NCBI GenBank assembly: GCA_022844125.1
Contig: JALHMI010000001.1
Location: 124,001 to 188,000, forward strand
Length of the DNA: 64,000 nt
Reading direction: 5' to 3'
From: Pirellulales bacterium
GTDB taxonomy: Bacteria > Planctomycetota > Planctomycetia > Pirellulales > PALSA-1355
Below, in pieces: positions 1 to 64,000 of the stretch (position 1 is the first letter of the stretch; each line of letters begins with the position of its first letter). A model generated the notes under the pieces. It made no database searches. It saw nothing but the letters and a program-made list of their open reading frames with translations, and had not been told where the DNA came from. The position numbers and the translations under genes were made by a program.

Positions 1-1226
1 ACGAACGGCACGCCCATCTCGTCGCAGAACATGCTGAAGATCAGGCGGCGGTCCTTGCTCTCGTAACCTTCGCCGTTGATCTTCTCCACGGTGAACGGAA
101 TGTTCTGCGTGTAGCCGAACGCCTTCTTGAAGTCGCCGGCGAACCACAGCCCCGAGGCATTCGCCACGCTGTAGTTCAGACCGTCGGCCGCACGGGCACG
201 CCGGTACGCGTACGGATAGGTTGGCGAGCCGACCAGGTTGAGCAACCCCGAAACCGGATTCGCACCGAGACCCACCTCGGCAGCACTGCCCGTGCGCCGT
301 TCGATGCCCGTGTAGTTCAGGATGCCCTTGGCGTTCAGATAGTTGCGGGGCATCACGAACATGTCTTTCGGAATCACCGAGATCGGCAGGCCGTTCTCCT
401 GGTCGACCATTTCGGCGAACAGCTGGAGCAAGGCGTCGACGTCGCGCCAGTCGACGAGCGGCTGCTGCACGTCGTTGATCCAGTTGCCGCTGGTCAGGTA
501 CGTGTTGTAGGACGTGCCGCCGTAGTTGTAGGTGTTCGTGATTCCCAGGAACACGTCCAGCGTCCGATTCTCACGCTTGAGCGCGAGCGAATCCGAGGCC
601 GCTTCGGCTTGCCGCAGCAGATCCTTGGTCATGTCGAACATCACCGCCTCGACCGTGACGTCGATGCCGTTGGCGAAGTTCGTCGTCTCGGGCGTGGTGC
701 TGTAACGTTCCGACAGACCTTGTCGCGGGTGCCGGTGACCAGGCTTGCGCTCCTCGGCCGTGTCGCCGGATCCGGCAATGCCGATGAACTTCTCCGACCG
801 CTTGTTGGTCGGAATGGTTTCGAAGAGCTGCTCGGCGACGTAGTCCGGCTTCTGATACGTTTCGAGCATCTTGGCTTCGAACAGGCCAGCAGCAACGCTG
901 TTGAACGCGCTGATGTTGGCAAACGTCGACGGCACGACGGCCGCGGTGCCGGCCGCTTCGAGCACGTCGACCTCTTCGTGCGGCCGCACACCCTTTTTGA
1001 GGATGTTGCCGGCGTCGATTCCGAGGATCCCGAGGGCCAGCGCGTTGAGCGAGATCGCGTCGGGCTTGACCGCCGCGCTTTCGAGCACGTTGCGACCGAG
1101 CAGCGGATCGAACCGTCGCGAGCCGATCTTCGGATCTTCGAGCCCGAGCAGCTGCAGCGCCTTGTGGGCGAAGCCGGCCGGGCCCAGCGAGTCGTACATG
1201 TTTTTGACGGATACACCGTAGTACAT
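1..1226 (-). CDS. Phage major capsid protein, partial (runs off left edge)
   Basis: An uninterrupted minus-strand frame starts at the ATG at 1224-1226, behind an AAGGA ribosome site, and stays open for about 408 codons to the window edge. The N-terminus is MYYGVSVKNMYDSLG. The protein is of mixed alpha/beta composition with no signal peptide or membrane segment. Its call rests mainly on position: it ends the ordered block large terminase, portal, minor head protein, prohead protease/scaffold, decoration-like protein, which is the standard place for the capsid subunit of a tailed phage. Its size also fits a HK97-fold coat protein of 400 residues or more. It would be the shell subunit assembled on the scaffold and processed by the upstream protease. 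The C-terminus is missing because of the window edge, not a frameshift. The exact capsid family is not resolved. Confidence 0.75.
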   Translation of the reverse strand, partial: MYYGVSVKNMYDSLGPAGFAHKALQLLGLEDPKIGSRRFDPLLGRNVLESAAVKPDAISLNALALGILGIDAGNILKKGVRPHEEVDVLEAAGTAAVVPSTFANISAFNSVAAGLFEAKMLETYQKPDYVAEQLFETIPTNKRSEKFIGIAGSGDTAEERKPGHRHPRQGLSERYSTTPETTNFANGIDVTVEAVMFDMTKDLLRQAEAASDSLALKRENRTLDVFLGITNTYNYGGTSYNTYLTSGNWINDVQQPLVDWRDVDALLQLFAEMVDQENGLPISVIPKDMFVMPRNYLNAKGILNYTGIERRTGSAAEVGLGANPVSGLLNLVGSPTYPYAYRRARAADGLNYSVANASGLWFAGDFKKAFGYTQNIPFTVEKINGEGYESKDRRLIFSMFCDEMGVPF

Positions 1227-1326
1227 GGTGGGAATTCCTTTTCCCCCGAGCTGATGCACGTCCTTGTAAAAATCGCCAGGGGCATTGGTGGCCACCGCCG
1301 CCCCCAGCGCTCGGGTTTCGTTTCGC

Positions 1327-2187
1327 TTAGTTGATCGGCAACGTCGGGATGTAGAACAGCGTGACCTGCATCACACCGCCGGCATTGCTCACGATCGACG
1401 TGAAGTCGGCCGTGCCGGTGACCGTGACGCGGGGCGTGATCGCCGTGGCACAGTACGAAGTCGCCGCGACCGACGCCGCGCCACGCTGGCCCGTGGTGAA
1501 CGCGCTCTGCGTCGTGTCGGCGCTGAAGCGAGTCAACGCGCCCGACGTACCGACGCTGATCACCGCCGTCGTGTCGCCGGCGAAAGCACCGGTCACGTTG
1601 GCCATCCAGCCGAGCACCAGGGCACCGGCCGGCAGGACGTCGGCGTTGAAGTCGATGAAGCCGGTCGTGTTGCCGTTGTCGGTGAACGCCGCGACGGCCA
1701 GCGACTGGCTCACGCACCGGGCAATCTTGACTGCGTCACCGTGCACGTGACGGCTAAGCAGGATCACGCGAACGGTCGTCGCCGACGCCGACCGCTGGAT
1801 GCAGCGACCGATCGCCAGGTCGGGGTCCGTCGTTTTGACGAGCTTCTGCCGCTCGAGCGCCGTGCCGCTGGCCGCTTCGTCGATCGCGACCAGGTCACCG
1901 ACTTCCCACGTCGAGCTGGCACACGGAAAGTCGCCGATGTAGGTCGGTGCAACCGACAAGGTCGCCAGCGGACCGGCGTTGGTTTCTGCGGCGAGACGAC
2001 GCTCCTGGGCCACGCCGGCGAAGTTGCGGGCGAACCGCCGCTGGTTCAGGATCTCCGTGCCCAGATCAGCCATCGACGAGGCCGGACGGATGTCGTCGAC
2101 CTCCATGTACATTAGGTCGTTGATGTCGACCGCGATGGATCCGTTGAACGCGTAGTCCACGTGATCCAGTTCGATAAATTGACTCAT
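1327..2187 (-). CDS. Phage head decoration/stabilisation-like protein
   Basis: The gene encodes 286 residues. The start chosen is the ATG at 2185-2187 (MSQFIELDHVDYAFNG), preceded by AGGAG; a longer frame upstream lacks a ribosome site. The middle part (about residues 60-130) has the turn-rich, Val/Thr/Ala-rich pattern of small phage decoration proteins that bind capsid surfaces, with phrases such as TWEVGDLVAIDEA and AIGRCIQRSASA. The last 110 residues are rich in Gly, Thr, Ala and Val and look like a beta-sandwich. The gene sits between the protease/scaffold gene and the major capsid gene, exactly where lambda-type phages keep the decoration gene. The functional call is an inference from order and composition. 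No catalytic motif is visible. Confidence 0.5.
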   Translation of the reverse strand: MSQFIELDHVDYAFNGSIAVDINDLMYMEVDDIRPASSMADLGTEILNQRRFARNFAGVAQERRLAAETNAGPLATLSVAPTYIGDFPCASSTWEVGDLVAIDEAASGTALERQKLVKTTDPDLAIGRCIQRSASATTVRVILLSRHVHGDAVKIARCVSQSLAVAAFTDNGNTTGFIDFNADVLPAGALVLGWMANVTGAFAGDTTAVISVGTSGALTRFSADTTQSAFTTGQRGAASVAATSYCATAITPRVTVTGTADFTSIVSNAGGVMQVTLFYIPTLPIN

Positions 2188-2265
2188 CCGTGAGTCTCCT
2201 GTTTTGATCGGTTGCTTCGCAGCCGGCACACGCGGCCGCTTCGTGAACTACGCGCTGGGAGGTTT

Positions 2266-3327
2266 CTAACCTCGACCCATGAGGGCCGCGGCGGCTTGCC
2301 GCGGATCGTCGTACTTGGCTTTCGCCGGATCCGCAGCGGGCGGGTCGCCGGCATTTTCGAGCACGTTGGCCGGCGTGCTCTTGGGCTTCGGCGCGGGAGC
2401 GCCCGGAGCTGCAGCAGCCTTCCACGTCTTGGCCAGGTTGCGGCGATCGTCGTCGCTCGCCAGGCCGGCCAGGGCCGAGATCTGGATTTCGCGGTTGTCG
2501 CCGTAGGGGACGCCTTCGCTTTCGAGCACGTTGCGAGCAGCTTCACGCCGACGCAGCTTGTCGAGCTCAGCATCCTTGGCACTCTCGGTCGCCGGTTTCT
2601 CGGCCGGCGTCTCGGCCTTCTTCTCGCCGCCGCCGTTCATAGCGGCTTCAAGCTGATCGGCAACTTTGAAGAGCGTCTTCGCAAGCTTGCCGATCTGAGT
2701 CGCCTTCGAAGCGCCGTCGCCGTCGCCTTTGAAGATCTCGCTCGCCTTCGTGATGAACATGTCGAGCGTCATGTCACCGCTACCGGCCGCAACCGGGGCA
2801 TCGACAACGGGGGCGTTTGGGTCCATTGAATTACTCCCTTCACTTTCGAAGATCCCGCGCGTGGTGCCCGGTTTACACACCAGGTCAACGGACCGAACGC
2901 GGCTGATCGTGTTGTAAACCGTCACACCGTCGTGGTGTGACTCCATGACGACGGCGTCGTGCGACAGGCCGAACTTGTCGGGGAATCGCTCGGCCGCTTC
3001 GCAAACGCGTTCGGCGACCGCATGTGTCTTGAGGTAGTGCAGGTCGCTGTACAGTCCGTCCTGGCTCTCGCGGACGTTCTGCAGCGCACCGAACCAATCG
3101 TAGAAATTGCGATCCTCGCCAGGCCGAGCGGGGTTTGCATGATTGACGTTCACCCGAGCCCCTTCATAGAGGCTCTTCGCCTGAGCGAGAGCCGACGGCG
3201 AGTAGCGGCGGCCGCTGGTCGACACGTGGCCGATGATCTTCACGTCGTGAATGATGCCCTTTTCGCGATCGACGCGATGGGGTTTCGAGCCACCGGCGTA
3301 TTCCAGAACGTTGACTTCTTTGCTCAC
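2266..3327 (-). CDS. Prohead protease fused to scaffold-like C-terminus
   Basis: The gene encodes 353 residues from a GTG at 3325-3327 with GGAGG seven bases upstream; GTG overlaps the stop of the preceding gene (GTGA). The N-terminal 180 residues look like a herpesvirus/phage-type prohead serine protease: a His in VNVNHANPA (near residue 60), a Ser in FGLSHDAVV (near 120) and an Asp in RVRSVDLVCKPG (near 145) fit the His-Ser-Asp/Glu arrangement of that class. The C-terminal half is Ala/Lys/Glu/Pro-rich and helical, as expected of an internal scaffold that the protease domain later digests. The neighbours are minor head and capsid genes. Domain boundaries and the triad assignment are my reading by eye. 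Confidence 0.75.
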   Translation of the reverse strand: MSKEVNVLEYAGGSKPHRVDREKGIIHDVKIIGHVSTSGRRYSPSALAQAKSLYEGARVNVNHANPARPGEDRNFYDWFGALQNVRESQDGLYSDLHYLKTHAVAERVCEAAERFPDKFGLSHDAVVMESHHDGVTVYNTISRVRSVDLVCKPGTTRGIFESEGSNSMDPNAPVVDAPVAAGSGDMTLDMFITKASEIFKGDGDGASKATQIGKLAKTLFKVADQLEAAMNGGGEKKAETPAEKPATESAKDAELDKLRRREAARNVLESEGVPYGDNREIQISALAGLASDDDRRNLAKTWKAAAAPGAPAPKPKSTPANVLENAGDPPAADPAKAKYDDPRQAAAALMGRG

Positions 3328-3983
3328 GGCAGGCCTCCATACGTGACGTAACAGCGGCAGTTCGGGTGTGCCGGCGGTCCGCTTGGAAACCGGCCGGCCC
3401 AGATCGCCGCTTCGTACCCATCCAGCGGCGAGCAGATCGAACACACGCGGTCGTCGTTCGCTGTGTGCCAGAATCGATTCGTGAGGATCCCTGTGCCGAC
3501 AGCAGCGGCGACCATCAGCGAGCCGGTCACCAGGGCCGCGGCGACCAGGTTCATCCCATGCGAAGCGGCTCGCGTCGTTTCAGTGATCGCGATCGCCTCG
3601 GCCCGCCAATTCGGCAACAAGATGTCGGCGAGCTGGACCACGCTGCGGCGATCCTCGATTGCTCGTTGCCGCTCTTCGAACAGCTCGTCACGCACCCGCC
3701 CGGCGAAGTCGTGGGCGATGACGCCAGCTTGCTCGACGGCGTATCGCTCGGCATGGTTCTCCAGGTCGTCAAAGCCCGGAACACCGGAAGCTCCGGCCAG
3801 CTGAAGGGCTGCGGCCATGAACGTGTTTGAAAGCAGCAACCGCAGGGCGACAGCCAGATCGCGCTCGAGTTCGGAGAGCGAGATCTCGCGACCAGCCTCG
3901 ATCTGGCGACGATACAACACAAGCACTGCGGCGACCGCGGCCTCGATCTGCTGCTCGTGTTGCGTGCGGGCGGCGAAGTCCAT
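3324..3983 (-). CDS. Phage minor head protein, Mu gpF / SPP1 gp7 type
   Basis: The gene encodes 219 residues. Its ATG (3981-3983) shares a base with the portal stop codon (TAATG) and has GGAGGGG upstream. The C-terminal motif is characteristic of the phage head morphogenesis family: TANDDRVCSICSPLDG followed by FPSGPPAHPNCRCYV, with conserved Cys, His and Pro residues probably holding a small metal-binding fold. The N-terminal half is helical (residues 10-110), and an Ala/Val-rich stretch lies near residues 145-165. Proteins of this family ride with the portal into the head and help package or eject DNA. The order portal, gpF-like, protease matches many siphophage head modules. Confidence 0.85.
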   Translation of the reverse strand: MDFAARTQHEQQIEAAVAAVLVLYRRQIEAGREISLSELERDLAVALRLLLSNTFMAAALQLAGASGVPGFDDLENHAERYAVEQAGVIAHDFAGRVRDELFEERQRAIEDRRSVVQLADILLPNWRAEAIAITETTRAASHGMNLVAAALVTGSLMVAAAVGTGILTNRFWHTANDDRVCSICSPLDGYEAAIWAGRFPSGPPAHPNCRCYVTYGGLP

Positions 3984-5938
3984 TACGGATAGCCCCTCCA
4001 CAACAGTACGTCGATGATTCGGCGGGTGAGCGTGCGATCAGCGGGGTCGCGCTCACCCTCGGTGACCGGCGTCGGCCGGGGTGGCACGAGCTGCGGATCC
4101 GGCACGGCCGGCGGCGGCAGCTGCTTCTGTGCGTCGACGGTCAGCTGAGCCAGGCTGCGCTCGAGCCCGACGCCTACCAGCAGCTCAGTCGCTGCGACCG
4201 GAGCCAGTCGGCCGAGCTGCACGTCGGCCAGCACGCCGCGGGCTGCGTCGACCTGGGCACCGTTCAGCGTCAGATCGGTCTGCAGCCCGGCGTCGGCCGT
4301 CGCTGCAGGCGCCTCGGCGGGAGTCTGTTTGCCGGCAGTCTGTTCGCCGGCAGCCGGCGGCTCGGGCGCGGTGATCGAGATCGCCTTCGCACCGTTGGTC
4401 GTCTCTTCGTCGTGGTCGAGGCCTTCGAGCGTGGCCCACGTCTTCGAGCTGAGGATCCCCTTTTCGTTCAGGATCGCCCGACGGCCCGTCTCTTTGTCCG
4501 GATCCCGCACGGCGATCTCGGCGCCTTTGACCGTGAGCTCAAGCTTCCCGCACACGACGTGCCAGGGGTCTTCGCTCAGCACGCCGTCGAGCCAGGCGAA
4601 GTAGAGCACCTTCCACATGATCCGCTCTTCCGCGTCAGCATAGTTCTGCTGCTCGACTTCACCGGAGATCACGAACGGATCGCCGCTGACCAGGATCGAC
4701 GCGAAGTTGTTGTTGTGGGCCGAGCCGCTGACCATGTGCTCGGGCATGTTCCAGCGGACCGCCAGGGCTCGGAGAAGCGCTTCTTCAATCGCAATGTAGT
4801 TGGGAGCGTTCTGCGAGCCCATCGGGCCCGGCTTGTACTGCGTGCCCGGCGAAGGCGTGAGGATCGTGCCGGGCTCATACTGCGTCGTGTAGCTGGTCCG
4901 CGTGCCGCCGGCGGCGGTGCGAATCGTCTGCGTCAGATCGGCCCGCTGCGTGATGGCATTCTCAAGCGACGTGCGGTCCGGCGTCTGCACTTCACGGACC
5001 CAGGCGATCGCCGCCTGCAGGGCGCCGCCCTCGCCCGTGTTGCGCAGCAGCTTGCGGGCGAGCTCGGCCGTCGCGTCGACGGAGAACAGATCGCTGAGCC
5101 CACGCTTGACGTTGCTGTCGACGTTGACCTTCACGTGCTCGACATGCGTCCGGCCACCTGCCCCCGGCGGAATGATCGGCTCGCGTCCGCCGGGCAGATA
5201 ATCCCAGTCGGTGGCTTTGTTCGACCACTGCACGTAGCAGCCGTGCGTGCTGACGACGTCGTCGCCTTCGCTGTGAATTCCGAAGCTCCAGCTCGACGTG
5301 CGACCGTCACAGCCGAGCCACTCTTCGATTCCGCGAGCGTTGCCCGGCTCGGTGACCTGGTCCGGCTCGATGGCTCGGGCAGCGACGTTGCCTCCCCCCG
5401 TTGCCCACAGGCCGAGGAAGTATTCACCGTCGCGGCGCGAGCGAGTAAACAGCTCGCGCGAAAGCGTCGGCCAGTTGTTGGTCTTCTTGAAGCGGTCGAG
5501 GATCTTCTGAGCTCGCTCGGCCAGCGGCTCGTCGGTCTTGCTGGCGACCTTGTGCTCGAAGCCCTTGCCGATGATGTAATTGGCCAGGTTGTTCAGCACG
5601 CCGATGATGCGACCGTTGCAGGCCGCCAGCACCCGAGCGGCTCCCCGGATCGTGGCCAGCTCCTGCTCGGTCTGGAAGATCGGCAGCATCTTGCCGTCTT
5701 CCCGATCGTTCTTCGTCGTCGGCCAGGCGAAGAGTGAGCCGTGCGACTTCCGCCGGCCGTCGCCGAGATAGTCGTTTACGTTGACGTAGTTCGCAGGGTC
5801 ATAGTAGGACTCCATCGCGTCGGTGATTCGATTGCAGGCGATCGTCCGCAGCACCGCTTCCTGCTGATGGATCTGCAGCTGAAGCGCATTCGCCTCGGCC
5901 TTCTCTCGCAGCTCGGTGATCGGGGCGGCGGTGGTCAT
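3983..5938 (-). CDS. Phage portal protein
   Basis: The gene encodes about 651 residues from the ATG at 5938; an in-frame GTG at 5956 adds six residues, and neither has a convincing ribosome site. The protein has the features of a large portal: an N-terminal helical segment, then a core with DGEYFLGLWATGGG, an AIEPDQVTEPG turn typical of portal proteins, and MGSQNAPNYIAIEEALLRALAVRWNMPEHM, followed by a Pro/Ala-rich tail after residue 530. Portals form the 12-subunit ring through which DNA enters and leaves the capsid. The position directly after the large terminase and before the gpF-like gene supports the call. The C-terminal 120 residues may be a flexible extension contacting capsid or terminase. 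Confidence 0.85.
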   Translation of the reverse strand: MTTAAPITELREKAEANALQLQIHQQEAVLRTIACNRITDAMESYYDPANYVNVNDYLGDGRRKSHGSLFAWPTTKNDREDGKMLPIFQTEQELATIRGAARVLAACNGRIIGVLNNLANYIIGKGFEHKVASKTDEPLAERAQKILDRFKKTNNWPTLSRELFTRSRRDGEYFLGLWATGGGNVAARAIEPDQVTEPGNARGIEEWLGCDGRTSSWSFGIHSEGDDVVSTHGCYVQWSNKATDWDYLPGGREPIIPPGAGGRTHVEHVKVNVDSNVKRGLSDLFSVDATAELARKLLRNTGEGGALQAAIAWVREVQTPDRTSLENAITQRADLTQTIRTAAGGTRTSYTTQYEPGTILTPSPGTQYKPGPMGSQNAPNYIAIEEALLRALAVRWNMPEHMVSGSAHNNNFASILVSGDPFVISGEVEQQNYADAEERIMWKVLYFAWLDGVLSEDPWHVVCGKLELTVKGAEIAVRDPDKETGRRAILNEKGILSSKTWATLEGLDHDEETTNGAKAISITAPEPPAAGEQTAGKQTPAEAPAATADAGLQTDLTLNGAQVDAARGVLADVQLGRLAPVAATELLVGVGLERSLAQLTVDAQKQLPPPAVPDPQLVPPRPTPVTEGERDPADRTLTRRIIDVLLWRGYP

Positions 5939-5965
5939 CTTGCGTGACGCTCTCACGGAAGTGGC

Positions 5966-6127
5966 CTACTTTGCAACAGGGTCTTTCGTTGCGGCGACGT
6001 GTTTGTCGACAGTACGCCGGGCCACGCCGGCAATCCGCATGATCACACGTCGCGAAAACCCCTGATCTGACAGGCGCTTAATGCGATCTTTCGTCGCTTT
6101 GTCGACCGGCCGGCCGGAGACTCCCAT
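5966..6127 (-). CDS. Small helix-turn-helix protein between terminase and portal
   Basis: The gene encodes 53 residues from an ATG at 6125-6127 that overlaps the large terminase stop (TGATG), so translation is probably coupled. Residues 8-45 read as a simple resolvase/transposase-type helix-turn-helix: KDRIKRLSDQGFSRRVIMRI followed by AGVARRTVDKHV. Nothing else is present, so it is a bare DNA-binding domain. It could be a packaging accessory or a small regulator; a bare HTH wedged between terminase and portal is unusual. The composition matches its neighbours. Confidence 0.6.
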   Translation of the reverse strand: MGVSGRPVDKATKDRIKRLSDQGFSRRVIMRIAGVARRTVDKHVAATKDPVAK

Positions 6128-7737
6128 CAGATCGCCCCCACCATCACGTGATCTTCCTGGTCCTGCGGCTGCCGGCAGTCGCGGAGCCACTGCGTGACGA
6201 TTGCAACCAGCATCTCGAGCGCGTCGGGGCCATCGTCGTGGCTGTGCGAGTCGGGGAAGTCACGCAGCTGCCCGAGCAGCAGGGCCACCCCCTCGGAGCC
6301 GCGGCGGAAGCGGATCTGCTTTGCCGCCAGCGGTCCGCCGAGCGTGCGGATCCGGACCCGCTTATTGCCCATGTTGAAGATCGGCGCGACCTTCACCGCC
6401 AGATCGTGCCTGAGGAACTCGCGTTCGAACTGGTCGAGGAAGAGCTCCTGCATCGCATTGGCCTCGACGCCGAACACGTGCGGCATGAAGCGGCGGTAGA
6501 TCGAAACGCCGTCCTCGACGATCTGCCGCGGCGGCCGGCGAGCCAGGTCCGCGTCGACGTAGATCGCGCTGCCGGCGAACATGCCCCACACGAAGGCCGA
6601 GTAATCGCTGCGGCGGGCGTCCTTACCCTTCGACGGATCCAGCACGAGGGCCTTGACCTCGCACTGCTTCGGCCATTCGTCGAAGTAGATGTTTTCGAAG
6701 TAGCTCTCGGGCCATTCACAGTCCTCGGGGTTGATCGGCCGGCCCTGCTTCTCGCGCTGAAACGTCGACGGGTTGACCGCCCACTGCTGCATCAGCGTTT
6801 GCAGGTCTTCTTCCTCCGGCCACAGCACCGTGAGCCCGGCGTGCAGTGCCGCGGTGTGCTGCTCGAAGAAGCGGCGAGCCGCAGCCTTGCGGTCCGAGCT
6901 GGCCAGGTCGAAGTAAACCTCCGACCACTGATCCCAGAGAGCCAGGTTCGTCGGGGGCCACGGGGCCACCGAGGGGAATACCTTGCTCTCCCAGCCAGGC
7001 GTGCGATCGAGACGCATCGCGATCGCGTCCCGGTGCAACGCCGTCGCCAGGTTCAGCACGTTCGTCGACTTGTTGCCGGCCTTGAGCAGCGTGCCATCGA
7101 ACCAGGTCCAATCTCGCTCGCGACGGTTCGCGCTGGTCATCACCTGGTCGCCCTGAATGTCGTCGCACACGATCAGCGATGGACGATGGGCACCGGCCTT
7201 GCGGCCGCGAATCTTCTGGCCTGAGCCGTAGGCCTCGATCACGACGCCGTTCCGCATCTTGATCCGGCCCTTCTGCCACACGCTCCCCTTGCCGCAGGCC
7301 TCGGGATACGCGCGGCCGAGCTGGTCGTTGTCGACGAGCTCGTCTTTCAGCTTGCGCAGTTCCTCGTCGGCCTGGTCCTTCGTCTCCATCACGATCCAGA
7401 TCAGCGGCTCCCAGCCTTCGACCGCCGACCGCAGCACCAGGGCTGTCGTGCCGATCGTGCTCTTGGCGCCGCCGCGCGGGCCGATCACGTTCACGCGGTT
7501 GCCGCGAGTCGTGGCAAACTCGTCGCACCTGGCGAAGAGCCAGTTGTGCATGCCCGAGGCCGGCTTCGAGAAGTTCACCGGGAGGAAGTGCCGTGACCAC
7601 GGCTGCAAGCCGGAGAACGTCGGGCGCTCACTCTCGTGACGGAGCTGCTCGGCTTGCTGCAGTCGCTGACGTAGGACACCGGCCATCGTGCCGGCGACGA
7701 GCTTACGTAGCGGGATCGGGCGACGGCGGTGGCTCAA
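6127..7737 (-). CDS. terL: Terminase large subunit (DNA-packaging ATPase-nuclease)
   Basis: The gene encodes 536 residues from a TTG at 7735-7737 (GGAG ten bases upstream); an ATG at 7686 is a possible alternative giving 519 residues. The ATPase half has a Walker A at residues 86-93 (GPRGGAKS) and a Walker B with catalytic acids at 188-193 (LIVCDD). The C-terminal half is an RNase H-like nuclease, with LVLDPSKGKDARRSDYSA carrying the first acidic residue and DDGPDALE near residue 507 carrying the last. The enzyme cuts concatemeric phage DNA and pumps it through the portal, which is encoded two genes downstream. The small subunit candidate lies immediately upstream, and the frames overlap if the TTG is used. 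Confidence 0.93.
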   Translation of the reverse strand: MSHRRRPIPLRKLVAGTMAGVLRQRLQQAEQLRHESERPTFSGLQPWSRHFLPVNFSKPASGMHNWLFARCDEFATTRGNRVNVIGPRGGAKSTIGTTALVLRSAVEGWEPLIWIVMETKDQADEELRKLKDELVDNDQLGRAYPEACGKGSVWQKGRIKMRNGVVIEAYGSGQKIRGRKAGAHRPSLIVCDDIQGDQVMTSANRRERDWTWFDGTLLKAGNKSTNVLNLATALHRDAIAMRLDRTPGWESKVFPSVAPWPPTNLALWDQWSEVYFDLASSDRKAAARRFFEQHTAALHAGLTVLWPEEEDLQTLMQQWAVNPSTFQREKQGRPINPEDCEWPESYFENIYFDEWPKQCEVKALVLDPSKGKDARRSDYSAFVWGMFAGSAIYVDADLARRPPRQIVEDGVSIYRRFMPHVFGVEANAMQELFLDQFEREFLRHDLAVKVAPIFNMGNKRVRIRTLGGPLAAKQIRFRRGSEGVALLLGQLRDFPDSHSHDDGPDALEMLVAIVTQWLRDCRQPQDQEDHVMVGAI

Positions 7738-8194
7738 GGGTCGGCGGCTCCAGGGTCAGGGTTCCTTGGATCTTGGCGAGGGCTTCGTGCTCGCTGCGAG
7801 GCACGTTGCCGGAGAACAGCAGGGCGACGACGGCGGCGATCGTCGAGTTGAGTTGATCCTTCGTTACGACGTCCGGCTGCTTCTTGGCGAACTCTTCGTA
7901 GTGCACGCGCTCGAGGTACCAGGCCGCGGCTCGCCAGTCCTTCGAGCGAATGATTTTGCTAAGCGCGGTTACCTTGCCGAGCTTTCGCGCGTAACGCACG
8001 TCGGCGCCAAACTGCGGGTCACTCTGGCACTCGCGGCCGAGCGTCTTCAGCCCGACGCCGAAGCACTTGCACGCTTCCTTGCGGCTCAGTCCGGCTTGCA
8101 AGGCCGTCAGAAATGCTTTGCGAAACCGCTTGTCTTCGAAAGATCGCGGCCTGCCAGTTTTCTTTTTTTCGTTCTCCGCGGGGTCGGCATTCAA
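7703..8194 (-). CDS. terS: Terminase small subunit-like DNA-binding protein
   Basis: The gene encodes 163 residues. The start is a TTG (8192-8194) overlapping the preceding stop as TTGA, with a very good GGGAGG seven bases away, which settles the non-ATG start. Residues 13-60 hold a basic segment (KKKTGRPRSFEDKRFRK) and a helix-turn-helix, LSRKEACKCFGVGLKTLGRE; the central part is helical, and the last 20 residues are Pro/Glu/Thr-rich. Small terminase subunits recognise the packaging site and hand DNA to the large subunit. The position directly before the large subunit supports the call. Sequence alone cannot separate it from a general phage HTH protein. Confidence 0.7.
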   Translation of the reverse strand: MNADPAENEKKKTGRPRSFEDKRFRKAFLTALQAGLSRKEACKCFGVGLKTLGRECQSDPQFGADVRYARKLGKVTALSKIIRSKDWRAAAWYLERVHYEEFAKKQPDVVTKDQLNSTIAAVVALLFSGNVPRSEHEALAKIQGTLTLEPPTLEPPPSPDPAT

Positions 8195-8526
8195 CCAATC
8201 GCCTCCCGCGGATTAGGAAAGATGCAGCCGACGCGAGCTTGGGCAAGTTGCTTCTTGAACGGTCGAACCCGCTCACACAACGTGCATGGCATGATCACCA
8301 TGCCGCCGCACTTGGGACACCGCTCGTAGGCCTTCGACTGTTCGTGATAGTGCATCGGCGTACGCCTCTTGCGAACCGGCGGCGGGTATCCGCCGAGTCG
8401 CCGAGCCTTGTAGATGACCTTCCGTGACACACCGAGCTGCTCGGCAATCACGTCGACGGAGCGACCCGCGGCCAGGCCGGCATGGATCGCCTCGACGGTC
8501 GTAAGGGTGAGTCGTGGGGACATCAT
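8191..8526 (-). CDS. HTH plus zinc-ribbon protein
   Basis: The gene encodes 111 residues starting at tandem ATG codons (8524-8526 and 8521-8523) that overlap the previous gene's stop. Residues 8-45 form a helix-turn-helix (TVEAIHAGLAAGRSVDVIAE then QLGVSRKVIYKAR). Residues 68-85 hold two Cys pairs, CPKCGG and CTLC, arranged as a zinc ribbon. The combination suggests a phage DNA-binding regulator or packaging accessory. No family name can be assigned. It is the second of three small DNA-binding proteins near the terminase genes. Confidence 0.6.
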   Translation of the reverse strand: MMSPRLTLTTVEAIHAGLAAGRSVDVIAEQLGVSRKVIYKARRLGGYPPPVRKRRTPMHYHEQSKAYERCPKCGGMVIMPCTLCERVRPFKKQLAQARVGCIFPNPREAIG

Positions 8527-8651
8527 TCAAACTCGTCGGTGAGATCGCGTAACCCTTCGCAATACTCCGCGGCCTGGCACGACTCGCACTTCCCGACTTC
8601 GATCTCGTCGTCGTGCTCGAACCGGCAGTTGCAGACCTCGCAGCGGCTCAT
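8523..8651 (-). CDS. 42-residue Cys-rich miniprotein
   Basis: This short frame (ATG at 8649-8651) overlaps the upstream gene's stop as ATGA and ends inside the start of the next gene, so it fits the coupled chain exactly. The product begins MSRCEVCNCRFEHDDEIE and continues with CESC and a later Cys. The two CxxC pairs (CEVC, CESC) suggest a single zinc-binding knuckle. Function is unknown. Confidence comes from the overlaps at both ends and the paired cysteines. Confidence 0.6.
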   Translation of the reverse strand: MSRCEVCNCRFEHDDEIEVGKCESCQAAEYCEGLRDLTDEFE

Positions 8652-8902
8652 TGCACGGTCCTCGCTTCAAGGTTGCCGATCCGCCGGTCGTGGTCGTTGA
8701 CACGCTGCACGAGGGCGGCGCCCTCCTCGCGTCGGTCGTCGAGGCGACGAAGGATTGCCCCTTGCGTGGCCACCTCGGCCTCGATCTTCGCCATCCAGGT
8801 GACAAAGACGACGCCGTGCGTCAGCAGGGCGACGACCAGCACCGCGAACGCGATCCATTCCCGTGCCCCCAGTCGCCAGCGTCCCTGCTGATCTTGGGTC
8901 AT
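8648..8902 (-). CDS. Small membrane protein with cytoplasmic coiled coil (holin/XhlA-like)
   Basis: The gene encodes 84 residues. The ATG at 8900-8902 has an excellent GAGGAGG ribosome site. One transmembrane helix at about residues 16-37 (WIAFAVLVVALLTHGVVFVT) is followed by a charged helical tail containing QGAILRRLDDRREEG and VNDHDRRIGNLEAR, typical of a short coiled coil. Single-span proteins with such tails are common in phage lysis cassettes (haemolysin XhlA-like or spanin-like), so a role in lysis or membrane attachment is possible. The gene order near other small membrane genes and peptidases fits, but this is inference. Confidence 0.65.
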   Translation of the reverse strand: MTQDQQGRWRLGAREWIAFAVLVVALLTHGVVFVTWMAKIEAEVATQGAILRRLDDRREEGAALVQRVNDHDRRIGNLEARTVQ

Positions 8903-9017
8903 GCGTGGCCTCCTCAGGGTTCCGTCTCCCGGTGTTCAAACGCCCCGCGGTGGACGAATCCACCGCGGGGCTCGCGGCAAGGAGTTATCTTGCAACGCCC
9001 GACTCGCAAACCACGGC

Positions 9018-9395
9018 TCACCGCCGCCGCGCGAACAGCAGCCGCTTGAAGAGTCGCGGCCTGGCGTTCACGTAGCGTGTTGGCTTTGCTTGCTTGACCT
9101 CGCAACAGCCGGACGGACAGCTGCAGCTAGTCGGTCCCGTGCAACCAGGTAACGTGCAGCAGGGCGAAGGCTGATGGAACTCTGAGGCGAAGAGCGCAGC
9201 GGGTAAGAGCACCAGGCCGACGATCAGCAGAGCGAGGATCGTTTTGTGCGTCAGCCGATAGTCGATCACCATCAGCAGGACGATCGCACCAATCAATGCC
9301 GGAGCTCCGATCCAAGTCGGCAGCAGGGCCGAGCACGCGCCGAAGCCAAGACCTAAGCAGAGCATCGTGCAGATTGATAACAGGAACGTGAGCAT
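9018..9395 (-). CDS. Small polytopic membrane protein with Cys-rich tail
   Basis: The gene encodes 125 residues from the ATG at 9393-9395 (AAAGGA seven bases upstream). Two to three hydrophobic segments occupy residues 3-70 (for example MLTFLLSICTMLCLGLGFG and ILALLIVGLVLLPAALFA), followed by a segment with eight Cys within 25 residues (CCTLPGCTG then CSCPSGCC) and a basic C-terminus. The cysteine cluster would lie outside the membrane helices and might bind metal or form disulfides. It may belong to the lysis region with the membrane gene at 8648. No known family is recognised. Confidence 0.55.
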   Translation of the reverse strand: MLTFLLSICTMLCLGLGFGACSALLPTWIGAPALIGAIVLLMVIDYRLTHKTILALLIVGLVLLPAALFASEFHQPSPCCTLPGCTGPTSCSCPSGCCEVKQAKPTRYVNARPRLFKRLLFARRR

Positions 9396-9516
9396 TACGC
9401 ATCCTTTCGAGTGAGGTTCAAAACGTCGCCGGGCTGAACGTCCGTGTTCAGCCCGGCGGTAGAACGCGACGACTGTCCTTCGCCGGCAATCCTTGCCAGG
9501 CAGTCGTCGGAGGGGA

Positions 9517-9852
9517 TTACGCGGCGACCTTCGGCTCCGGAGTGCCGACGTCGAACGACAGGCTGGCGGCCGGAGCCGGACCGACAACGACGTCGACTTC
9601 GAGCAGGATCTCCGTGACGCCTTCGCCGAGATCGGCGTCGGCACGCACTTGCAGCTTGCCCGTGCGAACCTCCGTGCCGCTGTCCGCGGTCACCAGCACC
9701 GCGCTCAATCCGTCTTCGGCAACCTGAACCGTGAACGCGTCCGGGTTCGACGTGCCCCAGCTCGGCCGGCCGTCGACCGCGGCCGGATTGCCGGCAGCCG
9801 TCTTCGGTGCGATGCGAATCGGATAGTTGAACGCGTTATCGAGAACTAGCAT
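9517..9852 (-). CDS. Ig-like domain phage protein
   Basis: The gene encodes 111 residues from the ATG at 9850-9852, which has AAGGAGGG upstream; the longer upstream frame is not needed. Most of the protein is one bacterial Ig-like domain: a Pro-rich strand with RPSWGTSNPDAFTVQVAEDG, an alternating hydrophobic strand (SAVLVTADSG) and a closing strand (EILLEVDVVVGP). Small phage proteins of this type decorate virions or bind surface sugars. It is a free-standing domain, without signal peptide or anchor. Confidence 0.65.
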   Translation of the reverse strand: MLVLDNAFNYPIRIAPKTAAGNPAAVDGRPSWGTSNPDAFTVQVAEDGLSAVLVTADSGTEVRTGKLQVRADADLGEGVTEILLEVDVVVGPAPAASLSFDVGTPEPKVAA

Positions 9853-10051
9853 CGTGACTTCCCTCCTTGGGTTGTGGTTCACCAACTGCAACCGAGAGCG
9901 ACGAGGCCTCGAAGTGCCTCATCATTCGCTGCTGGTTGCGAAGCTGCTGCACCTGCAGCAGCATGATCTTTCGCTCGGGAGTCGAGAGTTGATCGACGAA
10001 AGCTTCGGCGATGTCCGCATCGAGCAGCTTGGAAACGTCGATCGTGCTCAC
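9836..10051 (-). CDS. Small helical protein of unknown function
   Basis: The gene encodes 71 residues from a GTG at 10049-10051 with AGGTGA nearby, overlapping the Ig-like gene by 17 bases. The sequence is mostly helical (LLDADIAEAFVDQLSTPERK, then a Gln/Met-rich helix). No motif is recognised. It is transcribed with the surrounding phage genes. Confidence 0.45.
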   Translation of the reverse strand: MSTIDVSKLLDADIAEAFVDQLSTPERKIMLLQVQQLRNQQRMMRHFEASSLSVAVGEPQPKEGSHDASSR

Positions 10052-10085
10052 GACTCACCTGCTTTCCTGGTTCGAACCTTGGGAA

Positions 10086-11006
10086 CTAGACCGCCGGCCG
10101 AGCTCCCGGCTTCGCGATCACGCCCGTGCCGCCGGCGGGGAACGCCATTTCGACAGCCCCACCGTCGCCGTAGAACCCGTCAGCAACGGGCCAGCGGGCA
10201 GCGAACACGTTCGCGACGTTGGCGGGGATGCCGCTGATCGGCGTCAGGTCGTTGGTGCTCGGCCACCACTGCTGCGGCGGTAGCTCTTCGACGAGCTCGC
10301 TGTCGACGAACAGCGGCGACGGATCGTACACGCCCTTATTGAACTTCTCGGCCGGAACCGTGAAGCCAGCCGCGTCGACCTCCTCACGCTTGAAGCCGAG
10401 GTACTTCATGGCCATGTCCTTCTGGATCCGCAGCAAGGCCTCTTGCACCATGCTGCAGAAGAAGTCGGTCACGTTGTCGTCGTACGCGTTGTCGCTGTGC
10501 TGCTGGATCTCGCCGAGCAGCTTCAGAATCTGACCGCACCACGAGCTCGCATCCTTCTGACGCACGCGGTTGCCGAAGAAGGGCACCGGGTAGTAGAGGA
10601 ATGCCTTCGGTGTGTTCAGATTGTGGCGGGCATCGCCATCGCGATTGTCCGACCAGCCGATAGCGCTGTCGTTCATTCGCTTGATGCCCAGGGTGAGCAT
10701 CTTGTTGAGATCGTAGAGCCACTCCGCATTGAACGGTCGCGAGAACTTCACGTCCGCCCGGTGCATCAGATTGAACAGCTGCAGCCCGAGGAAGTCGTGC
10801 ACGCGGAAGACCGCTTCGTTGGCCGTAGTCGGCTTGCCGCCGTCGTTCGGAATGGCGTAGCCACACTCGCCCCATGCCCCGTTCCTCCACCAGAGGATCT
10901 CCGAGCTGAGGAACTTGACGCCAGACTCGGAGCCGTACGTGGCCGGCTGCAAGATCGGCTTGTTGGGATCGAGTTTAGCGGTCTGCATTGGCGTCGGATC
11001 CGGCAT
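10086..11006 (-). CDS. Phage protein of unknown function
   Basis: The gene encodes 306 residues from the ATG at 11004-11006 with GGGAGG eight bases upstream; it overlaps the end of the thioredoxin-trypsin gene by 32 bases. The protein is soluble, rich in Trp and aromatic residues in its first half (SEILWWRNGAWGECGYAIP), has a helical middle part and a Gly/Pro-rich C-terminus. There is no signal peptide, nucleotide-binding motif or membrane span. It lies between the protease-like gene and small structural-type genes, so a virion protein is plausible. I do not recognise the family. Confidence 0.6.
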   Translation of the reverse strand: MPDPTPMQTAKLDPNKPILQPATYGSESGVKFLSSEILWWRNGAWGECGYAIPNDGGKPTTANEAVFRVHDFLGLQLFNLMHRADVKFSRPFNAEWLYDLNKMLTLGIKRMNDSAIGWSDNRDGDARHNLNTPKAFLYYPVPFFGNRVRQKDASSWCGQILKLLGEIQQHSDNAYDDNVTDFFCSMVQEALLRIQKDMAMKYLGFKREEVDAAGFTVPAEKFNKGVYDPSPLFVDSELVEELPPQQWWPSTNDLTPISGIPANVANVFAARWPVADGFYGDGGAVEMAFPAGGTGVIAKPGARPAV

Positions 11007-12621
11007 TGATCTCACCTCCCAAAAGTTGTTTGTAGATGTCCTCGAAGAACCTCACCCACTTGCGGCACTCGGGACGCCGGTCACTGCCGAGCTGCATCGC
11101 GTGCCGCATGCGAGGCAGGTTGTCGCCGACTGGCGGCGAAGCGTAGATCACGGCTTGCTGAGTCGTAGCGAGCTGCTCTCGTAGCGACTTGTTCTCAGCT
11201 TCGAGCGCCTTCTCCTTGGCGGATGGGCTGGCCGGCTTGCTGCTCGCCGCGGGTACCGCGGCCGACTCCTGAACTTCGTTGTTCGTCGCCTTCGCCGCAC
11301 GACGCTTCCGGCGCCAGCGAACGAACCAAAGAGCGGCCGAGGCACCGACCGCAGCAGCTCCGCCTGGCACGCCCACCGAGACGAGGCCGCGGGTGAGAGC
11401 CCACTTGGCCGCAGAGCCGAGCAGATCGGTGAACACGGACGGCGAGGCCGCGGCGGGTTCGGGCTTCGGGGTCGCTGCTTCACTGGCCGGCGGCGCCGGG
11501 CAGGTTGCGCCGATTGACTCGCTCGACGTTGGTGTGCTCGGCACTTCGACGACCGGCGCCGCCGGCTGTTGCATCTCGCTCGGCTTCGTCGGGAGAGGTT
11601 CGAGCTTCGCCGGCGGATCGGCCTGCGGTGCTTGAGTCGTTGCCGGCTGTTGCACGGGCGGTGTGAACGTCGCGGGCAGGCTGGGCTTCGGATCGCGGCC
11701 GAGCACACGACGGAGAAAATCACGCACGCGGCAGCAGTTCGCGCCGTGCACCAGGTTGTCACGCTGGCCGAAGAGCACGCCGACGAGCTTGCCGCGGCCG
11801 TCGACTAAAGGCCCGCCCGAGTCCCCCTGTCGAACGGGACGACTGGTAGTTACTTGCAAAAACTCGGGCGGGCTGCCCAGACCTGCGTAGCCGGCGACCT
11901 GGCCGGCGTATTCCTGGTAGACGCCGTGCACGCTGCCGGCGGCAACGATCGGTGCCCCCGTGGGCGGCAATCCGTCGGCCAGCTCGAGCGCCGGACGATG
12001 GGCCGTGTGTACCTCGAGCGCGGCGAGGTCGAGCGCTTGATCGACGCCGAGCACCCGAGTCACCGGAGCACCCGTCTGATCCGCGAAGGCGACCGTCAGG
12101 TTGCTGCCGGACGTCGCGTCCCGCAGGACGTGCCAGTTGGTCAGCACGACGTTCGGCGACACGATCACGCCGCTGCCCGCGTCGGTGATCGAACCGGACT
12201 GAACCAACACGCGGCAGACCGAGGCCTGCGGCGAGCCAGGCGGCGGCTGGCTCGGCTTCTTCGCCGATGCCAGGCCCTTCTGCCACATGGCTCGCAGGGT
12301 TTCGATCGACTGCACGCCGACGGCCCGCGTCACGACCTGGTTGCCGCTCGTCACGACGAACTGCGGCACGCTTCGCGGATAGCCCGGGTGCCGGACCTTG
12401 TCGAACGCTTCGCCGTACACGGCAATGTCGGCCGGCCGCACGTCGACGCCCTCGGCGCGGAGCTGGGCCAGCGTGGCCAGGAACTCGGGCGACTTGCACG
12501 CCACACAGTCGGCCGATTCAAACTCGTACATCACGACCTGGCTGCACGCGCGAGACGCGACGAAGGCCGCGGCAAGTGCCACGCCGGCAAAGAACCAGCG
12601 GGTGAGCGATGGCTTCGTCAA
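10975..12621 (-). CDS. Thioredoxin-like/trypsin-like serine protease fusion with membrane anchor
   Basis: The gene encodes 548 residues from a TTG (12619-12621) overlapping the upstream stop (TTGA). Residues 8-23 form an N-terminal hydrophobic segment. Residues 28-115 look like a thioredoxin fold with a CVAC pair at 39-42 and the cis-proline region SVPQFVV near 85. A trypsin-like domain follows (about 132-305), with the triad His164 (TNWHVL), Asp198 (ALDLAAL) and Ser268 (GDSGGPL). A Pro-rich linker (about 312-400), a second hydrophobic stretch near 415-447 ending in RWRRKRR, and a C-terminal coiled coil complete it. Proteins of this shape act in the cell envelope. Finding it inside a phage late region, beside a cysteine peptidase-like gene, is unusual. 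All triad residues appear intact, so it should be active. Confidence 0.8.
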   Translation of the reverse strand: MTKPSLTRWFFAGVALAAAFVASRACSQVVMYEFESADCVACKSPEFLATLAQLRAEGVDVRPADIAVYGEAFDKVRHPGYPRSVPQFVVTSGNQVVTRAVGVQSIETLRAMWQKGLASAKKPSQPPPGSPQASVCRVLVQSGSITDAGSGVIVSPNVVLTNWHVLRDATSGSNLTVAFADQTGAPVTRVLGVDQALDLAALEVHTAHRPALELADGLPPTGAPIVAAGSVHGVYQEYAGQVAGYAGLGSPPEFLQVTTSRPVRQGDSGGPLVDGRGKLVGVLFGQRDNLVHGANCCRVRDFLRRVLGRDPKPSLPATFTPPVQQPATTQAPQADPPAKLEPLPTKPSEMQQPAAPVVEVPSTPTSSESIGATCPAPPASEAATPKPEPAAASPSVFTDLLGSAAKWALTRGLVSVGVPGGAAAVGASAALWFVRWRRKRRAAKATNNEVQESAAVPAASSKPASPSAKEKALEAENKSLREQLATTQQAVIYASPPVGDNLPRMRHAMQLGSDRRPECRKWVRFFEDIYKQLLGGEINAGSDANADR

Positions 12622-13394
12622 GTTCGCTTCGGCTCCGGGGTACCCGGTACGTGCCAGCTCGAAACGTCTTGCTTCGGAAACGGCAGGATCCGCGGCTCAC
12701 TCAGCCGGGCCTTCTCGTAGTACCAGTCCGCCGTCAGCGGGAACTCCGCCGGCGGGGCGAGCGTGAACAGGTACAACAGCAGCGGGCTGGTCACCAGGTC
12801 CCCCGGCAGCACCTGCCGATCGGGGCGGTTCTTGAGCAGCGGCACCTGGTGCTTGCGAAACGCGAAGCTCACCGCCTGGCTGCAGTGCGGCGGACGACGC
12901 AGCTCGTCGACGTCGAGGAAGTGCGGCTGCGTGAGCCACCGCATCCCCGGCACGAACGACCAGCTCGTGAGCAGCACGTTGAACCAGCCGTACTCGTCGT
13001 GTAACGCAAAGCGACGGACCTCGTTGACGATCGCCCGGCGTGTCTCGGCCGTGATCCCTGGCGGCGCCTGGTGCGGCATGACGCCGGTCCAGCGTGCGTA
13101 GCCGACGTAGCGGTACACGTCGATCAAGCCCGGGTTGTCGTCCACCTCGTCGGCAAGCAGCTTCAGCTTCTGCCGGCCGAGCCGCATGCCGAGGGCCACG
13201 GTGTGCCCGTTGTCCTTGCACACCAGCCCGGTGTGCACGTCGTCGTTCCGACCGCCGATCGCGATCGCCTTGCCGCCGAGCCACGCAGGCCAGGCCAGCG
13301 GGCTCGCCGGCGCCGGCCCGTTGCGATAGCTCAGCACGTCCGCGTCGAGCAGATGCGTCTCGGCGACGTTCAGGGGTATATACGTGCGAGGCAT
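12618..13394 (-). CDS. Permuted NlpC/P60 (YiiX-like) cysteine peptidase, candidate
   Basis: The gene encodes 258 residues from the ATG at 13392-13394 (no clear ribosome site). The C-terminal part resembles permuted papain-like enzymes: a candidate nucleophile in HCSQAVSFAFRKHQVPL (near residue 172) followed by VLPGDLVTSP, the usual 'CS..va..' and 'PGDl' pattern. A helical segment NEVRRFALHDEYGW and a His-containing N-terminal half precede it. Such enzymes cut peptide or acyl bonds in the cell wall, so it could be the endolysin or a virion peptidase. It is translationally coupled (TTGA) to the thioredoxin-trypsin gene. The catalytic His is not assigned with certainty. Confidence 0.55.
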   Translation of the reverse strand: MPRTYIPLNVAETHLLDADVLSYRNGPAPASPLAWPAWLGGKAIAIGGRNDDVHTGLVCKDNGHTVALGMRLGRQKLKLLADEVDDNPGLIDVYRYVGYARWTGVMPHQAPPGITAETRRAIVNEVRRFALHDEYGWFNVLLTSWSFVPGMRWLTQPHFLDVDELRRPPHCSQAVSFAFRKHQVPLLKNRPDRQVLPGDLVTSPLLLYLFTLAPPAEFPLTADWYYEKARLSEPRILPFPKQDVSSWHVPGTPEPKRT

Positions 13395-13473
13395 AAACGC
13401 AAATCCGTGCGCGTGGGAAGGGCGATTTCTAAACCGCCTAAATGGCCCAGTCCATGGGCCATGGTCAAAACGG

Positions 13474-13845
13474 TTACGCGGGTACTTCGTTCAACCAGAC
13501 GAACTGACCGAGCTGGCTGCCGTGGCGAATGTTCTCCGCCGGACACACCGGGAACACGGGCAGATCGCTGGCGAGGCCACAGTACACGGCCAGATTCACG
13601 CGATCGTCAGCGACGTCGTGCGTCTCCTTCCCGTGCACGTAAGTAACAATCGCCGCTCGATACTCACCGCGAGCCGGTCCGGTGGGCAGGCGGTAGAGCA
13701 CGTGATCACCGACGGACGGGATCGAAGCCGCGGCATGGTCCTCCGGAGACTCGGCCTCGGCACTCATGACAGCCGTGTCGTCGAACTGCGGGCCGTCGTT
13801 CAGTTCGGAAGAATTGGCGGGGGGATCAGCTTGATCCTGTGGCAT
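13474..13845 (-). CDS. Conserved-type phage protein, function unknown
   Basis: The gene encodes 123 residues; the ATG at 13843-13845 has AAGGAG at the right distance. The first 40 residues are acidic and disordered. The rest is a small beta domain beginning SVGDHVLYRLPTG and continuing with RAAIVTYVHGKE and VNLAVYCGL. Small proteins with this 'GD.V.Y.......R.A.V..V....VNL.V' pattern are common in phage genomes beside structural genes. No enzymatic motif is visible. Confidence 0.6.
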   Translation of the reverse strand: MPQDQADPPANSSELNDGPQFDDTAVMSAEAESPEDHAAASIPSVGDHVLYRLPTGPARGEYRAAIVTYVHGKETHDVADDRVNLAVYCGLASDLPVFPVCPAENIRHGSQLGQFVWLNEVPA

Positions 13846-13924
13846 GGCACACTCCTTGTGCGTGTTGAGAACTCGTCAGGTCTGACGAAGATTCTGCAAC
13901 TATGTACAAAGATGCCCAGGAAAG

Positions 13925-14119
13925 TCAACTGGGAAGAGGTGCTTCGCCCGGTCCGTGGGCCGGCGACTCCGCAGGCGGATCAGGCCTGCGGAGCCGCTCG
14001 GTGCACAACTGGTTAAGCGATTTCCCTTGCCGATAGGATTCTTCCATCAGCTCCGCGTGCAAGGACTTAGGCACACGGACGAAGACAATCCGGATCGGCT
14101 CACGAAGTTTGCGGTTCAT
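13925..14119 (-). CDS. Ribbon-helix-helix / HicB-like small protein
   Basis: The gene encodes 64 residues from an ATG (14117-14119) that overlaps the stop of the preceding gene (TGATG). A beta strand (IRIVFVRVPKSL) followed by two helices (HAELMEESYRQGKSLNQLCTERL) matches the MetJ/Arc/HicB-type ribbon-helix-helix fold used for DNA binding. The tail is Pro-rich and disordered. No toxin partner is evident next to it, so a phage regulator is more likely than an antitoxin. Confidence 0.6.
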   Translation of the reverse strand: MNRKLREPIRIVFVRVPKSLHAELMEESYRQGKSLNQLCTERLRRPDPPAESPAHGPGEAPLPS

Positions 14120-14563
14120 CACTTCAGCTTCCAAAGGCCCTGCCCCTTGTCGAGGAACAGGTCGGGGCGAGATTTCAGTCGGTCCAGTACAACGCCCGTC
14201 GAAACTTTGACGGCCGTACAAATGCTGTTGATGTTCGCCGGACCATCGTCGAGGAACGTTTGGATCTTGTCGACGATCGAATCCGCCTGGGCTGGTGGCG
14301 ACGACGCGGCCTGCTTCTTCTTCGAACCGCGCGGCGCCTTCACCGGCTTGCCGTGCTTGTAAGACGCTGCCGCTCGCTTCATCAGTCCGAGCGAATACTT
14401 CAGCGCTTCGAGCTTCTTGATCTCCTCGTTGACGACGCCGATCGTCTCGTTGATCGAATCCTCCTCGGTCGCAGTCAACGCCTTAACGAGATCGTTGCCC
14501 GCTTCGAGAGCTTGCCGGAAGGCTTGCGCCCCCCCCCGATTTTTCAGCGGTCTTTGTTGCCAT
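14119..14563 (-). pseudogene. Coiled-coil/winged-helix phage gene with a frameshift at a 9-G run
   Basis: The natural start appears to be the ATG at 14561-14563 (AGGAAG eight bases upstream), giving MATKTAEKSGG. The remaining coding sequence lies in another frame, and the switch is at a run of nine G on the coding strand (14529-14537). Eight G would join the frames. After the run the product continues AQAFRQALEAGNDLVKAL, a coiled coil (EEIKKLEALKYSLGLMK), a basic Lys/Ser/Pro linker, and a winged-helix-like C-terminus (VDKIQTFLDDGPANINSICT). A longer open frame from 14625 avoids the shift but lacks a ribosome site. It may be a sequencing error, a real mutation, or slippage-controlled expression. 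Confidence 0.6.
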
Positions 14564-14578
14564 GTAACTAGCTTCCTA

Positions 14579-14881
14579 TCACTGGGGTATCTGTGATTCA
14601 ACGCTTTCCACAAACTCGATCGCATCAGCCAGGTTGTCCGTCCACGTGACGAATGCCCCGGCCCGCTTGAGCTCCGCCATCACGCGGTTCTGCAGCTCGG
14701 TCGGCACCTCGCCGGGACGTTTGACTTCTATGCGAACACTGCGGCCGTGCACGATCGCGTCGACGTCGGGAATTCCCGATGTTTGGAACGCGTTGCCATG
14801 CACTTTTCGTGCCCAGTGCCCACGCCGGCGGATCATCTGGATGATCGCGCCGGTGATCTTTGATTCAGCTTTAAGCGGCAC
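14579..14881 (-). CDS. VRR-NUC domain nuclease
   Basis: The gene encodes 100 residues from a GTG (14879-14881) with GGAGG five bases upstream, lying inside the end of the preceding gene. The PD-(D/E)XK core is clear: an N-terminal helix (KITGAIIQMIRRRGHWARK), the catalytic motif GIPDVDAIVHG and RIEVKRPGE (Asp, Glu, Lys), then a helix with ELQNRVMAELKRAGAF. The size equals a stand-alone VRR-NUC domain. Such phage nucleases resolve or trim DNA junctions during replication and recombination. Longer upstream frames are not translated initiators because this GTG has the ribosome site. Confidence 0.85.
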   Translation of the reverse strand: MPLKAESKITGAIIQMIRRRGHWARKVHGNAFQTSGIPDVDAIVHGRSVRIEVKRPGEVPTELQNRVMAELKRAGAFVTWTDNLADAIEFVESVESQIPQ

Positions 14882-15908
14882 TTCCACCTCCGCTGACCGA
14901 CTGCCGGTCCGGCACACCTGGTGGCACAATGACGTTCGCCTCGACCTCGATCGCCTTCGTGCCGCCGATGGCAAGCGAACGATCGGCAATGTCGCGGCTC
15001 AGCCACACGCGGCCGAAGTAGTGATCGATCGCGTAGCTGGTGCGATCCCTTTTGGCCGAGGCCTGCACGTTGAACCGCGTGCCTCGATCGACGAGCACGG
15101 TCGCATTGCCGGCCGAGCCGCTCGGTCCATACTTGGTCGTGATCGCCGCCACGCGCACGGGGATACCCGCTTTGTAGTCCGGCAGATCGTCGGAGCTGGG
15201 GAGCTCGAGCAGCGCGTTACGCAGCCGAGTCGTGCCGCCGCGCACAACGACGCAGCTGAGCAGCTCGGCCACGGAGCCGCTGTAAGTAGAACGGGCTGGA
15301 TTCACGACCAGGTGGGCGCCGTCGACGTCGGCGTGATTGCCGTGGCCCGAGTCGCAGAGCGAGAGACACTGCTTGCCCGACTCGATGTACACCTCACTGA
15401 GGTTCACCTTGTTGTGGCTAACCGGCGAGGCCCACAGGTACACGCCCCAGGCCCGGGCGAAGACGTCGACGCGGCGGAGCGTGAAGGTGCGAGCGAAGGC
15501 CCTCGCCCCTGCACCTGGCGTGCAGCCGACGATCATCGACTGCCGGTTGATCGCTGCCTTGTCCTCGAGCCGCAAATCGCTGAGCACCGTGCCGACGTGC
15601 ACTTCAAACGAGCAGGCCGTGCCTGGCTCAGTGCCAATGTTGAACGTTGACGAGAGCACGGTTCTGCCGCGGCCGGCGCCTCGCAGCTCGACGTTGCGAG
15701 GGAGCTGCACGAAGCCGTCTTTGACTCCCTGCCCGTCGCAGGCGAATTCGCCGGCGGCAAGTTGCAGCCGATCGCCCGTGCCGAGATCTTCTTCGCGGCC
15801 GAGCAGCCAGCGCAGCAGCTCGCCGCGTTCGCTCGGATCTCCGTCTCGCGTGTAATAGGGCTTGGCGTAGTTGCCGTGCCGCAGGTGCATGATGTCGGTG
15901 TGCGACAT
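14871..15908 (-). CDS. Right-handed beta-helix protein, tailspike/fibre candidate
   Basis: The gene encodes 345 residues from the ATG at 15906-15908 with AGGAGG upstream. After a short N-terminus the protein has repeated short beta strands with 'g.G.G.T.' turns typical of pectate-lyase/tailspike folds: RLQLAAGEFACDG, NVELRGAGRGRTVLSS, TLRRVDVFARAWGVYL, KVNLSEVYIESGKQCL. The C-terminal part (about residue 260 onward) is smaller beta structure ending in a Gly/Ser-rich tail. Such proteins often bind or cut surface polysaccharides. Its place between DNA-metabolism genes rather than beside tail genes is odd, so an alternative is a cell-surface protein expressed by the prophage. Confidence 0.65.
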   Translation of the reverse strand: MSHTDIMHLRHGNYAKPYYTRDGDPSERGELLRWLLGREEDLGTGDRLQLAAGEFACDGQGVKDGFVQLPRNVELRGAGRGRTVLSSTFNIGTEPGTACSFEVHVGTVLSDLRLEDKAAINRQSMIVGCTPGAGARAFARTFTLRRVDVFARAWGVYLWASPVSHNKVNLSEVYIESGKQCLSLCDSGHGNHADVDGAHLVVNPARSTYSGSVAELLSCVVVRGGTTRLRNALLELPSSDDLPDYKAGIPVRVAAITTKYGPSGSAGNATVLVDRGTRFNVQASAKRDRTSYAIDHYFGRVWLSRDIADRSLAIGGTKAIEVEANVIVPPGVPDRQSVSGGGSAA

Positions 15909-15973
15909 GAGAATCCTCCTGGCGTTTTGTTGAGCGTTAGTAGTGGGCGTTAGTAGTGAGCGCCGGTAAACAC

Positions 15974-16210
15974 CTAGGTCGTCCTGGCCAGGACGTTGAC
16001 CGGCGTGCAGAAGATGTCGAGCTCGCGCTGGTGCCAGGCCGCGCTCTCGTTGGCTTCGTCTTCGGTGAGGAACGCCAGCTTCGGTTCGCCGACCGAGTCC
16101 TCGGCTTCGACCCAGCCGAGCACGTCGCTCCACAGCATCCACAGCTCGTCGAGTTTGTCGGCCTGGCATTCGTCGCACGACTTGGGGCAGGTGTTAGGGC
16201 AGGGGATCAT
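15974..16210 (-). CDS. Small protein with N-terminal cysteines
   Basis: The gene encodes 78 residues from the ATG at 16208-16210 (AAAGGAG). Four cysteines lie in the first 15 residues (MIPCPNTCPKSCDECQ), followed by an acidic helical body with several Trp. The Cys spacing could bind zinc. It is acidic and unlike a DNA-binding protein. Function is unknown. Confidence 0.5.
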   Translation of the reverse strand: MIPCPNTCPKSCDECQADKLDELWMLWSDVLGWVEAEDSVGEPKLAFLTEDEANESAAWHQRELDIFCTPVNVLARTT

Positions 16211-16213
16211 GCT

Positions 16214-16411
16214 TCACTCCTTTGAAAGCTTCTGTTTTTGTTCAGCCTTAAAATCTTCTAGCCAGCCGATTCGTTCGACCATGACTGTGTCGCGGTCCCA
16301 CGATTCACCGTACAGTTTTCGAAGGCAACTTCGGATCGTCCATTTGCGCACGCGTGAGTAGCGGCAGCGCCAGCCTTCGGGATGCAACACACTCACGCGG
16401 TAGTAACTCAA
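16214..16411 (-). CDS. Small basic phage protein, unknown
   Basis: The gene encodes 65 residues from a TTG (16409-16411) overlapping the previous stop (TTGA), with AGGTGA nearby. It is basic and aromatic (PEGWRCRYSRVRKWTIRS), ending in a Lys/Gln-rich helix. No family is recognised. Confidence 0.45.
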   Translation of the reverse strand: MSYYRVSVLHPEGWRCRYSRVRKWTIRSCLRKLYGESWDRDTVMVERIGWLEDFKAEQKQKLSKE

Positions 16412-16647
16412 CTCTCACCTCCGCTGGCCGCCTGCCGAATCTTCTGCGAGGCCACCGCCGCGTCGTACCACGTGAAGTCGAGAGCTGGATTGCTGGCCCA
16501 GTTACCAAGCTGACGCAGAGCGTCGGCACGCGTGGCCTGGTTGTAGAGCAGCACGTACGTCTGGCCGTCGGCCTTCTTCACGGCGAGCATGTGAATGTCG
16601 TCGGAGCCATTGCCGGCCACCTCGGGGAAGTGAATGCGATTGGTCAT
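16408..16647 (-). CDS. Small phage protein, unknown
   Basis: The gene encodes 79 residues. The ATG at 16645-16647 has GGAGG seven bases upstream and overlaps the helicase stop (TGATG); an in-frame GTG three bases earlier is possible. A short beta hairpin (GQTYVLLYNQ) is followed by a helix. It is translated with the helicase. No motif is found. Confidence 0.5.
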   Translation of the reverse strand: MTNRIHFPEVAGNGSDDIHMLAVKKADGQTYVLLYNQATRADALRQLGNWASNPALDFTWYDAAVASQKIRQAASGGES

Positions 16648-18311
16648 CACGCTACCTCCATCCAGTGCATTGCCGAGCGTTCACGTAAACACACAAGCTC
16701 TCTTCGCGCCCTGGTCGCAGCGACGTAGCCGACGCGCTGCTCTTCGTCGTGACCCTCGCGCGTCTCGGCGCTGCGTGCCACCGGCCCGCTGGTCGTCGTG
16801 AGCAGCACGACCTTGTCGGCCTCCTGCCCCTTCACGCTGTGGATCGTGCCGACCTTGATCTTCGGTTCGGTGATCACCTCGTTGCCGTAGCGGTCGATCG
16901 CCGCGGTGACCTTCGGGGCATCCTTGACGAGCGTCTTCCACTGGCCCGATTCGACCAGCGCGCACAGCTTGGGCGTTGCTCCGAGCTTGTCGAGCTCGTG
17001 CGGTAGTACCCACTCGTAGCGGTCCGCCTCGCCGTTGGCCGCTTCGAAGCGGCTCTTCGTGCCACGCAGCAGCAGCTCCTCGCCGTCGAGCTTGCTCGGG
17101 ATCAGCTTGAGGATCTGCACCCACTCGTGACCGCTGATCGGTGCACCGTGCTCGAGGTTGTACAGACCGCCGATGCCCAGGTTGCGGACCGGAGCGAGCC
17201 AGCCCCCGCGCCCGCGGGTCGGCGCCCACGGGATACCCGCGGCATCGAGCTTCGCCGCCAGGCGTGCGGCCAGCATGTTCGTGCGGGCGAGGACCAGCGT
17301 CGACTCGGTCGGCTTCAGCGACTCGACGAAGCCGAGGCCCCACTCGGTCCGTACACTCCCCTCGTGATCCGCCGGTGCAATCTGCCGATCGAAGTAATCG
17401 CTGCAGCGCGAGAGCATCCGCTCGCCGATCCGCAGCACGGCTGCCGGACAGCGATAACTCTTCGGCATGATCTTCTCTTGAGCGGCCGGCCACGCCCGGA
17501 AGAGCGAGGCCTCGGCGCCGGCCCAGCGGTAAATGCTTTGAAACGGATCGCCCACGACGTACACCCATTTGACGATCGGCGTGTTGATCAATCGGTGACA
17601 CACGCGATCGAGCAGCGGCGACGCGTCCTGCTGTTCGTCGAAGAACCAGACCGGCACGCCTGGCACGTCCCCTTGCGGCCCGCTGATCGACTCGCTCGCG
17701 CCTTCGAAGTCGAACTTCAAGCCGACGAACCGGCCGAGCAGATCGACGAAGTCGAGCTTGCTGTCGAGCCGCTTGCCGCGTTCGTAGCGATCGACGATGT
17801 CACGGCAGAATCCGAGCGACGGACAGCGGTCGTCGCAGCGTCGGGCTTCGAGCCAGACCGTTTCGAACGACACCAGCCGGTTGCGGGCCGCGCCCCACAT
17901 GGCGAGCACGCGGCCAGTCGGCGACTCGTGAGCGAAGGCAACCTCGGCCAGGTTGCAATCGGCGCCCTGGTCGTCGACGGGCTGCAGCTCCTCGTCGAGC
18001 CACTCGGTGAGCCACTTGCCGCTGGCCCGGTTGCTCGTGATCATCGTGTCGCCGCTCACGCCCATCGCCTTGTAGCACACCGAGTGCAGCGTGCGGAAGT
18101 TTCCCTCACGCGTGAGATCAGTCGCATCCACGCCGAACTTCGCCGCTGCCCTGGTCGATGCTTCCTCACGAGCTGCCCGCGTGAACGACACGAAGCCGAT
18201 CTTGAACGGGTCGCGTACGCCCGCGTCTAGAACCTTCTCCATCGTGTCCATCAGCCAGGTCGTCTTGCCGGTCCCAGCTCCGCCGATCAGGCGTGCGATC
18301 GTGGCGCTCAT
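16647..18311 (-). CDS. UvrD/PcrA-like superfamily 1A DNA helicase
   Basis: The gene encodes 554 residues. Walker A GGAGTGKTT is at the N-terminus (about residues 10-18), the DExx motif appears as VWFFDEQQDA, motif III as GDPFQSIYRWAG, a motif IV-like LVLARTN follows, motif V is VGTIHSVKGQEADKVVL, and motif VI is VAATRARREL. The set is complete and in order, so this should be an active 3'-5' helicase. It is shorter than UvrD (about 720 residues), with a reduced 2B domain, like compact phage versions. It lies in the replication block with the primase-polymerase. Starts at 18311 (ATG) and 18314 (GTG) are adjacent; both couple to the preceding gene. Confidence 0.9.
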   Translation of the reverse strand: MSATIARLIGGAGTGKTTWLMDTMEKVLDAGVRDPFKIGFVSFTRAAREEASTRAAAKFGVDATDLTREGNFRTLHSVCYKAMGVSGDTMITSNRASGKWLTEWLDEELQPVDDQGADCNLAEVAFAHESPTGRVLAMWGAARNRLVSFETVWLEARRCDDRCPSLGFCRDIVDRYERGKRLDSKLDFVDLLGRFVGLKFDFEGASESISGPQGDVPGVPVWFFDEQQDASPLLDRVCHRLINTPIVKWVYVVGDPFQSIYRWAGAEASLFRAWPAAQEKIMPKSYRCPAAVLRIGERMLSRCSDYFDRQIAPADHEGSVRTEWGLGFVESLKPTESTLVLARTNMLAARLAAKLDAAGIPWAPTRGRGGWLAPVRNLGIGGLYNLEHGAPISGHEWVQILKLIPSKLDGEELLLRGTKSRFEAANGEADRYEWVLPHELDKLGATPKLCALVESGQWKTLVKDAPKVTAAIDRYGNEVITEPKIKVGTIHSVKGQEADKVVLLTTTSGPVARSAETREGHDEEQRVGYVAATRARRELVCLRERSAMHWMEVA

Positions 18312-18514
18312 CACATGCCCCCGAGGTAATACTGGTTTGCGGTGATCGGCTGCGGCTCCGCGGCCGTGGAGCCCTTACGCTTCGCGTCAGCGGGCCGGTG
18401 ACCGAGACGTCGACCGCAGAGCTTGCAGTGCGTTACGACGTAGCCAGGGCGATCAGGCGCGGGCTTGTCGACCCAGGCCTCGGGCGGACACAGGTTGCAG
18501 GGTTCGGGCTTCAC
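18311..18514 (-). CDS. Small zinc-ribbon protein
   Basis: The gene encodes 67 residues from a GTG (18512-18514) with GGGGG/GGTGG upstream. Cys pairs CNLC near the start and CKLCGRR later, separated by about 24 residues, form a zinc ribbon; the tail ends QYYLGGM. Its stop overlaps the helicase start. It may be a helicase or replication partner. Longer upstream frames exist but lack ribosome sites. Confidence 0.5.
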   Translation of the reverse strand: MKPEPCNLCPPEAWVDKPAPDRPGYVVTHCKLCGRRLGHRPADAKRKGSTAAEPQPITANQYYLGGM

Positions 18515-19059
18515 GGCGCCACCCCCCGGCGACTGCCCTTGGAGGTTTCCCGGCCTGTGACTAACGTGCATGGAACGAAGGGGCAAAACTGACGCGTCGT
18601 TTGCCCGCTTTCTCTAAAGCCGCCGGATTCACGTGCGGCGCGCACAGCGCGCACAATCAAATTCAAAAACGTTGTGCGCGCGTTCCGTCCTTTAATAACA
18701 AGGGCTTGCGCCGAAGCGCGCACACTCACTTTTCGGATCGTGTGCGCGCATTGCGGCCTTAGCTCATAAGGACTTAACTGCCGCGCGCACAATGAAACGT
18801 CGTTTTCAAAACCTTTAGCCCCCCCATGCCATCTTTCAAAAACGCTGTGCGCGCGTGCGCGCTCGCTGTTAAGTCGTTGTGGGCTCGAAACAAAAGGCGC
18901 GCACACGGCGCGCACTTTTGGAGACTCAAATGCTGTGCGCGCGTGCGCGCCCGGGCCACGTGAGCCGCCGAGGCTTCGATCGCATAGCGCGAGCGCGAAG
19001 GCCCCCCACGTGCCCGCTGTTGCGTTGACCAGATCGCGGTGACAACTGAGTCGTCTCAT
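18511..19059 (-). CDS. Doubtful 182-codon frame running through a palindrome array
   Basis: An open frame begins with an ATG overlapping the primase-polymerase stop (ATGA) and ends with TGA overlapping the next GTG (GTGA), which fits the coupled chain perfectly. However, the inferred protein is strongly Arg/Ala/Ser-rich, without any motif, and its middle is made of translated copies of the GTGCGCGC palindrome (segments such as ARAHSVFER and ARTTFLN). It may be only incidentally open because such GC-rich repeats rarely create stops, or it may be a real gene invaded by repeats. I list it because its ends match the coupling rule. Confidence 0.25.
   Translation of the reverse strand: MRRLSCHRDLVNATAGTWGAFALALCDRSLGGSRGPGAHARTAFESPKVRAVCAPFVSSPQRLNSERARAHSVFERWHGGAKGFENDVSLCARQLSPYELRPQCAHTIRKVSVRASAQALVIKGRNARTTFLNLIVRAVRAARESGGFRESGQTTRQFCPFVPCTLVTGRETSKGSRRGVAP
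18638..18950 (+). repeat. Array of 12 GTGCGCGC/GCGCGCAC sites in facing pairs
   Basis: Twelve exact copies of the 8-mer GTGCGCGC (either strand) lie in 313 bases. GCGCGCAC copies start at 18638, 18647, 18716, 18783, 18897 and 18908; GTGCGCGC copies start at 18674, 18742, 18847, 18855, 18935 and 18943. Opposed copies form inverted repeats, two of them with 10-base perfect arms: 18647-18656 with 18672-18681 (15-base spacer) and 18716-18725 with 18740-18749 (14-base spacer). Spacing between the backs of successive units is 32-34 bases in three cases, and those spacers resemble one another in part. The site lies between the primase-polymerase and helicase genes, where a replication origin or a cluster of protein-binding sites would be expected. 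The function is inferred. Confidence 0.8.
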
Positions 19060-20678
19060 GACGCGCTGCCCTCCAGCGCCGTCGTAGCGATCGCCAGTCG
19101 ATCGTCGCCTTCGAGCAGTTGCTCAAGCTTGGCAAGATGCGCAGGGGTCAGCACGGTGTACCTCGAGCGCGCGGCACCCCTCGCCGGGTAAAGTTTCTGA
19201 TCGCCCTTCGTCAGCCCGAGGCGGGCGGCCAGCTCGGCCGGCTCCTGCTTGGCCACGTGGCCCGTCATCAATCCGTCCTGCCACAGCTTCCGCCACTTGA
19301 ACCAGACCTCGCACGCGCCTCGTTCCCCCTTGATCCGCACCGGGCCGCCCAGCTCGTCGGGCGCGTCGGCGTCGTGCAACTGGCTGAGCTTCTCGGCCAG
19401 GTACTCGGCGACGATCACGTGCCGCTTGGCCATCGTCGGCGGGTTCTCGGTCTTCGCCGCGTCGAGCAGCTTGGCCTTGAGTCCACGCCGCGGCGGCTCG
19501 GCCGGCCCTTCGTCGTTCGCACGCTTGCCTTCGCGACCGTTCCAGATCGCCGGCCAGACGCGCGGCGACTCGTCGAGCACGACCTTGCGCGTCGCGGCCT
19601 GCACGGCCGCGGCCACCTTTGACGGATCGCGGTAGGCGTCGACGCTCATCGTCACGTCGCCCGAGCCGTCGACGGTGAACTCCTTCCAGGCCGGCACGTG
19701 CAGCCGGTAGAGCGGCGGGTCGCTGAGGATGATCGTCAGCTCCCAGTCACCGGGCCACCACTCGCCGTGTTCGTACGCCAGGCCGTGGATCGTGTACCCC
19801 ACGGTGCGCGTGCCCGCCTTGCTGCGCTCGCTGCGGATGAAGCCGATTGCCGAGTTGCACAGCTTCTTGATCTCGACGTCGTCGAGCGGCGGCTTGCACT
19901 GAGCCAGGTTCATCGCCCGCAGCAGATCGAGCAGATCTCCCTGCTCGGCCGCGTCGTCAATGTTCGGTGAGCGGCGGGCCTGGCTGCAGGCGAACTTGTA
20001 CAGCTTGTCGTTGCGTCCGCCCTCGGTGATCTGCTCGCCGACGATCGCGCGAGCCGACGGCTTGGCCTCGTGAATCTTCTCGTCGCCGGCCGCGTGGTTG
20101 TACAACCTGGTGATGATCGACTCGGGGATCTCCGCGAGCGGAACCGTGTCGGGATCGAGGCCTTCGAGCCAGGCGTACTGCGTGCCGCTGCCGTGCACGC
20201 TCGGCGGCATGACGGACTGCGTGGCCTTCGCACCGTCGCCGCCGATCCAGACTTCGAGCCCTTCGACGTCGGCCTTCGTGATCTGCGGTAGCTCGGGGCT
20301 CCATTTGAAAAGCCGATGCACGCCGCGGCTCGAGCGATACGTCGGCGTGTAGCACTCCTTCAGGTACTTGTCCGCCGCGGCCCGGCCCTCGTCGCTGTCG
20401 AATTCGATGTCGACGACGCCGCTCTTGGGCCCGAGCAGCAGGCCGATGTTGGAGATCGGCCATTTCTCGAAGAGCTGCAGCAGTTGCTCTTCGTCGCTGG
20501 TGGTCGCGTTCTCCTGCCAGGCCTTGCCGCGCGGGTGCTTGCCCGGCGACTCGCAGCGATTGCCGTTCATGCACGTGCAGCCGCCGTCGTGCGGGGCGTG
20601 CAGCATGACGACCTGCCAGCCACGGTTCGCGTAGCTGATCGCGGCGGATTGAATTGCATCCTGGCTATTGCGCTTCAT
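19056..20678 (-). CDS. Bifunctional primase-polymerase (archaeo-eukaryotic primase type)
   Basis: The gene encodes 540 residues from the ATG at 20676-20678. The N-terminal 200 residues match the prim-pol domain: AAISYANRGWQVVML, a Cys-containing loop with KHPRGKAW, then NIGLLLGPKSGVVDIEFDSD with the metal-binding acids, and a conserved region around SSRGVHRLFKW. A primase C-terminal type domain follows (EGGRNDKLYKFACSQARR, near 220-300). The last 200 residues are variable and basic. Phage enzymes of this type prime and extend DNA at the phage origin. The adjacent palindrome array and helicase support a replication module. There is no fused helicase domain, so the UvrD- or SNF2-like proteins may serve. 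Confidence 0.85.
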   Translation of the reverse strand: MKRNSQDAIQSAAISYANRGWQVVMLHAPHDGGCTCMNGNRCESPGKHPRGKAWQENATTSDEEQLLQLFEKWPISNIGLLLGPKSGVVDIEFDSDEGRAAADKYLKECYTPTYRSSRGVHRLFKWSPELPQITKADVEGLEVWIGGDGAKATQSVMPPSVHGSGTQYAWLEGLDPDTVPLAEIPESIITRLYNHAAGDEKIHEAKPSARAIVGEQITEGGRNDKLYKFACSQARRSPNIDDAAEQGDLLDLLRAMNLAQCKPPLDDVEIKKLCNSAIGFIRSERSKAGTRTVGYTIHGLAYEHGEWWPGDWELTIILSDPPLYRLHVPAWKEFTVDGSGDVTMSVDAYRDPSKVAAAVQAATRKVVLDESPRVWPAIWNGREGKRANDEGPAEPPRRGLKAKLLDAAKTENPPTMAKRHVIVAEYLAEKLSQLHDADAPDELGGPVRIKGERGACEVWFKWRKLWQDGLMTGHVAKQEPAELAARLGLTKGDQKLYPARGAARSRYTVLTPAHLAKLEQLLEGDDRLAIATTALEGSAS

Positions 20679-20711
20679 GCTGAGCTATCCATGCCCTGCG
20701 GTTGTGGTTTC

Positions 20712-21305
20712 CTACCAGAATCGATGAGCGACGGCTCGCTCGTACGCGAGGGGAACGGGCGGCAAGAGATTGCCGTACTCGCAGGACCGGCAGTCGCACG
20801 GAAGATGGTAAGCATCGCAGTATGGCGCGATGCCTGGTCGACCGCATTCAGGGCACGTCATCCACACATACTCAGAATGCCAGTGCGTCGCGGGCGCAAG
20901 CCTGCAAAATTCACACTTAGGATTTCCCGACGTCTGCTTGCATTTACTACACCATCCGCACGCAACAAGATCCCCATACATTCCGTACCCGTCTGCACTC
21001 GCCGCCCCCGGGATGCGCATCTGCCCCGCGAAAATGAAGACCTCTTGTTTTGTGTGCCGACAGAGCAACTCGGCTTTCAATCGCTCGTCAGCAGTCGGAC
21101 TCTTCCCTTTAATCTCAATCCAATAGTTAAGGTCATGCAGGAAGAAATCCGGCAGGTACCGCACGCCGTCGAAGTCGAAGCCTTCTGCCTCGTACTGAAA
21201 CGAGATCCCCAGCGCGTCGAAGAACACGGCCCAGCGTGCTTCGAGCCGCGAGCGATACTGCACGCCCTTGAACGCGGCCGGGATTGCTTTGATGTTGGTT
21301 GTCAT
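20712..21305 (-). CDS. PD-(D/E)XK nuclease with zinc-binding C-terminus
   Basis: The gene encodes 197 residues from the ATG at 21303-21305. The N-terminal half is a restriction-like nuclease fold: QYRSRLEARWAVFFDALGI, then YEAEGFDF, the first acid in RYLPDFFL, and the E-x-K motif WIEIKGK. The second half carries many Cys and His residues (CGWCSKCKQ, CEFC, CPECGR, CDCRSCEYG), likely two zinc sites. Phage genomes often carry such stand-alone nucleases near the primase. It may act in recombination, DNA degradation or exclusion. Confidence 0.8.
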   Translation of the reverse strand: MTTNIKAIPAAFKGVQYRSRLEARWAVFFDALGISFQYEAEGFDFDGVRYLPDFFLHDLNYWIEIKGKSPTADERLKAELLCRHTKQEVFIFAGQMRIPGAASADGYGMYGDLVACGWCSKCKQTSGNPKCEFCRLAPATHWHSEYVWMTCPECGRPGIAPYCDAYHLPCDCRSCEYGNLLPPVPLAYERAVAHRFW

Positions 21306-21390
21306 TGCTTGCTCGCGGTTTCAAAACAGGCGGAGAGATCGGAGGATTCAAGGCCTTTGGTTAAAGGCGGTGCTGCTCTTATCCGGTCGC

Positions 21391-21627
21391 CTACAGTCCT
21401 GGCCCACCTGCTGGTCCCGCACCTTTGGTAATGCGGACGACATCATCGAGTAGTTCGACGACGCTGCGGTCGTCGTCACCGATCCCAAACTTGAGATCAC
21501 GTGCGATGTGAAACAGGGACATTGCCGCGACAACCACATCCAGCGGTTCGAGGCCGAACTCCTCACCCCACAGGGCGATCGTGTCGGCGTGTGATTCTGC
21601 GAACACAACGGCAATCTTCGGAGCCAT
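21391..21627 (-). CDS. Small acidic protein, unknown
   Basis: The gene encodes 78 residues from the ATG at 21625-21627 (AGGAC upstream). It is acidic and helical (WGEEFGLEPLDVVVAAMSL), ending in Gly/Pro. No motif is recognised. It is in the same orientation as its neighbours. Confidence 0.45.
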   Translation of the reverse strand: MAPKIAVVFAESHADTIALWGEEFGLEPLDVVVAAMSLFHIARDLKFGIGDDDRSVVELLDDVVRITKGAGPAGGPGL

Positions 21628-21707
21628 GTCACACCGTCCTGGTGATTTGAAAGTTGCTGCTGCCGCCCCTCAGAGCGGGCGGCAGCAGCGGCCACGCGAA
21701 TGGATTC

Positions 21708-22520
21708 CTACTCGTCGTCGGCGTCGTACTCCCGCTGATCGGGCACGATGCTGGCGATCACGGTTCGCAGCGGATCGGTGTACAGCTGCTTGATCCGCGT
21801 CCCCTCTTCCCGCGAGAGCTCGCCGACCAGCGTCGGGGTGATTCGGGCGTAATCCTGCCCCCCCTTGCTCTTCTGCTTTTCGAGCTTCAGCGAGACGACG
21901 GCCCGGAAGTGCGGCACCGTCAGCTTCTTGACGAACGGCACAACCGTTTTCAGCGAACCAGGTGCAGCGATGATCAAGAGCGGAAACGCATCCCCCTCGC
22001 GCAGGATCCCGAGCATCCGCGATTCCTTGCAGCGCTTGCCGATCCCCTGCTTGCCGGTGCCGAAGTCGTTGTACTTGTTCGGCCCGTGCTCATCGCTGCC
22101 GCGCCAGTCGTAGCGGCCGTCGTCGAGCATCATCGCGTCGAGGATCTCGGAATCGAGATCACCGATCCCTTCGTTGACGCGACGTGCGGTCCGCAGATCG
22201 TCGCTCACCAGCACGGGCAGGGCGTTGCCGACGTCCTCGCTCGGCCACAGCACGCCGCGGGGGCTGTAGTGCACGAGCACGCCGACGATCTCGTCGACCG
22301 TCTCATCGCCCTTGATGCCGGGGATCGCCCACCTGGTGGCGCCGCTGCCGGGGATCTTGACCCGCGTGAGATCGGTTTCCTTGATCCGCTCACCGTTGGC
22401 CAGGTTGGCCTCGAGCGCCTCGGCAATGTCGCTGCTCGGCCGCAGCGCGAGATACTTGCTCTGCTCGAGCACGCTCAAACCAGTTTCTTTCGTGCCCGTT
22501 TCCTTTGTGTCTGTTGACAT
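21708..22520 (-). CDS. Phage protein of the replication/recombination block
   Basis: The gene encodes 270 residues from the ATG at 22518-22520. The N-terminal 80 residues are acidic and helical (SDIAEALEANLANGERIKET). A beta-rich core with ATRWAIPG, EIVGVLVHYSPRGVLWP and PVLVSDDLR follows, then FGTGKQGIGKRCKESRML, a mixed region (PLLIIAAPGSLKTVVPFVKKL), and an acidic tail ending REYDADDE. Proteins with the pattern 'W.iPg......i.GV......r..W' occur in phages beside recombination genes, but I cannot name a function. A single-stranded DNA-binding role is possible because of the acidic tail. Confidence 0.55.
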   Translation of the reverse strand: MSTDTKETGTKETGLSVLEQSKYLALRPSSDIAEALEANLANGERIKETDLTRVKIPGSGATRWAIPGIKGDETVDEIVGVLVHYSPRGVLWPSEDVGNALPVLVSDDLRTARRVNEGIGDLDSEILDAMMLDDGRYDWRGSDEHGPNKYNDFGTGKQGIGKRCKESRMLGILREGDAFPLLIIAAPGSLKTVVPFVKKLTVPHFRAVVSLKLEKQKSKGGQDYARITPTLVGELSREEGTRIKQLYTDPLRTVIASIVPDQREYDADDE

Positions 22521-22711
22521 GTGTTACTTTCCTTTTGTGAAAATCGAACGTTGTTAAAAAGGTGCCGCGTCGTCGATTGCGCCCTGCGGCGGGGGTGATG
22601 GCTCCGGCTCGAACGACTCACCGTCCAGTGGGCTCAGCACGAAGTAGGAGATACGCGAGCACCTTCGTGGGTCAGCCCTTCGTCGGACCTGGCATCCTGC
22701 CCGGTAGCTCC

Positions 22712-23146
22712 TTACCGCTTGCGCACACTGAGCCCGTGCTTGTCGAACACCTTGATCAGCGGGGCGAGGCCCGAGGGCATCGCATCCTCTTTGAGCCACT
22801 CCGCCACCCGGGCCTTGAAGGCCGGGTGGTTGATCGTGACCAGCTTCTCGCCGAGCCCCATCTGCTCGAGCGCTTTGATCAGCTCCTCCTTGCGACCGTC
22901 GGCCGGCGAAGCGTATGACGTCGTCGTGCGCGTCACCGTGTAGCCGTCGATGCCCATCGACTCCATGCCATCGACCCCCATCTGCTCGATCACGCGGGCC
23001 TCGATCGCTTCGATCTCGGTGTTGATCGGCTTGGCCTGCCGGCTGATCTCGTCGGCCTGCCGCCGCAGTTCGAGCAGCCGGCGGATGTCCGCCACCAATC
23101 CCTGATCTTGGGTGATCGCTTCGGTTTCCGTTGCCATCGCGTTCAT
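22712..23146 (-). CDS. Helical phage protein, unknown
   Basis: The gene encodes about 144 residues (ATG at 23144-23146; another in-frame ATG lies three codons later). The first 60 residues form a coiled coil (RRLLELRRQADEISRQAKP, then NTEIEAIEARVIEQ). The remaining part is a small alpha/beta domain (GYTVTRTTTSYASP, EELIKALEQMGLGEKLVTI). Its shape resembles phage proteins that accompany recombination or single-stranded DNA-binding proteins. The upstream 56 codons of the same frame are not needed. Confidence 0.55.
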   Translation of the reverse strand: MNAMATETEAITQDQGLVADIRRLLELRRQADEISRQAKPINTEIEAIEARVIEQMGVDGMESMGIDGYTVTRTTTSYASPADGRKEELIKALEQMGLGEKLVTINHPAFKARVAEWLKEDAMPSGLAPLIKVFDKHGLSVRKR

Positions 23147-23267
23147 TTGTCTGTACCCCGTTTGGCAGGGCGCTCCTTGTGAAAGTTGGGGAAGCCGCCG
23201 GCGTGCCCGGTGAGTGCTGGGCACCAGGTGCACGCCAGCGACCCCGAAACAAAAATGAGTCCGGCGG

Positions 23268-23489
23268 CTACGCTGCGGCCGGCTTGTCGGTCTTCTCCTC
23301 AGTCTTCTGATCACTGGCCAAAGCCTCCTTGAGCTTCTTGACCGCCGCGATCACTTCCTTGGCAGCGTCCGCCGCCTTGTGACCTTGCACCGAGATCGTC
23401 TCGGCCAGGTCAATGACTTCGTCGAGCGCCTTCGTCTCGCGCTGCAGAAGCTTGATCACGAACCTTCCCGCACTCTTGAGCACTTGCAT
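23268..23489 (-). CDS. Small helical protein with Lys/Glu tail
   Basis: The gene encodes 73 residues; the ATG at 23487-23489 has GGGAG at eight bases. It is one long amphipathic helix (LLQRETKALDEVIDLAETI, then AADAAKEVIAAVKKLKEAL) followed by a charged disordered tail. It lies 12 bases after the SNF2-like helicase gene and is probably cotranscribed. Function is unknown. Confidence 0.5.
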   Translation of the reverse strand: MQVLKSAGRFVIKLLQRETKALDEVIDLAETISVQGHKAADAAKEVIAAVKKLKEALASDQKTEEKTDKPAAA

Positions 23490-23501
23490 TTGTCGAACTC
23501 C

Positions 23502-25175
23502 CTAAGCTGCCGCGTGATGGACCTGGTCGCGAAGTGCGGCCAGGACGTATTCGATGAGAGCGCGACCGTTGGCGATCGCTTCGTATGCACGCTCGTCGAC
23601 CGTGTCGATCGCGAGCAGGTGATGAAACGAGACGGGCCGCGTCTGACCTGGTCGATCGAGCCGAGCGCACGCCTGGCCGAAGTCCCCCTGCGAGATACAG
23701 CCGATCGAGTAGAAGATCGCCCGGGCACTTCGCGTGAGGTCGATGCCGGCGCCGCCGCTGCGAATCTGCACGCCGAACAGGTCGACGTCTTCGGGCAGCG
23801 TGGCCTGCTGCGTGAGATCGTTTCGCCGGCCGCTCAGCTCGCCGTACCTGCGGCCCAGCTTCCCCGCGATCCGCTCCACCTGGTCGAGGTCGTGACGGAA
23901 CCGGCAGAACACGACGACCGGCTCGCGGGCGTCAAGATCTTCGAGCAGCTCGCAGAGCGTGTCGGCCTTGGCCGTGTCCAGCTCCAGCTTGATCTGCTCG
24001 GCGCCCAGTTCGTCGGCCTCCGCGTTGACGAACCCGCAAGCCACCTGCTGCAGCCTGAGCACCTTGACCAGCGGGTTGTCGATCTTCACGGTTCCGAACT
24101 TGTCTTGCGAGTCGACAATGTCGGCAACCAGGTCCGTCTCGAGCTGCTCGTAATACTTGCGGGCCTTGGCCGAGAGGGTCACCGGTACGTCGATGTGCTG
24201 CACCGGCGGCAGATCCAGCTCGACGTCGAGGTGCACCGCACAGAGCGACATGAGCTCGCCGAGCTCTTCCTGGTTGACCCACTTGTCGACCTTGTTGGGG
24301 ATGAACTTAGACAGCACGGCGTAACGATTCTTGAAGCCGGTTACGCTGGTGCCGAAGATCGCCGGCTCGAGGAACCGGTACTGAGCGAACAGATCCAGCG
24401 GCGAGTGGGGCATCGGCGTGCCGCTGAGCGCCAGCCGGCGAGTTGCACGCAGGCCGAGCTGAGCGCAGAACTTGCTGGCCTTACCGCCCGGATCCTTGAT
24501 CTTGTGACTCTCGTCGAGCGCGGCAACGTCCCATCGTTTGGACAGGAAGAAGTCGGCGAGCGGCTTGCGCCAAGCGCTTTCGTAGCTGACGACCAGGGCC
24601 AGGCACACACCGCGGGGAGCTGTGGCGTACGCCTGCTCGGCGAGCTGCAGCTTCTTGGCCGGCGAGCCGTCGAGCACAACGGTCCGGTAGTCACCCGGAT
24701 AGTGCTTCGCGAATTCCTTCGGCCAGACGTTCAGCACCTTCGTTGGTGCGACGATCACGACTCGCTGCGAGCCCCAGTTGCCCAGCAGATCGCAGGCGAT
24801 CTTCGTCTTGCCGCCGCCCATCTTGATCGGCAGCAGCGTGGCCGGCCGATCGTAGGCGAACCAGTACGCGAGCCGTTGATGCTCCCACGGCGGGCTCTTG
24901 GTGATCGCTGGGTTTTCGAGCACATCGAACTCGGCGCCATTCGGCCACTGGGCCGCCAGGCGGATCAGCTCGTCGTCGAGCTCGACGCCCGCTTCCCGCA
25001 GCCGGACCGCCGTGTACGGCGTGACGGCCACGGTCCAGCCGCCGCGGCACTCGCGCGGCCAGCCGAACGATTGGAAGTAACCGGCAGTGCCGAAAGAGAA
25101 CGGCACCTCGATTGCGATCCGCTCGCCGGCCAGGCGTGCTTTGCAGTTAGTGAGTGGTTCCGTGGGCTTGAGCAT
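23502..25175 (-). CDS. SNF2-like superfamily 2 helicase/ATPase
   Basis: The gene encodes 557 residues from the ATG at 25173-25175. Motif I is LPIKMGGGKTKIACDLL (near residue 118), motif Ia VVIVAPTKVLNVW, motif II VAALDESHKIKD, motif III LALSGTPMPHS, motif V SGGAGIDLTRSAR and motif VI ACARLDRPGQT. The last motif, RLDRPGQT, is the SNF2 form rather than the DEAD-box form. Phage SNF2-like proteins remodel or unwind replication intermediates. The N-terminal 100 residues are a substrate-binding extension. The frame overlaps its upstream neighbour by 29 bases. Confidence 0.9.
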   Translation of the reverse strand: MLKPTEPLTNCKARLAGERIAIEVPFSFGTAGYFQSFGWPRECRGGWTVAVTPYTAVRLREAGVELDDELIRLAAQWPNGAEFDVLENPAITKSPPWEHQRLAYWFAYDRPATLLPIKMGGGKTKIACDLLGNWGSQRVVIVAPTKVLNVWPKEFAKHYPGDYRTVVLDGSPAKKLQLAEQAYATAPRGVCLALVVSYESAWRKPLADFFLSKRWDVAALDESHKIKDPGGKASKFCAQLGLRATRRLALSGTPMPHSPLDLFAQYRFLEPAIFGTSVTGFKNRYAVLSKFIPNKVDKWVNQEELGELMSLCAVHLDVELDLPPVQHIDVPVTLSAKARKYYEQLETDLVADIVDSQDKFGTVKIDNPLVKVLRLQQVACGFVNAEADELGAEQIKLELDTAKADTLCELLEDLDAREPVVVFCRFRHDLDQVERIAGKLGRRYGELSGRRNDLTQQATLPEDVDLFGVQIRSGGAGIDLTRSARAIFYSIGCISQGDFGQACARLDRPGQTRPVSFHHLLAIDTVDERAYEAIANGRALIEYVLAALRDQVHHAAA

Positions 25176-25377
25176 GATGCTTGACGGTTTGCAGAAACTG
25201 ATTGATCGCCGCGTCTTGGCGGTCGTGATCGTAGGTAGTGGCCTCTTCGGTGAACCCAGACAGCCCGCTGCTGCTGTGCTGAGTGAGCTCAGTCACGACG
25301 AACTTCGTAGTTCGACTGCGGAGCACACCTTCACGAAGGATCGTCACGGTGTGCGTGTCGTCGTTCCAATTGCACAT
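25147..25377 (-). CDS. Small phage protein, unknown
   Basis: The gene encodes 76 residues from the ATG at 25375-25377. A short beta region (HTVTILREGVLRSRTTKFVV) is followed by a Ser/His-rich helix. No clear ribosome site is present. It overlaps both neighbours, so it may be real or chance. Confidence 0.35.
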   Translation of the reverse strand: MCNWNDDTHTVTILREGVLRSRTTKFVVTELTQHSSSGLSGFTEEATTYDHDRQDAAINQFLQTVKHHAQAHGTTH

Positions 25378-25490
25378 TTCGCCGTCGACGTGACGGGCAC
25401 CGGCTTGTTGAGCACCCGCTTGACCGCCGCCGCGCTGTTTCGCGGCAGCGGGTTGCCGTGCGTGTCGGTGATGGTGAGCCGCTTAGGCAT
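25344..25490 (-). CDS. 48-residue basic protein
   Basis: A short frame from the ATG at 25488-25490 starts MPKRLTITDTHGNPLPRN and ends at the TGA at 25344-25346. It overlaps the genes on both sides by a few bases. It is basic, with a beta-strand start. There is no strong ribosome site, so it is a weak call made mainly because it fills the gap in the gene chain. Confidence 0.35.
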   Translation of the reverse strand: MPKRLTITDTHGNPLPRNSAAAVKRVLNKPVPVTSTAKCAIGTTTRTP

Positions 25491-25731
25491 GGAGTGGGTC
25501 ACCATTCACGAATTGCGACGACGGAATGATCTCGACAGCGGTCACGCGTTCGAGCACCAGTCGCTCCGGCGAGTCCAGCGGACCGTCGGCATCGGCCACG
25601 ATGTAGTGGCCACAGCGGTAGTAGTGTGCCGGCCGGCTTCCATAGCCGGAGTCCGTCACGCCGTGCACGTTCGCGTCACTCTTGCGAATCAGCGAAGAGT
25701 TGCGCGCGGTTGTGATCCTGATCCCTTCCAT
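25483..25731 (-). CDS. Small phage protein, unknown
   Basis: The gene encodes 82 residues from the ATG at 25729-25731 with AAGGAG about 13 bases upstream. It is mixed alpha/beta, with SRPAHYYRCGHYIVADADGP and a C-terminal strand LVLERVTAVEIIPSS. No family is recognised. Confidence 0.45.
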   Translation of the reverse strand: MEGIRITTARNSSLIRKSDANVHGVTDSGYGSRPAHYYRCGHYIVADADGPLDSPERLVLERVTAVEIIPSSQFVNGDPLHA

Positions 25732-25748
25732 CTGCCATCGCTCCTTGT

Positions 25749-26180
25749 TCAGAATTCGCCGTACGCCGCGGCCAGCTCCGCGCTGGCCTGATCCCGTCGC
25801 CGGCAGTTCTCGCTCGGAGTTACCTTTTCGAGGTTGCTCCAGTGATTGCACTCTTTGCCTCTCGGTCCGTGATCGACCTGGTCGGTGGGCAGCAGCTCTT
25901 CGTTGTGCTTGGCCATCCATACGATGCGGTGCAGGAACACGTTTTGGCGGTAACGCACGCCGTCGATCGTGATCCGCAGCTTGGCATGGAAGTAGCCGCC
26001 ATAGTGGGTTTCTCCGTGCCAGGTTCGCGATTGAGTTTCATGAAATCTCACCTGCACCCATCGACCGTAGACCAGCGAAAACACTTCGCTCGTGTCCAGG
26101 TCGACCCGCAGCGTGCCGTTCTGCAAACGCAGCCAGGCGACGTTGTGCGGGCAGATGTTTCGTTTCTTCTTGCGGTGCAT
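25749..26180 (-). CDS. HNH homing-type endonuclease
   Basis: The gene encodes 143 residues from an ATG (26178-26180) overlapping the preceding stop (TGATG). Residues 40-80 form a beta sheet of the type preceding HNH in homing enzymes (YFHAKLRITIDGVRYRQNVF). The HNH core is LHRIVWMAKHNEELLP, then QVDHGPRGKECNHWSNLEKV, where His-Asp-His and the Asn give the metal site. The C-terminal helix (ENCRRRDQASAELAA) would contact DNA. Such genes are mobile intron or intergenic endonucleases in phages. It may also help terminase when near packaging genes, but here it is far away. Confidence 0.85.
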   Translation of the reverse strand: MHRKKKRNICPHNVAWLRLQNGTLRVDLDTSEVFSLVYGRWVQVRFHETQSRTWHGETHYGGYFHAKLRITIDGVRYRQNVFLHRIVWMAKHNEELLPTDQVDHGPRGKECNHWSNLEKVTPSENCRRRDQASAELAAAYGEF

Positions 26181-26419
26181 CAGCTCACGTCGTACGAGAA
26201 GGTGAACGTCCTGATCAGCTCGTCGGCGACTGCCTTGTCGGGATCCCACTCGGCGGGCGGCTGGCCGTACCAGCTGTAGCCGGCAGCGAGCCACAAGTCG
26301 CGCCCGTCGTGCCAGATCACCCGGCCGTCGTCGAGCACCTGCTTGAGCGTGTAAGTCTCGCGAGCTTCGACTTCGATCTCGCCGCCGTAGCTGTCGATGA
26401 TGTCTTCAGTTCTCGGCAT
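26180..26419 (-). CDS. Small acidic phage protein, unknown
   Basis: The gene encodes 79 residues from the ATG at 26417-26419, overlapping its upstream neighbour by 14 bases and the HNH gene by one. It is acidic, with several Trp and Tyr (RVIWHDGRDLWLAAGYSWYG). No motif is recognised. Confidence 0.45.
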   Translation of the reverse strand: MPRTEDIIDSYGGEIEVEARETYTLKQVLDDGRVIWHDGRDLWLAAGYSWYGQPPAEWDPDKAVADELIRTFTFSYDVS

Positions 26420-26642
26420 ACTTGATCACCCATTCGCTCTGAGGAACGTTGCACTGCTCGAGCGTTCGGGCTGCGTCCTCACCGAGGGCGAGCAGCTCGG
26501 GCGGCGTTCCGTTGCCAACCTCGCTCTCGCAGCGGTCGATCGCTAGCGCGAAGGTGAAGTCGCTCTTGGCAAGCTGCACGCGGCTCTTGAGCGGCCGCGG
26601 CCACCGCCGCTGGATGCGATTGAGGAAGCGGGACTGCTTCAC
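26406..26642 (-). CDS. Small phage protein, unknown
   Basis: The gene encodes 78 residues from a GTG (26640-26642) with GGAGGG eight bases upstream, overlapping the previous stop (GTGA). The N-terminus is basic (MKQSRFLNRIQRRWPRPLK), the rest helical and acidic with two Cys. Function is unknown. Confidence 0.5.
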   Translation of the reverse strand: MKQSRFLNRIQRRWPRPLKSRVQLAKSDFTFALAIDRCESEVGNGTPPELLALGEDAARTLEQCNVPQSEWVIKYAEN

Positions 26643-26800
26643 GACTGACCCTCCATGTCAGAAGCAACGGCGGCGCGATCCTGCCCGCCGCCGTGCGAGC
26701 CATCCCGTGATCCTTCATGACCCGCTGGTCCTACTTCTTCTGCGGGCGCTCGTGAGCCATCCTGGCTGAGCTCGGGGGAATGCGATCGAGTTTGTGTCAT
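26639..26800 (-). CDS. 53-residue hydrophilic protein
   Basis: This short frame starts at the ATG at 26798-26800 with GGAG seven bases upstream and ends in a GTGA overlap with the next gene. The product, MTQTRSHSPELSQDGSRAP and onward, is rich in Gly, Ser, Asp and His and looks disordered. The coupling overlap and ribosome site are the support; the composition gives no function. Confidence 0.4.
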   Translation of the reverse strand: MTQTRSHSPELSQDGSRAPAEEVGPAGHEGSRDGSHGGGQDRAAVASDMEGQS

Positions 26801-26936
26801 GGCCCAGCTCCACGAACAAAGGTTTGAAGCGTGCCGCCGTCGAGTGTGGTAGTTCGCTGCTGGGGCGGGCGAACCTGCAAGTCCTCTCGACGGACGGCAC
26901 GCGTGACTTCGTCAATCAGCCCCCAGCACGAGCTGA

Positions 26937-27137
26937 CTACTTCTTCGTTTTCTCCAACGCCTTCGCGAACTCACCTTTCCGCGTGATCGGTTCGGCGAGC
27001 TTCTTGCGCTCGAGCGTTTCCCACGTCTCTCGTTTGGCTTTGATCTCGCGGCGCGCGGCTTGATGGCACGCCGGGCAGAGGCCTCGGCCAACGATCTGTT
27101 TCTTCTTCTTGCATCCGATGCAGGTCTGCGTTTTCAT
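26937..27137 (-). CDS. Small zinc-ribbon protein
   Basis: The gene encodes 66 residues from the ATG at 27135-27137 with GGAGGAG upstream. CIGCKKKKQ and CPACHQ form a compact zinc ribbon at the N-terminus, followed by a long basic helix (REIKAKRETWETLERKKL). It resembles small phage DNA- or RNA-binding proteins expressed early. The exact role is unknown. Confidence 0.6.
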   Translation of the reverse strand: MKTQTCIGCKKKKQIVGRGLCPACHQAARREIKAKRETWETLERKKLAEPITRKGEFAKALEKTKK

Positions 27138-27156
27138 CGCGTGACTCCTCCAAGAG

Positions 27157-27462
27157 TCAGAGGCCGTGCTCCTCGCGGAGTCGGCGGCGTACTTCCTGTT
27201 TGTGACGATCGGCCGCAGTGACGCGTGCCGGAACCGGGGGAGCCGGCGGCTCAGTGCTCGAGCTCTTGAGCTCGTCGCAGCGCTCGATAAATCGCTGCAC
27301 GGCTTCCATCGTGGTGACGAGCTTGCCGCCGAAGTTGGAGGCCTCGAGCTTCACCCCGTTGTGGCCGTATCTCACGTGAGCGTGCAGCGTCTTGTAGGTG
27401 AGCGGCACGCGCTCGGCGAGTTGCTTCAGCGTCAGCAGTTGCTCGACGTTTGCGTTGACCAT
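27157..27462 (-). CDS. Excisionase-like HTH protein, first leftward gene
   Basis: The gene encodes 101 residues from the ATG at 27460-27462. Residues 8-60 form a winged helix-turn-helix of the excisionase/MerR type: LTLKQLAERVPLTYKTLHAH, then NFGGKLVTTMEAVQRFIERC. The C-terminus is Pro-rich and basic. It is the first gene read from the leftward promoter at about 27.5 kb, the usual place for an early regulator such as Cro or Xis. It resembles small DNA-binding proteins frequent in planctomycete genomes. Either control of early transcription or excision is possible. Confidence 0.65.
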   Translation of the reverse strand: MVNANVEQLLTLKQLAERVPLTYKTLHAHVRYGHNGVKLEASNFGGKLVTTMEAVQRFIERCDELKSSSTEPPAPPVPARVTAADRHKQEVRRRLREEHGL

Positions 27463-27515
27463 TTCCCTCGGTACCGAACCGTTCCAGTGCTTCCCGTTTC
27501 GTCCGTCGTTCTGCT

Positions 27516-27567
27516 GAATTCTATACAGAATTCATCAGCCGTCAACAGCTTTATACAGTTCTGTACA
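27516..27567. promoter_or_regulatory. Two palindromic operators with TATACAG half-sites
   Basis: Site 1 (27516-27533) has GAATTC on both sides of TATACA. Site 2 (27552-27567) is TATACAG, two T, then CTGTACA, a near-perfect inverted repeat. Both contain the half-site TATACAG. They lie over and beside the leftward promoter and upstream of the rightward one, which is the arrangement of a phage repressor switch. A repressor binding here is inferred, not shown. Confidence 0.65.
27518..27545 (-). promoter_or_regulatory. Leftward sigma-70-type promoter of the phage early genes
   Basis: On the minus strand, -35 TTGACG (27540-27545) and -10 TAGAAT (27518-27523) are separated by 16 bases. The promoter points to the excisionase-like gene and the whole leftward chain. 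The -10 lies within operator site 1, so a bound repressor would block it. Confidence 0.6.
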
Positions 27568-27618
27568 GACGTTCGACGTAAGGTCTGGAGAGGTAGGGGG
27601 TTACGCTGATGAAAACTG

Positions 27619-27646
27619 TTGACGTTTGTCGAAGCGTGTGTATAAA
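27619..27646 (+). promoter_or_regulatory. Rightward sigma-70-type promoter
   Basis: On the plus strand TTGACG (27619-27624) is followed after 16 bases by TATAAA (27641-27646). Transcription should begin near 27653, so the message for the gene at 27669 would have only a very short leader. The surrounding CTGTTGACG copy is repeated in inverted form at the leftward promoter. Confidence 0.65.
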
Positions 27647-27668
27647 TTCGGGCAGGAGAAAAGCCCGA

Positions 27669-28025
27669 ATGCCGCCGACCATCCCTGGGAAGTACACGCC
27701 AGAAGCCCTGCAAAACCTTGCGGGGCGGCTCGTTGAATTGCAGGGGAAGCTGACGGCGCTCGCGGCCCTGATGAATGAGCACAAGGTTGACGAGCTGCTG
27801 ATCGATTACGACTCGGCCCAGCGGCTGGCGTTTTCGAACCTCAACAAGTTCATCACGTCGGGGTACGACGGCTTAGAAGCGTTCCGCGCCGCGCGCGGGG
27901 ACTACGGCCGGCCGGTGGGCGACGAAAACATACCCGCCGCGGCGGGTAAATCACCGCGAAATGGCCGGAAAAAACCGGATGAAGGGGAACGAAATTCCAA
28001 GGGGAAAGGTAGCTCAAAGCATTAG
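27669..28025 (+). CDS. Divergent phage gene, lysogeny regulator candidate
   Basis: The gene encodes 118 residues from the ATG at 27669 (MPPTIPGKYTPEALQNLAGR) with AGGAG ten bases upstream; the frame begins earlier, but the rightward promoter lies inside that extension. Residues 8-85 are helical (ELQGKLTALAALMNEH, YDSAQRLAFSNLNKFITSGY), and the tail is Lys/Arg/Gly-rich and disordered. No helix-turn-helix is obvious. It is the only gene in the phage region read rightward, and it faces the early operon across the operators, so a repressor or immunity role is suggested by position alone. Confidence 0.5.
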   Translation: MPPTIPGKYTPEALQNLAGRLVELQGKLTALAALMNEHKVDELLIDYDSAQRLAFSNLNKFITSGYDGLEAFRAARGDYGRPVGDENIPAAAGKSPRNGRKKPDEGERNSKGKGSSKH

Positions 28026-28049
28026 CAAGTACAGCGTTACACGATACAA

Positions 28050-28122
28050 GCGGGCGTAGCTCAGTTGGTAGAGCGCTAGCTTCCCAAGCTGGATGTCGAG
28101 GGTTCGAGTCCCTTCGCCCGCT
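28050..28122 (+). tRNA. tRNA-Gly (anticodon CCC)
   Basis: Seventy-three bases fold as a cloverleaf: acceptor arm GCGGGCG pairs with CGCCCGC; the D arm is GCTC/GAGC; the anticodon arm CTAGC/GCTGG encloses loop TTCCCAA, so the anticodon is CCC; the T arm has GAGGG-TTCGAGT-CCCTT, with one weak pair. The discriminator is T, and CCA is not encoded. It stands 24 bases after the last phage-side gene, so it may mark a prophage or island attachment site. Confidence 0.95.
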
Positions 28123-28834
28123 CTCTCAGACGGCCGTTGTCAGCAAGTGACGACGGCCGTAAGTGTGTGTCAGCCGAGCTTGTTACGACGAGGTGGTCGA
28201 GCAAGTCAAACAGCGCGGCGACCTGGCCGCACTTGTCAGGTATTGACCTCTTTTGCCCACTCCGGCCAGCCGTTGGTGCAAGCAGTGGTGCAAGCTCTCA
28301 ATTTTCGGAAGCAACTTCGCCTCGGTTCGGTTCCGGATGAACAATGCGCCCGAGCGGCAGCGCGGGCAGGCTTTCCAAGGCTCCCGCCACATCGAGAAGC
28401 TTTGGATCAGGATTTCGCCGAGGCGATGCCTGCGGTGAATCCGATCAGCAGCAGTGCGAGGTGGGGCCGAAAGAGTAAGCGTCCGTGATGCACGCCACGC
28501 AGGAAACGCCGAACTTGCTGGTGTAAGGCTTGTCGAGCCCGCATCTGCACAAACCACAGTCGCGCACCCGCCGCAGCGGAACGAGACCACAATCGTGTTT
28601 TTTTGATCCTAGTGATAGGGCTGCGCCAAATGTAACACGATTTCTGCCGCAGGTTGCGGTTGTGAACCAACGGTTATGTAACCGCCGCAATCGCACGACC
28701 GCAGTAACGCACGAACTTCGTCTTATTGACTCCACCACCTTATCTGCTTGGCCGCATCTGCCGGGTGGATCGGGAAGGGAGTTCTCGCGATGCTGCGAGC
28801 CGCAGCCGATCACGGATCGTCTTCCGAAGAGCTG
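28123..28834. other. About 700 bases without a convincing gene
   Basis: Between the tRNA and the HPP remnant no frame has both a start site and a recognisable protein. On the minus strand short Cys-rich pieces appear in different frames (for example CGLCRCGLDKPYTSKFG, and separately CPRCRSGALFIRN), which suggests one or two small zinc-binding proteins broken by frameshifts. I see no RNA gene or clear repeat. Confidence 0.4.
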
Positions 28835-29143
28835 TCACGCACGCAATAGACGAAGCGCCTCGCCAAGGCAGGCGATCGTCAGAACACCCACGATCAGTGC
28901 CGTAGCGGAGGCGAGAGAAACGTTGAAAGCGCCCAGGGTAATCAGCAGAAGCGTAGCTGCCGCGGGCGGATGCGACGACTTTGTTGTGAGCTGAGCCGCC
29001 AACAAGAGTGCGGCAGCTGCGCACGAAGCAATCAAACGGCCCAAAAAGATTTTGTTTGCGGCAACAACCGAGGGCTCCGCATCAGCGTCTAAAAGCGCGA
29101 CTGTCGCGAAACCGATTACGTGAGTCTTGGGTGCCCAGTGTGG
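28835..29143 (-). pseudogene. HPP-family membrane protein, 5'-truncated remnant
   Basis: The C-terminal hundred codons of a longer minus-strand frame encode a clear HPP-family piece: a membrane helix, then TTKSSHPPAAATLLL (the name-giving HPP motif), two more hydrophobic stretches (GAFNVSLASATALIVGVLT) and a short basic end. A complete HPP protein has about four membrane helices and 160 or more residues; here the beginning is replaced by unrelated sequence. HPP proteins occur near nitrite/nitrate transport or CBS-domain proteins. The coding sequence is probably dead, and the true boundary is uncertain by a few tens of bases. Confidence 0.6.
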
Positions 29144-29250
29144 GATAAGGCGAACTCGGCAGCGTGGAGCGGGCAGCCAACGGACCTGCAGGAGCTGTTC
29201 GTTAGCGTCGTTTTCTTGCTCCCGGCCGCGCATTTCCGTACACTGCCCGG

Positions 29251-29772
29251 ATGCACATGAATGGCTGCTGGAGTTCGCGTCAGGCAGTGAGTCGAGCCAC
29301 GGTAGCCGCGGTTCAACTTTGCATTCTCGGATGTGCCTGCGTCGGCTGCGGAATGCCGCAGGATCCTGAAGGGACGCTAGAGCGGGTGCAGGGAGGTACG
29401 GTTCGGGTTGGGATTTCGCTGAACCCACCATGGACCGAGCTCATGAACGGGGACGCCGCAGGGGTAGAGCCGAACCTGCTCAGCGAGTTCGCCGGACAGC
29501 GTGATGCGAAGATCGCGTGGACCGCGGATGCGGAAAGCGACCTGCTCCGTGCGCTGGAGCACAGGCAGCTCGATATCGTCATCGGCGGCCTCACCAACTC
29601 AACGCCGTGGTCGAAACACGTCGCGCTCACGCAGCCGTATCTTACGCTTGACGGAGAAGAGCACGTGATGGCCGTGCCGCAGGGAGAGAATCGTTGGCTC
29701 CTGGAACTCGACCGATTTCTGCAAAACCACCGAACCGAGGCTCTGCGTCAGTTTGAGGGGGAACGGCAGTGA
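29251..29772 (+). CDS. Substrate-binding lipoprotein-like protein (family 3, short)
   Basis: The gene encodes 173 residues. An N-terminal signal region with a lipobox-like LGCACVGCG (near residue 30) is followed by the start of a periplasmic binding fold of the amino-acid (SBP_bac_3) type: GTVRVGISLNPPWTELMNGD, AGVEPNLLSEFAGQRDAKI and LDIVIGGLTNSTPW. Normal members have 230-260 residues; this one ends after PYLTLDGEEHVMAV and lacks the second lobe, so the protein is short or truncated. It overlaps the following cation efflux gene as GTGA. A pairing of such binding proteins with cation efflux genes is known in other bacteria. Confidence 0.7.
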   Translation: MHMNGCWSSRQAVSRATVAAVQLCILGCACVGCGMPQDPEGTLERVQGGTVRVGISLNPPWTELMNGDAAGVEPNLLSEFAGQRDAKIAWTADAESDLLRALEHRQLDIVIGGLTNSTPWSKHVALTQPYLTLDGEEHVMAVPQGENRWLLELDRFLQNHRTEALRQFEGERQ

Positions 29773-30272
29773 AAGCCAGCCCGGCATTCGAATTTCCCCC
29801 CGAGCAAGACCAGGCTCTGCATCGGGCACGTCGCCTCGAGTGGATTACCATTGCCTATTTAGTCTCGGTTGCGATCGTCATGTATCTCGTGTTGGGATCG
29901 TCACAGGCAATGAAGACAGCCTGGATCGACGACATGCTCAGCTTAATTTCTCCGATCGTCTTCCTGATTGCCTCCCGTATAGCTATTTGGCCGCCTAGCA
30001 GGCGGTTTCCCGACGGATATCACCGCGTGGTATCCATTGCGTTCATGTGTGCAGCCCTCACATTATCCGCGATGGGAAGCTGGTTACTAATCGATGCTCT
30101 CATGAAGCTCTTCCAGGCAGAGCATCCAACGATCGGCGGAATCCACCTCTTCGGACATACCTTTTGGCTTGGCTGTCTAAAAGCTCTGCAAACGGGATGC
30201 CTGGCTTCTATGCGTGGAAGCGTGGTCGTTGAGGCAACAACCTGGGCGCCAACCAGCCAAGATGTGGCGTGA
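29769..30272 (+). pseudogene. Cation diffusion facilitator, C-terminally truncated
   Basis: The gene encodes 167 residues from a GTG overlapping the upstream stop. Membrane helices with WITIAYLVSVAIVMYLVLG, AWIDDMLSLISPIVFLIA and FMCAALTLSAMGSWLLIDAL match the N-terminal half of CDF (Zn/Mn/Co efflux) proteins; the Asp pair in AWIDDML is in the position of the metal-site helix. After HTFWLGCLKAL the sequence turns into unrelated residues, and the gene stops; a full CDF has about 300 residues, including the last helices and the cytoplasmic domain. It probably cannot transport, so it is likely a decayed copy. Confidence 0.65.
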
Positions 30273-30665
30273 GTAAACAGCGAATGAGGACGTTCGCGGC
30301 GCCTCTCGCGGCCAAGCGCGAGCCACCCCCGCAATCGGCCTAGGCGGTTGACCGCGCAGTTCCCGAAGCGGGTGCAATTTTCGCGGCCCTCTGGGTCCCT
30401 TCGGGCGCGCGGTTTGCGGCCCCACGCGGGGTTTCGGCTCCGCATTTCTCAGTTTTTGAGTACCGTCTCCAGTATGAGCGCATCATTACGGAGCGTTCCC
30501 GCCACGGCGTCTATGAGCCATACTCGCGCGGCGCCTGTGCTTCTTTGATGAAGCCGCCGGACATCAGAGCGTAAACGCGATCAAGTGGCGGCCTCGCTGC
30601 AGGGGTAGGAGCGCCGCCTGACCGAACAGTTTTCCACAATCACGACTACCAGCGCTCCTAACACC
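30273..30665. other. 392 bases without a gene
   Basis: This is noncoding sequence between the truncated efflux gene and the cupin gene. I see no open frame with a ribosome site, no RNA gene and no clear terminator. Moderately GC-rich mixed sequence is all that can be described. Confidence 0.5.
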
Positions 30666-31526
30666 ATGGCTATCGCCGAACTTCTGGGCTCCATTCCGCT
30701 CGCCCACTTCTATGATCAGTACTTTCTCAAGCTGCCATTCGCGCTTGCGGACGGTTGCAACCATCTCCTCCCACTCGCAACGCGCGAAACCCTTTTAGAG
30801 ATCCTCTCACGGCCGGATGCCGACATAATTGCAGCCTCAGCAGCAACGGCGCAGCACTGCTCGCCACCAATCGACGCAGCTCGGCTCGACACAATCCTTG
30901 CGTCAGGTGCCACCATCGGGGTTCGCCATGCCCAACGTCAGAATGCGGCCTTGGCGAGTCTCGCGGAAGATTTCGCTAGAGACTGTAATGCCGTTGCCGA
31001 CATTCACCTGTATCTGACCCCCGCGCGCTGTCCAGGGTTTGGTTGGCATTACGATGCCGAAGACGTATTCATTCTCCAGAGCTGTGGAGCCAAGGTTTGG
31101 GAGTTGCGGAAGAATACTGTCAATCCTTGGCCCGTGGCCGAAACTCTCCCGGAAGACATGCGGTATGAGAAAGAGATAATGCCGATTTTGAGCTGCAATC
31201 TTGCGGCAGGCGATTGGCTGTATATTCCGGCTGGCTACTGGCACCGGACCAGGGCAGTGAGTGAGTCGATTTCGTTGTCGGTCGGCCTGGCCACTCGCTC
31301 TGGAATCGACGTGCTCGATTGCTTTCGGCAGCAACTGCTGGAGTCATTGCGCTGGCGTCAGCGCGTGCTGCCTGTGGTTGCATCAGACAATGCGGCTACC
31401 AGTGAAGCGGCGTTGGCGACGCATCTTGCGGAATTGGCTCATGACTTTGCGGCAGTACTGACCGCACCATCCGCTGCAGCGGAGTTTCTGGAATTCTGCC
31501 GCGCGGGTTCACGCCGTTCCACGTGA
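30666..31526 (+). CDS. JmjC/cupin-4 family 2-oxoglutarate oxygenase
   Basis: The gene encodes 286 residues from the ATG at 30666. The iron site is visible: H-x-D in GFGWHYDAED (His128, Asp130) and the distal His in IPAGYWHRTRA (His193), with the jelly-roll strands around VFILQSCGAKVWEL. This is the cupin_4 group that includes ribosomal-protein arginine hydroxylases (YcfD-like). The C-terminal 60 residues are helical. It stands alone, read against the following operon. The target is unknown: a ribosomal-protein or small-molecule oxygenase would fit equally. Confidence 0.8.
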   Translation: MAIAELLGSIPLAHFYDQYFLKLPFALADGCNHLLPLATRETLLEILSRPDADIIAASAATAQHCSPPIDAARLDTILASGATIGVRHAQRQNAALASLAEDFARDCNAVADIHLYLTPARCPGFGWHYDAEDVFILQSCGAKVWELRKNTVNPWPVAETLPEDMRYEKEIMPILSCNLAAGDWLYIPAGYWHRTRAVSESISLSVGLATRSGIDVLDCFRQQLLESLRWRQRVLPVVASDNAATSEAALATHLAELAHDFAAVLTAPSAAAEFLEFCRAGSRRST

Positions 31527-31565
31527 CGGACAACGAACCGGCTCTTGGCGCTGACACGTTGCCGG

Positions 31566-32435
31566 CTAAATTCCCCGCGATTGGTGAACTGTACCGGACG
31601 TGATTTCCCCTGGGGGAGCGTTCTTAAGTTGAGCCTTCGCGGTGTTGGTGGCCATGAACTTTTCAATTGACTTCGGCATCAAGTGATGCAAGGCATTGAA
31701 CACGCCACCTTGCCAACCTGTGATGAGCTCATCTTCTGGATCCACAACCAGCTTTACCAGCGTATCGATCGTGACCTCGGGGTCGTACGTCGGTGGGATC
31801 GGTTCTGCTTTGTGACCCGTATAGTAGGCCGCATGTTCGAAGAACTCGGTGCTGTGAGACATTGGCATCACGGTGCACACTCGAATGTCGGACAGGTTTT
31901 CCTCGCGAAGTTCCTGGCGCAAGGCATCAGACAATCCAACTACTCCGAATTTCGCAGCCACGTATGAAGCATACAGAGGAGCCGGGATCTTTCCGACGAC
32001 AGACGCGACATTAATGAGAACGCCCGCCCCTTGTTGCCGGAAATGGCGAAGTGCAACGTGGCTTCCCGCGATCGTGCCTAGCAGACTGGTGCAAAGGACT
32101 TGTTCATGATCTTCCAGAGGGACCACGTCGAACCTTCCGATCGCACCCACGCCCGCATTGTTAATCCACACGTCGAACCGTCCAAACTCGGCGATAGACT
32201 TCTCGGCCAGGTTTTGCACTTCTCCGCTGCGGCTGACATCGGTTGGAACGGCGATCGCTTGGGCTCCTGCCAATTCGCACTTGTGTTTGATTTCATGCAA
32301 TGCTTCCGCGCCGCGGGCAGCCAGCACCACACTGGCACCCCGCTCGGCCAACCTGAGCGCGGTTCCCCTTCCAAAGCCGCTCGACGCCCCGGTAATCACG
32401 ATGACCCTGCGGCGATAGCCGTTGACAATCGTCAT
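31566..32435 (-). CDS. Short-chain dehydrogenase/reductase
   Basis: The gene encodes 289 residues. The Rossmann motif TGASSGFG (15-22), NNAG (92-95), a catalytic Ser145, and Tyr158-x3-Lys162 in YASYVAAK make a complete classical SDR active site. The C-terminal 60 residues are an extension found in several stress-island SDRs. It is the last gene of an operon with a zinc alcohol dehydrogenase (62 bases upstream) and a small membrane protein, all minus strand. NAD(P)-dependent oxidoreduction of an alcohol or aldehyde is expected; the substrate is unknown. Confidence 0.85.
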   Translation of the reverse strand: MTIVNGYRRRVIVITGASSGFGRGTALRLAERGASVVLAARGAEALHEIKHKCELAGAQAIAVPTDVSRSGEVQNLAEKSIAEFGRFDVWINNAGVGAIGRFDVVPLEDHEQVLCTSLLGTIAGSHVALRHFRQQGAGVLINVASVVGKIPAPLYASYVAAKFGVVGLSDALRQELREENLSDIRVCTVMPMSHSTEFFEHAAYYTGHKAEPIPPTYDPEVTIDTLVKLVVDPEDELITGWQGGVFNALHHLMPKSIEKFMATNTAKAQLKNAPPGEITSGTVHQSRGI

Positions 32436-32497
32436 GGATCAACTCGCGGGAGCACCGCGGCCTTGCGACTTGGCAACCAGACCACTGGAAGAGCCAT

Positions 32498-33670
32498 TCA
32501 CGGCTTCAGCACCACCTTGATGCAGCCGTCTTTCTTGTCACGAAATTTCCTGTAAGCTTCCGGCGCTTCCTGGAGCGGCACACGATCCGTCACGATTACC
32601 GAGGGATCGATCTCACCCGCTTCAATTTTTGCCAGCAGCATCTTGTGGTACTTGGCGACATGTGTCTGGCCGCTCTTCAAGGTCAAAGCCTTGTTGACGA
32701 CCGCGCCAAACGGCAGCTTGTCAGGGTAGCCCAAATAGACTCCGGGGATGGAGACCGTTCCGCCTTTGCGGCAACAGAAAATTGCCTCGCGTAAAGCATG
32801 CGCCCGGTCGGTGCCGAGCATCATCGTCGTCTTAACTTTGTCATAGACGGCATCCAGGGCGCCGGTTCCGTGTGCTTCGGCGCCAACTGCGTCAATGCAG
32901 CGATCCGGCCCACGGCCACGAGTCATTTCCATGAGCGTGTCATATACGTCCTGCTCGTCGAAATTGATCGTCTCGGCATTCCCATGCTGCTTGGCCATCG
33001 CCAGCCGTTCAGGCACGCGATCGATCGCTATGACTCGCTTCGGATTGAACATCCAAGCGCATTGAATCGCGAACTGCCCGACGGGACCGCATCCCCAGAC
33101 GGCCACGGTTTCGCCAGGCTCGATCTCGGCGTTCTCGGCTCCCATGTAACCGGTGGGAAGTATGTCGGACAGGAACAGCACCTGCTCGTCGGCGAGGTCG
33201 GATTCGATCTTCAATGGACTAACGTCGGCGTACGGCACGCGCAGGTATTCTGCCTGGCCGCCGGCAAAGCCGCCGAGCATATGCGAATAACCAAACAAGG
33301 CCGCTGGAGAGTGGCCCATCGCTTTGCGGGCGATTTCGTAATTCGGATTCGAAGTGTCGCACAACGAGTACATCTGCTTTTCACAAAACCAGCACTTGCC
33401 ACAAGAGATCGTAAACGGGATGACGACCCGATCGCCTGGCTGGAGATTTCTCACTTCCTTACCGACTTCGACAACTTCGCCCATGGGTTCGTGGCCAATC
33501 ACATCGCCTGCCTGCATGGTGGGCATGAACCCATCAAGTAGATGCAGGTCGGATCCACAGATCGCAGTCGAGGTAACCCGCACCACCATGTCCGTGGGGT
33601 CGACGATCTTGGGATCAGGTACGTTGTCGCAACGGACATCGCCTTTGGCATGCCAGCAGATAGCTCTCAT
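32498..33670 (-). CDS. Zinc-dependent alcohol/formaldehyde dehydrogenase
   Basis: The gene encodes 390 residues from the ATG at 33668-33670 (GGGAG eight bases upstream), overlapping the preceding stop (ATGA). The N-terminal half has [14 protein letters not shown] (first zinc ligand), [12 protein letters not shown] (catalytic His/Glu region) and a structural-zinc loop ([15 protein letters not shown]). The Rossmann motif [14 protein letters not shown] follows. This arrangement matches glutathione-independent formaldehyde dehydrogenase-like enzymes, which often have about 390 residues. A longer upstream frame is not used. It probably detoxifies aldehydes together with the SDR. Confidence 0.9.
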
Positions 33671-34197
33671 GATTGGTCTCCCGCGATCTCGCGATGCGTA
33701 GTTGCTCTCGTCGGCTCGACGATTTTGCCAGCGTCCGCCCGCCGATATCCGCTGCCTTCGACTTTTGCCGCCGTCGTGAGCTGCACCGCGCATAACACAT
33801 CTGCCAGTGTCACGCCAACGACTGCCAAAGTGGCTCCAAGCGCCTGCCGACGACGACGAGTGGAACTCGACGCGAGCGGCACGGCGAGCGTTGTCAGGTC
33901 GAGAGCATCGCCAGCAACGCGAGCCCACAGCCATCCGGCGGGCTGCTTCGACTGCAGGATTCCGAGACCCACGCCAATTTCTCTGAGACCGTATACCCGC
34001 AGCAGATTGGGACCGCGGATTCCAGAGACGCGTTCCACTACTCGCGGCGCTAAAATCTCGGCGGCTCCCAGCGCGATACTAAACCAGCCCAGCCGACGGG
34101 CAAGCTGAAGGCCCGGCGCGTAAGGGACGTCTGCCGGCGCATGTGAGGGAGGGCGCAGCGAATGTTTTAATTGGGATCTTTCGGCAATGCTGTGCAT
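33667..34197 (-). CDS. DUF4267-like small membrane protein
   Basis: The gene encodes 176 residues from the ATG at 34195-34197. Four hydrophobic segments are visible, with the conserved-looking [20 protein letters not shown] and [16 protein letters not shown]. This type of membrane domain also occurs fused to cyclase/dehydrase proteins. The last 30 residues are charged. It is the first gene of the operon with the alcohol dehydrogenase, overlapping it as ATGA. The specific function is unknown. Confidence 0.65.
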
Positions 34198-34421
34198 GAC
34201 AGGCTCTCCGTGGAACGGATCGGATCGAGCGCTACCCTGGCAAATCGGGTGCCATCACAACGTGCGATTCAAAAAAAAGGACCTGGATCTGCCAGCCCGG
34301 GCGGCTGCCGCACAGCACTGAAGAACGAGACCCCAGGTCGGAATTCGTCAGTCAGGGGCATGGAATTTGCAAAAGTTTTCGACGGACCCAAATCATTCAC
34401 TTAGCCACGAGAGTGACGAAG

Positions 34422-35360
34422 ATGTTCCGGCACATTAAAGATCTGCAATTCGATGCCCGCGTTTCTCAGCCTGATCCAAGATTCGCAAATCTTCTCTTGG
34501 AGCAATTTGGCGGCGGGAACGGCGAGCTTAAAGCTGCCATGCAGTACTTTGTCCAAGCGTTCGGGTGCAGGCGAGCATACCCCGACAAGTACGACTTGCT
34601 AATGGACATCGCGACCGAGGAGTTCAGCCACCTCGAAATCGTGGGCGCGACAATCACGATGCTGCTGGACGGCGTCAACGGCGAGTTGAAGGATGCCGCA
34701 GAAGGAAACCTAGTCGCCCAGATTGGAAATGGCTCGGCTAAGAAGAACGATGTCATCGGGATGGCAATGGACAACCCGCGGTTCTTGTTGGAATCGGCGG
34801 GCGGGCCGCTTGTGACAGATTCCGTCGGAGTACCGTGGACCGGTGCCTTCGTCAACGCAAACAACGATCTGACGGTCGATCTCCGATCCAATATCAGTGC
34901 CGAGAGTCGGGCTAAGATCATCTATGAGCGGTTGCTGCAGTTTACTGACGACCCTCACGTGCAGGACAGCCTGCGTTTCCTCATGACGCGCGAAATTGCC
35001 CACTTCCAGCAGTTCGCCGCAGCCCTCTCGACCATCGCACCCAATTTTCCGCCCGGCGTCCTGCAAGGAGACTTACGCTTCACGCACAGCTATTTCAATA
35101 TGTCGGACGGGAAAGAAGATGCGCGGGGACCGTGGAATAAAGGCGAAGGGCCCTGGCAGAAGGGTGAACATTGGGAATACATAGAAGATCCAACTGCTCA
35201 AGTACGCGACACCGCCGGCCAGACGGAGAAGCAAATTGAAGGTCATCAACGCAACGAGAGGGCAGTGCACTCGCTGGAGAAGGATCTGGCGAAAGCGCGC
35301 AGTGCTGAGGCCAGCGTCGGACTCAAGGGCGAGCAAGCGTGGTCTAGCTACGCCGGCTAA
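34422..35360 (+). CDS. Manganese catalase
   Basis: The gene encodes 312 residues from the ATG at 34422 (MFRHIKDLQFDARVSQPDP), preceded by GAGAG at eight bases; a GTG three codons earlier is less likely. The four-helix bundle carries the dimanganese ligands: Glu in GGNGELKAAMQYFVQ, Glu and His in TEEFSHLEIVGA, then Glu in the third helix and His in TREIAHFQQFAAAL. The length equals typical family members (280-310). It dismutates hydrogen peroxide without haem and is common on stress islands and plasmids. It stands alone, with no coupled neighbour. Confidence 0.93.
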   Translation: MFRHIKDLQFDARVSQPDPRFANLLLEQFGGGNGELKAAMQYFVQAFGCRRAYPDKYDLLMDIATEEFSHLEIVGATITMLLDGVNGELKDAAEGNLVAQIGNGSAKKNDVIGMAMDNPRFLLESAGGPLVTDSVGVPWTGAFVNANNDLTVDLRSNISAESRAKIIYERLLQFTDDPHVQDSLRFLMTREIAHFQQFAAALSTIAPNFPPGVLQGDLRFTHSYFNMSDGKEDARGPWNKGEGPWQKGEHWEYIEDPTAQVRDTAGQTEKQIEGHQRNERAVHSLEKDLAKARSAEASVGLKGEQAWSSYAG

Positions 35361-35573
35361 CAACCGGCTAAAACCACCCGGGAAAGCTACACGACAAGGG
35401 CATGCTTACTGGCGCGTGTCCAAAGCCCGCACTGCTCCACTCCACCGTTGATTTCGGCAGCCTGTGGAAGGACCCGAATTTGGTCTGGAGCGCTCGGCGG
35501 CGCCGTCAAGGGCCATCCGCTCGGCAACGTCTGCCGAGCGGATGGCTGCTGCGGAGCGGATGACTGTGGGCAG

Positions 35574-35819
35574 CTAATCGCTACCTTCGATCTTTACCAA
35601 CTTGTTGTACAAGCCCATGATCAGAATCGCGGGGGCCCAGTGGCCTACGAAGTTACTCATCTGTTGCTTGCCCATGAGTTGGAGGCCAAGCGACAGCCCC
35701 ATGGATCCAAGCGCTGCCCAAAGGAAGGTATCCGAGGGAAGCCTCGCCGTTCGTTCTTCTATAGCCCGTGCTACTGAGCCCTCCCGGTGGTCACGGTATC
35801 CTGTCATCGCCTGTGCCAT
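35574..35819 (-). CDS. Small membrane protein near manganese catalase
   Basis: The gene encodes 81 residues from an ATG at 35817-35819. Two hydrophobic helices (FLWAALGSMGLSLGLQLMG and HWAPAILIMGLYNKL) are separated by a short polar loop. Similar two-helix proteins occur in stress-response islands. Function is unknown, and it has no clear partner here except proximity to the catalase. Confidence 0.6.
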   Translation of the reverse strand: MAQAMTGYRDHREGSVARAIEERTARLPSDTFLWAALGSMGLSLGLQLMGKQQMSNFVGHWAPAILIMGLYNKLVKIEGSD

Positions 35820-35965
35820 AATTCGCTCTCCTAGGTGTCACGTCGTGCGGAAGCCGACAATCGGCAGAGCGGGTGAACTGCAAACGCTGTTCCCGCCTGC
35901 AGTCGATGTCAGGATCTGTTCGACAGCCCCGCGGTGAGACTTCGACCGAAGGTTTGGCATGAGCA

Positions 35966-36175
35966 TTGCCGTTCAAAACTTGCATGATCCGCACCACGTC
36001 ACAACGTGCTTTTCTTGAGCAACGGCTGAAAGAAGTCTGCCAGCTGCTGCGCAATCTTGGTCGCCAATCAGCCAGCGCAGCGCAGTGGCGCCAGCTCAAT
36101 CGCGAACGCATGCTGCTGGTGGACATGCTGGCCAGCAGATTGCGGAGTACCCTGGCCCGCCAGGAACCAGGATAA
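35966..36175 (+). CDS. Possible small helical protein
   Basis: The open frame gives up to 69 residues; an internal ATG starts MIRTTSQRAFLEQRLKEVC. It is one long charged helix with Arg/Leu repeats. No ribosome site stands out. It may be real or chance. Confidence 0.3.
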   Translation: MPFKTCMIRTTSQRAFLEQRLKEVCQLLRNLGRQSASAAQWRQLNRERMLLVDMLASRLRSTLARQEPG

Positions 36176-36309
36176 GCTCGCCATCAACGCACCCTCACAA
36201 CGCCCGAGCCGCGATTCTCGTCGGCGCCACCGGCAAGCGTGTGCAAAACAGGGGACTGCAACCTGGTTTCGGAGGGATGCGAAAACCTTGCGCTCGTGGA
36301 ACCCAGCCG

Positions 36310-36855
36310 CTAGCGAGCGCAGTCAACTCTTCTGCCCAGCTCGACGCCCGTCAAACTAGAGCTTCCCGTCCTTTCCACGGTACTTGTGCGAACGACACTG
36401 AACGAGCCGTCCGTCTCCAGGACCACCGCCTCGACGTCCTGCGGCGACGGCAGTCCTGCGGCTCGAATTGCCGCCCGCACGTCATCCTGGTTGACTCTGG
36501 TCCGCCGGAGTGCCTCGGACAGAAACTCGCCACGGTGAAGGATTAAAGTGGGCTCACCAGTCACGATGCGGCGCACCCACTGCATGCGGACGCTGGACCA
36601 CGTAATGATGTATTGCAGCCCAACAAGCAGGGAGAACGCCAACATTCCCTGAGCAAGTGGAACATCCTTGCTCACCAGGATGCTGGCGAGAGTGGACCCT
36701 AAGGCGACTGTGACGATCAAGTCGAAGGCGTTCATCCGAGATAAAGTCCGCTTACCCGACACTCGCAGAATGATTACCAAGCCCAGGTAGGCCAGCACAC
36801 CGACGACCATGGTTCGGAACAGGACTGCCCAGTTGTCGAAGAATATCTGCTCCAT
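36310..36855 (-). CDS. DUF421 (YetF-like) membrane protein
   Basis: The gene encodes 181 residues from the ATG at 36853-36855. Three membrane helices in the first 80 residues (TMVVGVLAYLGLVIILRVSG; FSLLVGLQYIITW) carry the family-typical GKRTLSRMNAFDLIVTVALG. The cytoplasmic domain (residues 85-165) has PTLILHRGEFLSEALRR and the common LETDGSFSVV ending. Family members are linked to spore or stress functions, without known activity. The size is normal for the short form. Confidence 0.88.
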   Translation of the reverse strand: MEQIFFDNWAVLFRTMVVGVLAYLGLVIILRVSGKRTLSRMNAFDLIVTVALGSTLASILVSKDVPLAQGMLAFSLLVGLQYIITWSSVRMQWVRRIVTGEPTLILHRGEFLSEALRRTRVNQDDVRAAIRAAGLPSPQDVEAVVLETDGSFSVVRTSTVERTGSSSLTGVELGRRVDCAR

Positions 36856-37286
36856 CGGCTTCTCAATCCGGTCGACGCGTTAAGTTGGGATAACCGCCAG
36901 GGGAGCAAGTTTCATGCGATTCCCTCCCGCTTCGGCTTAAATCGCCGAAGCATTTTTGCACTTCCCAACAAGGCGCTAGGCGCGTCGCGGCGGTCCCCAA
37001 ACAGGCTGTTGCCTCGCGACGATACGCGCTGCACGCTCGTCGCTCAAGTTGGTCGCAATTGTCGCGGGCGACCCGTCGTTGGGTATACCCCCGCTCGGCA
37101 GAGCTGCTAGCGAACAACCTCTGCGCTCGGCACCCGATTTTCATAACTCTATAGCGTACGACGATCCCTTTGTGAATTGTCGTACTACTGCCGACCGCGG
37201 CATCACTGTTGCAGCATTCGGCGGGCCGTGGCAGCGCCTATCCGCTGCCTTGTCTAAGTCTGCCACTTCTCAAGGAGTAAGTATCG
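36856..37286. other. 430 bases without a gene
   Basis: The space lies between the divergent DUF421 and two-PDZ genes, so it should carry both promoters. No frame looks coding, and I could not pick out a convincing -35/-10 pair. The last 20 bases hold AAGGAG, the ribosome site of the PDZ gene. Confidence 0.5.
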
Positions 37287-38618
37287 ATGAAACGGCTCTT
37301 GTTAACGAGTGCTGCGACCGGCGCCTGCCTACTGTTCGCAGCGACGTCCGTCTTGGCACAACCGCAACCAAGCGATGCTGACACGTCCGGACGAGACCAG
37401 CAATCTGAAGCGCGGCAATCGGCGGATGGGCGGGAGGGGTCGCAACGTCAACAACAAGCTTCCCAAAGTCAGTCGTCACCGCAGGCTGACGAGGAATCCA
37501 CCGAATACCGGGGCAATGAGCGAGCGGCGTTGGGGGTGATGCTCAGCGAGGGGCGTGATGGCCAAGTGTCAATTTCGCAGGTCCTGTCTGGAAGTCCCGC
37601 TGAACAGGCCGGCATCCGGCGGGGAGATAAAATCGTGGAGATTGACAATCAAGAAGTGAATGCCTATCGCGACGTGATCCGGCTAGTCAATCGCAAAGCT
37701 CCGGACGACGACATCAGGATTACCATCCAGCGCGCAGGCGAAGAGAAGCAATTGAACGTTTCACTCGAACCACGCGAAGAAGTCTTCAACCAAGATCAGC
37801 GGCTTTCGAGGTCGACTCAAAATTCTTACCGTGACCAATCGGCGCAGCGGACCAGCCGGCAGGATCAATGGCGAGCGGATAGCGGTGGACTGTACGAGCG
37901 GCCGCAGCAGGCGCGCAGCCGATATGACCAGCAGTTCGGTCAACAGCCATATCGGCGCGGCCTGGGCCAGGAGGGCGAGTATGCTGATGATCGACGCCCG
38001 CAGTACGATGACCGCTCATATCAGTCCAACCGGCGAAACCAGGATAGTCGCCAAGGTTATGACCAGAACTCCGCTCGAGTCACCCGCCGAAATGATCGTC
38101 AAGCAGACGACGGCTTCTACGAGCAGTACGATCAGCGAGACGCTCGGCAACGTGAGCAGTACTCCCAGCGGCAATTCACCCAGCGGCAGTCCGACCGGCC
38201 GACACTGGGAATTGGGCTTCGCACCGATGGCTCGGCCTTGAGGGTCTCGCAGGTGTATCGGAACAGTGCTGCCGAAGATGCGGGTCTGCGACGCGGCGAC
38301 GAGATTGTCGAGATGGAGGGCCGGCGAATCCGTTCGTACGATCAGTTGCTTCAAGCTCTCGATCAATACGAGGCTGGAGAGCGTATCACGCTGGTCGTCG
38401 TTCGCGATGGACGACGGCGGCAAGTTGATGCGCAACTTCAGCGGCCGGACGAATACTCCCAACAATCCTGGCAACAACAGCGGGGGCGGGGCGAACAAGG
38501 TCAATGGGACGATCGGCAGCCCAACGCAGATAACCAGGAGCAACGCACCGGCGACCGCGATTGGGAAGCGGGACGTAAACAAACGGGCGAGCCGTATGAC
38601 GCAGATTTTGATTTCTGA
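37287..38618 (+). CDS. Secreted two-PDZ protein with Gln/Arg/Tyr-rich linker
   Basis: The gene encodes 443 residues from the ATG at 37287 (AAGGAG upstream). A signal peptide (residues 1-24, ending VLAQ) is followed by a disordered Gln/Ser stretch. PDZ 1 (about 80-165) has GNERAALGVMLSEG, SPAEQAGIRRGDKIVEI. A long linker (165-305) is very rich in Gln, Arg, Tyr and Asp. PDZ 2 (about 307-390) has LGIGLRTDG, NSAAEDAGLRRGDEIVEME. There is no protease domain, so it is a PDZ adaptor rather than a DegP-type protease. It probably binds C-termini of envelope proteins. A strong terminator follows. Confidence 0.85.
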   Translation: MKRLLLTSAATGACLLFAATSVLAQPQPSDADTSGRDQQSEARQSADGREGSQRQQQASQSQSSPQADEESTEYRGNERAALGVMLSEGRDGQVSISQVLSGSPAEQAGIRRGDKIVEIDNQEVNAYRDVIRLVNRKAPDDDIRITIQRAGEEKQLNVSLEPREEVFNQDQRLSRSTQNSYRDQSAQRTSRQDQWRADSGGLYERPQQARSRYDQQFGQQPYRRGLGQEGEYADDRRPQYDDRSYQSNRRNQDSRQGYDQNSARVTRRNDRQADDGFYEQYDQRDARQREQYSQRQFTQRQSDRPTLGIGLRTDGSALRVSQVYRNSAAEDAGLRRGDEIVEMEGRRIRSYDQLLQALDQYEAGERITLVVVRDGRRRQVDAQLQRPDEYSQQSWQQQRGRGEQGQWDDRQPNADNQEQRTGDRDWEAGRKQTGEPYDADFDF

Positions 38619-38650
38619 GACGCTGCATACCGAGACGTCTGCGTCGGCGC

Positions 38651-38692
38651 CGCGAGGCTGCCTGGCAAATGCGCCAGGCAGCCTCGCGTTTT
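38651..38692 (+). terminator. Strong intrinsic terminator after the PDZ gene
   Basis: A perfect 16-base stem (CGCGAGGCTGCCTGGC at 38651-38666, pairing with 38673-38688) closes a six-base loop and is followed by TTTT. It stands 32 bases after the PDZ stop and should end that transcript. The stem is symmetrical, so it could also act on the opposite strand. Confidence 0.88.
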
Positions 38693-38939
38693 AATTGCGA
38701 CACAATTCTGCCTGCCAGACGCGTTGCCTGTGGGCAGCGGCGCGGCCACTCCGGATTTCGCTCGGGAAATGCTCGCGGTGCTGCTCTTCCCGGCCCCTTG
38801 AACGCCTCGTGCGGGCTCCTCAAGTGCGGATAGCCCCCAGGCGGGCCGCAATGGCGGCTGTTATAATGCAGCTTCCTGCCCGAGGGTGCCCGCCAGCGCG
38901 CCTTCGAAGATTCCGCCACGTGCCTTGGGATGCTTCTCC

Positions 38940-41900
38940 ATGCGAATGCCGATCCTGAATTGTCCGCGATTCGTGTTGGCTGTGGTGATGTTGATCAGCG
39001 GTGGACTTATCCGCGCCACCGTGGCGGCAGAGCCGGCTGTCTCCTTCCAGCGCGACGTTCGCCCGATTCTCTCGGCCCACTGCTTCAAGTGCCACGGACC
39101 CGACGACCAGACGCGCGAAGCCGGCGTGCGGTTCGACGTGCGCGAGTCGGCGATTGCTGAGAGCGATAGCGGCAGCCATCCGATTGTTCCCGGCCAGCCG
39201 GAAGAGAGCGCGCTCGTCGAGCGGATCTTCGCCGCGGACGAATCGAGCGTGATGCCCCCGCCCGCCGCCAACAAGCCGCTATCTGAAAAGCAGAAAGAGA
39301 CGCTACGGGCATGGATCGCTGCCGGCGCGAAATATGAATCACACTGGGCATTCTCAGCGCCAGTGGCGGCCACTCCCCCGGCGGTGAAGCATGCGTCGTG
39401 GCCGCGCGGCGCGATCGACAACTTCGTGCTTGCCCGCATGGAAGCCGCCGGACTGACTCCCGCGCCCGAGGCTGATCGCCACACGCTCGTGCGGCGCGTG
39501 TATCTGGACCTGGTTGGCCTGCCGCCTACGCCGGCGGAAGTCGCGGCGTTCGTCGACGACTCGTCGTCGGACGCTTACGAAAAACTAGTCGACCGGCTGC
39601 TCGATTCGCCGCACTATGGCGAGCGCTGGGCCCGGCGCTGGCTCGACCTGGCCCGCTATGCCGATACCAACGGCTATGAAAAGGACCGGGTACGGTCAAT
39701 CTGGCCCTATCGCGACTGGGTGATTAATGCCCTCAATGCCGACATGCCGTTCGATCAGTTCACGATCGAACAGTTGGCTGGCGACATGCTGCCCGAGGCC
39801 ACGCCCGCGCAACGGGTGGCGACCGGCTTTCACCGCAACACGATGTTGAACGAGGAAGGAGGCGTCGATCCGCTCGAGTTCCGCCACTACGCCGTGGTCG
39901 ATCGTGTGAACACCACGGGCACGGTCTGGCTGGGACTGACGATCGGCTGCGCGCAGTGCCACACGCACAAGTACGACCCGATCACGCACCGCGACTATTA
40001 CCAGTTCATGGCGCTATTGAACAACGCCGACGAACCGGAGCTGGACGTGCCGCAGCCGGGGATCACCGCCGAGCGCGAGCGACTGCTGGCCGAGATCGCC
40101 ACGCTCGAAGCCGACCTGCCGAATCGGTTTCCGCCGCCGGATGAGTTCCGCTGGCAGGCGCCGACAATCGTGAAGGTCGAGTCGGCCGCCGGCGCGAATG
40201 CCGAGGTCAGTGAAGATGGCGCGGTGCGCCTGACCGGTAACGTAACGCAAGCGGACGACTACACCGTGGTCGTTGATACAGATCTGCCGAACATCGCGGC
40301 GCTCGAGCTGGTGGCGTTGCCCCACGACGAACTGCCCAACAAAGGACCGGGCCGGGCGCCGAACGGCAACTTTGTGCTCACCGAACTGTCGCTTACCGCG
40401 GCGAGCGCCGCAGGGAATGACGAGCCGCAGCCGGTTGCCATCGCAAGCGCCACGGCGGATTTCGCTCAGGAGGGTTTTCCCGTGGCCGCCGCTCTCGACG
40501 GCGATGACAAGACCGGTTGGGCGATCGACGGTCCGCAGCCGTGGAACGTCGAGCGCACGGCCGTGTTCCGGCTGGCCGAAACGCTGCCAACGACAGGTGG
40601 CACGCGGCTTACGATTCGCCTGGGGCAGCAGTACGGCGGGCAGCACCTGCTGGGGCGGTTTCGCGTGCGACTGGGCGAAGCGCGCAGCGATCATCGTCCA
40701 TTGGCAGCGCAGCGCGCAGAGCACCTGCAGCAAAAGTTCGACGCTTGGCTCAAGAGCGCGTCGGCCGACGCGCGCAATTGGACGCCGCTCAAGCCCACGC
40801 AGGCCACAAGCATCGTCCCCACGCTGACCCTGCTCGACGACGGCTCGATCATCGCCAGCGGAGATCAAACCAAGAGCGACACCTACCAGGTCGCGCTCGA
40901 GAATCCGCTGCGGAGAGTGACGGCGATCCGGCTGGAAGTCCTGCCCGACGAAAGCCTGCCGCGGCGTGGTCCGGGCCGCATTGCCTACGAGGGTCCGTTC
41001 GGCGATTTCTTCCTAAGTGAAGTCTCGCTCCGCTCGGGCGACACCCCCGCGAAGCTGGCAAGCGCCAGTCATTCGTTTGCGGCCGGCGCGCACGTCGCCA
41101 GTCGGGCCATCGACGGCGATCAACAGTCCGGCTGGTCGATCGACGGCGGACAAGGCCGCGCGCATACAGCCGTGTTTGTGCTCGCCGAACCGCTTGAAAA
41201 TGCCCCGTCGCTCGACCTGTCGCTGCTGTTCGAACGCTACTACGCGTGCGGGATCGGCCGCTTCAAGGTCTGGGCCACCGACGAGTCGCGACCGGTTACG
41301 GCGCTGCCGCTCTCGACCGAGATCGAGCGCATGCTGCTTGTCGACAAGTCTCAGCACACCCCCGAGCAGCGTGAGCAGCTATTGAGCTACTTTGTCTCGA
41401 CCGCGCCGGAGCTGGCCGCCGAGCGCGAGAAGATCGCCGAAATCCGCAAACAGGTTCCGGAGTATCCGCGAACGCTCGTATTTCGCGAGCGCACGCCCGA
41501 ACATCCACGACAGACGTTCGTGCATCATCGGGGTGAGTTCACGCAGCCGAAAGACGCCGTCGACGCGCAACTCCCGAGCATGTTCGAGCCGTTCGGACCC
41601 GGTGAGCCGGCCCATCGCCTTGCGCTCGCGCGGTGGCTGGTGAGCGAACGCAACCCGCTCGTCGGCCGGGTGACCGTCAATCGGCTGTGGGCGGCCCTCT
41701 TCGGCAAAGGCATCGTGCGGACAACCGAGGACTTTGGTTTTCAGGGTTCTCCTCCTTCGCATCCGGAGCTGCTGGACTACCTGGCGGTGGAGTTCCGCCG
41801 TCAGGGTTGGTCGCAAAAGCAACTGCTGAAGACGATTGTCACGAGCGCGACTTATCGGCAGTCGTCGCGCGTCACGCCCGAGGCGCTCCTGGTTGATCCG

Positions 41901-42533
41901 CAGAACGATTGGCTCGCGCGTTTCCCGCGCGTGCGACTGGAAGCGGAACTGGTGCGCGACGCGGCGCTGCGCATCGGCGGGCTGCTGAGCGAAAAGCTCG
42001 GCGGTCCCAGCGTGTTCCCGCCGCAGCCGGCCAGTGTCACGTCCGAGGGTGCATACGGTGCGCTGTCGTGGACCGTGAGCGAAGGGGCCGATCGCTATCG
42101 TCGCGGTCTGTACACGTTCAGCAAGCGCACCGCGCCGTATGCGATGTTCCTGACCTTTGACGCGCCCAGCGGCGAAGCGTGCATTCCACGCCGCGAAGTC
42201 TCAAACACCCCCTTGCAGGCGCTAACGCTCTTGAACGACGGTGTCTTCGTGGAAGTCGCCCAGGCACTGGGCCGGTCTCTGGCGGCCGAAGCATCGAGCC
42301 CGGAACAGGGGCTCGATTCGCTTTTCACTCGCTGCCTGGCCCGCCCGCCCAGCCCCCAGGAGCGCGAGCTGTTGCTCGCGGCCCAAGCGCAGTTTCGCCA
42401 GCGACTCGCCGCCGGGGCGATCGATGCGCAGGCAATCGCCGGGCCGGGCGAGACCGATGTCAAGGAGCGTGCACTCTGGGCATTGTCGGCACGCGCGCTG
42501 TTGAACCTCGACGAAACGTTCACCAAGGAATAA
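38940..42533 (+). CDS. Planctomycete cytochrome c-DUF1549-DUF1553 protein
   Basis: The gene encodes 1197 residues from the ATG at 38940 (an ATG six bases later is equally possible). A signal peptide covers residues 1-30. The cytochrome-like domain carries a haem-type motif CFKCHGPD (near residue 50). DUF1549 (about 150-360) includes SPHYGERWARRWLDLARYAD. A central part (about 400-860) has two repeated beta domains of a discoidin-like type (similar phrases NKGPGRAPNGNFVLTELSL and RRGPGRIAYEGPFGDFFLSE). DUF1553 (about 900-1170) includes NPLVGRVTVNRLWAALFGKG. These very large periplasmic proteins are planctomycete specialities, thought to act on complex carbon compounds. The DUF1501 partner follows three bases later. 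Confidence 0.93.
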   Translation: MRMPILNCPRFVLAVVMLISGGLIRATVAAEPAVSFQRDVRPILSAHCFKCHGPDDQTREAGVRFDVRESAIAESDSGSHPIVPGQPEESALVERIFAADESSVMPPPAANKPLSEKQKETLRAWIAAGAKYESHWAFSAPVAATPPAVKHASWPRGAIDNFVLARMEAAGLTPAPEADRHTLVRRVYLDLVGLPPTPAEVAAFVDDSSSDAYEKLVDRLLDSPHYGERWARRWLDLARYADTNGYEKDRVRSIWPYRDWVINALNADMPFDQFTIEQLAGDMLPEATPAQRVATGFHRNTMLNEEGGVDPLEFRHYAVVDRVNTTGTVWLGLTIGCAQCHTHKYDPITHRDYYQFMALLNNADEPELDVPQPGITAERERLLAEIATLEADLPNRFPPPDEFRWQAPTIVKVESAAGANAEVSEDGAVRLTGNVTQADDYTVVVDTDLPNIAALELVALPHDELPNKGPGRAPNGNFVLTELSLTAASAAGNDEPQPVAIASATADFAQEGFPVAAALDGDDKTGWAIDGPQPWNVERTAVFRLAETLPTTGGTRLTIRLGQQYGGQHLLGRFRVRLGEARSDHRPLAAQRAEHLQQKFDAWLKSASADARNWTPLKPTQATSIVPTLTLLDDGSIIASGDQTKSDTYQVALENPLRRVTAIRLEVLPDESLPRRGPGRIAYEGPFGDFFLSEVSLRSGDTPAKLASASHSFAAGAHVASRAIDGDQQSGWSIDGGQGRAHTAVFVLAEPLENAPSLDLSLLFERYYACGIGRFKVWATDESRPVTALPLSTEIERMLLVDKSQHTPEQREQLLSYFVSTAPELAAEREKIAEIRKQVPEYPRTLVFRERTPEHPRQTFVHHRGEFTQPKDAVDAQLPSMFEPFGPGEPAHRLALARWLVSERNPLVGRVTVNRLWAALFGKGIVRTTEDFGFQGSPPSHPELLDYLAVEFRRQGWSQKQLLKTIVTSATYRQSSRVTPEALLVDPQNDWLARFPRVRLEAELVRDAALRIGGLLSEKLGGPSVFPPQPASVTSEGAYGALSWTVSEGADRYRRGLYTFSKRTAPYAMFLTFDAPSGEACIPRREVSNTPLQALTLLNDGVFVEVAQALGRSLAAEASSPEQGLDSLFTRCLARPPSPQERELLLAAQAQFRQRLAAGAIDAQAIAGPGETDVKERALWALSARALLNLDETFTKE

Positions 42534-42536
42534 GAC

Positions 42537-43979
42537 ATGGCGCACTCGAACCCTGAAACTCTGCATTCGCGGCGCAGCTTCTTGCAGCAGGGAGGCCTGG
42601 GGCTCGGTCAGATCGCGCTGGCTTCGCTGCTGACTGGCTCCCTGGAATCACCCGCAGGAGCCGCCCCCGCGCCCACTACCAACCCGCTCGCGGCGCGACC
42701 TGCGCACTTTGCACCGCGGGCCAAGGCCGTGATCCACCTGTTCATGGCGGGCGGGCCGAGCCATCTCGATCTGTTCGATCCCAAACCGAAACTGGCCGAG
42801 TACGAAGGCCGGCCGATTCCGCCGGAAGTCATCGGCGGTCAGCGTTACGCCTTCATTCGCTCCGACGCGGCAGCGCTCGGCCCGCGTTTCAAGTTTACCC
42901 AGCACGGCCAGTGCGGTACTGAACTGGCCGAGGTTCTGCCCGGGCTTGCGGGCGTCGTCGATCAGGTGTGCCTGGTGCGTTCCGTCACGACCGATCAGTT
43001 CAATCACGCGCCGGCGCAGATCTTTTTCAACACGGGCTTCTCGCAGCCGGGGCGTCCCAGCATGGGTGCGTGGGTCACCTATGGCCTGGGTGCCGAGAGC
43101 CGCGAACTGCCGGCGTTTGTCGTGATGTCGACCGGCGCCGGCATCAGCGGTGGAGCGGCCAACTGGTCCAGCGGTTTTCTACCGACGGTGCATTCCGGCG
43201 TCCGCTTTCGCAACCAGGGCGATCCGATCTTGAATGTTTCGAGTCCGCCCGGCATCGATCGAGAGACGCAGCGCGACACGCTCGACCTGGTCGGCAAGCT
43301 CAACCGGCAACGACTCGAAACGATTGGCGACCCGGAAATCGCCACCCGCATCGCCTCTTACGAAATGGCGTATCGGCTGCAGTCGTCGGCTCCGGAGTTG
43401 ACGGACCTGACACGTGAGACACCCGAAACGCTCGAGTTGTATGGGGCGGATCCGGCCAAGCCGTCGTTCGCCCGGGCCTGCCTGCTCGCGCGGCGGATGG
43501 TCGAACGCGGGGTTCGCTTCGTCAGCATCTATCACGAGGGTTGGGACGCACACAGTGACGTCGTCGGAAACCACAAGAAGAACTGCGGCGAAACCGATCG
43601 ACCGGCCGCGGCACTTGTCAAAGACCTGGCGCGCCGCGGTCTGCTGGACGAGACGCTTGTGATCTGGGGCGGCGAGTTTGGTCGCACGCCAATGGTCGAG
43701 AGCAACGCAGCGCTGGGCCGTAGCCTGGGCCGCGATCATCACCCGCAGGCCTACTCCATGTGGCTGGCCGGCGGCGGGATCCGCCCCGGCATGAGCTACG
43801 GCCGCACCGATGAGCTGGGCTTCAACATCGTCGAGAACCCGGTCCACGTGCACGACCTGCAGGCCACGATCCTTAATCAGCTGGGCCTCGACCACGAACG
43901 CCTCACCTACCGCTATGCCGGCCGCGATTTCCGGCTGACCGACGTGCACGGCAAAGTGGTGACGGACATCCTGGCGTGA
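42537..43979 (+). CDS. DUF1501 (sulfatase-like) Tat-exported protein
   Basis: The gene encodes 480 residues, starting three bases after the previous stop. The N-terminus has a twin-arginine signal (HSRRSFLQQGGLGLGQIAL). The alkaline-phosphatase-like core contains IHLFMAGGPSHLDLFDPKP, RGVRFVSIYHEGWDAHSD and WGGEFGRTPM followed by GRDHHPQAYSMWLAGGG, which carry the metal-site residues of the family. These proteins always pair with DUF1549/DUF1553 proteins in planctomycetes, so the two probably act together in the periplasm. The reaction is unknown. Confidence 0.93.
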   Translation: MAHSNPETLHSRRSFLQQGGLGLGQIALASLLTGSLESPAGAAPAPTTNPLAARPAHFAPRAKAVIHLFMAGGPSHLDLFDPKPKLAEYEGRPIPPEVIGGQRYAFIRSDAAALGPRFKFTQHGQCGTELAEVLPGLAGVVDQVCLVRSVTTDQFNHAPAQIFFNTGFSQPGRPSMGAWVTYGLGAESRELPAFVVMSTGAGISGGAANWSSGFLPTVHSGVRFRNQGDPILNVSSPPGIDRETQRDTLDLVGKLNRQRLETIGDPEIATRIASYEMAYRLQSSAPELTDLTRETPETLELYGADPAKPSFARACLLARRMVERGVRFVSIYHEGWDAHSDVVGNHKKNCGETDRPAAALVKDLARRGLLDETLVIWGGEFGRTPMVESNAALGRSLGRDHHPQAYSMWLAGGGIRPGMSYGRTDELGFNIVENPVHVHDLQATILNQLGLDHERLTYRYAGRDFRLTDVHGKVVTDILA

Positions 43980-44016
43980 GTTGCTCACCCGGCTGCGAAA
44001 CTTCAAGCGGATTCTG

Positions 44017-44385
44017 CTACCGCGTCCGCATGAACGCCGCGAGCTGGCTCTTCTCTTCTGTGGTGAACCTCAGCTCCAGCACCAGGATGAAGAATTCAAC
44101 CGTGTCCTCCAGCGTCAGGCAGCGGCCGTCGTGCATGTAAGGCGGACTCTGTTTGATGCGCCGCGGCGTGAACGTATTGATCGGACCAGCGCTCGGCTCA
44201 TCGCCAAATTCCTCTAAGTGCCGGTCGTGCAGCTTATCATCAAGATAGATCGGTGCCGGATGGCAAACGCCGCACTGGGCCTTGCCGCAGAACAAAGCCT
44301 AGCCGGCCAGTTCCGCCTCGTTCGCTTCGCTGCCCCTTAAGCGGCCCGGGCGGTTCAGCTTCGGCGCCGGCGGAAAGTCGAACAT
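44017..44385 (-). pseudogene. Cytochrome c peroxidase (MauG-like) C-terminal fragment with in-frame TAG
   Basis: Reading from 44385, the frame MFDFPPAPKLNRPGRLRG runs into a TAG stop at 44299-44301 and continues in the same frame with a haem-binding CGVCHPAP, FTPRRIKQSPPYMHDGR, TLEDTVEFF and a final helix. These match the C-terminal haem domain of di-haem peroxidases, which normally have 300 or more residues. No matching N-terminal half lies upstream. It is therefore a decayed remnant, broken both by truncation and by a stop. Confidence 0.75.
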
Positions 44386-44697
44386 GTTCTGCGCCTGCGA
44401 TGTGCGGAATCACGCTCCGCGGCAGCTCTTGACTCCTGCGCGGGGTGGTAAGATCCGCACGCCTGGCTGGAAGTGGCCGTATCAAGGCGAGGAGCAACGT
44501 CCAAGCGGATGCGGCAACTGCCGAATTCGAGAAAAATGCTCGAAACAGCCTACCAGGCTGACTGGCCACGCGACCAACTCGGATCGCCGAACATAATTCG
44601 TCGTCGCGCATGACCTCTACCGCTGGCAAGCGGGTATTCGCGAAGTTCTAATGCACTCGCACTTCCCCTGCGTCCGAACTTCCCCGGAATCTCGCCA
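44386..44697. other. About 310 bases without a gene
   Basis: The space separates the peroxidase remnant from the sigma factor. It may hold further decayed peroxidase sequence, but no stretch is readable as protein for more than a few codons in one frame. No repeat is evident. Confidence 0.4.
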
Positions 44698-45387
44698 ATG
44701 GCATTGGGCGACCTGGAATCTGTTGATCCCGAGCGGACTCCGGTTCCTCTTGACGGAAACCCTCGTGACGGTCATCCGTTCACCAGCGACAACGGATTAC
44801 AGATTCCCTGGGAACAGTTGCTGCGGCAGGCTCGGGCAGGCTCGCCGGCGGCCGTCGGCCGGCTGCTGGATCAGTGCCGGGGTTATTTGACGGTCATCGT
44901 GCAACAGGAGATCGGTGACCAGATCCGGGCCAAGGTTGCGCCGTCGGATGTCGTGCAAGAGTCCTTGGTCGAGGCTTACCGCAAATTTGAGCAGTTCGAT
45001 GGAGCGAACGAAAAGGAACTGCTGCGATGGCTGCGTCGAACCGTGCTCAACAACCTGATTGATGCGGCCAAGAAGTATCGTGGAACGGCCCGCCGCAATG
45101 TGGACCGCGAACGTTCTTTGACGAGGAATGCGAATGACGAAGACCCGATGCCAGAATTAATCGCACACTCGTCCTTGCCACTGGAGAAGGTGATTCGCAA
45201 CGAGGAGCAGCAAAGGCTGCTCACGGCGATCGGCCAGCTTCCTGAGCGACAGCGCCAGGCAGTGATCTTGCGAAACCTGGAATCAAAGTCATTTCAAGAG
45301 ATCGGTACGGCTCTGCAGATTTCTTCCGATGCTGCCCGGAAACTGTGGGAGCGTGCGATCGATCGCTTATCAAAGGAACTCGGCTAG
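44698..45387 (+). CDS. ECF sigma factor paired with a Ser/Thr kinase
   Basis: The gene encodes 229 residues. After an N-terminal extension of about 35 residues, region 2 is visible in IRAKVAPSDVVQESLVEAYR and FDGANEKELLRWLRRTVLNN, and region 4 in LPERQRQAVILRNLESKSFQ and IGTALQISSDAARKLWERAI. Spacing and length match planctomycete sigma factors of the ECF type that work with kinase-linked signalling. It overlaps nothing but ends one base before the kinase gene starts, so they form an operon. The kinase may control its activity by phosphorylation. Confidence 0.93.
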   Translation: MALGDLESVDPERTPVPLDGNPRDGHPFTSDNGLQIPWEQLLRQARAGSPAAVGRLLDQCRGYLTVIVQQEIGDQIRAKVAPSDVVQESLVEAYRKFEQFDGANEKELLRWLRRTVLNNLIDAAKKYRGTARRNVDRERSLTRNANDEDPMPELIAHSSLPLEKVIRNEEQQRLLTAIGQLPERQRQAVILRNLESKSFQEIGTALQISSDAARKLWERAIDRLSKELG

Positions 45388-45388
45388 G

Positions 45389-48300
45389 ATGACGGGCGTT
45401 CTGCCACAACCTGAGTTACCCGACGACTGGATCGTGGCCCTGCACGAGTCCATTGCCGCGGATACGCATGTCGAGTCGCCGACGGCGCCGGATGAACGCG
45501 CGCGTGACCAGGTTGCCCAGGTGCGCTCGTGTTTGCACTTGCTGGAAGATCTGCGGCAAGCCAACCAGGCTTCCGGTGGAATGATCCGCCAACTGCTTGA
45601 ACTTTCTGACGAGCTCGATGAGACGTCGGACGCGGAGCCAACTCGGATCGGCCGGTTTGAGATCCTGGAAGAGCTCGGCCGCGGCGGCCACGGCATCGTA
45701 CTCTTGGCTTACGATCCGACGCTGAAACGCCAGGTGGCCTTGAAAGTTCCCCGGCCCGAGCTGCTCGCCAACCGCCAGATGCGCGAGCGGTTCGTCCGCG
45801 AGGCCAATGCGGCGGCCCGCCTGACGCATCCGGCGATCGTGCAAATCTACGAGCTGGGCGATACCGGTCCGGTCTGTTACATCGCCGCCGAATTCTGTCC
45901 CGGCCGAACGCTGGCCGCGTCCGTTCGCGAGTCGGGACCCTTTCGCGATTCGCAGTCCGCGGCGCGCGTCCTGGTCTCGCTGGCAGACGCCGTGGCGTAT
46001 GCCAATTCGCGTGGCGTGTTGCATCGCGACCTGAAACCGGCCAATGTCATGCTGGTACCGGCAGAAACGCGGTTAGCTTCCACGCACGGGGGTACTGAAG
46101 CGCGAGCGACTGACTTCGAACCGAAGCTGACCGACTTCGGGCTGGCAAAACTCGCCGATACCGAAACCGAGTACACGCGCACGGGCGTTCTGCTCGGCAC
46201 GCCCGCCTACATGGCGCCGGAGCAGGCGCATGGGCAATCGCACGAGCTCGCTCCTGCCACCGATGTCTACGGGCTCGGCACGATTCTCTACGAGATACTG
46301 GCCGGCCGACCACCTTTTGTCGGCGCCAGCGATCTGGAAATCCTGCGACAGGTGGCCGAGGCAGATCCCACGCGCTTGAGCAAAATCCGACCGGGCGTTT
46401 CGCCGGACATCGCGGCAATCTGCTACAAGTGCCTGGAGAAGAAGCCCGCCGCGCGCTATGCCACGGCCGCGGATCTGGCCGCGGATCTGCGTCGCTTCCT
46501 GGCCGGCGAACCAACGACCGCCCGACCGGCCACACCGCTCGAGCGGACCGTGAAATGGATTCGGCGTTATCCCATGGCGGCAGCGCTGATCGGCGTCACC
46601 ACGGCCGCCCTGCTGCTGATTTCCATCGGCGGCTGGATCGCTTATGACCGGACGCGACAGGCGCGCGATGAAGCCCGCTCGCAGCGCCAACAGGCTCAAG
46701 CGAGCGCCGCCGCCGCGCTCGCCAGCGGTCAAAAGTGGAACCGCATGTACAATGTATCGACCATCTCGCGGGCATGGGTTGCCTGGGAACGCGATGACTA
46801 CTCAGAGGCGTGCGAACTGCTTGATCGCTGCCGTCCGGCGCCGGAAGAGGAGGACTTGCGGGGAATCTCCTGGCGTCATCTCTGGAATCTGACGCATCAG
46901 TTTCAGTCGTCACTCAAGCAGCACACCGGTCCTGTTTACCGCGCTAAGTTTTCTCCCAACGGCGAATGGATAGCTTCGTGCGGGCAGGACAAGACCGTCT
47001 GTCTCTGGAGTGCCCAGACGGGCCAGCTACAACACGTCCTGACAGGTCACACTGGCGAGGTAAACGGCCTCGCTTTCTCGAGCGACGGTCGAATCATCGC
47101 CTCGGTATCGGATGATGCCAGCGTGCGGATTTGGGACGCAGCCACCGGAGTCGCGAAGACGCCACTCATGCCACAGCAAGGCCGTGTCGTGGCGGTCGCT
47201 TTTTCGCCTGATGGGCAAGTCATGGCAACCGGTGGCGAAGATGCCAGGATCGTATTGTGGGACGCCAGCACTTGGACAGAGCGGCACTCGTTAGATCATC
47301 ATACGGATCAGATCGAAGACCTGGCGTTCTCCCCGGATGGATCGCTGCTGGCATCCGCCAGCGATGACAACACGGCCAAGCTGTGGAGCACGTCGACCTG
47401 GGACCTCGTCGAGACGCTGGTGCCTTCTGACAACGGAATGGTCAACTGCCTGGCGTTTTCGCGCGACGGCAGACACCTGGCTACCGGCGGCCGATCAGAC
47501 CGTCGCGTGCGATTGTGGGATCTGACTACCCGCAGGGAGTTGAAAGTGCTCCTCGACACCAAGGACTGGGTCCAAGCGCTGGCGTTCTTTGACGACGATC
47601 GTCAATTGGCGGTTGCCACCAAGAGCGACGTCACAGACGGCAGGGTCGAGATCATCTCCCTCCAGGACGGCACCACCCGCAAGTTGCTCGGCCATAAGCG
47701 CGGTGTCTGGTGTGTCGAAGTCGCGCCCAATGGCGGGCAATTGGTAACTTCAGGTGCGGACGGCACGATCAAGACGTGGGACTTACGCGGCGTGCAGCCA
47801 GAGCGCACCTTCGCCGACCGTAGCCCGCTTCGCGCGGTTGCCTACGCGGCGAACGGTCGCCTTTATTTCGGCGGCGACGACGCATTCTCGCTGCAGGTGC
47901 TTGATCCCTCGGACGACGGCCAGCCGAGACAGATCGCGGCCTCGCAGTCCTTGATAGGCGACTTTGATGCCGACGGCTTTGACGATCAATTCTGGTTCCA
48001 CGAGGGGCAATGGACGATCGAACTGGCCGGCGCCAAGACCGCGCCGGTCCGATCGATCGCCTTTGGCGCGGCAGGCGATGTGCCGCTGGTCGGCGACTGG
48101 AACGGGGACGGCAAAGCGGATCTGGGCGTCTACCGGCAAGGGAAGTTCCTGCTCAAAGCCGCTGCCAGCCAGGGAGACTATGGTTACGAGTTCGTGCTCG
48201 GCGGCGCCTCGTCGATCCCGCTGGTTGCCGACTGGGATGGCAACGGGTACGACGAGGTCGGGGTGATCGAAAAGGACCGCGTCCTCATCGATCTCCGACT

Positions 48301-50512
48301 GACCGGCAGGCCTGCCGAGTATCAGGCCACGCTACCTGCCGGCGATAAGCCAGCGATCGTTACGCGCGCTGCCCGCCTGGGAAAGCTTGATACCACGTTC
48401 GCGTCGAATGGTATCTATACCCATGGGCTGAAAACCAGGACCGATGCCACGGGCATCGCGATGCAGGCCGATGGCAGGATTGTGGCCTCGTTCAATGGCG
48501 CAGACGTTCAGCCATCTGCGCACCCCGCGGTGCGGTCGGGAGTACTTCGGTTCAACGCCAGCGGAACGTTGGAGGCCGGATTTCGCGTGGACGACGTTGG
48601 CGACGATGCCGCCGCTGTTCTGGAATCGACGGCGGCGACGGCTGATCTTGCCGTACAGCCCGACGGCAAAATCGTCATCCTGCAAGGGGAATCGAAATCT
48701 GGCGAAACTCGCTGGCGGCTACGAAGGCTGCTCGCTGAGGGTACCGCCGACAGCACGTTCGGCGCTGCGCGCGATGGAAATGCCAACATCGAACCTGGAC
48801 CACAACCCCACCGAATCTTTCGGATGGTGCTTCAATCCGACGGCAAGCTTGTGCTGGCGGGGTACGTTCCCAGGCCGGACAGCAAATATTCTCAGGTGGT
48901 TCTCGCCAGATTCAACGCGGATGGAACTTCGGACGCCTCGTTTGGGCCTGACAAATCGGGCATCGTTGTCACCACCGTCGGACAGCATACGGATCAGGCG
49001 CGTTGCGTGTGTCAGCAACCGGATGGAAAGATCCTGATCGGCGGAATCTCCTGGGACCTGAATCAGAATTTTGCACTCGTTGTGCGGTACCACACCGATG
49101 GCAGCTTGGACGAAAGCTTCGCGGAAGCGGGTAAACTGAAAATTAGCCCGCCCGGAGTGAGCGCCGCTGTGTTTGATCTGGTAGCCGACAAGTCCGGCGA
49201 CATTATCGTCGTCGGCAACCTTGGCATCTGGGGAGCGACCGGAGTGCTGGCCCGCTTCGACAACAGCGGAAAGCTGGATACCTCGTTCGGATCGCAGGGC
49301 TGGCTGCCCGTCCCGCTCAGCATGGAGAACAGCGCCTTTGTGCGGGTCGCGCTCGACAGCAAGAGCCGAGTCGTCGTCGCGGGCTGTTCGGGAGTCAACG
49401 AAACTGCCAAGGCAACGCTGCTCCGGTTCCTGCCCGATGGAGCGCTCGACATGGACTTCCGCTCCGACTTCGGTCGGCATCCGGCCGCAGCCGCTCTCCA
49501 CCATGCGGCCGTCGGACTGGCGATCGATACCGCCGATCATCCCGTGATCGGCGGCTACGTTTACTCAGGCAAACAGTACAATTTTATGGCCAGCCGGTTT
49601 CTGGCCGAAGCTGCCGAGGCGGATCCCACGAAGGCAGGTGACATTAACGCCCAGGATTGGCCCGATGTGCGCCAAATGCAGAAGGCACTCACTCCCAAGT
49701 TGATCGAACATGCCCGGGCCAGGGCCGTCGGCGCTGCACCGCCGCGTCCGGTCAGTTGCCTGGCGATTTCCCCCAGCGGCGACGTCGTGGCCACCTGTTC
49801 CTCCCCCGATCATTTCGTGCGGGTGCTGGAGGTTGCTTCAGGTCGAGAGCTCGCGGTCCTGTCGGGGCATCAAGCGGAAGTCATGAGCCTGGCATTCTCG
49901 CCCGATGGGCGTTCTCTCGCGACGGCCGGGCAGGACGCGCTGGTGCGAGTCTGGGATGCACAGAACTGGAAGCTCGTGGCGGAACTTGCGAGTCATACCT
50001 TGCCTGTGCAAGCCCTGGCTTTTTCGTCCGACGACAAGCTGCTGGCAAGTGCGGGCAAGGATGGCGCTCGAATCTGGCGGCGAAGCGACTTCCAGCAAGT
50101 CGCGCAAATTGCAGAGCTCAGGGGTTTCAGTTGCATCGCGTTCAGCCCGGACGGCCGAACGTTGGCAACCGGCGGCGACGACGAACTCGTGAAGCTGTGG
50201 GACGTTTCGACCGGTCACTCGATCGCCAAGCTCACGGGACATACCGGCGCGGTGCACGCGATATCATTCGCACCGGATGGGAGAACGCTCGCCAGCTGCG
50301 GCGCAGACCGCTTTACATGGCTCTGGGACTTGCAGACGCATGAGGATCTGGTCGCCCTGCCCAGCGGCGGGCGATTGGTGCATAGTCTGATGTTCAGCCC
50401 CGACGGAAACGAATTGACAAGCGTGGAGGAGACGCCGGAATTGCACGGCGAACTGCGAATCAGAAATGGTCGCACCAGTCCAGCCGCGCCACGGCAGCCG
50501 TCCAGCCGTTAG
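45389..50512 (+). CDS. Membrane Ser/Thr kinase with WD40, FG-GAP-like and delta-60 repeats
   Basis: The gene encodes 1707 residues from the ATG at 45389, one base after the sigma factor stop. Kinase domain about 86-370: GRGGHGIVLLAYD (P-loop), VALKVPRPE (Lys), HRDLKPAN near 212, DFGLAK near 249, then GTPAYMAPEQ. One transmembrane helix follows near 395-417. Extracytoplasmic part: WD40 repeats about 511-830 (GQDKTVCLWSAQTG, DDASVRIWDAATG), FG-GAP-like repeats about 856-967 (VPLVGDWNGDGKADLGVY), delta-60 (DUF5122) repeats about 1000-1410 (VLARFNADGTSDASFG), and a second WD40 set about 1450-1684. Such mosaic sensors are expected to detect extracellular ligands and signal to the coupled sigma factor. 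The catalytic residues look intact. Confidence 0.9.
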   Translation: MTGVLPQPELPDDWIVALHESIAADTHVESPTAPDERARDQVAQVRSCLHLLEDLRQANQASGGMIRQLLELSDELDETSDAEPTRIGRFEILEELGRGGHGIVLLAYDPTLKRQVALKVPRPELLANRQMRERFVREANAAARLTHPAIVQIYELGDTGPVCYIAAEFCPGRTLAASVRESGPFRDSQSAARVLVSLADAVAYANSRGVLHRDLKPANVMLVPAETRLASTHGGTEARATDFEPKLTDFGLAKLADTETEYTRTGVLLGTPAYMAPEQAHGQSHELAPATDVYGLGTILYEILAGRPPFVGASDLEILRQVAEADPTRLSKIRPGVSPDIAAICYKCLEKKPAARYATAADLAADLRRFLAGEPTTARPATPLERTVKWIRRYPMAAALIGVTTAALLLISIGGWIAYDRTRQARDEARSQRQQAQASAAAALASGQKWNRMYNVSTISRAWVAWERDDYSEACELLDRCRPAPEEEDLRGISWRHLWNLTHQFQSSLKQHTGPVYRAKFSPNGEWIASCGQDKTVCLWSAQTGQLQHVLTGHTGEVNGLAFSSDGRIIASVSDDASVRIWDAATGVAKTPLMPQQGRVVAVAFSPDGQVMATGGEDARIVLWDASTWTERHSLDHHTDQIEDLAFSPDGSLLASASDDNTAKLWSTSTWDLVETLVPSDNGMVNCLAFSRDGRHLATGGRSDRRVRLWDLTTRRELKVLLDTKDWVQALAFFDDDRQLAVATKSDVTDGRVEIISLQDGTTRKLLGHKRGVWCVEVAPNGGQLVTSGADGTIKTWDLRGVQPERTFADRSPLRAVAYAANGRLYFGGDDAFSLQVLDPSDDGQPRQIAASQSLIGDFDADGFDDQFWFHEGQWTIELAGAKTAPVRSIAFGAAGDVPLVGDWNGDGKADLGVYRQGKFLLKAAASQGDYGYEFVLGGASSIPLVADWDGNGYDEVGVIEKDRVLIDLRLTGRPAEYQATLPAGDKPAIVTRAARLGKLDTTFASNGIYTHGLKTRTDATGIAMQADGRIVASFNGADVQPSAHPAVRSGVLRFNASGTLEAGFRVDDVGDDAAAVLESTAATADLAVQPDGKIVILQGESKSGETRWRLRRLLAEGTADSTFGAARDGNANIEPGPQPHRIFRMVLQSDGKLVLAGYVPRPDSKYSQVVLARFNADGTSDASFGPDKSGIVVTTVGQHTDQARCVCQQPDGKILIGGISWDLNQNFALVVRYHTDGSLDESFAEAGKLKISPPGVSAAVFDLVADKSGDIIVVGNLGIWGATGVLARFDNSGKLDTSFGSQGWLPVPLSMENSAFVRVALDSKSRVVVAGCSGVNETAKATLLRFLPDGALDMDFRSDFGRHPAAAALHHAAVGLAIDTADHPVIGGYVYSGKQYNFMASRFLAEAAEADPTKAGDINAQDWPDVRQMQKALTPKLIEHARARAVGAAPPRPVSCLAISPSGDVVATCSSPDHFVRVLEVASGRELAVLSGHQAEVMSLAFSPDGRSLATAGQDALVRVWDAQNWKLVAELASHTLPVQALAFSSDDKLLASAGKDGARIWRRSDFQQVAQIAELRGFSCIAFSPDGRTLATGGDDELVKLWDVSTGHSIAKLTGHTGAVHAISFAPDGRTLASCGADRFTWLWDLQTHEDLVALPSGGRLVHSLMFSPDGNELTSVEETPELHGELRIRNGRTSPAAPRQPSSR

Positions 50513-52078
50513 TTAGTTCCGCCGCTCAATCTCGACCGCGCCATGGTTCTGCTGCGGTTCGCCGGGGGTCGATCGGCCCCGATCGACTACCCGCTCCAGC
50601 GCCAGTCGCAGCTCCTCGGCTCGATCCGCGCGCTGCGGCAGCAGGTTGTTCTGCTCACCGAGATCGCGAGGCAAGAAGTAGAGTTGCCGACGCGGCAGCC
50701 GCTTGGCCCGCTTGCTGCCGGGCCGAGGTTCGCTCCAGCCGCCGGAGTCGGGCGCCAGAATCAGCTTCCAGCCCTTCTCGCGAATGGCAAACGTCCCGTC
50801 GATCGAATGTGAGACCAACTGTTGGCGGCCCTCACCACCCTCGCCGCGCAGCGTGCCCAGAAAGCTGATGCTGTCTTCGCCCGCCGACTGCGGAAGCGGT
50901 TTGCCGATCAACTCTGCGATGGTCGCCAACAGATCGGTCAGACAGACGGTGTTCTCACAGGCCGTGTCGTCCATGGCAACATTAGGCCAGCGGACGATCA
51001 GCGGCACACGGTGCCCGCCTTCGAAGATGTCTGCCTTGTGCCCGCGATAGGGTCCGCTGGGTGAGTGACCATGCGCAGCGAGTTCCGCGAAGTTCGCCTG
51101 CGGCGAGCAGCCGTTGTCGCTGGTAACGAAGACCAGCGTATTGTCCGTCATTCCCGCGCGATCGAGCGCCGCCAGGATCTTGCCGATTGCCGCGTCAGTC
51201 TGCATCACGAAATCGGCATAGGCGTTGAGCTTGCTTTTGCCGGACCACTCGTCGTTTGGCAGGATCGGCGTATGGGGCGACGTCAGCGGAACGTAAAGAA
51301 ACAGTGGGCCCTCGGCGGCTTCCGCCGCATGCTGCTGAATCACGCCGCACGCCTTGGCTACCAGCAGCGGCAGCACGTCCGTCGCCTCGAAGCCCGGCGC
51401 AGCCGGTCCGGCCCGAGTGGTCCCGCCATGCTCCTTGCCGCGCGTCATCAGAAATGTGCGATCCTCGGTGGGCGCGGCCACGACGCGGTCATTCTCGATG
51501 AACGTGTAAGGCACCATGTCGAGCGACGCGCTGATGCCGTAGAAATAGTCGAAGCCAACGCTCGTCGGTCCCGATGTGATCGGCTGAGTGTAATCAACAT
51601 TGAACACTTGTTCGCGCGGTTCGATGCCCAGCTCCGTGACAGTTGCCCCGGGTTTTACCACCCAGTTCATCCCCAGGTGCCACTTGCCGACGGCCGCAGT
51701 GTAGTAGCCCGCGTCGTGCAGAAGCGAAGCCAGCGTCAGGCGTCCGGGCTCAATCAGCGCGGGGCTCAGTCCGCCGAGCACGCCGCGTTTGAGTTTCGAG
51801 CGCCAGGCATATCGCCCGGTCAGCAGGCCGTATCTGGTCGGCGAGCACACGGACGACGGAGTGTGCGCGTCGGTGAAGCGCATCCCTTGAGCGGCGAGTC
51901 GATCGAGGTGCGGCGTGGCGATCTTGCCGCCATAGCAGCCCACGTCGCCCCAGCCGAGATCGTCTGCCAGGATCACGACCATATGCGGGCGAGCTGGCTC
52001 CGCGGTAATCGCCAGCGAGTTGCCAGCGAGCGCCAGCCCGATGGTCACCAACAGAACAGTCCGGAGCTGGCTCTTCAT
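50513..52078 (-). CDS. Secreted type I sulfatase
   Basis: The gene encodes 521 residues from the ATG at 52076-52078; the frame continues further upstream without a ribosome site. Signal peptide residues 1-26. The active-site Cys is in SVCSPTRYGLLTGR (Cys78, the C-x-P-x-R motif converted to formylglycine). Metal ligands include ILADDLGWGD (Asp39, Asp40) and later VFVTSDNGCSP, with AAVGKWHLGM giving Lys/His. It should cleave sulfate esters of algal or marine polysaccharides, a common planctomycete trait. Its stop codon directly abuts the stop of the convergent kinase gene. Confidence 0.93.
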   Translation of the reverse strand: MKSQLRTVLLVTIGLALAGNSLAITAEPARPHMVVILADDLGWGDVGCYGGKIATPHLDRLAAQGMRFTDAHTPSSVCSPTRYGLLTGRYAWRSKLKRGVLGGLSPALIEPGRLTLASLLHDAGYYTAAVGKWHLGMNWVVKPGATVTELGIEPREQVFNVDYTQPITSGPTSVGFDYFYGISASLDMVPYTFIENDRVVAAPTEDRTFLMTRGKEHGGTTRAGPAAPGFEATDVLPLLVAKACGVIQQHAAEAAEGPLFLYVPLTSPHTPILPNDEWSGKSKLNAYADFVMQTDAAIGKILAALDRAGMTDNTLVFVTSDNGCSPQANFAELAAHGHSPSGPYRGHKADIFEGGHRVPLIVRWPNVAMDDTACENTVCLTDLLATIAELIGKPLPQSAGEDSISFLGTLRGEGGEGRQQLVSHSIDGTFAIREKGWKLILAPDSGGWSEPRPGSKRAKRLPRRQLYFLPRDLGEQNNLLPQRADRAEELRLALERVVDRGRSTPGEPQQNHGAVEIERRN

Positions 52079-52185
52079 GCGTGCGGTTCGTGCGATTGCA
52101 AGTGAGCGATGGACCGGCGCCTGCCCGGCGGCGCGAAAAGCGAATCGCCTGATTGTAGTTTCCAGCGGCGCGCAACGCGAGCAAC

Positions 52186-55100
52186 CTACTCCCCACGCGG
52201 AGCGGACCACACGTGCAGATAACCGCGCAGGCCACTCTCGTCCGTGGTGAATGCCACAACCCGCTGGCCGTCCGGGCTGCACGTGATGGGCGAGGCGACG
52301 CGTCCCAGCGGCGAATCCAACTCGCAGAGTTGCATGCCCGTGGCAACATCCACCACGATGAGTTCCCCGAAACGCCTGTTAATGAACAGCCGTTTGCTGT
52401 CGGGAGACCATGCCCGGGACGTTGCCAGAAAGTTGCGATGACTGAGATGACCGTGAGTCTCGCCGGTGTGGATATTCTTTAGGGAGCATTCACCGAGATC
52501 GTCGTCGATGTTCAGCATCCAATTGGCGTCGGGAGAAACCATGTTGTGGTGCGGCACGATCATCGTACGTGCGAGAAAACCGAGGTCTTTCGGCAGGGGT
52601 ACCTGCTCGCCGCTGGCAATCTCGATCGCATGCTTCGGAAGCTTACTGTCGGCGATGATCACCAACTGCGAACCATCGTCCGAGAGGGCGATCATCGGCC
52701 GCACGCCCAAAGTCGCTGTGGTTTGCCGCCGCAGCACGACCTTGCCCTGCGAAAGATCGGTCACCTCGACGAGGCCCTCGGTGCTCAGCAGGGCGATGAC
52801 CCGATCATCCGCCGAGATGCCGGCGGAAGCCAGCGGAGGGGCGAACGAAACCTGTTCGATTGGCTTCAGGCCAGGGACCTCAACCGCAGTCGTCGGACCG
52901 CTGGCCGATTGGCACAGCAGGACGCGTGCCGACGAGGAAAACTGCCGTAACAGGTGACCGCCCAGCCGCCCCACCTGCTTGCGAGTCTGGCAGTCCCACA
53001 AAAACAGCTCATGGTCGGTCGTGTTGATCGCCAACCAACGCCCGTCGGGCGAGATGACCGCGTCTCGGACCGGTTGCTGCGATGGGATGCTCACCGGCCA
53101 GCGATTCTGCTGCAGATCCCACACCCGGACGATCCCGTCGAAACCCCCGGAAGCCAGATAGCGATCATCCTGGCTGAGACTCAAAGCTTGCAGACGGGAC
53201 TGACCTGTTGGCAACACGTACTGAATGTCGTTCGAGAGGCGAAACGCCTTGAGCGTGCCGTTGCCCGATCCGGCAAACAGCACCTCGTCGTCGCGCATCC
53301 CAACCAGGCATTGCGGATTCGTGGGCAATTTGCCGATGTGCGTCGCGAGCTGACCGGTCGCGACGTTCCAGCCCACGAGGTCAGCCAGCCAATCTCGTGA
53401 ACCGAGCACGACATGCGAACCAGCTCCCACGAACGCCAGCGAGACCGCGCGGAAGTCGTGCTTGCGAGCCAGCGTCCAATCGCTGGTGTTCCACAACATG
53501 GCAGCGGCCGTCCCGATCGTGCCGGCCAGCAGCCGATCGTCCGGACTGAAGGCAATTGCATCCGTATGTTGGTTGTCGTGCCGCTCTCCAACTTCGGCCA
53601 GCACTGCGCCGTCGTCGGTGTCCCAGACTTGAATCGTTCCGGAATGCGTATCGACCGCCAACCACGGATGGTGGTGAGCATAGGCCAGCGTCGTCAGTGC
53701 GACATCCGAATCGACCAGCATGCGTTTCTGCTGCTGCCTGGCGACATCCCACAGACGCGCCGTGCCGTCGCAACTGACGCTGGCCAGCGTCTTACCATCA
53801 GGCGAGAAATCGAGTTGATTGACGCAGCAGTCGCCTTGGCCGGCATTTTGGTCGTGGCCGTGCAGTTCGTGCGACAAAGAGCCGTCGGCGACATTCCACA
53901 CGCGAATCACGCCGTCCTTTCCGCCCGAGTAGACGGACTTTCCGTCGTGTGTTATGGCCACGCCATAGACCTCGCCGTGCCGCGATTCGATGGTCTGCAG
54001 CGTTCCGTTCAGTGAGTTCTGCAGCCAATACCACTCGAACTCGCGCAGCTCCGCGCCAGGAGATCCCGGTTCATAGCGCGCCAAGAGGTTGCGGGCTTGC
54101 TCGATGGAGCCTTGCCGGCGGGCGATTGCCGCCTGTCGCATGTCGCTCGCATACTCGCTTGCCTGCAGCACGGCCTGAGTCCGGTCGAGCCGCCAGGCGT
54201 ACCAACGATCACCGGCAATGAGTCCGCTCACGGCGGCGGTCAAAAGCAGTAGCATCGCCGCCAAGGCCGGCCGCCGCCGAGCCGCCTTCCAGGTCTTTCG
54301 CAACAGTCCCGCCGGGCGCGCGATCGTCGACTTGCCTGCCAGAAACCGATGCAAGTCTTCCGCCAACTTCGCGGCCGAAGGATAGCGGTCGACCGGCGCC
54401 GGTTCCAGGCACTTCAGCACCACCGCTTCCAGATCGCGAGGAATCGCCGGTCGCAGCTTGCGGGGCGGGACGATCCGCCCCTGCACGGCCGGCACCGCCT
54501 GCCCCGCCACGGAACTGGCGTCGGCCGGAAGCTTTCCGGTCAAGAGCTCGTACATCACCACGCCTAGCCCATAGACGTCCGTCCGCACGTCGGAGAAGCG
54601 CCCCGCCGCCTGTTCGGGCGCCATGTACGTGGGCGTTCCGACGAGCGTCCCGGTGCGCGTTTCCAGTTCGCTCGATTGCAGCAGCTTGGCCAGTCCGAAG
54701 TCCGTCAGCTTTGGCACGAACGTCGCCAGTCGCCGTTGCTTGAGCAGTTCGCGGTCGGCCGCGACCTCCGTTGCGGAGAGATCGAGCAGGATGTTCGAGG
54801 GCTTGATGTCGCGGTGGAGCACCCCCGCCTCGTGCGCGCAGGCGAGCGCCTCGGCCAGCGAGGCTCCCAGCTGTGCGACATCGTGCGGCGGCACCGGCCG
54901 ATGCTCGGCAAACCATTCGGCCAGCGACAAGCCCCGGCAAAACGGCGTCACCAGGTAACACATCCCGCCGTCTTCCGCGGCCTCATGCACCGGCAGCACG
55001 TGCGGATGGTCAATTCGCCCGGCCGCTTGTGCCTCGCGCAGAAAACGACTGCGCAATTCCGGCGTCACGAGCACCTCGGGGCGCGGTAGCTTTACCGCCA

Positions 55101-55461
55101 CCAGGCGGCCGATGCCTGAGTCGAACGCCAGGAAGACGATTCCATACCCGCCGCGGCCGAGTTCGCGGAGCACGCGAAAGCGGCCGATCATCTCGCCGGC
55201 AAAGGGATCGGCCTGAGCCGCGGGTTCGCTCGCGGCGCCGAATCCCACGGTGGCCGAGGCCTGCTGCCGCGCGGCCTGGTTTACCAGGTCGATCCGCCGG
55301 GCGAGCATCTCGAGCTCGCCGGCGCGCTCCGCTGACAGCCCGTCGAGTTTGGGCAGCATTGCCGGCAAACCCAGCGCCGAGGCTTCGTCGTACCGCTCGA
55401 GCAACTGTTCGAGGAGCTGTTCGTACGATTCATCGCTCTCGTTGGGCGGCAACTCACTCAT
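52186..55461 (-). CDS. Membrane Ser/Thr kinase with WD40 propellers
   Basis: The gene encodes 1091 residues from the ATG at 55459-55461, overlapping the sigma factor gene by eight bases. Kinase about 92-370: GRGGYGIVFLAFD, Lys124, HRD 216-218 in VLHRDIKPSNILL, DFG 254-256, then GTPTYMAPEQ. A transmembrane helix lies near 410-428 (LAAMLLLLTAAVSGLIAGD). WD40 repeats fill residues 500-1085 (GGKDGVIRVWNVADG, SCDGTARLWDVARQQ and more), in one or two propellers outside the membrane. It probably senses an external signal and controls the upstream ECF sigma factor. It resembles the kinase at 45389 but lacks the FG-GAP and delta-60 insertions. Confidence 0.93.
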   Translation of the reverse strand: MSELPPNESDESYEQLLEQLLERYDEASALGLPAMLPKLDGLSAERAGELEMLARRIDLVNQAARQQASATVGFGAASEPAAQADPFAGEMIGRFRVLRELGRGGYGIVFLAFDSGIGRLVAVKLPRPEVLVTPELRSRFLREAQAAGRIDHPHVLPVHEAAEDGGMCYLVTPFCRGLSLAEWFAEHRPVPPHDVAQLGASLAEALACAHEAGVLHRDIKPSNILLDLSATEVAADRELLKQRRLATFVPKLTDFGLAKLLQSSELETRTGTLVGTPTYMAPEQAAGRFSDVRTDVYGLGVVMYELLTGKLPADASSVAGQAVPAVQGRIVPPRKLRPAIPRDLEAVVLKCLEPAPVDRYPSAAKLAEDLHRFLAGKSTIARPAGLLRKTWKAARRRPALAAMLLLLTAAVSGLIAGDRWYAWRLDRTQAVLQASEYASDMRQAAIARRQGSIEQARNLLARYEPGSPGAELREFEWYWLQNSLNGTLQTIESRHGEVYGVAITHDGKSVYSGGKDGVIRVWNVADGSLSHELHGHDQNAGQGDCCVNQLDFSPDGKTLASVSCDGTARLWDVARQQQKRMLVDSDVALTTLAYAHHHPWLAVDTHSGTIQVWDTDDGAVLAEVGERHDNQHTDAIAFSPDDRLLAGTIGTAAAMLWNTSDWTLARKHDFRAVSLAFVGAGSHVVLGSRDWLADLVGWNVATGQLATHIGKLPTNPQCLVGMRDDEVLFAGSGNGTLKAFRLSNDIQYVLPTGQSRLQALSLSQDDRYLASGGFDGIVRVWDLQQNRWPVSIPSQQPVRDAVISPDGRWLAINTTDHELFLWDCQTRKQVGRLGGHLLRQFSSSARVLLCQSASGPTTAVEVPGLKPIEQVSFAPPLASAGISADDRVIALLSTEGLVEVTDLSQGKVVLRRQTTATLGVRPMIALSDDGSQLVIIADSKLPKHAIEIASGEQVPLPKDLGFLARTMIVPHHNMVSPDANWMLNIDDDLGECSLKNIHTGETHGHLSHRNFLATSRAWSPDSKRLFINRRFGELIVVDVATGMQLCELDSPLGRVASPITCSPDGQRVVAFTTDESGLRGYLHVWSAPRGE

Positions 55462-56074
55462 GGTCAGATAGCGGCAGGCGAAGTTGCGCGATCGCTCGCG
55501 CCCAACGCTTACGTGCCGCCTCCGCCGAGCAACCCAGCGCCTCGCCAATCTGGGCGAAGCTCATCCGCGCACTACGCATTTCGATCACCCGCCGCGGGCT
55601 CTCTTCAAGCGCCGCCAAAGCTTCCGCGAGTCGGGTGACTAGCTCCTTCGACACGAGACCCGTGCAGGGCGTGACGTCGCGATCCGGCATCAGTTCAGGC
55701 GGAATCGTTCGCGAGCCATCCATCGCGATCTCGCAGCGCGGGTCGCGCGCGGCGGTGCCGAAGTAGCGGCGTGCCGCCTGTAGCGCGCGAAAGTAAACGA
55801 TATGACGCAGCCAGGCGAGCAACTCCGCTTCGCTACCCCCTTCGAAGGTGGGAAAGCTTTTATGGGCCACGAGCATCGCCTCTTGCACCAGGTCCGACGG
55901 CGCCACCTTCGCGCGCAGTGCCGGATTCAGCGAATCGTTGGCCACATGCAACAGGTAACGGCGATAGCGCTGGGCCAGTTCACCCAGCGACTTCTGGCAA
56001 CCCTGGCGGGCCGCGACGATCAATTCTTCGGAGACCTGCCTCGGCTGCCCGAGTTCTTGTGACACCGACGACAT
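55454..56074 (-). CDS. ECF sigma factor paired with a WD40 kinase
   Basis: The gene encodes 206 residues from the ATG at 56072-56074. Region 2 is in LRAKVAPSDLVQEAMLVAHK and LLAWLRHIVYFRALQAARRY, and region 4 in LAALEESPRRVIEMRSARMS and IGEALGCSAEAARKRWARAI. It is clearly related to the sigma factor at 44698. Its stop lies eight bases inside the kinase gene, so translation is coupled. Sigma factors of this planctomycete kind act with such kinases instead of classical anti-sigma factors. Confidence 0.93.
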   Translation of the reverse strand: MSSVSQELGQPRQVSEELIVAARQGCQKSLGELAQRYRRYLLHVANDSLNPALRAKVAPSDLVQEAMLVAHKSFPTFEGGSEAELLAWLRHIVYFRALQAARRYFGTAARDPRCEIAMDGSRTIPPELMPDRDVTPCTGLVSKELVTRLAEALAALEESPRRVIEMRSARMSFAQIGEALGCSAEAARKRWARAIAQLRLPLSDHE

Positions 56075-56307
56075 ACGCGCGCTCGTTCTTGACGCTCACC
56101 GCGTCAACGTTTGAGTTGGCGCACCTGTGCGAGCAGCAGCCTGGCTTAGCTTGTCATAATCGAGATCCAGGACTGATCAAAACAGGTGCGAGCGGCCAGC
56201 GAACTGACTACGCTTATTGAGGCGGACGCGCCCTCCGCCGGGACCCAGGATATATTGCCAGACTACGCAAAACTCAACCAACGTGCTAACAACTATCGTT
56301 TAAACCC

Positions 56308-57357
56308 ATGTATCAAAGTTTCGCCCACCAGCGGGGGATGTGCGTTTTTGCAACTTTCTGCGCGGCCGCCGGTCTACTATTCGCTGCCAGACCCACCGCT
56401 GCCCAGCCGCCCAAGCCCGATTGGATCGAGGTCGCGAAGCACGCGGAGTGGCGGCCGCGCGACTCGCAGGGCGAAGCCGTCATCCGCGGCCGAATGTGGT
56501 TGCTCGGCGGCTGGTTCGATTCGAATAGCCCCCCGCCCCGCGACGTCTGGTCGAGTAAGGACGGCAAGACCTGGCAACTTGTCACGGAAAGCGCGCCCTG
56601 GCGGCACAGCCATCTGCCAATGACCGCCGTCTTTCGCGATCGGCTCTGGCTGATGGGCGGCTGGTTCAACGGCCGCCTGCCGGACGCCTCGGGTTCGAAC
56701 GAAGTCTGGTCGAGCGCCGACGGGGCCGCTTGGAAACAGGAGACGAAAGCCGCCGGCTGGTCGCCGCGACTCGGCGCCGGCATCGTCGTGTTCAACGACA
56801 AGCTGTGGATCCTTGGCGGAAATGGACAGTATTACTACGGCGACGAAAAGACTCTGAAGAACGACGTTTGGAGTTCGCCCGACGGCGTCACCTGGACACA
56901 GGTCACCGCCGCGGCCCCCTGGGCCCCGCGCGCGTATCATCAGGCGGTTGTGCATGACGGCAAGATCTTCGTAATGGGCGGCGGCAACTACTCGCCGACC
57001 TACGCCGCGCACAACGACGTGTGGTCGAGCGGCGATGGCGTCACATGGGAGCAAGTCACGCCGAAGGCCGAGTGGCACGCACGGATCTGGTTCTCGTCGG
57101 TGGTCTACCGCGGTCACCTCTGGGTGCTCGGCGGCTGGTCGAACAATCCCTCGCGCAACTGGGGTGACGCCTGGTACTCGCGCGACGGCCAGCAGTGGAC
57201 CGAGCTCAAGACCAAAACCAACTGGATCGCCCGGCACGAACACTCGGCCTACGTCTTCGACGATAAGCTGTGGATCGCCGGCGGCATGATCTGGCCGCTC
57301 ACCAACGAAGTCTGGTCGCTCACGCTGCCGGCGGACTGGGACGGAAGCACCAAATGA
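56308..57357 (+). CDS. Secreted kelch-repeat protein
   Basis: The gene encodes 349 residues with a signal peptide (residues 1-32). Six kelch-like blades of about 50 residues repeat the pattern 'V..g..W.LGG....ndvW.S.DG..W...t..a.W..R': MWLLGGWFDS, LWLMGGWFNG, LWILGGNGQYY, IFVMGGGNYS, LWVLGGWSNN and LWIAGGMIW. A six-bladed propeller fits. It resembles propellers of the sialic acid epimerase and glyoxal oxidase type. The ligand is not known. It stands in line with the AllA-like gene 16 bases later. Confidence 0.85.
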   Translation: MYQSFAHQRGMCVFATFCAAAGLLFAARPTAAQPPKPDWIEVAKHAEWRPRDSQGEAVIRGRMWLLGGWFDSNSPPPRDVWSSKDGKTWQLVTESAPWRHSHLPMTAVFRDRLWLMGGWFNGRLPDASGSNEVWSSADGAAWKQETKAAGWSPRLGAGIVVFNDKLWILGGNGQYYYGDEKTLKNDVWSSPDGVTWTQVTAAAPWAPRAYHQAVVHDGKIFVMGGGNYSPTYAAHNDVWSSGDGVTWEQVTPKAEWHARIWFSSVVYRGHLWVLGGWSNNPSRNWGDAWYSRDGQQWTELKTKTNWIARHEHSAYVFDDKLWIAGGMIWPLTNEVWSLTLPADWDGSTK

Positions 57358-57373
57358 GAACGCGAGGATTTGA

Positions 57374-58024
57374 ATGATGCACGCCACCGACTATCTCAAT
57401 CCTAACGTACCCGCGAACCTCCGGCGCGTCGTGATGCCCGTCGTCGATGCCACGCCCGAGTCGCTCATCGGTTACGGCAATTTGTTCGACGATCCCGAGT
57501 CGCAACCGATTGAAATCGTGCGCTGGCCGGCCCAAGGCTGGCGACCGGTCGACACCGACAGCGGCGACGAAGGAGGCACGACCGAAGGTATCTTCATCAG
57601 CCAGTGGCAAGGCGACATTCTTTACGGCCGCAACGAAGCCGTCGACGGGCACTACATCCTGGCCTACGGCGTCGAGCCCGCCGAGGCCGACACTACGCAT
57701 CACCGTCCGCCCGCGCGAATGATGCTCTGGCATGCCAACTACCATCCCGACGGCGGCCAGATGTTCTATCCGCTCGAGCCGAAGCCGTTCTACGTCCCGC
57801 TCGCGCTGCCGGGCGACGATGTTACGCCCGAGCGTTTTGTTTGCTTCCGCTTCACGGGCCAGCAAGGGCTGTACATCCATCCGAACATCTGGCACGACGG
57901 CGTGTTCACCGCGGCAGGCACGCAGCGATTCCTCGATCGGCAGGGAGCGGTGCACGCCCGGGTGTCGGTCGACTTTCCGCGCGAGTTCGGCTGTTTGCTA
58001 GAAGCGCAGATTGCAGCGGGTTAG
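57374..58024 (+). CDS. Ureidoglycolate lyase (AllA)-like protein
   Basis: The gene encodes 216 residues. The cupin-like AllA fold is visible in EGIFISQWQGDILYGRNEAV, GHYILAYGVEP and a C-terminal barrel FYVPLALPGDDVTPERFVCF followed by GLYIHPNIWHDGVF. The His and Glu positions fit the substrate pocket of ureidoglycolate lyases, which finish allantoin breakdown. No other purine degradation genes are nearby, so the substrate may differ. It follows the kelch gene closely and may be cotranscribed. Confidence 0.75.
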   Translation: MMHATDYLNPNVPANLRRVVMPVVDATPESLIGYGNLFDDPESQPIEIVRWPAQGWRPVDTDSGDEGGTTEGIFISQWQGDILYGRNEAVDGHYILAYGVEPAEADTTHHRPPARMMLWHANYHPDGGQMFYPLEPKPFYVPLALPGDDVTPERFVCFRFTGQQGLYIHPNIWHDGVFTAAGTQRFLDRQGAVHARVSVDFPREFGCLLEAQIAAG

Positions 58025-58100
58025 AATGCCGATGTGATTTCGCAATCGCAATGCGATTTCCACCGCTCGCCCCCAACCATCCGCCCCCGGAGATCTCGCG

Positions 58101-59414
58101 ATGAACCAGGATTCGACGCGTCGACAATTCCTTGCCACCTCGGGCGCACTCGTTGGCACGGCCGCCACGCTCGCCTCCACGCGCACAGCCCGCGCCAAAG
58201 GCGCCAGCGAAGACATCATCGTCGGCTTGATCGGCTGCGGCGGACGCGGCGTACACGATGCCGGTCGCTTTCAGAACACCGCCGGCGTGAAGCTGGCGTA
58301 CGTCTGCGATGTCGACGAACAGCGGCGGGGCAGGGCGGTTGAGCAATTGAAACTCTCGGCCTCGCAAGCCGTCGACGACCTGCGCAAGGTTCTCGACGAC
58401 AAGACGGTCGACGCGGTGATCGTGGCCACGCCCGACCATTGGCATTCGCCGGCCTCGATCCTGGCCTGCAATGCCGGCAAGCACGTGTATGTCGAAAAGC
58501 CGATCTCGCACAACGTCCGCGAAGGCCGACTGCTGGTCGAAGCCGCCGAGCGGAACAAGACGCTCGTGCAGCACGGCACGCAATGCCGCAGCACGCCGAT
58601 GATGATCGAAGCCGTGAAGCTGCTCCGCGAGGGTGTGATCGGCGAGGTGCTGATGGCCAAGTGCTGGAACGTGCAGCGCCGCGGCAGCATCGGCCGTGGG
58701 CAGAACGTCGCCCCGCCCGCCGGCTTCGACTACGAGAATTGGGTCGGTCCCGCCACGATGCTTCCGTACCGCACGAACCGCGTGCACGACCGCTGGACCT
58801 GGTGGTATGCCTTCGGCACCGGCGATATGGGCAATGACGGCGTCCACGACATCGACTACACCCGCTGGGGACTCGGCGTCGACGTGCATCCCAACAAAGT
58901 CTGGGCGGCCGGCGGCAAGCTCGTCTGGGAGGACGATCAGGAATTTCCCGACACGCAGCAGGTGACGTTCGAGTACGTCGACTCCAACGGCGGCAAGTCG
59001 AAGCTGCTCACTTACGAGCAGCGGCTGTGGTCGAGCAACTATCCGCACAACACCGACAGCGGCGCGGAGTTTTACGGCACCCGCGGGCAGATGTTCCTTA
59101 GCCGCCGCGGCAAGATCGAGGTTCACAACGAAGCCAATCGCCGCCAGGACATCGGCGTTCAGCCCGGCGGCCAGGACGACGTTCTGCACGTCGCGAACCT
59201 GTGCGATGCGATCCGCGGCGACGCGCGTGTTACGGCCGACGCCTTGACCGGCCACCTCTCGGCGAGCCTCTGCCATCTGGGCAACATCGCCACGCGATTG
59301 GGCCGCTCACTGGAGTTCGATCCTCAGAGCGAAAAGGTCACCAGCGACGAAGAGGCCAACGCGCTGGTCCGCCGCGAGTACCGCAGCCATTGGGGCACGC
59401 CCAGCGGGGTGTAA
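58101..59414 (+). CDS. Tat-exported Gfo/Idh/MocA family oxidoreductase
   Basis: The gene encodes 437 residues. The N-terminal twin-arginine signal is TRRQFLATSGALVGTAATLA. The NAD-binding fold shows IIVGLIGCGGRGVHDAG, VAYVCDVDEQRRG-like sequence, DAVIVATPDHWHSPAS and the conserved VYVEKPISHNVREG. The C-terminal sugar-binding domain ends with QDDVLHVANLCDAIRGDARV. Exported members are very abundant in planctomycetes and are thought to act on sugars or inositols in the periplasm. It may belong to the preceding two-gene unit, 76 bases away. Confidence 0.93.
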   Translation: MNQDSTRRQFLATSGALVGTAATLASTRTARAKGASEDIIVGLIGCGGRGVHDAGRFQNTAGVKLAYVCDVDEQRRGRAVEQLKLSASQAVDDLRKVLDDKTVDAVIVATPDHWHSPASILACNAGKHVYVEKPISHNVREGRLLVEAAERNKTLVQHGTQCRSTPMMIEAVKLLREGVIGEVLMAKCWNVQRRGSIGRGQNVAPPAGFDYENWVGPATMLPYRTNRVHDRWTWWYAFGTGDMGNDGVHDIDYTRWGLGVDVHPNKVWAAGGKLVWEDDQEFPDTQQVTFEYVDSNGGKSKLLTYEQRLWSSNYPHNTDSGAEFYGTRGQMFLSRRGKIEVHNEANRRQDIGVQPGGQDDVLHVANLCDAIRGDARVTADALTGHLSASLCHLGNIATRLGRSLEFDPQSEKVTSDEEANALVRREYRSHWGTPSGV

Positions 59415-59440
59415 TCGGCAGAAAAAAGGTGAGCGCGCCG

Positions 59441-61507
59441 TCACGGGGCGTTATTCGTTTCACCCTCAATCTCGCGAATCGCCTTTTCGGCAGCCCCGCG
59501 GTAGGTGTTATTGCGTTCCGATTCTAAGCGAGCGCGTAGCACCGGCAAGGCGTCGCGCGCTGAAGGGCCGATCTCGCCCAGCACTTGCACGATGTGATTC
59601 TGCGTCTCCGGATCAACGCTCTCCATGTAGCGCAACAGCGACGGTACTGCCGCGCGAACACCCTCTGCCTGTTGCCCCAGCGCGGGATCAAGGTTCATGA
59701 CCGCCTCGACGGCTGCCCATCGCGAGGCATCCGAATGTTTATCATCGCCTGCAAACGCCACGAGTGCCGGTAATGCCGGCTTCCCGGCGCGGTGCATCCC
59801 GCCTACCGCATGAGCGGCATGCTGTGCCACCTGATCGCTCCCCATTTCGACGGCTGCGGTCAGCGCGGGAACCGCTTTGAGGCCCATCTGCCCCAGGGCC
59901 GTACTAGCGGAGCCTGCAACGAACTCGTTCTCATGCGCGAGCAGCTCGATCAGCCTCGGAATCGCCGGCGGTCCCATTGCCGCGAGCGCCCTGATCGCCG
60001 GCTCACGCCGCTGCGTCTGCGCCGGCGCTAGCAGCGGCAGCAGGTCGTCGATCGCACTGGGCCCCACCTTGGCCAGGACCCACGCCGCCTTGTGGGCATC
60101 GCTACGCCACTTGCCGAGTTCCCGCCGCTGCCTATCGTTGGATTCGATCCCATCGAACGGAGGAGAATTCAGAATGGCAATTAGCGCAGACTTTACCTCC
60201 GGCGCGCAGTGGCCGGCGTTTAACAGCACATCGGCCGCCTCGATGCGCACCCGCAAGTCATCGTCCTCGCGAACCACCCTGAGTAGCACCGCCGCAAATT
60301 CCTTGTCTGCAACCAGCGACGGAGCCGCATACTCCAAGGCCGTTTGCCGAATCTGTGGATTGTCCGACTCGAGCAGCTTGATCACACTGGGCGCCGCCGC
60401 ATCCCCCAGCCTGCCGAGGAAAAAGAAATGCAGAATCGTTTGTTCCAGTTCCTTATTACCAGCGATCCCGTCATACATGGCCTCTGCCGCCCGCGCTCGG
60501 GTCTTGCGCGGCAGCGTGGCGAGCCGACCCGTCCGCATATGCTCGATTGTCCAGATCGCCGCCAGCGCACGTTCTGGGTCGGCCAGCATCGCCTCCAGCT
60601 TAGGATAGGCGGCTTCCGCGGCAGGTCCCAACAGAGTCAGCAGTTCGTACACACTGTCGTGCGGCTCCGCGTCGAGTCGCTCAAGCACCGCCGGGACGAC
60701 CTTCGCACCCCGGGCGACCAGTTCGTAGTAAGCCGCCTCGCGATTCTTATTTGCCGGCACCTGCAGCAGCGATAACAAGTCTTCGGTCGACTTGTAATAC
60801 AGCGGTCGCGGGCCAAAGAATCTCGGGCTCGGTTCCTTGCCGCCGCTCGCTTTGACCAGCCATTCATAAATCGGACTCCGCAGTCGAATCGATGCCAGAC
60901 GCACCGGCGTGATCCCCCGCTCATCCGGCGTATCGAGGCTCGCGCCGGACTGCACCAGGAACTTGACGACCTCTAGGTCTGCGTCTCCTTTGACCGCCGC
61001 GTGCAGTGGGGTCCCACCGCGCTCGTCGCGCACGTGGATCGACGCTCCCGCCGCAAACAGCAGCTTGACCGACTCAATCCCGCCTTGCTGTGCCGCGGCA
61101 TGCAGCGGAGAGTAATCTCCCTGCGAGACAGAATTCACGTCCGCCCCGCGTTCCAACAGCAGGCGCACCATCTCGACGTTTCGCCCTTGCGCCGCCGGGA
61201 CGATGGCCGCATTGGGGTCAACTCCCTGGTCGAGCAACTGCCGCACCACGTCGATTTGTTGCGACCGGCACGCCCTCACTAGCTTTTCTTCCGCCGTCGG
61301 TTCGCCGGCGGGCACTTTCTGCTGAGGCTGCTGACTGGTAGCCGGCTCTGCAGGCTGGGCATTCCCAACCCCGATTAGCGCGTCACAAGCGAGCGTCATG
61401 ACAAACAACCGCAGCGCCGCAGTCCGCGCCCAGGTGCGTCGACTTCGCACGGTGCCGTGCGGACTTTTCCAGAGATACCAGGACGGTTTGCGAATCGCTT
61501 GTTGCAT
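59441..61507 (-). CDS. Exported ankyrin/HEAT-repeat protein
   Basis: The gene encodes 688 residues. A hydrophobic signal (about residues 30-52, LRLFVMTLACDALIGVGNAQ) is preceded by a basic stretch, so translation may begin at 61507 or at the inner ATG. Ankyrin repeats follow (about 70-215: VVRQLLDQGVDPNAAI, LLLERGADVNSVSQGDYSPL, LLFAAGASIHVRDERGGTPL). Residues 250-688 are HEAT-like helical pairs, including AIRALAAMGPPAIPRLIEL and AVPALTAAVEMGSDQVAQHA. It is a protein-interaction scaffold of the periplasm or outer compartment. Neighbouring genes suggest no partner. Confidence 0.88.
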   Translation of the reverse strand: MQQAIRKPSWYLWKSPHGTVRSRRTWARTAALRLFVMTLACDALIGVGNAQPAEPATSQQPQQKVPAGEPTAEEKLVRACRSQQIDVVRQLLDQGVDPNAAIVPAAQGRNVEMVRLLLERGADVNSVSQGDYSPLHAAAQQGGIESVKLLFAAGASIHVRDERGGTPLHAAVKGDADLEVVKFLVQSGASLDTPDERGITPVRLASIRLRSPIYEWLVKASGGKEPSPRFFGPRPLYYKSTEDLLSLLQVPANKNREAAYYELVARGAKVVPAVLERLDAEPHDSVYELLTLLGPAAEAAYPKLEAMLADPERALAAIWTIEHMRTGRLATLPRKTRARAAEAMYDGIAGNKELEQTILHFFFLGRLGDAAAPSVIKLLESDNPQIRQTALEYAAPSLVADKEFAAVLLRVVREDDDLRVRIEAADVLLNAGHCAPEVKSALIAILNSPPFDGIESNDRQRRELGKWRSDAHKAAWVLAKVGPSAIDDLLPLLAPAQTQRREPAIRALAAMGPPAIPRLIELLAHENEFVAGSASTALGQMGLKAVPALTAAVEMGSDQVAQHAAHAVGGMHRAGKPALPALVAFAGDDKHSDASRWAAVEAVMNLDPALGQQAEGVRAAVPSLLRYMESVDPETQNHIVQVLGEIGPSARDALPVLRARLESERNNTYRGAAEKAIREIEGETNNAP

Positions 61508-61607
61508 GCCGGTAGCCGAATACAGCCACGAAACCCCGTTCAGGATTCGCGGACGTGCAACAAACGGGCCATCCCAGGCCGAATCCGGAAACTTGCGACT
61601 TCAGCAG

Positions 61608-62107
61608 TTACTGCTTCGGCCTCGGCGTGGACTTCTTTGCCGGCTTATTGGGCCATTTCTTCGCTCGCGCAGGTCGGGTAGGGGGCTTCGATACGTTCAG
61701 CGCCACCGCCGCGCGGATCAGTGCTTTGAGGGCCTTCTCGTTGACGTCTCGCCTGCGCGGATGTCGATCGCGCGCCGCACGTTGCCTTCGAGGCTGGAGT
61801 TGAAGAGCTCCGCCGGATCCGGCAGCGACGCGCCTTTGTGGAACGTCATCTTCACGACTTCTTTGTAGGTCTCGCCGGTGCAGATGATGCCCGCGTGTTC
61901 CCAAACCGGCACGCCCCGCCACTTCCAAGTCTCAACTACCTCGGAATCGGCCGCTTGGATGACCTTGCGAATCCGGGCGAGCATCTCACCCCGCCAATCG
62001 CCGAGCTCCCCGATCTTCGTGTCGATGAGCTGAGACGCCGAACCTGCGGGTTTGGCCTGCGGCGCACTCTTCCTCGGAGCCGGCTTCTTCACAGTTTTCT
62101 TCTTCAT
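61608..62107 (-). pseudogene. DUF1801 gene with a one-base frameshift
   Basis: From the ATG at 62105-62107 the frame gives MKKKTVKKPAPRK, then SQLIDTKIGELGDWRGEMLA and SEVVETWKWRGVPVW, typical DUF1801 features, and reaches NVRRAIDIRAGE. There the frame turns to ETSTRRPSKH and stops, while another frame continues with the expected DVNEKALKALIRAAVALNVS, then a Lys-rich tail. Loss of one base near 61746-61750 explains it (GAGGAC read as GAGAC). It is either a real mutation or an assembly error. DUF1801 proteins are small, with no known enzyme activity. Confidence 0.8.
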
Positions 62108-62229
62108 CCCCACCCCTCCTGCATTTCGTCGTGTCGTTGTGCCGTTGTGGTCATTCTGCATCCCCTCATCAATCCAAGTCATAGCAACCACGACGACACG
62201 ACGGCACAACGAAAACTCTTCTGAGGTTT

Positions 62230-62532
62230 TTACATCTTCTCCCCCGGCAGCTCACTCGCCTGCTTCACCCAGGCGGCGAATTGCTTCTCGTCGAGCTTGT
62301 CTTCCTCGCGGATGTCGAGGTACCGCACTTCCTTCTGCTTCGACGTGCCCGGCGGAAGCGGACGGAGCGACGCACCGCGGAAGAACGCCACCTTGACGTA
62401 CTTGTTGAAGCAGTGAACGCCGAGAAACCAATGCCCCTCTTCGACGCCGTACAGCGGCGAGTTCCATTTCACCGCCTTGTTCACGCCAGGCACGGTCCGC
62501 GTGATGATCGCATCGAGCCGCCGTCCCAGGTG
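62230..62532 (-). pseudogene. Second DUF1801 copy, N-terminally truncated
   Basis: The frame reads GRRLDAIITRTVPGVNKAVK, WNSPLYGVEEGHWFLGVHCF, KYVKVAFFRGASLRPLPPG and LDIREEDKLDEKQFAAWVKQ, clearly a DUF1801 domain, but the first 45 or so residues are missing. In their place stands a 31-base perfect hairpin (62538-62568) and unrelated sequence, and the only start available is a TTG inside that region. Insertion of a palindromic element probably destroyed the beginning of the gene. Confidence 0.7.
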
Positions 62533-62537
62533 AGCCC

Positions 62538-62568
62538 CGGAGGGGCGGCAGATTGTGCCGCCCCTCCG
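62538..62568. repeat. Perfect palindromic element (REP-like)
   Basis: CGGAGGGGCGGCA (62538-62550) pairs perfectly with TGCCGCCCCTCCG (62556-62568) around a five-base loop GATTG. It lies exactly at the break point of the DUF1801 remnant. REP-type elements have this form. The other hairpin in the window (38651) is different in sequence. Confidence 0.7.
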
Positions 62569-62721
62569 AGCCAAGATAACAAAAACAATCTGGCATTAAG
62601 GGCCCCAGGCATTCCGGGGACTGTCGCGCCGAGCCTCGCGCGCAGAAAAAGAGCCTGGCAGAAGTGGCATGTCGCACTCCCGCCAGGCTTTCTGGAATCT
62701 CTACTTCCGCTGAGCCGGTTC

Positions 62722-64000
62722 TTAACCCCGCGGCGGCAATCCACCGTCTCCGCCGGCGTGCGCCTTCTCGGCCGAGCCGTTCGCACTCTCGCTTTTGTCG
62801 CCCCCCAGCTTGATCAGCGCGTCGGGCAGCTCGACGCCGCCGATGTCCTTGAGCACGTTCATCATCGGCGGGAGCGAGCCGGCGATGTTCTGCAGGAAGC
62901 TGGCGGTGTTGCTCTTGCCATTCGCGCCGCCATTTTCCCAGACGATGACCTTGTCGAACTTGATGTTCGAAATCGCCTTGGCCGAGGCTTCGGCCAGGTT
63001 GTCGAGGTGTTCGAGCATCAGCAACTGGAACGCTTCCTTCGCGCCGCCGCAGGCGTCGATGATCAGCTTGAGACCTTCGCCCTTCTTGGCCAGGATCTCG
63101 TACTGACCGCGAGCTTCGGCTTCGAGCTTGGCGTAGATCGCCGCAGCCTGACCTTCGGCCTCGAGCTTGCGCTTCTCGGCTTCGGCTTGAGCTTCGACGA
63201 TGACCCGAGCTTTTTGAGCCTTGGCCGGAGCTTCGAACTCGGCCCGCTGTTCGGCTTCGCGGCGTTCGGCATCGGCGAGAGCTGCTTTGGCCATCGCCCG
63301 GTTTTGAGCTTCAAGCACGGCGGCCTCGGCTTCGCGCTTCCGCTTTTCGCCGATCTCGTAGGCTTCGGCCTTCTTCACCAGCAGCTGGGCATTCGAACTG
63401 GCAACTGTGCCCTGCGCGGTGTTTTCGCCCTGGATGGCCTTGGCTTCCGCGTCGGCCAATTCCACGCGCATCTGCTGCTCGGCAACCTTCACGCTGGCGT
63501 CACGCTGAAACGCCGCCGTTTGTTCGCCGATCTTCTGTTCCTTCTCGAGCTCGGCCAGACGCACCGCCTGTTCGCGTGTCGCTTCGCGAGTACCGATATC
63601 GCGCAACTTGTTGGCGTTCGCCACCTGGATCATCCGATCGCGCTCGGCTTCGGCCACGCGCGTCTCGCCCAACTGCAGCTGCAGAGCCACGTCGCCGCGG
63701 GCCTGCTGGATCGCCTGGCTGGCGGCCTTCTGGCCAATGGCATCGATGTAGCCCGACTCGTCGGTGATGTCGGTGATGTTGACGTTGATCAGCACGAGGC
63801 CAATCTTCTTGAGTTCCGGCTCAAGCGAGTTCTGCACGTGTTCGAGGAACGCTTCGCGATCGCGGTTGATGTCCTCAATCCGCATCGAAGCGATCACCTG
63901 GCGCAACTGGCCGAAGATGATTTCCTCGGCCTGACTGCGAATCTGGTCGCCGTTCAGTCCGAGCAAGCGGATGGCCGCGTTCTGCATCACCTCGGGGCTG
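62722..64000 (-). CDS. Flotillin/SPFH protein, partial (runs off right edge)
   Basis: About 426 codons are visible, open at the right edge. The first part is the end of an SPFH domain: LRQVIASMRIEDINRDREAF and LVLINVNITDITDESGYIDA. A long coiled coil follows, rich in Ala, Glu and Arg (RVAEAERDRMIQVANANKLR, KRKREAEAAVLEAQNRAMAK, QAEAEKRKLEAEGQAAAIYA), then a Gly/Lys tail. Flotillins organise membrane microdomains. The N-terminal membrane hairpin should lie beyond the window. The length and repeats fit a normal 500-residue family member. Confidence 0.93.
   Translation of the reverse strand, partial: SPEVMQNAAIRLLGLNGDQIRSQAEEIIFGQLRQVIASMRIEDINRDREAFLEHVQNSLEPELKKIGLVLINVNITDITDESGYIDAIGQKAASQAIQQARGDVALQLQLGETRVAEAERDRMIQVANANKLRDIGTREATREQAVRLAELEKEQKIGEQTAAFQRDASVKVAEQQMRVELADAEAKAIQGENTAQGTVASSNAQLLVKKAEAYEIGEKRKREAEAAVLEAQNRAMAKAALADAERREAEQRAEFEAPAKAQKARVIVEAQAEAEKRKLEAEGQAAAIYAKLEAEARGQYEILAKKGEGLKLIIDACGGAKEAFQLLMLEHLDNLAEASAKAISNIKFDKVIVWENGGANGKSNTASFLQNIAGSLPPMMNVLKDIGGVELPDALIKLGGDKSESANGSAEKAHAGGDGGLPPRG

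Follow-up and report, generated by a model that had tools for sequence, protein, structure and literature searches.

A two-orientation iteron array 3' of a primase-polymerase gene as the probable replication origin of a planctomycete prophage

Gene content of the locus

The repeat array described here lies in a 64,000-nucleotide stretch of DNA from a Pirellulales bacterium, which was analyzed as a whole and is referred to as the window. Genes for the terminase large subunit (6127-7737) and the portal (3983-5956) indicate that the element is a tailed phage or prophage. The array (18638-18950) occupies a non-coding gap with the primase-polymerase (PrimPol) gene on one side and a zinc-ribbon/UvrD-helicase pair on the other, beginning about 105 bp past the PrimPol stop codon and ending inside the PrimPol-UvrD gap. 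On the minus strand the genes follow each other in the order SNF2-type helicase, small proteins, phrog_23155 protein, endonuclease-like protein, PrimPol, array, zinc-ribbon protein and UvrD-like helicase:

23502-25175, minus strand: SNF2-type helicase, member of the conserved module
21708-22520, minus strand: phrog_23155 protein, 270 aa, member of the conserved module
20712-21305, minus strand: small endonuclease-like protein
19056-20678, minus strand: PrimPol, 540 aa, with Prim-Pol (PF09250) and PriCT-1 domains (domain matches); proposed initiator primase
19110-19424, minus strand: predicted winged helix of PrimPol, residues 419-523 (structure model); proposed iteron reader
18311-18514, minus strand: small zinc-ribbon protein (putative start), first gene past the array
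16647-18314, minus strand: UvrD-like helicase

A 182-aa open reading frame (18511-19059) spans the array and overlaps the PrimPol stop as ATGA. The coding reading was dropped: the frame has no PHROGs match and its translation resembles repeat read-through. Another frame, over the array of Meiothermus phage MMP7 described below (record 6492-6716, AZF88251), is annotated as "SDR family oxidoreductase". Both frames are probably spurious.

Structure of the array

As the earlier note on this DNA had reported, 12 exact copies of the 8-mer GTGCGCGC lie within 313 bases, six on each strand, and both the exact coordinates and shuffled sequences bear out its judgment that this is beyond chance. The whole window has 15 such sites and shuffles predict about 17.7 per 64 kb; 12 sites where about 0.09 are expected per 313 bp are therefore far above chance. 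Shifted versions of GTGCGCGC aside, no other 8-mer exceeds 4 copies in any 313-bp stretch of the window. The note also raised the possibility that the same array recurs in the host chromosome. TGTGCGCGC has 95 copies in the 6.44-Mb genome: nine are inside the array and the rest, among the matches listed, are scattered, so that on these matches the 6.4-Mb genome has no second GTGCGCGC cluster. A single opposed pair, GTGCGCGC-N23-GCGCGCAC, was seen in an intergenic region of the host chromosome (G000:C3:310500-310538, that is L001:1501-1539), and its spacer begins with ATTGCG, as does the spacer of unit B below.

The 8-mer itself had been called a palindrome, which is not the case: only the GCGCGC part of GTGCGCGC is palindromic, and the sites are used as opposed pairs. 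Read on the plus strand, the layout is (- -) 19 bp (+ 34-bp core -) 18 bp (+ 33-bp core -) 56 bp (+ + 34-bp core - -) 19 bp (+ +), that is, three units of an iteron, a 33/34-bp core and an inverted iteron, with tandem sites at both ends:

18638-18654 (18638-18645 and 18647-18654), minus strand: two tandem iterons (site match)
18674-18681, plus strand: left-arm iteron of unit A (site match)
18682-18715, minus strand: core of unit A, 34 bp, TTCGGCGCAAGCCCTTGTTATTAAAGGACGGAAC on the minus strand; the window's best match of the relatives' core matrix
18716-18723, minus strand: right-arm iteron of unit A (site match)
18742-18749, plus strand: left-arm iteron of unit B (site match)
18750-18782, minus strand: core of unit B, 33 bp, GGCAGTTAAGTCCTTATGAGCTAAGGCCGCAAT on the minus strand; core matrix match no. 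6
18783-18790, minus strand: right-arm iteron of unit B (site match)
18791-18846, no strand: 56-bp AT-richer gap between the iteron sets (sequence); candidate melting site
18847-18862, plus strand: left arms of unit C, two tandem iterons (site match)
18863-18896, plus strand: core of unit C, 34 bp, TCGCTGTTAAGTCGTTGTGGGCTCGAAACAAAAG, in the opposite orientation to cores A and B (sequence comparison with relatives)
18897-18915 (18897-18904 and 18908-18915), minus strand: right arms of unit C, two iterons (site match)
18935-18950, plus strand: two tandem iterons (site match)

Convergent pairs are separated by 34, 33 and 34 bp, and these three spacers, the cores, are partly alike with one of them inverted, in accordance with the earlier description of 32-34-base spacers, partly similar and one reversed. 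Divergent pairs have 18-19 bp between the 8-mers, plus one of 56 bp; the spacers of 14-15 bp given previously hold only if the complementary flanks AA/TT or AC/GT are joined to the arms. The 56-bp gap splits the iterons six to six and has 43% GC by count against 63% for the window, which makes it AT-richer but not AT-rich in absolute terms; array bases outside the sites likewise have 43% GC.

The array in related elements

A search of 392 genomes of the phylum gave genome G302 (loci L039/L083), the closest bacterial relative, with a gene order as in the window. Its PrimPol-UvrD gap carries a TTGTAGCC/GGCTACAA array in both orientations, and the corresponding gap of viral contig L106 carries ACCGTCCA/TGGACGG. 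Both arrays occupy the matching gap and are built of other words, so that conservation extends to the place but not to the word. A further array of G302, AATTTCTG/AGAAATTA, lies downstream of its UvrD gene and has a regular period of about 30 bp (L083:5330-5633).

Close relatives of the PrimPol in viral contigs were not found by single-protein search, and a UvrD profile was needed. It gave 80 viral loci, in 75 of which a PrimPol match lies upstream of UvrD, mostly ending 70-250 bp before it, and many of the gaps contain lineage-specific inverted repeats, for example ACCGTCCACC, ATTCCGCGTC, TTTTCCCGGC and TTTGTGGTCC. The iterons of relatives are defined by inverted repetition, so their borders could shift by a few bases. 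Where a close UvrD relative occurs in bacterial contigs, these belong to Planctomycetota, in line with the planctomycete setting assumed in the earlier note; four metagenome-assembled contigs of this phylum with this UvrD, Bythopirellula and Phycisphaerales among them, have PrimPol before UvrD and repeats in the gap, clear in three (L258, L260, L261) and weak in one (L259). We found no earlier description of these arrays in the open-access literature.

The window's own 8-mer was also sought elsewhere. An exact pair-pattern scan of other viruses gave other kinds of arrays only (LexA-linked 22-bp dyads, TTGACA repeats and others), and a DNA-level search among cultured phages gave no match to the array. 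The earlier note had held that absence of the same 8-mer from related phages would speak against a phage-specific origin; this is misleading, since the 8-mer is lineage-specific and it is the place and architecture that are conserved. Among arrays of other kinds, those of viral contigs L066, L067, L069, L071-L073, L077, L080 and L081 consist of dyads similar to GTGYNNNNNNNNRCAC with a phase of about 22 bp; those of L067, L071, L072 and L080 lie shortly upstream of a gene with a LexA-like-looking start. L078:4711-4826 and L079:11900-12013 are made up of ~35-bp repeats, every copy of which contains GCACTTGACAGGGTGCGCGCACC and with it a promoter-like TTGACA. Unrelated PrimPol elements of the phylum (L084, L097, L116, L130, L137, L120, L125 and others) have strong two-orientation arrays with words of their own (ACATGCGCG, TGACGACA, CGGACCAA, GGTGAGCAC); some contain GGTGAAAGA-like words, which resemble the iteron of P4.

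In two cultured phages, Meiothermus phage MMP7 and Thermus phage Riverbug, UvrD is preceded by a small protein; judged by eye from the translations, the end of this protein is similar to the C-terminus of PrimPol. In MMP7 a TGTCACA array follows directly after the small-protein gene, with two pairs exactly 38 bp apart, and is the strongest such cluster of the genome. In Riverbug CTGACTAC occurs eight times inside the 3' end of the gene, with two pairs 37 bp apart and tandem 8-bp copies. This cluster is the second strongest of Riverbug; the stronger one, TGGTGAA/TTCACCA, has 12 copies in both orientations inside ORF Riverbug_39 (L254:9775-9913, record 23059-23197). A GC-skew plot, which the earlier note had proposed, proved uninformative for the window, giving no clear origin signal, and none was seen in MMP7, MMP17 or Riverbug.

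Repeats at PrimPol 3' ends and the conserved core

We examined 60 PrimPol loci of the planctomycete phylum and 20 other stretches. With a home-made score, the best two-orientation short-repeat cluster in the 500 bp at the 3' end of the PrimPol ORF was compared with that at the 3' ends of other long ORFs of the same loci. Clusters scoring at least 2 were present at 28 of 56 PrimPol ends and 56 of 489 controls (odds ratio 7.7, p 7e-11), and clusters scoring at least 3 at 21 and 22, respectively (odds ratio 12.7, p 8e-12). Twenty of the PrimPol loci, together with the window, G302 and L106, had been inspected before the test; 18 of the 28 positives are among the 40 loci fetched afterwards. By the same score about half of the PrimPol genes have no detectable array at the 3' end. 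PrimPol 5' ends show no enrichment (5/58 vs 43/489, Mann-Whitney p 0.27).

Inverted arms of at least 8 bp are present in 33 of 52 distinct PrimPol-UvrD gaps and in 102 of 381 control windows (p 3e-7); counted by spacer, 59 were seen where shuffles give 9.4. The spacers peak at 38 bp (8 loci), with a lesser group at 15-17 bp. The 34/33/34 bp of the window become 38/37/38 if the inner GC of each iteron is assigned to the core, which is our choice of border. Between the arms, the viral gaps share a conserved core, CGTAAGTCCTT. A 26-bp, core-anchored matrix, for which the 52 viral gaps served as the training set and the window was left out, reads gaCGTAAGTCCTT...t..cA. On both strands of the window its best match is unit A (18692) and its sixth best is unit B (18760), and in G302 the two best matches of 20 kb lie at the homologous gap or its edge. 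Control stretches reach absolute scores like those of the window, so it is the ranking that constitutes the evidence. A fixed-register 38-bp matrix failed on the window because the offset from iteron to core varies, and the core-anchored one was better. The inner GACTTAAC/GTTAAGTC pair is reminiscent of integron attC boxes; that reading was dropped, as the pair recurs in phage gaps within the core.

PrimPol and its predicted winged helix

PrimPol was modelled with AlphaFold at a pLDDT of 89, and its C-terminal 146 residues, as a separate model, at 85. In the models the H-S-H-H-S-S order of a winged helix is found at about residues 419-523, preceded by an extra domain between PriCT-1 and the winged helix. 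Prim-Pol and PriCT-1 are the only families matched by PrimPol, and among 41 homologues there was no match to a helicase family. The nearest solved structures to the whole protein are NrS-1 PrimPol and pRN1 ORF904. For the C-terminus the first Foldseek match, a weak one, is SaPIbov1 Rep (E 0.014, prob 0.92), whose chain residues 452-556 were aligned with a VIA Z of 4.7 and, over 92 residues, an rmsd of 3.9. SCCmec Cch was also matched, with a Z of 4.3, as was TcpK in complex with oriT DNA, with a Z of 6.3. All three are weak matches of the kind expected from a common fold.

In 19 loci, iteron identity correlates with PrimPol identity (Spearman 0.50 for the catalytic part, 0.35 for the winged helix; 0.18 for UvrD). 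The correlation with the winged helix stays given UvrD (r 0.32, p 0.003) and vanishes given the catalytic domain. Judged by sequence identity, the iterons appear to follow PrimPol and not UvrD, with the winged helix inseparable from the catalytic domain as the part that is tracked.

Function of the array

The array fits the initiator-origin logic of PICI/SaPI, P4, pRN1 and ColE2, and we therefore consider it likely to be the replication origin of the prophage, situated just 3' of the initiator primase gene and bound by PrimPol. An origin was one option of the earlier note, and it is strengthened by the position-conserved, sequence-divergent arrays found 3' of PrimPol in many relatives; nothing specific to the centromere and RNA options of the same note was found in their favor. 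In the proposed mechanism, PrimPol would bind the GTGCGCGC iterons, as opposed pairs around the conserved cores, by its C-terminal winged helix. Assembly on the two six-site sets may then bend and melt AT-richer DNA, either the 56-bp gap or the cores, whereupon the catalytic domain would make primers on the separated strands. Two helicases encoded in the operon, UvrD-like and SNF2-like, could help to extend the bubble. Speaking against an origin are the lack of a GC-skew signal, the half or so of PrimPol genes with no detectable array, and the nanhaiviruses described below, which have this gene order but no array at this place.

The main rival is an operator array, through which a phage regulator (perhaps PrimPol in autoregulation, or the zinc-ribbon protein) would control transcription of the zinc-ribbon and UvrD genes. 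The array does lie upstream of these genes in the direction of transcription, and inverted pairs fit a dimeric regulator. However, arrays 3' of PrimPol are also present in many loci not chosen for a downstream UvrD, the enrichment does not extend to PrimPol 5' ends, the iterons track PrimPol instead of UvrD, and 12 sites with conserved cores are many for one operator. We regard this as unlikely to be the main role, although it could coexist with that of an origin.

Less probable still is a single-strand priming site, at which the inverted repeats would extrude as hairpins read by PrimPol, with the duplex origin elsewhere. RepB' recognises hairpins at ssi sites, and such recognition has been proposed for pRN1. 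An essential stem-loop 3' of the gene is also known in pRN1 (PMC4234260), and the array offers perfect 10-bp arms with 14-15-nt loops and a strand whose folding is more favorable than that of shuffled sequences (z -4.8). However, good folding is a property of any inverted repeat, whatever it does, and the folding score is thus no independent evidence. Tandem copies on one strand, at 8-11 bp, are also better explained by duplex binding than by hairpins. A partition (centromere-like) site of a plasmid-like prophage would account for dense iterated inverted sites, but is very improbable with no ParA or ParB recognised among the proteins scanned around the array and a place tied to PrimPol in relatives. 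Just as improbable is an untranslated RNA with a structure of its own, or an attenuator: a transcript of the GC-rich inverted repeats would fold, but there is no Rfam match at the array, and the two orientations are equally frequent and partly in direct tandem, an arrangement that calls for no transcript.

Returning to the origin, we tentatively suggest, with somewhat less than even confidence, that these arrays represent an undescribed class of phage origins, made of "iteron, ~38-bp core, inverted iteron" units 3' of a helicase-less PrimPol/winged-helix primase and occurring in planctomycete phages and, with a split initiator, in Thermus and Meiothermus phages. In such a class the iteron word would evolve fast, in step with the initiator, whereas core and geometry would be retained; binding, melting and priming would all be carried out by the initiator itself, assisted by a separate UvrD-type helicase. 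To our knowledge, no origin is known for most environmental phages, because the sequence words of one lineage are not found again in another. A search for iterons in two orientations immediately 3' of PrimPol genes needs no particular word and could point to candidate origins across many uncultured phages, and the versions in Riverbug and MMP7 make the pattern testable in cultured hosts. The module also raises the question whether a helicase-less phage primase can open its own origin, as ColE2 Rep does.

Comparison with known systems

Nanhaiviruses (Dinoroseobacter R5C and R26L, Pseudanabaena Pan1) have the same gene order of SF2 helicase, small genes, hypothetical protein, primase and UvrD-like helicase, but their primase and UvrD genes overlap and no array was found there.

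In PICI origins, which follow the initiator gene directly on its 3' side, an AT-rich stretch is flanked by two sets of iterons (PMC6092414). The C-terminal domain of SaPIbov1 Rep is reported to recognise such iterons 3' of its gene (PMC7581432). The prophage is similar in having short iterons directly 3' of the primase gene, with a 3' enrichment that is general among PrimPol genes, two iteron sets that flank an AT-richer 56-bp gap, and a PrimPol C-terminus with a weak fold match to SaPIbov1 Rep (E 0.014). It differs in that PrimPol has no helicase domain of its own, UvrD and SNF2 helicases being separate genes, in that the iterons form opposed pairs around conserved cores, and in carrying terminase and portal genes, unlike a satellite.

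The winged helix of P4 alpha binds origin repeats (PMC4234260), and a primase with a repeat-binding winged helix is the point of likeness, the helix being only predicted for the prophage PrimPol. P4, however, joins a bacterial-type (Toprim) primase and a helicase in one protein, whereas the prophage has a Prim-Pol (PF09250) and no helicase domain. In pRN1 the essential origin lies directly 3' of a PrimPol-winged-helix gene, its shape being conserved and its sequence not (PMC4234260). ORF904, whose PrimPol is one of the solved structures nearest to that of the prophage, likewise ends in a winged helix. The pRN1 origin, however, is a single 100-nt stem-loop that lacks iterons, and ORF904 includes an SF3 helicase, while the prophage has 12 iterons in three units. 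C-terminal winged helices of related primases have been proposed as origin readers, and ColE2 Rep, although it lacks an NTPase domain, unwinds its own origin (PMC5862659). Proteins of the ColE2 Rep and RepE/RepS type can be likened to the prophage PrimPol by domain layout, i.e. Prim-Pol clade, PriCT-1 and a C-terminal DNA-binding domain with no NTPase domain; the prophage PrimPol differs by its extra domain between PriCT-1 and the winged helix, and the phage by its separate helicases.

From these comparisons the array would be a variation on the known origin type with iterons 3' of an initiator-primase gene, set apart by the helicase-less PrimPol, the separate helicases and the cores between opposed iterons.
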